Assembly: GCA_015488535.1 (NCBI GenBank)
Contig: WFNP01000008.1
Coordinates: forward strand, 1 to 32,533
Direction: 5' to 3'
Source: Nitratifractor sp.
GTDB lineage: Bacteria; Campylobacterota; Campylobacteria; Campylobacterales; Sulfurovaceae
Length of the DNA: 32,533 nt
In this document: positions 1-32,533 of the stretch, piece by piece
Numbering within the stretch: the stretch's first letter is position 1
Layout: the number at the start of each line of letters is the position of its first letter
Translations under genes and position numbers: made by a program
The notes under the pieces: model-generated
What the model was told of the DNA's origin: nothing
The model's database searches: none
The model's input: only the letters and a program-made list of their open reading frames with translations

Positions 1-137
1 CCAATGCCCAATGCCCAATGCCCAATGCCCAATGCCCAATGCCCAATGCCCAATGCCCAATGCCCAATGCCCAATGCCCAATGCCCAATGCCCAATGCCC
101 AATGCCCAATGCCCAATGCCCAATGCCCAATGCCCAA
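1..137. repeat. CCAATGC heptamer tandem array
   Basis: Nineteen perfect, uninterrupted copies of the 7-base unit CCAATGC run from base 1 to 133, followed by a partial copy (CCAA). The array is cut by the left edge, so its true length is unknown. The unit differs at two bases from the CCAATAA heptamer at 24705-24750 and 29248-29284. Perfect identity between copies suggests recent expansion by slippage. It ends about 120 bases before acnB. A 6-bp hairpin (stem 141-146 / 152-157) follows directly. Confidence 0.97.
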
Positions 138-255
138 CTCTGTAACCTCTCGTTACAACTTATCTCTATGATTTAAACCATTTATATTTTTCAAACTATC
201 CAAATCCTCATTTAGCTAAAATCGTGTTACCAAAAAACCTAAGAGGGAGAATTTA

Positions 256-2829
256 ATGTCTTTGATTGAAGATTATAAAAAACATACGCAAGAGAGAGCT
301 GAACTTGGTGTACCACCATTACCTTTAACAGCACAGCAGACAGCTGAATTGGTAGAGTTACTAAAACAAGACCCTATTCCAGAGGAGGAGTATCTACTTG
401 ATTTACTAAAAAATCATGTAAATCCGGGGGTTGATGATGCAGCTTATGTAAAAGCAGCATTTTTGAATGCTATTGTTACAGGTGATGCACACTGTAAAGC
501 AATTCATGCAGTTGATGCTATTGAAATACTTGGCTCAATGCTTGGTGGATATAATGTAGGACCTTTGGTAGAGGCACTAAAAAGCCAACATGTAGAGGTA
601 GCTCAAGCAGCAGCTGACCAACTCAAAAAGACTATCCTTGTATATGATGCTTTTAATGATGTAAAAGATTTGATGGATGAGGGTAACAGCTTTGCAAAAG
701 AGGTAATAGAGTCTTGGGCAAATGCTGAATGGTTCCTAAATAGAGACCCTCTTCCAGAAGAGATGAAACTTACAGTATTTAAAGTACCTGGTGAAACAAA
801 TACAGATGATTTGTCTCCAGCAAGTGAAGCATTTACAAGAAGTGATATCCCTCTACACGCTAATTCAATGTTGGCAGCAAAAATGGATAATCCTCTTGAA
901 ACAATTGCTGAACTCAAGAAAAAAGGTAATGATTTAGCCTATGTTGGTGATGTTGTAGGAACTGGAAGCTCCAGAAAATCTGGTATCAACTCTGTTCAAT
1001 GGCATTTTGGGCATGATATTCCGGGTGTGCCAAACAAAAGAACCGGTGGAGTTGTAATTGGCTCAATCATTGCTCCAATCTTCTTCAATACAGCAGAAGA
1101 TAGCGGATGTTTGCCTATTCAAGCTCCTGTTGATGCCTTAGAGATGGGTGATGAGATTGTTTTAAAACCGTATGAGGGTAAAATTTATAAAAATGGTGAA
1201 GTTGTAAGTGAATTTAAACTTGAGCCAAATACTCTGCCAGATGAGATGAGAGCAGGAGGAAGAATTCCTCTAATTATTGGTAAAGGACTTACAAATAAAG
1301 CAAGAGAAGCACTTGGACTTGGTCATAGTGATGTATTTGCTACTCCAGAGCAGCCAGAAGACAGCGGAAAAGGCTATACACTTGCTCAAAAAATGGTAGG
1401 TAAAGCGTGTGGTATGGATGGAGTAAGAGCGGGGATGTATGTAGAGCCGGTTGTTACTACTGTTGGTAGTCAAGATACTACTGGACCTATGACAAGAGAT
1501 GAGATTAAAGAGTTGGCGGCTCTTAGCTTCGGTGCTGATTTGGTAATGCAGTCATTTTGCCATACAGCAGCTTATCCAAAACCTACTGATGTGGAACTTC
1601 AACACACACTACCACCATTTTGGACAAGTAGAGGTGGAGTAATTTTAAGACCTGGTGATGGAGTAATTCACAGTTGGCTAAATAGAATGACTCTACCTGA
1701 TACAGTAGGAACTGGTGGAGATAGCCATACAAGATTCCCAATAGGTATCAGTTTCCCTGCAGGCTCTGGACTTGTGGCATTTGCCGCAGTTACTGGTATG
1801 ATGCCTCTTAATATGCCAGAGTCTGTTTTGGTTAAATTCAAAGGTGAAATGCAACCGGGTATCACACTCAGAGATTTGGTAAATGCTATCCCTTATCAAG
1901 CTATAAAAGATGGTCTGCTTACAGTAGAAAAGAAAAATAAAAAGAATGTATTTGCCGGTAGAATTTTAGAGATTGAAGGCTTAGAGCATCTAAAAGTAGA
2001 ACAAGCATTTGAGTTATCTGATGCTTCAGCAGAAAGAAGTGCAGCTGCTTGTACTGTAAAATTGGATAAAGAGCCTATTATTGAGTATCTTCGCTCAAAT
2101 ATTACTCTATTAGAAAAGATGATAGAAGAGGGGTATGAGGATAAGAGAACTATTCAAAGAAGAATAGATAAAATGAAAGCGTGGTTAGAAAATCCAGAAT
2201 TGATGGAGAGAGATGAAGACGCAGAGTATGCAGCAGTAATTGAAATTGACCTGAATGAGATTACTGAGCCAATTGTTGCTTGTCCAAATGACCCTGATGA
2301 TGTAGCCACACTTAGTGAAGTATTGGCAGATGAAAACAGACCACATAAAATTGATGAAGTTTTTGTTGGTAGCTGTATGACAAATATTGGTCTATTTAGA
2401 GCATTGGGCGAAGTGCTAAAAGGTGAAGGTCCGGTAAATACAAGACTGTGGATTGCACCTCCAACCAAAATGGATGAAAAAGAGTTAATTGAAGAGGGTT
2501 ACTTCTCAATCTTTGGAACAGCAGGAGCAAGAATAGAGATTCCGGGTTGTTCATTGTGTATGGGTAACCAAGCCAGAGTTAGAGATGGTGCAACAGTATT
2601 CTCTACATCTACAAGAAACTTTGATAACAGATTAGGAAAAGATGCCAAAGTCTATTTGGGTTCAGCCGAAGTTGCCGCAGTAGCTGCACTTCTTGGTAAA
2701 ATTCCTACAAAAGAGGAGTATCTTGAGATTGTAAATAGAAAAATTACAGATGAGAATAGAGATAAAGTATATAGATATCTCAACTTTGATCAAGTGCCAG
2801 AAGAGATACTTGATGAGATGATGAAGTAA
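256..2829 (+). CDS. acnB: Aconitate hydratase B (AcnB)
   Basis: Cytoplasmic [4Fe-4S] enzyme that interconverts citrate and isocitrate through cis-aconitate; in this phylum it can serve an oxidative or a reductive TCA cycle. The 857-residue length matches the AcnB family (about 860). The N-terminal helical repeat domain and the swivel domain precede the catalytic domains, the order specific to AcnB rather than AcnA. Cluster cysteines are visible as C707 (GSCMTN) and C765/C768 (GCSLCMGNQ), close to the ligands of E. coli AcnB. The start is ATG with an AGAGGGAG ribosome binding site seven bases upstream. The gene stands alone, between the heptamer array and a bidirectional terminator; a weak -10 candidate (TAAAAT) lies at 217-222. 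No defect is seen. Confidence 0.97.
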
Positions 2830-2837
2830 TAAAAAAT

Positions 2838-2862
2838 GAGCAGGGGAATTTCTCTCCTGCTC
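2838..2862. terminator. Bidirectional terminator between acnB and the PqqD-like gene
   Basis: GAGCAGG (2838-2844) pairs perfectly with CCTGCTC (2856-2862), and three further inner pairs leave a five-base loop. Six A residues just left of the stem become a U-run for the - strand transcript, so it is a classic intrinsic terminator for the PqqD-like gene. It is also placed to end acnB transcripts, with a weaker T tract on that side. Confidence 0.8.
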
Positions 2863-3147
2863 TTATAAATTTACTTTTTCAATCAGTTCATTTTTTATAA
2901 GATTAATTATAAAATCCTCTACATCACTATAAACAATCTTTTCATCAATCTCATAAACAGATATGATATATTCTACTATTTCCAAAAAACTCATATTTTT
3001 TTGTGTAATAAGTTCCCATATTTCAAGACTTATACCTTCAAGAGCAAAATATTCACCACTCTTTTCATTTAAAATGACTATTCCATCTCCCAGATTTTCT
3101 ATAAAGAGTTCATTGGAAACAGTAAAAGTATTAGTTGGATTTAACAT
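2863..3147 (-). CDS. PqqD-like small protein (orphan RiPP-recognition-element fold)
   Basis: This 94-residue protein has the pattern of the PqqD family. A leading beta region contains GIVILNEKSGEYFALEG; it is followed by a helix with GISLEIWELI, then helices ending in DVEDFIINLIKNELIE. PqqD domains bind the leader peptides of ribosomally made, modified peptides and present them to radical SAM or other enzymes. No such enzyme or precursor is visible nearby; the neighbours are acnB (convergent) and a cytochrome c gene (upstream, same strand, 63 bases away). No convincing Shine-Dalgarno precedes the ATG. The family assignment is by pattern only. The function is unknown, and free-standing PqqD-like proteins may have other roles. 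Confidence 0.7.
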   Translation of the reverse strand: MLNPTNTFTVSNELFIENLGDGIVILNEKSGEYFALEGISLEIWELITQKNMSFLEIVEYIISVYEIDEKIVYSDVEDFIINLIKNELIEKVNL

Positions 3148-3174
3148 ATAAGGTTATGTAATAGAAAGTTGGGT

Positions 3175-3196
3175 GCGGAAGCCCGACGGCATCCGC
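3175..3196 (-). terminator. GC-rich hairpin after the cytochrome c gene
   Basis: GCGGAAGC (3175-3182) pairs with GCATCCGC (3189-3196) with one A-A mismatch and a six-base loop. It lies 14 bases downstream of the cytochrome stop and is strikingly GC-rich for this region. The following - strand sequence has only a short, interrupted T stretch, so terminator or RNA-stabilising hairpin are both possible. Confidence 0.45.
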
Positions 3197-3210
3197 TAAG
3201 AAATTATAAA

Positions 3211-3507
3211 TTACTTAAGTTTGCTGATATAATCTGCAAGAGCTTTCATATCATCTTCGCTAAGAGAAGCAACTTGACCTTTCATAACTCCACCCATACC
3301 ATGCTTGTTAAGAGTACCTGCTTTGTAACCTTCTAGGTCTTTTACAATAGTAGCAGCATCCAATCCACCAATATGTGCAGACTTTCCTAGAGCAGCTTTC
3401 TCACCTTTTTGACCATGGCATCCTGCACATTTAGCAAATAGAGCAGCACCATCAGCCGCCATTAGTGTAGCACCTGCAAAAATCATTGTTAATGCAATCT
3501 TTTTCAT
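3211..3507 (-). CDS. Periplasmic class I cytochrome c (c553-like)
   Basis: A 98-residue secreted monoheme cytochrome that should carry electrons in the periplasm between respiratory complexes. It has an N-terminal signal peptide (MKK then a hydrophobic stretch ending near MAAD, residues 1-18), a single heme attachment motif CAGCH (C27, C30, H31), and methionines at 71 and 75 as candidate axial ligands, followed by the usual C-terminal helix (MKALADYISKLK). The start is fixed by an AAGGAG site seven bases before ATG. It is divergent from the signal-peptidase-like gene. Small cytochromes of this kind are abundant in Campylobacterota; the specific partner cannot be told from sequence. Confidence 0.93.
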   Translation of the reverse strand: MKKIALTMIFAGATLMAADGAALFAKCAGCHGQKGEKAALGKSAHIGGLDAATIVKDLEGYKAGTLNKHGMGGVMKGQVASLSEDDMKALADYISKLK

Positions 3508-3542
3508 TAGTTCTCCTTATAAAGTTTGTTGAATTACAAGGT

Positions 3543-3548
3543 ATTGTA
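3543..3548 (-). promoter_or_regulatory. Predicted extended -10 of the cytochrome c gene
   Basis: Read on the - strand, the sequence is TGCTACAAT, an extended -10 element. It would start transcription about 30 bases before the cytochrome ATG, leaving room for the AAGGAG ribosome binding site. Confidence 0.5.
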
Positions 3549-3619
3549 GCATATAATTATTGAAATTTAATTGACTTATATCACAAATTTAGAGATAAAA
3601 TATACTTATAAAGGTTTAT

Positions 3620-4270
3620 ATGAGAAGGAATTTATCTATTTTATTGTTTCTAATACTACTACTGAGTTTTATAAGAATATACAAAATCAGTGAAAACAGT
3701 ATGAATTATTCTCTGATTGCCGGAGATATTGTAATTGTGGATAATTTCTCTGTAGGTATTCATATTCCATCGTTTTTCTTTTATATTGATAAACATATAT
3801 ACAGTAATGAAAAAGGTATTCACAGAGGGGATTTATTGGCATTTAGACATCCGTTGGATAAGAGATTATATATCAAAAGATGTATAGCCCTACCAAAAGA
3901 CACCCTGTTTGAGCATAATAAAAATCTATATCTTCAAATAGAGAGTAACTCTACTGCTACACTTTATTTTGCCATTAAAAATGCCTTAAAGACAATCAAA
4001 AGAGATGATGGATACTGGCTTGTAAATCCTTACAGAAAATATTATGATATTGTTCATGACAGCAGAGTTTATGCTCCAAGAGAGTTAATCGATTATCCAA
4101 AAACAACACTCGCTCCTCATGAGTATTTTATGATGGGAGATTTCAGAGACAATTCAACAGACAGCAGATTTTTTGGTGCAGTCAATTATGATTATATATA
4201 CTATAAAGTCAGATATATAATCAAAAAATCATACTCACTGAAAAATCTGTCAAAATTGAAGGAGTTTTAA
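3620..4270 (+). CDS. Signal peptidase I family protein (S26)
   Basis: Membrane-bound serine protease of the type that removes signal peptides on the outer face of the inner membrane. One N-terminal membrane helix (residues 4-20) precedes the catalytic domain. The S26 boxes are visible: SENSM with candidate nucleophile S27, YIKR with candidate general base K86 followed by LPKD, and the C-terminal box GDFRDNSTDSRFFG. At 216 residues it is shorter than a typical LepB, which often has more membrane segments, so it could be a second, specialised peptidase. The start is ATG with AAAGG upstream; TATACT at 3601-3606 or the overlapping TAAAAT is a close candidate -10. No candidate substrate gene is adjacent except the secreted barrel protein downstream. 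Confidence 0.85.
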   Translation: MRRNLSILLFLILLLSFIRIYKISENSMNYSLIAGDIVIVDNFSVGIHIPSFFFYIDKHIYSNEKGIHRGDLLAFRHPLDKRLYIKRCIALPKDTLFEHNKNLYLQIESNSTATLYFAIKNALKTIKRDDGYWLVNPYRKYYDIVHDSRVYAPRELIDYPKTTLAPHEYFMMGDFRDNSTDSRFFGAVNYDYIYYKVRYIIKKSYSLKNLSKLKEF

Positions 4271-4304
4271 TTTTAATATTTTTATATATTAAAAAGTATT
4301 AATG

Positions 4305-4313
4305 TGCTATACT
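4305..4313 (+). promoter_or_regulatory. Extended -10 upstream of the barrel protein operon
   Basis: TGC followed by TATACT gives an extended -10 element about 35 bases before the GTG start at 4348. It lies in the AT-rich gap after the signal-peptidase-like gene, suggesting that 4348-5745 is a separate transcription unit. Confidence 0.55.
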
Positions 4314-4347
4314 CTTGTTAAATTTCCTTAATATACAGGAGTAAAGT

Positions 4348-4872
4348 GTGAAAAAGATTATATTCTCAATGTTTGCAGTAGCTTATCTTCAAGCAGCAGA
4401 CCATGCATTATACACTCATTCAGTCGAAACAGTCGGTGGTTTCGTTCTAAACAGCAGTGGTTCACATCTCGATGATAACTGGAATCTTGGCTTCAGATAT
4501 CAATACAACAGAGATACATATAGTCCATGGGATATAGATGCTATTCAATTTGCAATTGATTACAGTGGAAATACAGATTATGTCAATGGTGCAGGTCATA
4601 CAAATGTAGCCAGATTTGGAGGAAATCTGCTGTGGTATGCAGATAATGAAAGTGATTTGACTCCTTTTGTATTGCTTGGTGCAGGTGTGCAGTTTTTCAA
4701 TAATGAACAAGGGGGTGAAGATGATGGTATGTTTGCTACTCTTGGAGGTGGTATAGAGTATCAAATGAGAGGTGATTTTTCACTTGTAGCCGAAGGAAAA
4801 TGGGATTATGCAGGTGATGACGGAGATTATATTCTCGGTAACTTTGGTATAAAATACAGTTTTGGTAACTAA
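4348..4872 (+). CDS. Small outer-membrane beta-barrel protein
   Basis: The 174-residue protein starts at GTG with a CAGGAG site and has a cleavable signal peptide (MKKIIFSMFAVAYLQA, residues 1-16). The rest alternates polar and hydrophobic or aromatic residues in segments such as NLGFRYQYN, ARFGGNLLWYADN, PFVLLGAGVQFF, FATLGGGIEYQM and FSLVAEGKWDYAG. These are typical of an eight-stranded OmpA/OmpW-like barrel in the outer membrane, with short acidic loops (EQGGEDDG, GDDGD). The C-terminus is IKYSFGN, an aromatic-rich last strand. The family pattern is clear, but the ligand or role is not. It is followed after nine bases by the dedA-like gene, so the two are probably cotranscribed. Confidence 0.8.
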   Translation: MKKIIFSMFAVAYLQAADHALYTHSVETVGGFVLNSSGSHLDDNWNLGFRYQYNRDTYSPWDIDAIQFAIDYSGNTDYVNGAGHTNVARFGGNLLWYADNESDLTPFVLLGAGVQFFNNEQGGEDDGMFATLGGGIEYQMRGDFSLVAEGKWDYAGDDGDYILGNFGIKYSFGN

Positions 4873-4881
4873 AGGATATCT

Positions 4882-5349
4882 TTGGAACATATAATCCAAA
4901 ATTTATCCACTTACGGATATCTTATTCTGGCTTTTTACTCATTTGGTGGCGGTATGTTGGCATTGATAGGTGCAGGGATACTCTCAGCCATAGGCAAAAT
5001 GGATATTACAACATCTATTTTTATAGCTACTGTCAGTAATTTTGCAGGTGATACATTTTTGTTTTATATGTCACAAATCAATAAAAAAGAAGTAATGAAG
5101 TATATGAAAAAACATCGCCGTAAAATTGCATATACAAATTTATTGATGAGAAAATATGGCTGGTTGGCTGTATTTATACAAAAATATATATATGGAGTCA
5201 AAACTCTTGTACCTATCATAATGGGATTATCACGATATGATTTAAAGAAATTTATTATTTTGAATTTTTTTGCATCTATTGTATGGGGATTGATAGTAGG
5301 ACTTGGCAGTTACTACTTCTCTAATATAGCCAAAACAATATTTGGATAA
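4882..5349 (+). CDS. DedA family membrane protein
   Basis: A 155-residue inner-membrane protein with several hydrophobic segments (about 10-35, 42-62, 115-150). The family signature region is FIQKYIYGVKTLVPIIMGLS followed by RYDLKKF and a final helix beginning near FASIVWGL. DedA/SNARE-associated proteins are linked to lipid-carrier flipping and membrane-potential maintenance. It is shorter than the usual 190-220 residues, mainly at the N-terminus. Translation appears to start at TTG with AAAGGA upstream. It lies nine bases after the barrel gene and 18 bases before the acidic protein gene. Confidence 0.8.
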   Translation: MEHIIQNLSTYGYLILAFYSFGGGMLALIGAGILSAIGKMDITTSIFIATVSNFAGDTFLFYMSQINKKEVMKYMKKHRRKIAYTNLLMRKYGWLAVFIQKYIYGVKTLVPIIMGLSRYDLKKFIILNFFASIVWGLIVGLGSYYFSNIAKTIFG

Positions 5350-5367
5350 ATAAACAAGGAGATAACT

Positions 5368-5745
5368 ATGTTTGAAGATGAAGAGTATGAAGGCTCACTG
5401 CTTACAATAACTGCTGAGATTGTAAGTGTAGAACCTGATGGATTTATTATTAAAATCTATAATGATGAGACAGGTGAAACATTTGAAGCAAACTCAACCA
5501 GAGAGTATGCAGAATATCTGATAAACAGTGTCAATAAATCCACAATGGATAATTTCAAAGCTGTATGGCTACCTTCACCTTTGGCAAAAAAAAGAGATAT
5601 AGATTTAATCGGTATGCAACTTGGAATGATGCAAAAATGGATGGAAGAGGAGTTGGAAGAAGCTCAGGAAAACAAACTATCTGATGACAGAGAAGATATT
5701 ATGAAATATTGCAAAGAGGATAAAGACGGCGATATACCGTCTTAA
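5368..5745 (+). CDS. Conserved-looking acidic hypothetical protein
   Basis: I do not recognise this 125-residue soluble, strongly acidic protein. The N-terminal half looks like a small beta fold (ITAEIVSVEPDGFIIKIYND, then a TFEANSTREYAEYL helix). The C-terminal half is helical and charged (QLGMMQKWMEEELEEAQEN). It has no signal peptide or membrane segment. An AAGGAG site sits seven bases before ATG, and it is the last gene of the barrel/dedA group. A real gene is likely from the ribosome binding site, the spacing and the codon use. Confidence 0.75.
   Translation: MFEDEEYEGSLLTITAEIVSVEPDGFIIKIYNDETGETFEANSTREYAEYLINSVNKSTMDNFKAVWLPSPLAKKRDIDLIGMQLGMMQKWMEEELEEAQENKLSDDREDIMKYCKEDKDGDIPS
5723..5743. 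terminator. Hairpin overlapping the end of the acidic protein gene
   Basis: AAGACGG (5723-5729) pairs with CCGTCTT (5737-5743) around a seven-base loop, overlapping the stop codon, in the 12-base gap region between convergent genes (5368-5745 and trxC). It lacks a strong U-run on either side, so function as a terminator is plausible but unproven. Confidence 0.4.
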
Positions 5746-5757
5746 TGTTTATAGATA

Positions 5758-6189
5758 TCAACTGTGTTGAGATATCCACTGCATTATCTGTGGAGCACTC
5801 AAGGCTCCACTAACTCTGTCAATCTCTTTACCATCTTTAAAAAGTATCATAGTAGGTATTGACCTAATACCATATTTTGCACCCAAGTGTTGATTCTGCT
5901 CAGTATTTACTTTCAAAAATTGCGCTTTCAAAGGCATATTTTCAGCTGCCTGTTCAAATGCCGGTGCCATCATTCTACAAGGACCACACCATGGAGCCCA
6001 AAAATCGACAACAATAGGCAAAGAGCTGTTATTTAAAAAATGTGCCATCTGTGAAGCATCTACTTCTACAGGATGATTATCAAGCAAAGAATACTTACAG
6101 TTTCCACAGTTGGCTTTTGAATAACTATCTTTTTTGGGTAATCTGTTTGTCTTCAAACAGTTTGGACATACTACATTTATATATGACAT
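5758..6189 (-). CDS. trxC: Thioredoxin 2 (TrxC-type, zinc-ribbon thioredoxin)
   Basis: Cytoplasmic dithiol-disulfide reductase. Residues 8-31 form a zinc ribbon (CPNC at 8-11, CGNC at 28-31), the extra N-terminal domain that distinguishes TrxC from TrxA. The thioredoxin fold follows with active site WCGPC (C68, C71) and the SIPT cis-proline loop near the C-terminal third. At 143 residues it has the family length. TrxC proteins are typically associated with oxidative stress. The start is supported by AAAGGAG seven bases before ATG, and a TATAAT at 6219-6224 gives it its own promoter downstream of the sensor kinase terminator. Confidence 0.93.
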   Translation of the reverse strand: MSYINVVCPNCLKTNRLPKKDSYSKANCGNCKYSLLDNHPVEVDASQMAHFLNNSSLPIVVDFWAPWCGPCRMMAPAFEQAAENMPLKAQFLKVNTEQNQHLGAKYGIRSIPTMILFKDGKEIDRVSGALSAPQIMQWISQHS

Positions 6190-6218
6190 AATATCTCTCC
6201 TTTATATGAGTTGATAAA

Positions 6219-6224
6219 ATTATA
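6219..6224 (-). promoter_or_regulatory. TATAAT -10 of trxC
   Basis: A perfect TATAAT on the - strand, 29 bases before the trxC ATG, placed for a leader of about 23 bases containing the AAAGGAG site. No clear -35 is seen, as is usual for housekeeping promoters in this phylum. Confidence 0.6.
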
Positions 6225-6284
6225 TCTTGAAGATATTTTTATATATACTACCTATGTTGCATTAGAAAAGAGAAATAATATAGT

Positions 6285-6312
6285 AGTTTATGGGAATAAA
6301 TTCCCATAAACT
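6285..6312 (-). terminator. 12-bp perfect hairpin after the sensor kinase
   Basis: A perfect 12-base inverted repeat (6285-6296 with 6301-6312, loop TAAA) begins 11 bases after the kinase stop codon. It is the strongest hairpin in this gap and should end the 11820-6324 operon, although the downstream U-run is interrupted. Confidence 0.65.
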
Positions 6313-6323
6313 GGAGATTTTAC

Positions 6324-9300
6324 TTAGAGAATTTTATTTTTGACTTCTGACATAAAGTTGGTTATATTTATTACATCAGCACACAAATCTGTATCTTTAA
6401 CATCATTTCGTATCAAAAGATACGGTTTTATACCCATCTCATCTATGCCCTCTATAATCATACACTCTTCATCACCAAGCAGACCATAATCTATCAATAC
6501 ATAATCTATATCACCCTCATCAATAGCCTCTATCAACTCATCTTCACTACCTACAACTTTAGAGTGTATTCCCAATCTTTCCAGAACTTTTACAAAATTC
6601 TTAGAGAGCATTTTAGCTTTGTTAAATAATACTACTTCAAGCTTTTTGTCAGATACACTGTCTGATATCTTACTCTCTTTTTCAGATGATTGAGGCTTCT
6701 CTTCTTTTGGTTCTTCTTTGATAGATTCAGTATTGACTACCACTCTTTCAGGCTCTTGCAGAGGCTTTGTATCTATTATTTTAGAATCATCATTCTCCTC
6801 TTTGTGAGTATGATGTATAGATTTGTTATATGAAGATATAAGATTTTTCAACTCTGGGATATTTATAGGTTTTGAAATATAGTTATCCATCCCGGCTTCC
6901 ATATATTTTTCTCTGTCACCTGTTAATGCATTTGCCGTCAATGCAATAATTGGAATATGATTGAGATGATTTACCTCTTCATAATGCAATATTTCACTTG
7001 TAGCTTCCAATCCATTCATCACCGGCATCTGTATATCCATAAAAATCAAATCATAATCATTCTGCTTTCTCAAATCAAATGCCTCTTGACCATTTGATGC
7101 AAGAGTTACATCTATTCCAAACTTTTCAAGTGTGGTTCTTATCAGCTTTTGGTTGATAGGATTATCCTCTGCCACCAAAATCTTCATCTCCTCAAAAGGC
7201 TTTTCTGTCTCTGTCTTGACTTCTTCTATCTTTTTAGGACTTCTATAACTTTCAAATGCTCTGTATGTCTTGGAGAAATTGACAGGCTTGTATATAATTT
7301 TTTGTAATCTATCTCTTACACTCTCTAACTCTTCTTTGGATTCACCTGTAGTTATTAATACTATTCTAGTATCCAAAGAGAAATACTGTTTTAATGTAGA
7401 AACATCTTTGATAAACATATAATCTATAAAGAGTATTTTAGGTGGTTTTTCTTTCAATTCAAACAAATCATCATTATATACAGGTGAAAATTTTGCACCC
7501 AGATACTCTACATATTTTTGTAAATTTTTATCACATGTTCTCATCTGTTGCTTACGATTTGTAAGAAGCAAACCGGTATCTACATCTGAGAAATCTTCCA
7601 AATTCTTCTCATTGTCTTCACCTTTTTGAAGTGTCAGTGTGAAGAAAAATGTTGAACCTTCTCCTGGCGTACTGTCAATATCCAGTTTACCACCCATAAG
7701 CTCTACAAGTTTACTAGAAATTGCCAATCCAAGTCCGGTACCACCATACTTTCTGCTAGTTCCTGCATCTGCCTGGGCAAATGCTTCAAAAATTTTACCT
7801 TTTTGCTCTTCTGTAATACCGATACCTGTATCTTTGACAGCAAAATAGACTGTCGCATCTACTGAACTCTCTTGTTGCATCTCTATAATAACATCAACTT
7901 CACCATTTTGACTTGTGAATTTGATAGCATTACTAATAAGGTTTACTATGACCTGAGATATTTTTGTAGGGTCTCCTATCAATGTCTTGGGTAATGCCGG
8001 ATCAACAAATACACTAAATTCTATATTTTTCTGAGCAGCTTTTGCACCATATGACTCTACTGCATCTTCAAATTTCTCTATTGCATTAAATGGAATACTC
8101 TCAAGCTCAATCTTGTCGGCATTGATTTTGGAAAGATCCAAAATATCATTAACAATCGCAAGAAGGTTATCAGAACTGCTTTCAATAACAGATATAAATT
8201 CAGCCTGATCAGGTGTCAAATTTGTGCTTTTTAATAATTGTGTAAATCCTACGATACCATTAAGAGGTGTTCTGATTTCATGTGACATATTTGCCAAAAA
8301 AAGGTCTTTTGCCTGGTTTGCCTCTTTAATAGTCTCAGCTAACAATCTATAAATGGATGCCATATCTCTTTTGCCTACAGCATTTAACAACTCTTTTTTT
8401 CTTTGGGGACTCAAATCTATCTCAATATTTTTAAGTGCATCTTCAAGAATTTTAGACTCTTTACTTACATGATAGAAAAATACTATCAATATAATATCTA
8501 CCAAGAGCAATAGTCCAGCACCGGAGACAAATAGTATCCATTGATTATTCAAGCTCTCCATTTTACTTGAAATGATACCTGTTAGTGAAGTATCTATTAT
8601 CTTTTCTGCACTCTTGAGTTTATCAAGTCGTGCATCTGTCACAGAATACCACTGTTTCAGTGTTATGGGATAAGTTCCATTCATTATTCCGGCAATAAAT
8701 GATTCTCTATAACGATTTATAGAGTTCTCAAATTTTTCAATATCCAGAATTTTTCTTAATTTATGCTCAATTCCATCATTATGTACTTCTGAAACCAAAG
8801 GAAGCACATCATTTGCTATCAAAGAATCCCACAGCTTTAAATCAGCATCTTGCAAACTCTTTGAACTGCCGATAAAAAATCCTATAAGACTTCTTTCAAG
8901 CTCTTGAGTGTTATACAGATTTTGTAATTTGTGACTATACTCCAAACTCTCAGAGATATCTTTTCGCTTAAGAGCTTTTATAATTTTTTCCTGGATAAGA
9001 GAGAGTCTATTTAATATTTTATCCTGAAACTCATTATTGAATATATCAATATAATCTTGACTTATAGTCTCTATTTTTGTTCTGACTGCTTTAAGATTAT
9101 TTTTTATATTGTTTATATTTTTTACTTCATCTCTATATTCACTGTATTTACTTAAATTATTGGAAAATTTCTGTAGCTCATTATCTACCAATTCTCTGTG
9201 TTTCTTAAGCTTGGATAGTGTTACTGCAGAAGAACCACTAATAAACATAGAGCTTAATTTTCTCTCTTTACCTATCAATATAGAGAGTTTGTTACTCTCA

Positions 9301-9446
9301 TTTATAAGGTCAAATCTCTTTAGTTCTCCTCTTTGGAGATTATATTTCTGAAAAGAGTTAAAGCCAAAGTATCCCAATGCACCTACTATTGCCAATATCA
9401 CTATAATAAGGAGTGCAAGCAATATTTTCTGGTTGTTTTTTCTCAA
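6324..9446 (-). CDS. NIT-domain hybrid sensor histidine kinase with three receiver-like domains
   Basis: Membrane sensor kinase of 1040 residues. Order of parts: membrane helix 7-29; an extracytoplasmic all-helical region 35-300 resembling the nitrate/nitrite-sensing NIT domain (KERKLSSMF near 60-68, a D-N-E-L-Q helix near 88-93, a terminal W-Y-S-V-T-D segment at 266-271); second membrane helix 303-325; HisKA with phosphoacceptor H389 ([11 protein letters not shown]); ATPase domain with N box 502-510, DTGIGI 539-544 and GGTGLGL 568-574. A degenerate receiver follows at about 625-735 (D675, K720, N-terminal acidic pair missing). Next is a canonical receiver 755-870 (D804, K859), a charged linker 880-930, then another divergent receiver-like domain 935-1040 (D986). 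There is no Hpt domain. Translation starts at TTG after a GGGG-containing site. It is the last gene of a four-gene operon, 15 bases after the third PilJ-like gene. NIT assignment is by pattern; the ligand is inferred. Confidence 0.88.
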
Positions 9447-9461
9447 TTTAGACCCCTTTAA

Positions 9462-10223
9462 TTATTGGTTTTTACTATGATAAATGACAAATAAATCAGT
9501 TATTTTTTCCAATTTATCATCTGTCAATACCATAATATTGGATACAAACAGTTTATTGTTTTTGTCTATAAGTGCTTTATTTGTATTCCAATACCCAATC
9601 AACTCTTTTCTACTTTTCAAAAGAGTTTCAGGATAGCTCTTATAATTTTGGATTTCAGCCAATTTTTCATCTGCACCTTTGATAGACTCTTGCATCTGTT
9701 TTTTAATCAAAGGAGATGATAATCCCAAGCCCTCTGCCATGTAATACTTGAGTACTCTTTCAAGATAAAAAATAAAGTTTTTACTGTCTAAAAACATCTT
9801 GTCACTGTCTGAATATACATATTTGTATTGTTTGGCTATATTGTTTGCACCCTCTAAAAGTGTTTCACTGTAATCTAGCATCTGAAGAGCTATATCTTTA
9901 CTAGGTTTCTTTGCAAGCAGTTTTTCCAATTCATTTTTACTGTATGTAAGAAACTCCAACATATCTTTGGTATCCTGATTATTCGTAGTGATAGCAATAG
10001 TCCGTATATCAGAGACAAGCTTATCAAGGTCTTTATCCAAATCCCTCTTCAAATATATCTTTTGGGGATTGGCATAAAAATAGAGATACTTTGCCACCAA
10101 CTCCTGGCTAAGATATCTGATATGCTCTGTAGCTTCAAGTATATTTACATCTGCTCTTGTAGATGCATTTATACTCTGTAGAGAAAATATCATAAATAAG
10201 ACTATCAGAGTGACTTTTTTCAT
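9462..10223 (-). CDS. Secreted PilJ/NarX-like sensor-domain protein, divergent third paralogue
   Basis: A 253-residue secreted helical protein with signal peptide (residues 1-20, ending INAS). It aligns by eye with the two genes upstream over the whole length. It shares the SETLLEGANNIAKQY segment (119-133; SESMLEGSQYI in its neighbour) and a C-terminal helical region. The two P-box-like motifs of its paralogues are eroded: the first reads ILEATEHIRYLSQELVAKY (28-46), lacking the GKQRM core, and the second only FIFYLERVLKYYMAEGLGL. It may have lost ligand binding or changed ligand. The second of two adjacent ATGs (10223) has the better spacing from AGGAG. It sits 12 bases after the second paralogue and 15 before the kinase. 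Confidence 0.75.
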   Translation of the reverse strand: MKKVTLIVLFMIFSLQSINASTRADVNILEATEHIRYLSQELVAKYLYFYANPQKIYLKRDLDKDLDKLVSDIRTIAITTNNQDTKDMLEFLTYSKNELEKLLAKKPSKDIALQMLDYSETLLEGANNIAKQYKYVYSDSDKMFLDSKNFIFYLERVLKYYMAEGLGLSSPLIKKQMQESIKGADEKLAEIQNYKSYPETLLKSRKELIGYWNTNKALIDKNNKLFVSNIMVLTDDKLEKITDLFVIYHSKNQ

Positions 10224-10235
10224 CATATCTCCTAA

Positions 10236-11027
10236 TTAATGCTCATAAAGTTTTACATACATTTTAACAACAGAATCCATCTTTCTGGTAATATCATTTG
10301 TGGTATTATAAACGATAAGAGGCAATCCGCCTTTTTCTATATTTAGATAAAATTTATGCACTATTTTCCACAGTTTGTTTACCTGATGAAGCTCTTCGTT
10401 TATAGCCGGTGTATTATCTTTGTAGCTCATAATGAACTGATTGTTTTTACTAAACTGCTCTACAGCCTTTCTGGTTTGTTCTACAGTGTTTTTATCTTTG
10501 ATACCCAACTGATATGCTATATAATATTTGGCTATCCTCTGAGCCAACATTCTTTGCTGTCCGGCTTTGTCTATTACTTCAGCACTTTTAAGATTATATT
10601 TCTTCTTCAAACTATCTACAATATATTGACTACCCTCAAGCATGGATTCACTAAGATCAAGCAGTAACTGGGCATTATTCAGATTGAATGGCTTTTTGAC
10701 TATACCTTTAAGCTCATCTTCACTCATTTGAACAAAGGCTATCAGATTTTTAATCTCTTCATCATTGATATCTTTATTTAAAATATCTATATTTTTACTA
10801 AACTCCTGCAATGACTTTTGCAACTCTCTTGAAGCCTTTTCCTGGGCTACACCTTTGCCTTTGTAGAGATAATCTTTAGCTATTCGTTGAGAGAGCATTC
10901 TCTGCTTTCCTGCAATATTGATAATATCCTGCACTTTGTCATTGACTCCTCTTCCGGCAGATACGAAGCCTACAAACATCAACGATACTGCTACCACCTT
11001 CACCATACTTTTCAAAAAAAACTGCAT
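10236..11027 (-). CDS. Secreted protein with two PilJ/NarX-like P-box motifs
   Basis: A 263-residue protein with a signal peptide (about 1-24) and no further membrane helix, so probably periplasmic. It holds two half-repeats, each opening with a P-box-like motif: INIAGKQRMLSQRIAKDY (36-53) and DKAGQQRMLAQRIAKYY (153-169). This motif is characteristic of the PilJ-type N-terminal domain of pilus chemotaxis transducers and of the periplasmic domain of NarX-type nitrate sensors, but here no signalling domain is attached. I place the start at ATG 11027, because AAGGAG precedes it by six bases; an upstream in-frame ATG at 11060 would overlap the previous gene. Middle gene of three paralogues, 10 bases after the first. 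A ligand such as nitrate is inferred, not shown. Confidence 0.85.
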   Translation of the reverse strand: MQFFLKSMVKVVAVSLMFVGFVSAGRGVNDKVQDIINIAGKQRMLSQRIAKDYLYKGKGVAQEKASRELQKSLQEFSKNIDILNKDINDEEIKNLIAFVQMSEDELKGIVKKPFNLNNAQLLLDLSESMLEGSQYIVDSLKKKYNLKSAEVIDKAGQQRMLAQRIAKYYIAYQLGIKDKNTVEQTRKAVEQFSKNNQFIMSYKDNTPAINEELHQVNKLWKIVHKFYLNIEKGGLPLIVYNTTNDITRKMDSVVKMYVKLYEH

Positions 11028-11037
11028 CTTTTTCTCC

Positions 11038-11820
11038 TTATTGTATTTTTTGTGACGCATACAACTCTGTCACTTTGTCCATATTTTTGAGTATCTCATT
11101 TGATTTGTTATAAATCAAAGACGGAATAAAATTACTTGAAGATTTATTCATTATTCTAAAGAAAGAGTAATCCTTTTCAACTCTATTGAGAAGATTGTTA
11201 ATCTCTTTACTGTTCAAGTCAGAAGCTTTAAGAGTTTTTAATGAATCTTCAAACAGTTTCATAGCCTCATCCATCTTCTTTTTAAATTTTTTATCCTCTA
11301 TACCCCACACTTTCAGCATATACAAAGATGCCATTCTCTGAGACAACATTCTTTGTCTGCCTGAGATATTTATTATTTTACCTGACTTTTTACCACCTTT
11401 TACTGAAAACAGTTTGGTAGTATCATCAGCTACTTTCAGTAATGTATCTAATTTATACTGAAGTTTACTGGCATTATCTTTTGTCGGTTTAGCCAAAAGT
11501 AGAGTTTTGATACTATCATATATATTTTTTTGCTTTTTTATACTCTTTTTTATATTGGAGTCTTTACTAAATTTATCCAAAGCATTGAGATGCTCTTCAA
11601 ACTCTTTCATAGTATTGTTTAAATCTTTGTCAGGATTGCCAAATCTAACTCCAAGACCAAGCATACCATAATCTTTTAGCATCCTTTGAGTAAACATTCT
11701 TTGTTTACCGGCTATATTTATAGCTTGTTGGATGTTAGTGATTTCAAAAGCATTTACACTTCCGCTTAATAGCATAATAAACAGTAAAGTATATACTGTT
11801 TTTAGCATTTTGATACTCAA
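11038..11820 (-). CDS. Secreted protein with two PilJ/NarX-like P-box motifs, first of the operon
   Basis: A 260-residue probable periplasmic protein with a signal peptide (to about residue 24) and two P-box-like half-repeats: INIAGKQRMFTQRMLKDY (34-51) and INISGRQRMLSQRMASLY (150-167). Each half continues as long amphipathic helices, as expected for a four-helix sensor bundle. There is no transmitter domain. The preferred start is TTG at 11820, with AGGAGGGG five bases upstream; ATG at 11808 is also possible, and a longer reading from 11865 lacks such a site. It leads the operon that ends with the NIT-domain kinase, so the three secreted proteins and the kinase probably act together. Confidence 0.83.
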   Translation of the reverse strand: MSIKMLKTVYTLLFIMLLSGSVNAFEITNIQQAINIAGKQRMFTQRMLKDYGMLGLGVRFGNPDKDLNNTMKEFEEHLNALDKFSKDSNIKKSIKKQKNIYDSIKTLLLAKPTKDNASKLQYKLDTLLKVADDTTKLFSVKGGKKSGKIINISGRQRMLSQRMASLYMLKVWGIEDKKFKKKMDEAMKLFEDSLKTLKASDLNSKEINNLLNRVEKDYSFFRIMNKSSSNFIPSLIYNKSNEILKNMDKVTELYASQKIQ

Positions 11821-11854
11821 ATACCCCTCCTCTTTAACTGGTTTGAAATACAAT

Positions 11855-11860
11855 ACTATA
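11855..11860 (-). promoter_or_regulatory. Candidate -10 for the sensor operon
   Basis: TATAGT on the - strand, about 35 bases before the TTG start at 11820. Several other AT-rich hexamers lie in this divergent gap (11821-11981), so the exact element is uncertain. Confidence 0.35.
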
Positions 11861-11956
11861 TACACAGATTTGTATATTCTATAATGACATACTTTATCTT
11901 AATTACCTTTGAATATCAATATAATACTTTAAAACATCTTTATATTATAAGTATAG

Positions 11957-11962
11957 TATAAT
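11957..11962 (+). promoter_or_regulatory. TATAAT -10 of the aspartate aminotransferase gene
   Basis: A perfect TATAAT 19 bases before the ATG at 11982, giving a short leader of about 13 bases that includes AAGG. The upstream gap is very AT-rich and has no obvious -35. Confidence 0.6.
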
Positions 11963-11981
11963 ATGGAAAAAAGGTATAAAA

Positions 11982-13151
11982 ATGCTGTCAGAAAAAATCA
12001 AAAGATTGTCACCATCTATGACAATAGCGATATCCACTTTGGCTAGAGAATTGAAAGAAGAGGGAAAAGATATACTGAGTTTCTCAGCAGGAGAGCCTGA
12101 TTTTGATACTCCAGAAAAGATTAAATGGGCTGCAAAAGAAGCTATAGATCAAGGTTTTACCAAATATACGGCTGTTGCGGGTATCCCTGAATTATTAGAT
12201 GCTATTGCATATAAGCTGGAAAAAGACAATGGTCTGAAATATGATAAAAAAGGAATCTTGGTAAGTAATGGTGCCAAGCAATCTCTTTTCAATCTGACTC
12301 AGGCTCTTTTGAATGAAGGAGATGAAGTCATAATACCGGCTCCTTACTGGGTAACATATCCAGAACTCGTCAAATATGCAGGTGCCAAACCTGTAATAGT
12401 CCATACAGATGAGAAAAACAGCTTTAAATTGACTCCAGAGCAGTTACAAGCTGCAATTACAGATAAGACAAAACTACTATTTTTAAATTCACCGTCCAAT
12501 CCCACAGGCTCTGTATATACAGCAGATGAATTAAAAGCACTAGGAGATGTTTTAAAAGGAACAGATATTATAGTAGCCAGTGATGAGATGTATGAAAAAC
12601 TTCTATATGACGGCACAGAGTTTGTATCTACTGCCTCTGTAAGTGAAGATATGTATAATAGAACAGTTACCATAAACGGATTGAGCAAAGCTGTGGCCAT
12701 GACAGGCTGGAGATTTGGTTATCTGGCATCTGCAAATATAGAGCTTGTATCCAAAATGACAGCTCTTCAGTCACAAAGTACATCAAATATCTGCTCTATA
12801 GTTCAAAAAGCAGCTATTCCTGCACTTTTGGGAGAAGTAGATGAAGAGATAGAGACAATGAGACAGGCTTTTGAAAGCAGAGCCAATGAAGCCACTGCAC
12901 TGTTCAATGAGATAGAGGGTGTAAGTGTTCTAAAACCAAAGGGTGCATTTTATCTCTTTGTAAATATTAAAGATATAAGTAATGATTCAATGAAATTCTC
13001 TCAGGAATTATTAAAAAAATACGGTGTGGCAGTAGTTCCGGGTATAGGTTTTGGCTCAGAAGGTTATTTTAGATTCTCGTTTGCCACAAATATAGTAACT
13101 ATCAGAGAAGGTATCAGAAGAATAGAAAAATTTGTAAATACTTTGAGATAA
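11982..13151 (+). CDS. aspB: Aspartate aminotransferase (class I, prokaryotic type)
   Basis: A cytosolic PLP enzyme of 389 residues that exchanges the amino group between aspartate and 2-oxoglutarate. Visible features are the FSAGEPDFDTP N-terminal substrate loop (34-44), the NPTG turn (173-176), the DEMYEKL strand (201-207) after IIVAS, and the PLP lysine K236 in NGLSKAVAMTGWR. The C-terminal arginine region reads GYFRFSFAT. These are features of the thermostable/prokaryotic (Iγ) aspartate transaminases; some members also act on prephenate, so specificity is not certain. The gene is a single unit between its own TATAAT and a bidirectional terminator. Confidence 0.93.
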   Translation: MLSEKIKRLSPSMTIAISTLARELKEEGKDILSFSAGEPDFDTPEKIKWAAKEAIDQGFTKYTAVAGIPELLDAIAYKLEKDNGLKYDKKGILVSNGAKQSLFNLTQALLNEGDEVIIPAPYWVTYPELVKYAGAKPVIVHTDEKNSFKLTPEQLQAAITDKTKLLFLNSPSNPTGSVYTADELKALGDVLKGTDIIVASDEMYEKLLYDGTEFVSTASVSEDMYNRTVTINGLSKAVAMTGWRFGYLASANIELVSKMTALQSQSTSNICSIVQKAAIPALLGEVDEEIETMRQAFESRANEATALFNEIEGVSVLKPKGAFYLFVNIKDISNDSMKFSQELLKKYGVAVVPGIGFGSEGYFRFSFATNIVTIREGIRRIEKFVNTLR

Positions 13152-13170
13152 TTTTATACTATTTTAAAAC

Positions 13171-13192
13171 AGTCCCAAATCAATTTGGGACT
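13171..13192. terminator. Bidirectional terminator between aspB and yigZ
   Basis: AGTCCCAAA (13171-13179) pairs perfectly with TTTGGGACT (13184-13192) around TCAA. A T-rich stretch follows on the + strand, and the - strand has GTTTTAAAAT, so it fits termination of both convergent genes. Confidence 0.82.
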
Positions 13193-13199
13193 TGGTCTC

Positions 13200-13748
13200 T
13201 TATTCTATTTTTAATTTTTGTAAATTATCTCTGCTTCCTCGCAATTGCCACACTATACTATTATTTTTGAAATCTCTGGACACTATTTCAATATCACTGT
13301 TTTTACAGATATACTCAATCTTTCTTATCTCATCATAAGCTGATGTAATTGTTATATCTTCTCTATTTACATACTCTGTCAGTGGGATATTTTGCAGTAA
13401 CTCCTGGGCTGATTTGGTATATGCTCTGACCATCCCTCCGGTACCTAGCTTGATACCTCCAAAATATCTTACTATCAAAACAGCACTCTCTACCAATTCC
13501 CATCCTCTCAAGACTTTGAGCAAAGGCATACCCGCACAACCTTTAGGCTCTCCATCATCACTGAATGCCTCTTCAATTTTGCCGTCTGCAAATCTTCTGT
13601 AAGCATATACTATATGTGAAGCTTTTGGATTCTTTTCTCTCAATTTGGCTCTATAACTCTCAAATATATTATACGGCACAATATGAGCTATAAATTTGGA
13701 GCGTTTTATCTCTATTTCATGAAAATATGGCTTATCTATATACTTCAT
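13200..13748 (-). CDS. yigZ: YigZ/IMPACT family protein
   Basis: A 182-residue soluble protein of the UPF0029/IMPACT family. The conserved core is visible: RSKFIAHI near the N-terminus, then SHIVYAYR, EAFSDDGEPKGCAGMPLL, and VRYFGGIKLGTGGMVRAY. Family members interact with translation factors or the ribosome in eukaryotes; the bacterial function is not established. The C-terminal DUF1949-like region (132-182) is present. Its ATG overlaps the hemH stop by four bases (ATGA), so it is translationally coupled to hemH. Confidence 0.92.
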   Translation of the reverse strand: MKYIDKPYFHEIEIKRSKFIAHIVPYNIFESYRAKLREKNPKASHIVYAYRRFADGKIEEAFSDDGEPKGCAGMPLLKVLRGWELVESAVLIVRYFGGIKLGTGGMVRAYTKSAQELLQNIPLTEYVNREDITITSAYDEIRKIEYICKNSDIEIVSRDFKNNSIVWQLRGSRDNLQKLKIE

Positions 13749-14698
13749 GAGACTTCATTAATTACACTGGATATAAAATTTACAAAATCTTCATCATCAT
13801 TGGGACATTTTGCTACTATATAATCATCATATCCAATTTTCTGGGCTATCTCTCTATGCTCTATATCCAACTCAAAAAGAGTCTCTGAATTATCTATGGT
13901 AAATGACAGTGGAAATATCAATACTTTCAAATTATCAGGATTTCTCAATATATCTGCCAAATTAGGCTCTAACCATGCACTTTTGCCTACTTTTGACTGA
14001 TATGCAAGTGTATGCTTCTTAAAATCTATTCCCCTCTCATTCAGTTTTTTAATAATAAGTGAACAATTATGCTCTATCTGCTTTTGATATGGGTCACCGG
14101 CTTTGATAATACTCACAGGCAAACCGTGAGCAGATAGTATCAACTCATACTCAGTGGCATCTTTGTCTCCAAGAGCTTCTATAATTTTACTGCACTGTAT
14201 ATCAATATATCTGTCATCATTATAATAAGGCTCTACTATTGTAAAGTTTGAATAATACTCCATCTCTTTGGCATTTGCTTTGATATCTTCTACAGATGAT
14301 AGTGTTGTTGTAGTAGAATAGTGAGGATACATAGGAAAGAGTATCAAATCATCTATAGCTTCACTTTTGAATTTTTCCAAAGCATCTTTTGCAAAAGGTG
14401 GCACATATCTCATAGCAGGAAGGACAGGTATATTCAATCTATCTGCTATTTTTTTGGATAAATTCTCAGTAATATCTCTTAATGGTGATTTACCTCCAAG
14501 TATTTTATAATTCTCCTGAGCCTCATGCAATCTCTTTTTGACTATTATATTGCCTATAATTTTACGCATAAGAGGATTGGTAGGAAGGATATTCTTATCA
14601 GCAAACATATTTCTCAAAAACATCTCTACTTCATCTATATTACTCGGTCCACCCATATTTAGCAACAATACGCCTCTTTTAGTATTTGATAATGACAT
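13745..14698 (-). CDS. hemH: Ferrochelatase
   Basis: Inserts Fe2+ into protoporphyrin IX, the last step of protoheme synthesis, which the c-type cytochromes here require. The 317-residue length fits the bacterial family. LLLNMGGPSN (11-20) opens the first domain. The catalytic histidine is H191 in SAHGLP, and the conserved glutamate is E272 in the SFTIDNSETLFELD segment. Start: ATG with GGAG eight bases upstream. The first 20 bases of the gene overlap the end of a 36-codon sORF, and its stop overlaps the start of yigZ. Confidence 0.95.
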   Translation of the reverse strand: MSLSNTKRGVLLLNMGGPSNIDEVEMFLRNMFADKNILPTNPLMRKIIGNIIVKKRLHEAQENYKILGGKSPLRDITENLSKKIADRLNIPVLPAMRYVPPFAKDALEKFKSEAIDDLILFPMYPHYSTTTTLSSVEDIKANAKEMEYYSNFTIVEPYYNDDRYIDIQCSKIIEALGDKDATEYELILSAHGLPVSIIKAGDPYQKQIEHNCSLIIKKLNERGIDFKKHTLAYQSKVGKSAWLEPNLADILRNPDNLKVLIFPLSFTIDNSETLFELDIEHREIAQKIGYDDYIVAKCPNDDEDFVNFISSVINEVS

Positions 14699-14789
14699 TT
14701 TCTATCTCCTTGATTCTTGCTTTTGTCTCTGTGTATCCCATATCTACAGCCTTTTTTACAATAGAAATATCAAATTCCAATCCATTCAT
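14679..14789 (-). CDS. Possible 36-aa small protein overlapping the hemH start
   Basis: An ATG-initiated frame of 36 codons ends inside hemH (20-base overlap, different frame). The peptide looks helical and charged, with VKKAVDMGYTETKARIKEIE in its middle. Its amino-acid mix is more like protein than random AT-rich sequence. GGTGGA lies close before the ATG, a poor ribosome binding site. It could be a leader peptide coupled to hemH, the remnant of a longer gene, or chance. I recognise no family. Confidence 0.4.
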   Translation of the reverse strand: MNGLEFDISIVKKAVDMGYTETKARIKEIENVIIKY

Positions 14790-14900
14790 TCCACCATCTC
14801 ACTAAAAGTAGATATCGTAAAGCTGTATGTTTTAAATGATTTTACAGTAACTATATTTACTACTCTTGTAACTTAACTGCTTAGTGCAAGTGTAATTTCT

Positions 14901-16769
14901 CTATTGTGATACATTTGTATCCAACCCCAACTCTTTGGCTTCTTTGATATCTTTCAATTTCTGCAACTCCTCTCTGACCTTTTGCAAAGGATGATGCTTA
15001 AAGTATCCATTGTAGTAGAGCCATTTATATATCTTTGCCGCAATAGGTCCTGCACTGCTTCCACCATGACCACCATGCTCCATCAATACTGTAATTACAT
15101 ATTCAGGGTGTTTATATGGTGCATATGTAGTAATCCATGCATGAGATTTTTTGAAATATGCCAAGTCATTCTCTTTGACTCTTTTTTTGATATCCTGAGG
15201 AATTGAAACTACCTGTGCTGTTCCTGTCTTACCGGCTACTATAATAGGCAGTTTGCTCATTGTCTTGTATGCAGTTCCTCTCCTGTCATTACATACATCA
15301 TACATACCCTCTCTGATAGTATTGAAATGCTTTGGGTTAAACCATATTCTTTTTAATACAGGTTTTACCTTTTTACCTGCCACCTCTTTGGCAAGCATAG
15401 GTGTAGGCAGTTTGCCTGTAGCTATAAATGCTGTATATCTGGCTATCTGCATAGGTGTTACATTATCATACCCCTGCCCTATTGCACATATTACAGTTTC
15501 ACCTTTATACCATGGCAGATTGTATCTTTTTCTTTTCCATGCTTTGTTTGGAATGATACCTCTGTATTCCCTTGGCAAATCTATCCCTGTCTTCACACCA
15601 AGACCTATCTGATGCAGTGTTTTGGATATATTGTCTATACCTATTTTCAAACTCTTGTCATAATAATATACATCACAACTCTCTCTTATAGATTTTCTCA
15701 AATCTACATCACCATGCCCCCATCTTGACCAGCATCTAAATTTGTGTTTACTCTTGTCTATAGTGATATAGCCTTTACAAAATTCATGCTCATCAAGCAC
15801 TCCATGCCCAAATCTCGATGTAGCAAGTGCAACTCCCATTTTAATTACTGAGCCTGGAGGATATACTGCATTGATGAATTTATTAGTAAATGGGTGTCCT
15901 AAATTGTTTTGTAATGCTCTCCAATTCTTGACACTGATACCTCCCACAAAGAGATTTGGATTGAAGCTTGGGTTACTTACAGCTGCCAATACTTTGCCAT
16001 CTACTGTCATCACTACTACAACGGCAGCTCTTTTATCAAGTATCTTGAATATATACTGTTGCAAATCCATATCAAGATTTAGTTTTATATTACGGTTGCT
16101 TATCGGTTCTACTTTTTTAATGACTTTCAACTCTTTGTTTCGTGCATTAACCTTGCTGATTACATATCCTAGCTCCCCCTCAAGCACCTTGTTATAATAA
16201 AGCTCCAATCCACTTTTGCCGGTTTTGCCGACTATCTCTACTACTTTGTCTTTTTTATTCTCTTTTCTGTTTGAGCGTCCTACATATCCTACAATATGAG
16301 CTGCATATCCACCAAATGGATAGTATCTTTTTGTCTCCGTATCTATATGTATATACTGGTTTGGCTCCAATTGAGAGTAGTATCTAATCATATCGTTATA
16401 TGCTATAAAATCTATTACTTTGATAAATTTATAGTTATATGGTGAATTGTATCTTTTATATACTTTTTGCATAACTGTTTTATTGATATCAGGAAAATAG
16501 CTCTTTAATAAATCTATGACTTCGGATAGTTTTTTCTTTTTCATATGAGGAGCTATCGATACGGAAAAGCCCAGCTTGTTTACTGCAAGATAGTTGCCTT
16601 TACTGTCAAATATCTCTCCTCTTACCGGCTTGATATATGTTTTTCTCTCTATATTCTCTTTTGCAAGTTTTTCATAGTAGTAATTGGATTTGATACTGAT
16701 ATGATAGAGTCTGACTACCAGCAAACCCCACACCAGTATAAAAATAAACCAAAGCAATCTGTATCTCAT
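14901..16769 (-). CDS. mrdA: Penicillin-binding protein 2 (elongation transpeptidase)
   Basis: Class B PBP that cross-links peptidoglycan during cell elongation, working with RodA/MreC/MreD. One N-terminal membrane anchor (5-24) is followed by the PBP dimerisation domain beginning near RGEIFDSKGN. The transpeptidase domain has active serine S307 in SVIK (307-310), SCD at 364-366 in the SxN position, and KTG at 514-516. The 622-residue length is normal. Asp at the third position of SxN is common in PBP2. The start ATG overlaps the mreD-like stop by four bases. A 111-base gap separates its end from the hemH sORF. Confidence 0.96.
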   Translation of the reverse strand: MRYRLLWFIFILVWGLLVVRLYHISIKSNYYYEKLAKENIERKTYIKPVRGEIFDSKGNYLAVNKLGFSVSIAPHMKKKKLSEVIDLLKSYFPDINKTVMQKVYKRYNSPYNYKFIKVIDFIAYNDMIRYYSQLEPNQYIHIDTETKRYYPFGGYAAHIVGYVGRSNRKENKKDKVVEIVGKTGKSGLELYYNKVLEGELGYVISKVNARNKELKVIKKVEPISNRNIKLNLDMDLQQYIFKILDKRAAVVVVMTVDGKVLAAVSNPSFNPNLFVGGISVKNWRALQNNLGHPFTNKFINAVYPPGSVIKMGVALATSRFGHGVLDEHEFCKGYITIDKSKHKFRCWSRWGHGDVDLRKSIRESCDVYYYDKSLKIGIDNISKTLHQIGLGVKTGIDLPREYRGIIPNKAWKRKRYNLPWYKGETVICAIGQGYDNVTPMQIARYTAFIATGKLPTPMLAKEVAGKKVKPVLKRIWFNPKHFNTIREGMYDVCNDRRGTAYKTMSKLPIIVAGKTGTAQVVSIPQDIKKRVKENDLAYFKKSHAWITTYAPYKHPEYVITVLMEHGGHGGSSAGPIAAKIYKWLYYNGYFKHHPLQKVREELQKLKDIKEAKELGLDTNVSQ

Positions 16770-17212
16770 ATTATAACCGCCATTACTATATCCATCACCA
16801 GAGAAAATACAAGATTTGAATCCAAATCTATACTGAATGTAGAGAATATAAAGTCATACAACAGAATAAATCCCAGATAAAACAAATCTATGAATATTAC
16901 TGAAATGACAGCTATACATCTGCGACACCGCTTCAAAAATATCAATCTATGATATATACTCAGATAGTAAACCAATACAGAAAAAAATGACAACATCATA
17001 GGCAAAGATAAATTTATCTCCAAATTCAACAGATAAAGAAGAGGCATAATAATATATGTAAACCCTTCTCCCTCCAATCCTCTGATTATGAGATATCCTG
17101 CAATTCCTATCATCAACGGCAAAGTTACATGTATGGATATCATTGTGGGGTAATACAGTACAAACAGTATCATAAATCCCCACTTCAGAAGATTTTTCAA
17201 TACACTCTTCAC
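16766..17212 (-). CDS. mreD: MreD-like rod-shape membrane protein
   Basis: A 148-residue, very hydrophobic protein with about five membrane segments (10-28, 33-45, 52-66, 74-88, 100-118) and no charged domain. MreD belongs to the elongasome and normally lies beside mreC or mrdA. Here it directly precedes mrdA with a four-base overlap, which is the main support for the call, since MreD sequences are poorly conserved. Translation appears to start at GTG, with GGAG located inside the end of the upstream acetyltransferase gene. Confidence 0.7.
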   Translation of the reverse strand: MKSVLKNLLKWGFMILFVLYYPTMISIHVTLPLMIGIAGYLIIRGLEGEGFTYIIMPLLYLLNLEINLSLPMMLSFFSVLVYYLSIYHRLIFLKRCRRCIAVISVIFIDLFYLGFILLYDFIFSTFSIDLDSNLVFSLVMDIVMAVII

Positions 17213-17215
17213 CTG

Positions 17216-17686
17216 CTATTTGTCTCCGTCTATTTTTAGTATCAAAGATACTTCATCACATTTTGGAAAATGAATACACTTGATACAGTCAGCCCAGATT
17301 TTATGCTCCGGAATTGCGGTTTTTTCTATCTCTTCAAAGCCCATCTTTTGGAAAAACTGAGGTAGATATGTCAGCACCAACAGACTATCTATACCCAGCT
17401 CTTTGGCTTCTTCTATACAAAAATTGACTATATCTATACCTATGCCCTGCCCTCTGTAATCTTTATCAACAATTAGACTGCGTATCTCTGCAAGTGATGG
17501 TGAATGTATATGCAAAGCACCATATCCAATCAATTTGTCATTATCTTTTGCCAATACATAGCTTCGGATATTGGTAGCTACTTCATCATCACTTCTTGGC
17601 AGGATTATTCCATCTTTTACATCATTTTCCACAAGCTTTTGCATCTTGGGAATATCACTGAGTTTTGCTTTGACTATAGATATCAA
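17216..17686 (-). CDS. argA: Short N-acetylglutamate synthase-like GNAT acetyltransferase
   Basis: A 156-residue single GNAT domain resembling the short, kinase-domain-free ArgA type that acetylates glutamate in the first step of arginine synthesis. The acetyl-CoA loop is RGQGIG (78-83), preceded by IRSLIVD. The LTYLPQFFQKMGF strand-helix and the C-terminal WADCIKC...C signature (C134, C137, C143) are typical of this subgroup. Other GNAT roles cannot be excluded. Its ATG overlaps the engB stop by four bases, and it lies three bases before the mreD-like start. Confidence 0.8.
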   Translation of the reverse strand: MISIVKAKLSDIPKMQKLVENDVKDGIILPRSDDEVATNIRSYVLAKDNDKLIGYGALHIHSPSLAEIRSLIVDKDYRGQGIGIDIVNFCIEEAKELGIDSLLVLTYLPQFFQKMGFEEIEKTAIPEHKIWADCIKCIHFPKCDEVSLILKIDGDK

Positions 17687-18294
17687 GGGTTATCTCCAAA
17701 TACTGTTTTGAATATTTCTATATGCAGTCTGTCTGCACCCTGTTTTTTAAGAGCGGATAAAAATATTGCATCGGGAAACTCTCGCTTTAAAGCACTTTTT
17801 TCTTTTTGGTTTAATTTATCTATCTTTGTAAATACAGTCAAATACCTCTGATCTGCTCTGATAAATTCGGTGATATATTTCTGCACATCATCATCTATTT
17901 TGGCATGAGGATGTCTGGCATCTCTTAGATGTATAAATAGTCTGATAGCTACTCTGTTTTTTATATACTCTACGAGATTATTTTGCCATACTTCTTTGAG
18001 ACTTTTTGAGACTTTGGCATATCCAAAGCCGGGCAGATCCACAAAACGTATATTAAAATCTCTCTCATCATATCTGTATCTGACATTAAAAAAATTGATT
18101 AATTGTGTTTTGCCTGGAGTAGATGAACTTTTTGCCAAATTTTTTCTGTTTGTCAGTAGATTGATAGTAGAGCTTTTACCTACATTTGAACGCCCCAAAA
18201 AGACTATCTCACTCATACTCTCATCTACCGAATCTCTAATACTCTGTGCCGACTTTTCAAATACGGCATCCAAAACTCTTGGGGTCTGTGTCAT
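17683..18294 (-). CDS. engB: Ribosome biogenesis GTPase EngB/YsxC
   Basis: Cytosolic TrmE-Era-like GTPase needed for large ribosomal subunit assembly. G motifs are visible: G1 GRSNVGKS (34-41), G2 around STPGKTQ, G3 DLPG (86-89), G4 TKID (156-159), G5 SAL (180-182). The 203-residue length is standard. Its start overlaps the lptA stop by four bases and its stop overlaps the argA start, so its translation is probably coupled to both. Confidence 0.95.
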   Translation of the reverse strand: MTQTPRVLDAVFEKSAQSIRDSVDESMSEIVFLGRSNVGKSSTINLLTNRKNLAKSSSTPGKTQLINFFNVRYRYDERDFNIRFVDLPGFGYAKVSKSLKEVWQNNLVEYIKNRVAIRLFIHLRDARHPHAKIDDDVQKYITEFIRADQRYLTVFTKIDKLNQKEKSALKREFPDAIFLSALKKQGADRLHIEIFKTVFGDNP

Positions 18295-18779
18295 TTTTTG
18301 CCTTTTGTGGTATCTTTGATATCTTTCATCTGAAATATAAATTTCACCGGTTGTTTATGATTCAGGCTTTTTGCTTTTGCCTCTTTTTTCAAATTGTCCA
18401 AAAATACTTCATCTCCACTCATCTCTCTACCATTTAACAAATCTTTTATATGTGCGTGTCCCTTGAGCAGATAACTCTCCTGTGCCACTTTGTATATAAG
18501 ATTGTCACACTCGCCTTTTACATGCTGATTTGGTTTGATGATTTCAAATCTGACATGACCTACTGCATGATACTCTTTGGATTTGTTGTTTTTATCCAAA
18601 TATATGACAAATTTGTCAGCATCTACTCTGCTCTTTCCGTTTATGGCGTGGGCGTGTCCTTCAAATATCGCTTTGTTCTCTTGTTCTATATGAGTAAACT
18701 TGTCAGCCGTCACCTCAAGCTGTTCGGCGTGTAATATCCCAAACAGTAATGCAATCATTATCAACAGTTTCATTTTCAT
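18291..18779 (-). CDS. lptA: LPS transport periplasmic protein LptA
   Basis: Periplasmic beta-jellyroll bridge protein that carries LPS from LptC to the outer membrane. It has a signal peptide (residues 1-18, ending LHA) and the OstA-like core: LEVTADKF, AIFEGHAHAINGKSRVDADK, then repeated strand segments such as YLLKGHAHIKD. The length of 162 residues is within family range. It follows lptC after 20 bases and is coupled to engB by a four-base overlap. The adjacency of lptC, lptA and kdsC supports the LPS role. Confidence 0.9.
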   Translation of the reverse strand: MKMKLLIMIALLFGILHAEQLEVTADKFTHIEQENKAIFEGHAHAINGKSRVDADKFVIYLDKNNKSKEYHAVGHVRFEIIKPNQHVKGECDNLIYKVAQESYLLKGHAHIKDLLNGREMSGDEVFLDNLKKEAKAKSLNHKQPVKFIFQMKDIKDTTKGKK

Positions 18780-18799
18780 AAGATTATCCTCTCATTCAT

Positions 18800-19327
18800 T
18801 TAACGACTCTTTAGCTCTTTTGAAGCCATTTGATAGATACCATGCACCTTTTCGGCTCTGCTGAATCCATTTGTTTTGTCATGATAAAAATTTTTTCCTA
18901 CTGCAACCGTATTGTTTCTGTCTGCTCTAAATCTACCCAAGGTATAAAATATTTTTTTGTCAATCAAATAGACAGCTCTGTTTGCCCAGTATTTAGAGTC
19001 ATCATCAGAGAGCATATAGACATCTCCGGTTAGTTCAAAATAATTTTTGCCTCTTGTGGCCTTGGTAGCTCTCAACTCTTTGACACCGGTAGCAGTCAAA
19101 TTTACATCTTTGAAATACCATACCCCTCTGTTTTGATAAGCATATTTTGCTTTCAGGTCATCTAGTCTATCCGTAGCATTTGCTTCCACCAATTCGGCAT
19201 CTGTCAGCTCTATACTGTTACCTTCGACTTTGTCATTGCTTTTTTCTGATTTGATAGTAGTATCCAATGCTATTGATACTGCCACAAGCAATATAGCTAT
19301 AAGTATCAGTTCGAGCTTGCCGACCAT
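18800..19327 (-). CDS. lptC: LPS export inner-membrane protein LptC
   Basis: A 175-residue protein with a single N-terminal membrane anchor (about 4-22) and a periplasmic OstA-like domain, seen as YQNRGVWYFKDVNLTA, a ELTGDVYMLSDD strand pair and YWANRAVYLI. It receives LPS from the LptBFG transporter and passes it to LptA. Sequence conservation in this family is low; the call rests on topology, strand pattern and its place between kdsC and lptA. Its start lies 22 bases inside the kdsC end, so coupling is likely. Confidence 0.85.
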   Translation of the reverse strand: MVGKLELILIAILLVAVSIALDTTIKSEKSNDKVEGNSIELTDAELVEANATDRLDDLKAKYAYQNRGVWYFKDVNLTATGVKELRATKATRGKNYFELTGDVYMLSDDDSKYWANRAVYLIDKKIFYTLGRFRADRNNTVAVGKNFYHDKTNGFSRAEKVHGIYQMASKELKSR

Positions 19328-19815
19328 AATTTACGCATCTCCTCACTCAAGCCCTCTGTATCAATAAGTATATCTATCATCTCTCTGACTGCTCCAGAGC
19401 CACCTTTTGATGATAATTTATAATCAGCAATATATTTGACAGCATCCACAGCATCTGCAGGTGCAAATGTAAGCCCCGCTATTCGCATCATCTCATAATC
19501 ATTCCAATCATCACCTATGACAGCTATCTGAGTCATACTCAATTTGCATATATCGGCTATCTCAAACAGTGCTTCTACTTTATTTTTGACTCCCTGCCTG
19601 ATATAGTCTATCTTTAACTCTTTGGCTCTTCGTTGGACAATTGCAGAATCTCTACCGGTAATAATGGCAGATTTTCTACCCAGTCTTCCCCAGCTTCTGA
19701 TTCCAAGTCCATCTTTTACATTAAATGCTTTCATCTCTTCGCCACTCTCGCCATATATAATAGAGCCGTCAGTCATTGTGCCATCTACATCCATGACAAT
19801 CAATTCAATACTCAT
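19306..19815 (-). CDS. kdsC: 3-deoxy-D-manno-octulosonate 8-phosphate phosphatase (KdsC)
   Basis: HAD-family phosphatase that releases phosphate from Kdo-8-phosphate for LPS inner-core synthesis. Motif I is MDVDGTMTDG with nucleophile D9 and D11. Motif II is near IITGRDS, and the C-terminal acidic motif is GDDWND (101-106). The 169-residue length without a cap domain fits the tetrameric KdsC type. Its start overlaps the hisB stop by four bases. Confidence 0.93.
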   Translation of the reverse strand: MSIELIVMDVDGTMTDGSIIYGESGEEMKAFNVKDGLGIRSWGRLGRKSAIITGRDSAIVQRRAKELKIDYIRQGVKNKVEALFEIADICKLSMTQIAVIGDDWNDYEMMRIAGLTFAPADAVDAVKYIADYKLSSKGGSGAVREMIDILIDTEGLSEEMRKLWSASSN

Positions 19816-20384
19816 AATACCCCCTTTGTGCTTGGAATACCAGCTCTGTCATTAGGAGTCAATGCTCTTCTTAGTGCCACTGCCAATGCTTTGAAAGATG
19901 CTTCGGCTATATGGTGTCTGTTTTTTCCTCTATTGCATACTATATGCATAGTCATTGGCATATTAAATGCAAAAGCTCTAAAAAACTCCTCTACAAGCTC
20001 CGCATCAAAATCCCCAATTTTGCCATCTAATGGTAAATCATAATATAAATATGCTCTATTACTTAAATCTATATCACAGCTCACACTGGCTTCATCCATC
20101 ACTACCGTAGCATTTCCATATCTCTCTATGCCTTTGACCGGATAGATAGCTTTTCCAAATATCTGTCCCAATACAATGGCAGTATCCTCTACACTATGGT
20201 GCATATCTATATGCAAATCACCTTTGCATTTGATATTGATATCTGTCCACGAGTGACGACATAGAGCCTCCAACATATGGTCAAAGAAGCCTATTCCTGT
20301 ATCTATATCGCTATCTCCACTCCCATATATCTCCAAGCCCACTATTATATCTGTCTCTTTTGTTTTTCTTGCCAATTTAAGCAT
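19812..20384 (-). CDS. hisB: Imidazoleglycerol-phosphate dehydratase
   Basis: Sixth step of histidine synthesis, converting imidazole glycerol phosphate to imidazole acetol phosphate with Mn2+. Metal-binding motifs are clear: DHM (35-37), HHSVED (62-67) and HHIAE (157-161). At 190 residues this is the monofunctional form, without the fused phosphatase found in enterobacteria. It lies 15 bases after rlpA and overlaps kdsC by four bases, so histidine synthesis is cotranscribed with LPS genes. Confidence 0.97.
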   Translation of the reverse strand: MLKLARKTKETDIIVGLEIYGSGDSDIDTGIGFFDHMLEALCRHSWTDINIKCKGDLHIDMHHSVEDTAIVLGQIFGKAIYPVKGIERYGNATVVMDEASVSCDIDLSNRAYLYYDLPLDGKIGDFDAELVEEFFRAFAFNMPMTMHIVCNRGKNRHHIAEASFKALAVALRRALTPNDRAGIPSTKGVL

Positions 20385-20399
20385 ATATAATTCCTTTTC

Positions 20400-21164
20400 T
20401 TATTCAGGGCGGATAATAAATCCACCTTCAACTGGGACTTTATCTATAAAGTCTCTAGCCTCCTCTTCGGTATCAAATCCTTTTACCCATACTCTATATA
20501 GAGGTGCACCACCTTCGTTAAATTGGCGAATAATAACATTTTTAGGCGGACATACTAAAGAGGCATATTTTCTCTTGTAAATCTCAGCACCCTCTATGTG
20601 TCTAAATGCACCAACTTGCACTGCAAAATTTGTAAGTCTAACTTTTGGAAGAGATTTACCTCTTTCTTTAGCTAAATCATAAACTTTACCAGCAAATCCA
20701 ACCACAGTGAGTTTTACTCTAGCTGTGCCTTTTTTATCTATGCCTATCTTTTTACCTGCTGCATAAGAGCAGTCAAGTATTCTGCTTTTTACAAACGGAC
20801 CTCTGTCATTGATACGCACAATAGCACTTTTGCCATTTTCAAGATTTTCGACTTTGACCATAGTATCCATAGGCCATGTTTTGTGAGCAGCAGTCATACC
20901 ATACATATTATATCTCTCACCGCTACTAGTCATTTTGCCATGAAAATTGGGTCCATACCAGCTCGATACACCTCGCATGGTATCCCCTACTCTTACATAT
21001 GTAGGCTGATATGTTTTGCCCCTGACTGTATAGCACCTCATCGTAGCTGCACGCCTGGCATCACTGGTATATCCTCTGTAGTGAGGCTCTTTTTTACTAG
21101 AACACCCTGCAACAAATAATACAAACAATAATATTAGTGTCATAAAATAATAAATCTTTTTCAT
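20400..21164 (-). CDS. rlpA: RlpA-like septal lipoprotein (DPBB and SPOR domains)
   Basis: A 254-residue lipoprotein with lipobox VAGC (C21). The double-psi beta-barrel (about 64-160) carries VSSWYG, SSGERYNMYGMTAAH and RINDRGPF. The C-terminal SPOR domain (about 183-254) begins NFAVQVGAF and should bind denuded glycan at division sites. RlpA proteins are lytic transglycosylases or septal ring proteins. E83, H94 and D120 match positions expected for the active site, but the position three after E83 is Asn (N86), where an Asp is expected from studied enzymes. No Shine-Dalgarno is present; a TATAAT lies exactly six bases before ATG. It heads the operon running to mrdA. Confidence 0.9.
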   Translation of the reverse strand: MKKIYYFMTLILLFVLFVAGCSSKKEPHYRGYTSDARRAATMRCYTVRGKTYQPTYVRVGDTMRGVSSWYGPNFHGKMTSSGERYNMYGMTAAHKTWPMDTMVKVENLENGKSAIVRINDRGPFVKSRILDCSYAAGKKIGIDKKGTARVKLTVVGFAGKVYDLAKERGKSLPKVRLTNFAVQVGAFRHIEGAEIYKRKYASLVCPPKNVIIRQFNEGGAPLYRVWVKGFDTEEEARDFIDKVPVEGGFIIRPE

Positions 21165-21519
21165 AATTAAATTATAGCTAAAGTGGTGTAATTACTATTT
21201 AATAATTGACTTGCATACAAAAAATATATTGAACAACATAGCATATGAGGAAGAATTTAAACTCTATATTTTAGATACAGAACTTTAGTCCTATATCTAA
21301 AGTAAATTGCATTAAATCAATGAGAGTATTGTTTAAGCCACAAAATACGAAAACACTAATTTTGATATATAAGTAATCAAAGCAAATAACCAATTAGTCA
21401 TAGCATTAACTTAATTTTGTGCCTTGTATATATTAATTACCATTTTTTTTAATTATTTCTAAAGTTTTTTCATAAAATCATCTATTTCTACGCTTGGATA
21501 AGTCTTTAATAACAATTTT
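21165..21519. other. AT-rich intergenic region with possible gene remnants
   Basis: This 355-base gap between rlpA and the DUF350 gene holds no complete gene I can support. It contains the rlpA -10. It also has an 8-bp inverted repeat (21270-21277 with 21294-21301). Two short coding-like open stretches end in stops: + strand 21178-21288, ending YEEEFKLYILDTEL, and - strand just after the DUF350 stop, containing TYPSVEIDDFMKKL. Both could be 3' ends of decayed genes or chance in AT-rich DNA. Confidence 0.4.
21171..21176 (-). promoter_or_regulatory. TATAAT -10 six bases before rlpA ATG (predicted leaderless)
   Basis: A perfect TATAAT on the - strand, separated from the rlpA ATG by six bases. 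With usual -10 geometry transcription would begin at or within a base or two of the ATG. There is no Shine-Dalgarno and no good -35. Confidence 0.55.
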
Positions 21520-21732
21520 TCAGTGTATTGCTGAAGCTACAATTATCCCCATTGCTATTACCATTGAAGCTACCACTATAGCTACGGCATTATTACCCTC
21601 TTGAACTACTTTTTTAGTCACTGAAAATGGAGTGATTTTTTCTACCACATACATTGCTACAATAAAAAGAATAAATCCCAACACACTATATACAACCGTA
21701 GATACCAAATACTGTAAACCCAACTCACTCAT
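21520..21732 (-). CDS. DUF350 membrane protein
   Basis: A 70-residue inner-membrane protein with two membrane helices (about 9-30 and 46-68) and the family pattern GNNAVAIVVASMVIAMGIIVASA at the second helix. The biochemical role of DUF350 is not known; members often lie with DUF4178 genes in putative membrane-maintenance operons, as here. An AGGAGG site precedes ATG by six bases. It is the last gene of the cassette starting at 23778, 40 bases after the 54-aa secreted protein gene. Confidence 0.87.
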   Translation of the reverse strand: MSELGLQYLVSTVVYSVLGFILFIVAMYVVEKITPFSVTKKVVQEGNNAVAIVVASMVIAMGIIVASAIH

Positions 21733-21772
21733 CTTTTACCTCCTGTAATTTGTTTAAATTATACTACTAATA

Positions 21773-21937
21773 TCATTTTCCATAACTATAACCTCCTCTT
21801 GAGTGGGAACTGCCTACACTGCCACCTCTTATACTGGTATATGATTCTCTGCTTTGAGGTGTGCCACTATCATGCAGTGTCATATATCCGGCCCAAATTG
21901 TAGCTACTGTATAAAAAAGAAGTATTGCTATCTTCAT
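21773..21937 (-). CDS. Small secreted Gly/Ser-rich protein (54 aa)
   Basis: This short frame lies between the larger DUF4178 gene and the DUF350 gene on the same strand. Residues 1-17 are a signal peptide or membrane anchor (MKIAILLFYTVATIWAG). The remainder is polar and rich in Ser, Gly and Tyr, ending RGGSVGSSHSRGGYSYGK. GAGG lies eight bases before ATG, and the start is three bases after the preceding stop, so coupling is likely. I recognise no family. The gene position, ribosome binding site, signal-like start and non-random composition support it as real. Confidence 0.7.
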   Translation of the reverse strand: MKIAILLFYTVATIWAGYMTLHDSGTPQSRESYTSIRGGSVGSSHSRGGYSYGK

Positions 21938-21940
21938 CTT

Positions 21941-23170
21941 CTAATCCTCATCATCACTATCTCCCCATAAAACTCCCTTATTCTTGAGATAAGCAAAAGG
22001 ATAAGCCAACATTCCTAACAAAGACAAAACAGCAAGAATGATAAAATATCTGCTTCTCAATACTCCATCTATAAGCTCCAACTTAATCAAATCTCCCCTT
22101 TTATATCCGGCAACTACTATATTTAATATATACTTCCCACTCTTTTTGACGGGAATATATATATCTTCTACTCTGCTTCCTTCAGTCCAATACTCCCCAT
22201 CATCATATCCGTGATAATAGGATATCTCAAAACTCTTTTGATATACAATATTTTTACTGCTGTCATACAAACTCAATGAAAAATCTCTATATGTATTATT
22301 TAAAGTAGTAGTTATATATACTTCTGTCAAATATGGAGCTGTTTTAGATATTGTTATCTCTTTTTGATAATTTGCTGACTTGATATAATCATACAGTATC
22401 AAATTGCCTGATGCTTTTGTATGCAACATATATATTGCAATTATTGAAATAATAAAAAATACAAAAGCTACTTTGCTGATATATGATGCCATAGGAGCTT
22501 TAAAAGGCTTTAAAGCATTAAATCCTTCCTCTTTTGGGGTGCCTTTGATACCGAAACTTTCATATATATCTTTTGATGGAATATACTCCATCTTGTAATA
22601 CTCTATCTCATCTTCGCTATGCTCATAAGCTATGCCATATGGAGGTGAAATAGCCTCTATGCTGTATATACTATCTCCTTGTTTGGCTAAATATGTCAGT
22701 GAGCCTCCGGCACTGACTACATATGAGCGATACCCCTCATATACTCTGTATTTCCTGCCTTCAAATTTGAAACTGTCACCTTTGTCCATCTGCCAGATTT
22801 TTGCTACCGGAGTTTTTCTTATACGGCGAGAGAATACAAAAACTCCATTTTCATAGGTAAGCCAGGCATAACCATATATAGGAGAGTGAAGAGCAAAATC
22901 TATCCACTCAGCCACTCTACTTTTTGGTGATGAGGCATATCCGACATATCCTATTACAGTAAATTTGATATGATTGATATCCCCTTGCATTCCAAGCTCA
23001 AGAGGAAATAGTTTAGAGGTGCTTTTTCTAAATTTGGAAACTATTTTATAATCATCAGTCAAATCAATTACACTGCCACAATACTCACAGACAACACTTT
23101 GGATATTTCTACCGCCAAGCACATTTAGAGGAGCTCCGCAGTTTGGACACTTGATAGTAAAGTGCTTCAT
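21941..23170 (-). CDS. DUF4178 protein with zinc ribbon and two membrane helices
   Basis: A 409-residue protein. A zinc ribbon opens it (C8, C11, C28, C31), followed by a DUF4178-like beta domain (about 60-190; FTVIGYVGY, EYLYEN-type strands such as YAWLTYENGVFVFSR). Next come membrane helix 232-250, an extracytoplasmic beta-rich region (about 260-370) and membrane helix 374-394 with an acidic tail. The function is unknown; the layout suggests a cytosolic sensor or adaptor linked to an outside domain. Its ATG overlaps the stop of the smaller DUF4178 gene by four bases. It is cotranscribed with the 54-aa secreted protein and DUF350. Confidence 0.8.
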   Translation of the reverse strand: MKHFTIKCPNCGAPLNVLGGRNIQSVVCEYCGSVIDLTDDYKIVSKFRKSTSKLFPLELGMQGDINHIKFTVIGYVGYASSPKSRVAEWIDFALHSPIYGYAWLTYENGVFVFSRRIRKTPVAKIWQMDKGDSFKFEGRKYRVYEGYRSYVVSAGGSLTYLAKQGDSIYSIEAISPPYGIAYEHSEDEIEYYKMEYIPSKDIYESFGIKGTPKEEGFNALKPFKAPMASYISKVAFVFFIISIIAIYMLHTKASGNLILYDYIKSANYQKEITISKTAPYLTEVYITTTLNNTYRDFSLSLYDSSKNIVYQKSFEISYYHGYDDGEYWTEGSRVEDIYIPVKKSGKYILNIVVAGYKRGDLIKLELIDGVLRSRYFIILAVLSLLGMLAYPFAYLKNKGVLWGDSDDED

Positions 23171-23778
23171 CTTTTTACCCTTATCTCATAAGGGTCTATC
23201 CATTTGCCACTATATAGATATGCCCCCTCTTCATCAAACTCTACTGTCATCATAGAGCCGTCACTTCTACTTAGATGAGCATATTTGTATTTTTTTCCAG
23301 GAAGTATAAGCTCAGGTATCTCCCCTTCAAAGCCTTCGCACTCACTTTCACCAACTTCTGTAACAATCCACTCGCCAAACTCTTTACCAAGAGTAAAATC
23401 ATCTGGATTTTTGGTAGATAGTGAGTAATCTATCTGCTTTTCCAGAATATAATCTCCGTCATCCACACTTATCCAGTATCCTCCTTTGCCAGATATACAC
23501 CACCACTCATCCCATGCATATATACCGGTTTTATATCGTATATGCCCAACAGGGGTATATTCAACACCCTCTATCTCTATAGGAATTTGCAAGCTCAAAA
23601 GTGAAGGCTCATCACTAAGCACTGATGATTTACCCATCACTTTGACAGCATCATCTTCCAAAAATACATTGGAGCCACACGATGGACATCTGATTAGTTT
23701 GCTATATTTAAAATATATCGGCAATGGATACCCACATGATGGGCATTGGAATTTTTTATCACTGTTTAAGTTGTTCAT
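23167..23778 (-). CDS. DUF4178 protein with N-terminal zinc ribbon
   Basis: A 203-residue soluble protein. The zinc ribbon has C12, C15, C31 and C34 (CPSCG twice). The following domain resembles DUF4178: PIEIEGVEYTPVGHIRYK, WDEWWCISGKGGYWISVDDGDY, then a KYAHLSRSDGSMMTVEFDEEG strand group. It is a paralogue of the next gene, without membrane helices. It leads the cassette. There is no Shine-Dalgarno; TATAAT sits six bases before ATG, as in rlpA. The function is not known. Confidence 0.8.
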   Translation of the reverse strand: MNNLNSDKKFQCPSCGYPLPIYFKYSKLIRCPSCGSNVFLEDDAVKVMGKSSVLSDEPSLLSLQIPIEIEGVEYTPVGHIRYKTGIYAWDEWWCISGKGGYWISVDDGDYILEKQIDYSLSTKNPDDFTLGKEFGEWIVTEVGESECEGFEGEIPELILPGKKYKYAHLSRSDGSMMTVEFDEEGAYLYSGKWIDPYEIRVKR

Positions 23779-23784
23779 AAATTC

Positions 23785-23790
23785 ATTATA
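23785..23790 (-). promoter_or_regulatory. TATAAT -10 six bases before the DUF4178 gene (predicted leaderless)
   Basis: A perfect TATAAT on the - strand, six bases before the ATG at 23778, with a -35-like TTTAGA 17 bases further upstream. The geometry is the same as at rlpA and predicts transcription starting at the ATG. Confidence 0.6.
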
Positions 23791-23825
23791 CGAATTTATA
23801 ATTAAAATCTAAATTAAAAATATAT

Positions 23826-24620
23826 TTATTTTTTACTCTGTAACCAATCAGATATCTGTATCAGTGAAAAAGTAACTAAAAATATCATTAGTCCCGGAAA
23901 GAAGCTAACCCACCAGGCTATCTCCATCACACCCTTGCCGTCACTCAATATGCTACCCCAGCTCATATCCGGTGGTGTAATACCAAGCCCCAGATAGCTA
24001 AGCCCACTCTCAGCCAGTATTGCACCACTGACACCAAAAGTAAAACTTACAAAAAATATCGGAGCAAGAAGCGGTAAAAAGTATTTAAATATAATCACTT
24101 TTGTAGGCACTTTGGCAATTTTTAAAATCTTGATATATGGTTGAGAAGCTATTTTATAACTCTCTGCTCTAAGAAGCCTCGCTGTCCCCATCCAGCCTGT
24201 AATTGATATAACAAAAATCAAAATCAAAGATGAAGCTGAAATATAACTGACCAGTGCTAGTAGCAGGAAAAAAGTAGGGAATGTCAAAAACAGATCTACA
24301 ATAAAAACAAAACTCTTATCCCACCACCCCCTAAAATACCCGGCAGTAGCACCCATTACAAGACCTATCAAAGAAGCAAGTACCGCTGAGCCTACACCGA
24401 TAGCCAAAGAGAGCCTACCTCCCTGCATCACACGAGAGAGCATATCTCTACCCAGTCTGTCACACCCCATTGGATGCTCAAGTGTTGGTGGAGCAAGGAT
24501 TAAATCTTTGTGAAACTCATAGGGTGAAATATCATAAATAAATGGTCCAAAATAAGAGAATAAAAATATAAAAATCAATATAAATATACTTATATACGGC
24601 ACTCTATTTTGTAATTTCAC
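23826..24620 (-). CDS. Oligopeptide-type ABC transporter permease (OppC/DppC family)
   Basis: A 264-residue inner-membrane permease with about six helices. Family features: N-terminal APPTLEHPMGCDRLGRDMLSRV (39-60) and the C-terminal SGLSYLGLGITPPDMSWG. These are typical of the C-type permease for peptides or nickel. The EAA loop that contacts the ATPase is weak: in YIKILKIAKVPTKVIIFKYF the usual Ala-Ala and Gly are absent. No partner permease, ATPase or binding protein is in the window. Translation starts at GTG after AAGGA; the repeat element of 24632-24750 lies directly upstream of that site. Confidence 0.88.
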   Translation of the reverse strand: MKLQNRVPYISIFILIFIFLFSYFGPFIYDISPYEFHKDLILAPPTLEHPMGCDRLGRDMLSRVMQGGRLSLAIGVGSAVLASLIGLVMGATAGYFRGWWDKSFVFIVDLFLTFPTFFLLLALVSYISASSLILIFVISITGWMGTARLLRAESYKIASQPYIKILKIAKVPTKVIIFKYFLPLLAPIFFVSFTFGVSGAILAESGLSYLGLGITPPDMSWGSILSDGKGVMEIAWWVSFFPGLMIFLVTFSLIQISDWLQSKK

Positions 24621-24631
24621 CTAATAATCCT

Positions 24632-24750
24632 TGAATTTAGTGTATTGGTATATTAGTATATTGGTTATTAGTTGTATGCTATAATATAGCTTTTATATAT
24701 ACTACAATAACCAATAACCAATAACCAATAACCAATAACCAATAACCAAT
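24632..24750. repeat. Heptamer-bearing repeat element, copy A
   Basis: Left part: TGAATTTAG, then TGTATTGGTATATT and TATTGGTTATTAG. Spacer: TA-rich with TATAAT on +. Right part: 6.6 direct copies of CAATAAC (24705-24750). The left TATTGGTTAT is the reverse complement of the right-hand unit, so either strand can fold into a hairpin with variable register. It matches copy B (29186-29284) over its whole length except for an extra segment of about ten bases. It fills the gap from the rsmD end to the oppC-like ribosome binding site. Confidence 0.88.
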
Positions 24751-24751
24751 T

Positions 24752-25372
24752 TTATCTATAATACGATAACGAACTCTTCCCGAACTTCTTTCTCTTTTGC
24801 AGTTCAAAATCGCCGATTTTATCCGGCATATCTATAGCTGTCATATGCTCTATAATTACTGCTTCACAACTGCCAGGCTCAATACCCTCTATCAAAGATA
24901 CTGTTTTGTCATATATATCATCCATACCTTCTCTTATAGAAAACGGCGGGTCAAAGTAGTAATATACCCTCTCACTCTCCTTTGAGACCATGGCAGCAAT
25001 TTTGGGAAACTCATCAAAACTGTCACCGAGAATAGGCGTGATTTTATCCTCTGCCAATCTCTCTATATTGCCTTTTAGGATATCAAATACATCTTTGTTT
25101 CTCTCTATACACCATGCGTGAGATGCTCCTCTACTTACTGCTTCTAAGGCAATAGATCCGCTTCCGGCAAAGACCTCTATAAAATCTGCACCGATAATAT
25201 CATACTGTAGTGTATTAAAAAGAGATTCCCTCAGAATAGATTTTGAGCTTCGTGTAGTATTGACACTAGGTATTTCTATCATCTTGCCTTTTAAAGCACC
25301 CCCGATAACAGGCACTTTATGGCACTTCATGGCTTTTCTTTTTCTTCTTGGTTTAGATTCACTTCTCAACAA
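24752..25372 (-). CDS. rsmD: 16S rRNA (guanine966-N2)-methyltransferase RsmD
   Basis: SAM-dependent methyltransferase that modifies G966 of 16S rRNA in assembled small subunits. Motifs: IIGG-like VIGGALKGK (22-30), FAGSGS (68-73) for SAM binding, and DPPF (141-144) as catalytic motif IV. The call gives 206 residues from TTG at 25372, with AAGGA upstream. A basic extension of about 15 residues precedes the usual start of the domain, and M15 is an alternative start. It lies 60 bases after alaS, probably in one unit with it. Confidence 0.9.
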   Translation of the reverse strand: MLRSESKPRRKRKAMKCHKVPVIGGALKGKMIEIPSVNTTRSSKSILRESLFNTLQYDIIGADFIEVFAGSGSIALEAVSRGASHAWCIERNKDVFDILKGNIERLAEDKITPILGDSFDEFPKIAAMVSKESERVYYYFDPPFSIREGMDDIYDKTVSLIEGIEPGSCEAVIIEHMTAIDMPDKIGDFELQKRKKFGKSSLSYYR

Positions 25373-25432
25373 TATATCCTTAATTTAAATATCTCAATGA
25401 TGAGGGATTTCCCCTCATCTAATCAGCAATCA

Positions 25433-28012
25433 CTACATATCTATCGCTCTAAATAGCTCATCTATATATGCCAAAGATGCCTTCATCGCTTCAGGCAGTT
25501 TGGAAGCATCTTTGCCTCCAGCTTGTGCGAAGTCGGCTCTGCCTCCTCCTCCGCCACCCAGGATTGGAGCAATCTGTTTAATCCAATCACCAGCTTTGAC
25601 AGGAGTGTTTTTGCTACCGGCTGCTAATAGCACCTTGTCGCCTTTTTTCATAAAGAGCATGACAGCTACTTTTTCGTGTCTGTTTTTGATTTCATCTATC
25701 ATCTTTTTGATATCACCGGCTTTTACCTCATCTACAATTATTACTGCATCACCGATTTTCTGCTCTTTTAGCTCTGTCGCTCCACTGCTTAGAGCAGCAT
25801 CAAGCTCACTTTTTAGATTTTTGATACTATCTTTTAGCTTTTTGATACCGATTAACGGCTCACTGTTTTTGACTTCAGATACAATTTTGGCTCTCTCTTC
25901 TCTTAGATTTTCTACAAATCTTCTGGCACTTCGTCCGCAAATTGCCTCTATTCTTCTAACTCCGGCACTGACTCCACTCTCTTTGCTGATAACAAAGAGT
26001 CCAATCTCGGCACTGTTGCTCACATGTGTGCCTCCACATAATTCGATAGAGCACTCACCTACACTTACAACCCTGACTTCATTACCGTATTTTTCGCCAA
26101 ATAGAGCCATAGCTCCTGCCTTTTTGGCATCTTCTATGTTCATCACTTCCACTTTGGCAGGTAGAGCTCTTTCTACTTTGTCATTTACCCACTCTTCTAT
26201 TTTTTTAAGCTCCTCAGATGTAACTGCAGAAGGGTGTGAAAAGTCAAATCTGAGTCTATCTGCCTCTACAAGAGAACCGGCTTGAGTTACATGAGAGCCA
26301 AGTATCTCTCTAAGAGCGGCATGGAGTAGATGTGTAGCACTGTGATGTTTGGCTATTTCGTGTCTGCTTGGAGCAACTATTGCTTCTATACTCTCGCCTA
26401 CTCTTAAAATATTGCCCTCAGTATCGACTAAAGAGAGATTCAATGCACCAAACTTTTTGGTATCAAGCACCTTTATATTGGGTCCGCCGTCATTTACGAC
26501 AAGCTCTCCCTCATCTCCTCTTTGACCTCCTGATTCTGCATAAAACGGAGTCTTTTCAAGCATCACCCAGCCCATACCGCTGACAGATTCTACCCTCTTG
26601 AAGGATTCATCAAGGAGAGCTAACACTTTCGTATCAATATCTGTAGTCTCATATCCTACAAATTCATTGCTTCCTGTTTCATTTTCAATCTCTTTAATAT
26701 CTCCACTTAGTGCCGTATCACCACTGCCTTTCCATGCTGCTCTTGATTTGCTTTTTTGCTCTGCCATCTTGGCTTCAAAGCCCTCAATATCCAGCTCAAT
26801 TCCCTTTTCTCTGAGCATATCCTGAGTCAAATCAAGAGGGAAACCGTAAGTATCATAGAGCTTGAATGCCACTTCACCGCTAAATATCTTATCAGTTCTT
26901 TTAAGCTCCTCTTCAAAGAGTTTGATACCGGACTCTATCGTATCAAAAAATCTCTCTTCTTCTATCTTCATACTGCTTTTTACTGCTTGGGCTCTTTCCA
27001 AGAGATACTCATAGTGGCTTCCCATCTGATTGGCTAAAGTATCTACCAGTTTATAGATAAATGGCTCTCTCAATCCAAGCAGATATCCGTGTCTGATGGC
27101 TCTTCTCATTATCCGTCTTAGCACATATCCTCTGCCCTCTTTGTCAAAATTGACACCCTGAGCTAACAAAAAGGTAGTAGAACGCAGATGGTCTGCTATG
27201 ACTCTGTAACTTGCTATTGTTTTATCTGTAGGCTCTTTTCCTACTACTTCGGTAATCTTTTCTATCAATGGCCTAAAGAGTGAAGAGTCATAATTGTTAA
27301 ATACCCCCTCTTTGATAGCTACAACTCTTTCTAATCCCATACCGGTATCGATACTTGGCTTAGGGAGTGGGTGCAGTGTGCCATTTTCATCTCTTTCATA
27401 CTGCATAAATACAAGATTCCAAATCTCTAAAAATCTGTCACCCTCTCCACCCATTACATCTTCATCGGAGTTAAAATGCTCTGCACCCTGGTCATAAAAT
27501 ATTTCACTGCACGGTCCGCAAGGTCCTGTATCTCCCATCTGCCAAAAGTTGTCTTTGTCTCCAAATCGCATAATTCTATCTTCGGATATATGCTCTTTCC
27601 ATATATCATAAGCTTCATCATCACTCTCATGCACTGTTACCCACATCTTCTCTACTGGCAGTGCCAGATATTCAGGAGATGTGACAAACTCCCACGCATA
27701 GGCTATTGCTTCTTTTTTAAAATAATCCCCGAAACTAAAATTTCCCAACATCTCAAAAAATGTATGGTGTCTGGCTGTATATCCGACATTATCCAAATCA
27801 TTATGTTTGCCTCCGGCTCTGATACAAGTCTGTGAGCTTGTAGCCCTCGGTGGCTGTGGAGCAGGCTCTTGACCTGTAAAGATTGACTTAAATTGAACCA
27901 TACCGGCATTGGTAAAAAGCAGTGTAGGGTCATCTGGCACTAATGGAGAACTAGGCACAACTCTGTGCCCTCTTTGCTTGAAATAGTCTAAATATAGCTT
28001 TCTAATATCCAT
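25433..28012 (-). CDS. alaS: Alanine-tRNA ligase
   Basis: Class II synthetase of 859 residues that charges tRNA-Ala. The N-terminal catalytic domain is clear ([16 protein letters not shown], then [10 protein letters not shown]). The editing domain has the metal motifs HSATHLLH (near residue 555) and CGGTH (near 658). The C-terminal C-Ala domain has the glycine-rich [15 protein letters not shown]. No truncation is seen. GAGGAA lies about seven bases before ATG; an 8-bp palindrome overlaps its likely promoter. Confidence 0.97.
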
Positions 28013-28030
28013 CTAAAATTCCTCTATGCT

Positions 28031-28050
28031 ATAAAATTGGGTAATTTTAT
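28031..28050. promoter_or_regulatory. Palindrome upstream of alaS
   Basis: ATAAAATT (28031-28038) and AATTTTAT (28043-28050) form a perfect inverted repeat around GGGT, 19 bases before the alaS ATG. It overlaps the most likely -10 region. It may be an operator or part of the promoter; some bacteria autoregulate alaS through a palindrome, but that is only an analogy. Confidence 0.35.
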
Positions 28051-28060
28051 CCAAAAGAGG

Positions 28061-28106
28061 TTTAGTTATTGGTGTATTACTTATTAGTAATTGGAGATTT
28101 TATAAT
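28061..28106. repeat. Possible degenerate relic of the heptamer element (copy C)
   Basis: This 46-base stretch in the alaS-murG gap (28013-28156) contains TTAGTTATTGGTGTATTA, CTTATTAGT and TATAATG. They are in the same order as the left arm and spacer of copies A and B, but there is no heptamer array. Similarity is moderate, so relic status is tentative. Confidence 0.45.
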
Positions 28107-28156
28107 GCAGTCTATTTTATCTATTCTGTCCATAGTGCATCTTTATATCAGATAAT

Positions 28157-29176
28157 TTAGATATCTCCTCCAATATCTTTGATAAATTTAGCTATTTTAC
28201 AACTACCATCTCTATCTATCTGCTCTAAAAGTCTTTTTGACTGCAAAGAGATATCTGAAGATATAATCTTTAAAATCTTATCTTTATCCATTTCACTCTC
28301 TCTCATTACCCAACCCATACTGTTTTGTTTTAAAAATAGTGCATTGTGATATTGATGATCACTTGCAGCATACGGATATGGGATATATATTGCAGGTAAT
28401 CCGTTTGCAGACAATTCCCAGAGTGTAGAAGCTCCGGCTCTTGCTATTGCCAAATCAGCTTGACTCATATACTCGGCTATATTTTTGCTAAATCCAAAAA
28501 CTTTAGCATCTATACCCATATCTTCATACGCTTTTTTTACACTATTTATATGTTTTTCTCCGGCTTGATGAAGTATAGATATACCTCTGTTATCAAGCTC
28601 TTTAGCAATAGATAGAGCAAGATTGTTTATAGCCAATGCTCCTTGTGAGCCTCCAAGGAAAAGTATGGTTTTTATATCTTTTCTTAGCCTGGCTTTTTCA
28701 AAAAATATAGATTTGATGGGATAAGATTTTACAGGAGAGTTATCATCATAAGAGGATATAAAAGCTGTTGCTCTTGGTTTCAATAATCTGTTGAGTGAAC
28801 CGCTGACAGCATTTTGCTCATGAATTATCAGCGGAGTGTTAGTCAAAATTGCAGCAAATGAAGCTGGTGCAGAAGAGTATCCACCTACACTGAAAACCGC
28901 TTTGACTCTGTTTTGTCTGATAATAGATACTGCTTTTAGTGTCGCTTTGGCTACAGCATACAAAGAAGAGAGTTTACCAAAACCTCTTTTGTTTACTACC
29001 CCTCCTGTTTGCAAAAAATATTTAGATGAAAAATCTTTATCATCTTCAAACCATTTTCTATCCTGCCCATTGATTGAGCCAATATATATCAACTCTTCAT
29101 CTTTTAGATACTCTTTTACTGAAGCAATCACCGCCAAATGCCCACCTGTGCCACCACCCGTCATCACAATCGCCAT
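28157..29176 (-). CDS. murG: UDP-GlcNAc transferase MurG
   Basis: Inner-membrane-associated GT-B glycosyltransferase that adds GlcNAc to lipid I to make lipid II. Visible motifs: GGTGGH (8-13) near the N-terminus, HEQN (119-122), GGSQGA (175-180), and ARAGASTLWEL with the later PYPYAASDHQ region for UDP-GlcNAc binding. The 339-residue length is slightly short but normal. AGGAG precedes ATG; the repeat element B lies directly upstream of that site, and ftsW is the next gene upstream. Confidence 0.96.
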   Translation of the reverse strand: MAIVMTGGGTGGHLAVIASVKEYLKDEELIYIGSINGQDRKWFEDDKDFSSKYFLQTGGVVNKRGFGKLSSLYAVAKATLKAVSIIRQNRVKAVFSVGGYSSAPASFAAILTNTPLIIHEQNAVSGSLNRLLKPRATAFISSYDDNSPVKSYPIKSIFFEKARLRKDIKTILFLGGSQGALAINNLALSIAKELDNRGISILHQAGEKHINSVKKAYEDMGIDAKVFGFSKNIAEYMSQADLAIARAGASTLWELSANGLPAIYIPYPYAASDHQYHNALFLKQNSMGWVMRESEMDKDKILKIISSDISLQSKRLLEQIDRDGSCKIAKFIKDIGGDI

Positions 29177-29185
29177 AATATCTCC

Positions 29186-29284
29186 TGAATTAGTGTATTG
29201 GTATATTGGTTATTAGTTTTATGGTAGAATATATACTTGACTATTAGATAACCAATAACCAATAACCAATAACCAATAACCAAT
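29186..29284. repeat. Heptamer-bearing repeat element, copy B
   Basis: It has the same structure as copy A: TGAATTAGTGTATTGGTATA, TTGGTTATTAGTT, a TA-rich spacer with AATATA, then 5.3 direct copies of ATAACCA (29248-29284). It occupies nearly the whole ftsW-murG gap and ends at the murG AGGAG site. The left-arm TATTGGTTAT can pair with any right-arm unit. Confidence 0.88.
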
Positions 29285-29285
29285 T

Positions 29286-30449
29286 TCACCTCTTCGCTTT
29301 TTTAGATATCATCAGCACCATACCAATACCAATAGACATAGCCAGTATTTGTGAGCCACCATAACTAAGAAATGGCACTGCTATACCTTTGATTGGAGCT
29401 AATCCTGATATCCCATAACTATTGATAATAAACGCACCTATAATCAACAGAGCTATACCTATTGTAAAGAGATAATACTCCCATTTATATAATTTGGAGG
29501 CTATATAAAAGAGCCTATATACCACAAAAAGTATCAAAAGTGTAACTGCCACAAAACCTATATACCCCAACTCTTCCATCAATCCCGAAAGAATAAAGTC
29601 TGTATGCACTTCACTCAGATATCCCAATTTAAACTGACCATCTCCGATACCTTGCCCCAAAAAACCACCATGATACATCGCATTGAGAGAGTTTGCAATC
29701 TGATAAGGCTCTTTTGTGATATCCATTCTAAGCATATCAGCTATACTAGATGGAAAATATCCCAAAATCATATCCTGCACCATAGACCACCAGCTTTTGA
29801 TTCTGGCTATTCTGTGCGGTGCTATGAATACCAAAGCAACAAATGCTGTCACTCCCAGCATTACAAAGAGGAAAAATATTTTCAAGCTCCTACCTGCCAT
29901 CACAAAAAGTATCAAAAGTGTAATTGCAATAACAGCAGTCTGCCCCAGGTCTTTTTGAAAGATGGCTATCTCTACTACTGCAAAAGCCAATATAAAAATA
30001 TATGGCATTATAATAATAATCTCTTCTTTTAGTGATATTTTTCCATGATGTATTACCCTTCTAGAAAAACTCCATGCCAAAAAAAACACAAACCCTATTT
30101 TGAAAAACTCTGTAGGTGCAACAGATATAAAACCAATATGTATCCATCTTTTGGCACCCAATACTGATTTGACTACTGAAGAAGGCATAAACGGCATAAT
30201 AACCAAAATAATCAAAGACAATACGAAAATAACAAAGCCCAGTTTTTCAAAATATTTATCCGGATCTGCCCAACTGAGAGTAATCATTATTACTATACCA
30301 AGAATAACAGCAAACAATTGTCTGATAAAAAAGTGCATAGTATTGTAGTGATAATATATAACACTGTATGTAGATAGGGAATATGTCATTATCAGAGATA
30401 TGGTAAACAGTATCAAAACTGCAACAAAAAGCGGTTTGTCAGTCATCAT
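29286..30449 (-). CDS. ftsW: FtsW/RodA-family glycosyltransferase, probably FtsW
   Basis: SEDS-family polytopic membrane protein (387 residues, about ten helices) that polymerises lipid II. Conserved features: AKRWIHIGFISVAPTEFFKI, FQKDLGQTAVI, an extracellular loop with KEPYQIANSLNAMYHGGFLGQG, and the C-terminal GLAPIKGIAVPFLSYGGS. I choose FtsW over RodA because murG follows and ftsI diverges from it. ATG is preceded by AGGAG, and a TATAAT lies at 30488-30493. Confidence 0.9.
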   Translation of the reverse strand: MMTDKPLFVAVLILFTISLIMTYSLSTYSVIYYHYNTMHFFIRQLFAVILGIVIMITLSWADPDKYFEKLGFVIFVLSLIILVIMPFMPSSVVKSVLGAKRWIHIGFISVAPTEFFKIGFVFFLAWSFSRRVIHHGKISLKEEIIIIMPYIFILAFAVVEIAIFQKDLGQTAVIAITLLILFVMAGRSLKIFFLFVMLGVTAFVALVFIAPHRIARIKSWWSMVQDMILGYFPSSIADMLRMDITKEPYQIANSLNAMYHGGFLGQGIGDGQFKLGYLSEVHTDFILSGLMEELGYIGFVAVTLLILFVVYRLFYIASKLYKWEYYLFTIGIALLIIGAFIINSYGISGLAPIKGIAVPFLSYGGSQILAMSIGIGMVLMISKKAKR

Positions 30450-30487
30450 ATCTCCTATTTTCTATTAATTAGTATTAATTTTATGTA

Positions 30488-30493
30488 ATTATA
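30488..30493 (-). promoter_or_regulatory. TATAAT -10 of ftsW
   Basis: TATAAT on the - strand, 38 bases before the ftsW ATG, in the 110-base divergent gap shared with ftsI. It gives a leader of about 32 bases containing AGGAG. Confidence 0.5.
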
Positions 30494-30559
30494 GTCAATA
30501 TGAAGAGAAAATCTACTAAAATTATATAAATAAATTTTGTAAAGAGGCATAGATTCCAT

Positions 30560-32533
30560 TTGAATATACAACAAAAACGCATTTATAAACTTATATCTCT
30601 CACAATTGTTTTGACACTGATTGTATTTGCAATGCTAAAGCATGTTTATAATCTATTGGAAAGTGACAGGAAACTGCCTCCACAAACATCTACAAAATAC
30701 AACCGTGCATTGAGAGGCAATATCATATCTGCAGATGGATATACCCTCACTCAATCTGAAAAGATATACACTGCAAGTATATACGGCAAAGCCATAGACC
30801 CCAAAAAGCGAAATATGTTCATAAAACTATTCTCTATATACAGTGGTATGGATACAAAACAGATTATAAACAAAATGCAAGATAAAAACGGTGATTTTAA
30901 AGATGGCAGAATTATACTCTCAAAAAATATAAATGCTTCCAGAGCCATATACTTGAAAGAGTTGGCATACAAGTTGAAGAGAATGAGAGTATTTCAAAGA
31001 GTAAAAAATAGTCATGGTGTGGTAGTGCTGTATGGACTTGATATTATAGAATCAGGAGAAAAAAGGGTATATCCTCTCTCTGATGCCCTCTCTCCTGTAC
31101 TGGGATACACCAGACAAGATGATAAAAACGGTTACAAAAGAGTTGTAGGTATCAAAGGTCTTGAGAGAAGATATCAAAAGTATCTCAATGATTATAAAGA
31201 TGGTTTTATAAAAGGAATCAGAGATGTGTCCGGAAATATTATTATAAATAAAAGCTATGTAGAGTCTAAAAGAGTTGACGGATACACAATACATCTGAAT
31301 ATATCCATACTGTTACAAAGAATGCTGGAAAAAATAACAGACAAGATGAAAAAAGAAACTGGTGCAAAAGAGGTATTGACTGCTGTAATGCAGAGTAATA
31401 CAGGCAATATCTTGGCTATTGCCAGTAGTGAAAGATACAATCCTGCAAGTATTAAAAAAGATGATATATCCAAACTGATACCCAAAACTCTACAATACCC
31501 ATATGAGCCAGGTTCTGTAATGAAACCAATCACACTATCTATAGCAATAGAATTAAAAAGAGTAACACCACACTCATGGTTTGATACACACAATGGAAGT
31601 ATGGCAATAAGCAGAAAATTTACAATACATGATGATGAACCGTTCAAATCTATGGATGCTACAGATATCATCATACACTCGTCCAATATAGGTATCACTC
31701 AGATAGCATGGAGATTGAGTGGGAAAGAACTCTATGACGGTCTTATGAAATTTGGATTTAATCACAAAAGCGGAATAGATTTAAGCAGTGAAAGCAGAGG
31801 TTTAATCAGAAATGCAAAAATGCTTGAAAACAGAGTAAACAGAGCTACACAATCATATGGCTACGGAATGAAAGCTACTTTTGTGCAACTTCTAAAAGCT
31901 TACAGTGCATTTAATAATAACGGTATCACAGTAACTCCTCATATAGTAAACTACATAGAATCATCTAATGGTCAAAAATACAGATTAAAATCTACACTAA
32001 TTAAACATAAGGCAATAAGCCAAGATACAGCCAATAAAGTAGCCAATATACTAAGACAGGTAGTATCAAGAGGGACAGGGAAGATGGCTATATATCCGGG
32101 ACTTGATATAGGAGGCAAAACAGGTACATCACATATTTCAAGAGGAAAAGGTTATACAAAAAGTTACAACAGCTCCTTTTTTGGTTTTGCAAATGATGAT
32201 GCAGGAAACAAATATACTATAGGTGCATTGGTCATAGAGCCTTCTCAGGAGAGACACTTTGCATCACAGACTGCTGTACCTACATTCAAAAAAGTTGTAG
32301 ATGCACTCGTAGATGTGGGTTATCTGAAACCAAGACTTGATAAAAATATGAAAAAACATCTTGAAAAATATGCAGAAAAGCAGAAAAAAGCCACTATAGA
32401 AAAAAGAAGAGAAAGAAGAATAAAAATAAAACGGGAATTAAAAAGAAGACGGGAAAAAATAAGAAAACAAAATAGATTAAATCATCCAAATACTCCAAAA
32501 GCAAATAAATCTACCAAGATACATAACAGACCA
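30560..32533 (+). CDS. ftsI: Penicillin-binding protein FtsI/PBP3, 3' end beyond window
   Basis: Septal class B PBP, the transpeptidase partner of FtsW. It is open from TTG 30560 to the window edge, 658 codons with no stop. Membrane anchor 10-25; dimerisation domain with RGNIISADGYTL; transpeptidase motifs SVMK (S319, K322), SSN (374-376) and KTG (520-522). Residues from about 598 onward are an unusual Lys/Arg-rich helical tail ending NRP at the edge. TTG is the only usable start after the in-frame stop at 30527; AGAGG is 12 bases away, a long spacing. Its pairing with ftsW supports the septal role; confusion with a general PBP2 is unlikely given mrdA elsewhere. Confidence 0.9.
   Translation, partial: MNIQQKRIYKLISLTIVLTLIVFAMLKHVYNLLESDRKLPPQTSTKYNRALRGNIISADGYTLTQSEKIYTASIYGKAIDPKKRNMFIKLFSIYSGMDTKQIINKMQDKNGDFKDGRIILSKNINASRAIYLKELAYKLKRMRVFQRVKNSHGVVVLYGLDIIESGEKRVYPLSDALSPVLGYTRQDDKNGYKRVVGIKGLERRYQKYLNDYKDGFIKGIRDVSGNIIINKSYVESKRVDGYTIHLNISILLQRMLEKITDKMKKETGAKEVLTAVMQSNTGNILAIASSERYNPASIKKDDISKLIPKTLQYPYEPGSVMKPITLSIAIELKRVTPHSWFDTHNGSMAISRKFTIHDDEPFKSMDATDIIIHSSNIGITQIAWRLSGKELYDGLMKFGFNHKSGIDLSSESRGLIRNAKMLENRVNRATQSYGYGMKATFVQLLKAYSAFNNNGITVTPHIVNYIESSNGQKYRLKSTLIKHKAISQDTANKVANILRQVVSRGTGKMAIYPGLDIGGKTGTSHISRGKGYTKSYNSSFFGFANDDAGNKYTIGALVIEPSQERHFASQTAVPTFKKVVDALVDVGYLKPRLDKNMKKHLEKYAEKQKKATIEKRRERRIKIKRELKRRREKIRKQNRLNHPNTPKANKSTKIHNRP

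Follow-up and report, generated by a model that had tools for sequence, protein, structure and literature searches.

Leaderless mRNAs in Campylobacterota and other bacteria

The closest described parallels come from Campylobacter jejuni and Helicobacter pylori, whose leaderless mRNAs were mapped by dRNA-seq. In C. jejuni 19 leaders of under 10 nt were recovered; in 12 of these the leader has zero length, transcription beginning with the start codon itself, and all of the short leaders preceded an ATG, lacked a Shine-Dalgarno (SD) sequence and carried a TAnAaT box (PMC3847290). Porcelli et al. 2013 also searched 42 genomes for gnTAnaAT-N5-9-ATG, and cj1247c/hp0820, which always lies upstream of uvrC, was the only gene with a leaderless prediction in all of the Epsilonproteobacteria that possess it; mutY is leaderless in C. 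jejuni, and leaderless promoters are described as coming and going as operons rearrange (PMC3847290). The main text of that paper does not name rlpA, dnaG or ribA. A Ribo-seq analysis of C. jejuni supported initiation at the start site, or close to it, for six predicted genes, found one to be leadered and left 14 unclear (PMC11955535), so that leaderless predictions made from sequence sometimes fail.

Similar arrangements have been described further afield. Zheng et al. 2011 surveyed 953 bacterial genomes for TA-led genes, in which a TA-like signal about 10-12 bp before the translation start is taken to mark a leaderless gene, and the main text contains neither 'Campylobacter' nor 'Epsilonproteobacteria' (PMC3160421). 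In Deinococcus-Thermus a -10 motif directly before the open reading frame (ORF) is reported to have been experimentally validated as driving leaderless genes, although that is a different phylum and the motif there is TANNNT (PMC12340547).

Two start regions with TATAAT six bases before the ATG

The window analysed here is the whole stretch of 32,533 nucleotides of contig WFNP01000008.1 from Nitratifractor sp. (assembly GCA_015488535.1). The original prediction was that two of its genes, rlpA and the first DUF4178 gene, have TATAAT six bases before the ATG and no SD, and the geometry is exact at both sites. On the minus strand the start region of rlpA is TATAATTTAATTATG at 21176-21162, which divides as TTTAGC-TATAAT-TTAATT-ATG (ATG from 21164), and that of the first DUF4178 gene is TATAATGAATTTATG at 23790-23776, which divides as TTCG-TATAAT-GAATTT-ATG (ATG from 23778). 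The features concerned are as follows.

20400..21164, minus strand: rlpA, lipoprotein with DPBB and SPOR domains (Pfam, NCBIfam); predicted mRNA 5' end at 21164
21165..21170, minus strand: 6-nt stretch TTAATT between box and rlpA ATG, without SD
21171..21176, minus strand: candidate -10 box TATAAT of rlpA, in the context TTTAGC-TATAAT
21941..23170, minus strand: second gene of the DUF4178 cluster, with an ATGA overlap with the first and weak similarity to it
23167..23778, minus strand: first DUF4178 gene (Pfam DUF4178, 4.8e-12); predicted mRNA 5' end at 23778
23779..23784, minus strand: 6-nt stretch GAATTT between box and DUF4178 ATG, without SD
23785..23790, minus strand: TATAAT, candidate -10 box before the first DUF4178 gene and part of a TTTAGA-N17-TATAAT match (10/12)

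In both genes no in-frame start lies between the ATG and the stop preceding it, and none of the motifs AGGA, GGAG, GAGG, AAGG or AGGG was found 4-17 nt upstream of either. They share with the leaderless genes of Campylobacterota the ATG start codon, the lack of an SD and a TAnAaT-type box 5-9 nt before the start codon, the distance being six at both. The G at -14 of gnTAnaAT is present in rlpA (GCTATAAT), whereas the DUF4178 gene (CGTATAAT) has its G at -13. Most other genes of the window had been described as having a clear SD, and one is indeed found in 26 of the 33 retained window ORFs that encode 80 aa or more, a generous figure in that the SD also guided start choice.

Both sites are probably members of a small leaderless-promoter class known in Campylobacterota and found across many relatives. 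Each TATAAT would be a sigma-70-type -10 box fused to coding sequence, from which RNA polymerase would begin 7 nt downstream, at the A of the ATG; the resulting leaderless mRNA would have to be translated from its 5'-terminal AUG without an SD. Membership would be gained and lost gene by gene, with DUF4178 a recurrent member and rlpA one acquired in this lineage only. The resemblance to C. jejuni and H. pylori extends to a species-variable membership and to a member upstream of uvrC, with the difference that start sites there were mapped by dRNA-seq and here are predicted from sequence (PMC3847290). The arrangement is ordinary in kind and real in substance, with rlpA and the DUF4178 gene as two new predicted members. 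Points that stand against the leaderless reading include a raw pattern count at chance level, the unconserved geometry of rlpA, weak -10-like hexamers further upstream of both genes, possible read-through into the DUF4178 gene, an SD in some DUF4178 orthologs, conserved columns outside the box in the gene before uvrC and an SD status that is not clean in every gene of the class.

Frequency of the arrangement

Genome-wide, TATAAT-N6-ATG occurs at 26 + 28 = 54 sites, against 45 in a backward control and a mean of 56 per spacing over N0-25 (1462/26), and in the window alone there are 3 sites against 1.32 expected, a number reached in 18 of 100 shuffles; the third of these (11935-11949) opens a 2-codon ORF only. 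The raw count is therefore at chance, as it would be if both sites were accidents of a 35% GC genome and neither drove leaderless expression. A scan count equal to chance had been named as grounds for refutation, and taken literally the raw total gives just that; it has little force as a test, however, since 47 of the 54 sites head no ORF of at least 100 aa. When all 54 were read in context and the filter kept only ORFs of 100 aa or more that had neither an in-frame start further upstream nor a longer ORF overlapping them, seven ORF heads remained against about 1.4 expected (P 7e-4), and five (P 0.015) without the two window genes, the expectation being scaled from a 311-kb sample in which the start-picking rule differed slightly. 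The seven are rlpA, the DUF4178 gene, dnaG, ribA, trpA, a nucleotidyltransferase (NTP_transf_2) gene and the gene immediately preceding uvrC, which encodes 153 aa. Two of the seven lie in this one window (P 0.006), the window having been chosen for them.

The excess is also seen when gene starts are taken as the reference, these being picked by a rule favouring ATG. In the 311-kb sample, which includes the window, 206 of the 273 ORFs with 100 aa or more have an SD (again a generous count, the SD having guided start choice), and TATAAT stands at a spacing of six (k=6) four times compared with four times over 17 other spacings between k=1 and k=18; it is found at k=0 in two genes. In 400 kb of a relative, G034, with 343 genes, the figures are three at k=6 compared with seven over 17 other spacings, and for the two genomes combined the Poisson P is 5e-6, rising to 6e-4 when the two window genes are left out. 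A second, broader peak of TATAAT about 26-33 nt before starts in the sample and in G034 fits leadered mRNAs. At ORF heads spacing 6 remains in small but real excess, and since the DUF4178 spacing is moreover retained in several species despite different spacer bases, we consider it very unlikely that chance accounts for both sites.

Conservation of the spacing among orthologs

Ortholog upstreams were compared for up to 30 loci per gene family among the matches listed, more genomes having had a match; this genome was included, identical upstreams were counted once, and starts were chosen blind to the -10 box, favouring an ATG near the expected start. Loci that yielded no start by this rule were dropped (L192 for the gene upstream of uvrC, L021 for rlpA, and L109, L112 and L124 for DUF4178), as were those cut by a contig end (L218 for ribA, L237 for dnaG) and 16 DUF4178 loci from outside Campylobacterota.

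Conservation is strongest for the gene before uvrC, which belongs to no known family by profile search and matches cj1247c/hp0820 by position only. In this genome, where it serves as a positive control, it reads GCTATAAT-N6-ATG, and among the matches listed TATAAT lies at exactly k=6 in 28 of 29 distinct upstreams, this genome's included, the chosen start being ATG in 29/29 and an SD present in 0/29. Columns -12 to -7 carry 1.8-2.0 bits and the spacer columns 0-0.8 bits, while columns -20, -15 and -14, outside the box, are conserved too at 1.6 bits. The box is also held at a near-constant distance in dnaG (k=6 in 16 and k=7 in 4, together 20 of 29 distinct upstreams among the matches listed) and in ribA (12 and 6, together 18 of 29). 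Several ribA orthologs and this genome's dnaG, in which AGGA stands just before the box, carry both box and SD labels, the SD label being a loose one under which GGGG counts. The mutY gene of G034 has TATAAT-N6-ATG, its mutY score of 274.4 falling just below the curated cut-off of 286.5.

For DUF4178 a box is found at k=6 in 7 of the 27 Campylobacterota upstreams among the matches listed (six TATAAT and one TACAAT, own genome included) and TATAAT at k=8 in one; 12 of the 27 have an SD by motif. Four of the seven (L107, L108, L115 and L119) have similar N-termini with differing spacers and are probably close relatives. By contrast with these genes, rlpA has TATAAT at k=6 in this genome only, 1 of 29 distinct upstreams among the matches listed, and one more (L016) could be added if TAAAAT counts, that ATG lying 6 nt downstream of another ATG with an SD. 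On this evidence the DUF4178 gene is a fairly well-supported predicted leaderless gene and rlpA a plausible, lineage-specific one. The proposal of a leaderless class with +1 at the A of the ATG gains support by inference, spacing 6 standing out and being kept in the orthologs of several genes. Membership of trpA is doubtful, as only this genome's upstream, out of 28 distinct ones among the matches listed, has the k=6 box and a second TATAAT lies 14 nt from the ATG.

A real class may thus hide behind a raw pattern count and be exposed by ortholog spacing, which names dnaG, ribA and DUF4178 as members with conserved spacing and offers a sequence-only route to candidate leaderless genes where the start-site maps found cover two pathogens, C. 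jejuni and H. pylori. A more elaborate proposal, which we think improbable, is that a conserved core (the gene upstream of uvrC, dnaG, ribA and DUF4178, with mutY in at least one relative) is kept by selection at a fixed distance from -10 box to ATG, its proteins thereby still being made when SD-dependent initiation is impaired, lineages adding single genes such as rlpA.

The rlpA gene

RlpA is identified by DPBB_1 (Pfam, 9.5e-25), SPOR (6e-10) and TIGR00413 (NCBIfam, 1.1e-44), and a signal peptide and lipobox are visible in the translation from the first in-frame start. It had been placed at the head of an operon, which is likely: the nearest same-strand gene seen before it, a DUF350 gene, ends about 355 nt upstream, and a search for a terminator between the two found none. 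Judging from their translations, the same-strand genes after rlpA look like hisB, a KDO8P-type phosphatase, lptC, lptA and engB.

It is possible to read the rlpA TATAAT as a chance hexamer, with only the DUF4178 promoter truly leaderless and the rlpA mRNA leadered, SD-less and begun further upstream. The k=6 box is confined to this genome's upstream among the 29 distinct ones in the matches listed, the start in G003, closest by RlpA identity among those matches (72%), is preceded by an SD-like GGGG, and chance alone would give about 1.4 ORF heads per spacing across the genome. However, no second TATAAT occurs in 21165-21730, the 566 nt before the gene, where the nearest further TANAAT is TAAAAT at k=103. 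The box also carries the -14 G of the gnTAnaAT consensus as published, and rlpA lacks the SD that a leadered mRNA would normally carry. We consider this explanation unlikely. Weak -10-like hexamers occur further upstream of both rlpA and the DUF4178 gene, and the search for an upstream promoter for rlpA turned up such weaker hexamers only.

The surroundings of rlpA differ from those in relatives. In 29 relatives the longest same-strand frame ending near rlpA is, by eye, presumably LysM-type in 17 and TatD-type in 10; the exceptions are locus L002 of G003, where the frame looks like a tRNA-ribosyltransferase, and L029, where its type is unclear by eye. On the preferred reading, that of a leaderless rlpA, the gene may be a relocated one with its own fused promoter, in accord with the published view of operon rearrangement (PMC3847290).

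A different arrangement was observed outside the window, where ATATTAAAAAATG lies ahead of rlpA in 11 of 30 rlpA loci among the matches listed (L003-L011, L013 and L014). TANAAT is found 12 nt before its ATG in 7 of the 11; that ATG is in frame with rlpA in 4 and opens a short ORF of 5-25 codons in 7, the stop overlapping the rlpA ATG in L004, L007 and L008. A short-leader, translated upstream ORF before rlpA is possible at these loci.

The DUF4178 cluster and the envelope theme

The DUF4178 gene was also put forward as an operon head, of which we are less sure than for rlpA. It starts 47 nt downstream of a same-strand gene and a search for a terminator in between found none, so that read-through into it is possible. 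The second gene of the cluster matches the first over residues 10-116 (E 1.4e-6) and has no Pfam family at 1e-3, and a DUF350 gene lies further along. Within the literature searched DUF4178 was named in one other paper only, which places it in an operon linked to the phage-shock response of the envelope (PMC11237479). The window segment 21523-23778 (minus strand), with DUF4178, the weakly similar second gene and DUF350, resembles such phage-shock-associated operons. By eye, the DUF4178 gene at L113 (Thiotrichaceae), one of the 16 loci from outside Campylobacterota, has TTTTTGC-TATACT-N6-ATG, from which a TATAAT-type-N6-ATG arrangement before DUF4178 may extend to gammaproteobacteria.

The two genes had been linked through envelope functions, as a hint of a leaderless class that could respond to the state of ribosomes or initiation factors. 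The rlpA product is an envelope protein and DUF4178 has the phage-shock association (PMC11237479), but no evident envelope gene is found among the five others with the k=6 geometry, namely dnaG, ribA, trpA, the nucleotidyltransferase gene and the gene before uvrC (the last being of no known family), and the rlpA arrangement is unconserved in relatives among the matches listed. The envelope theme was rejected on the identity of these other members, and a regulon of this kind is extremely unlikely.

Other observations in the window

On the minus strand at 16767-16775, a gene that is penicillin-binding-protein-like by translation (start 16769) lacks an SD, and TATAAT immediately adjoins its ATG on the upstream side. 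Its ATGA overlap with the preceding gene makes coupling, not a leaderless start, likely. Two adjacent minus-strand genes at 10236-11865 each contain, in translation, two copies of a segment like 'INIAGKQRMLSQR', and they are followed by a third gene (9462-10226) and then by a sensor-kinase-like gene with receiver-like parts (6324-9446), again as judged from the translations.
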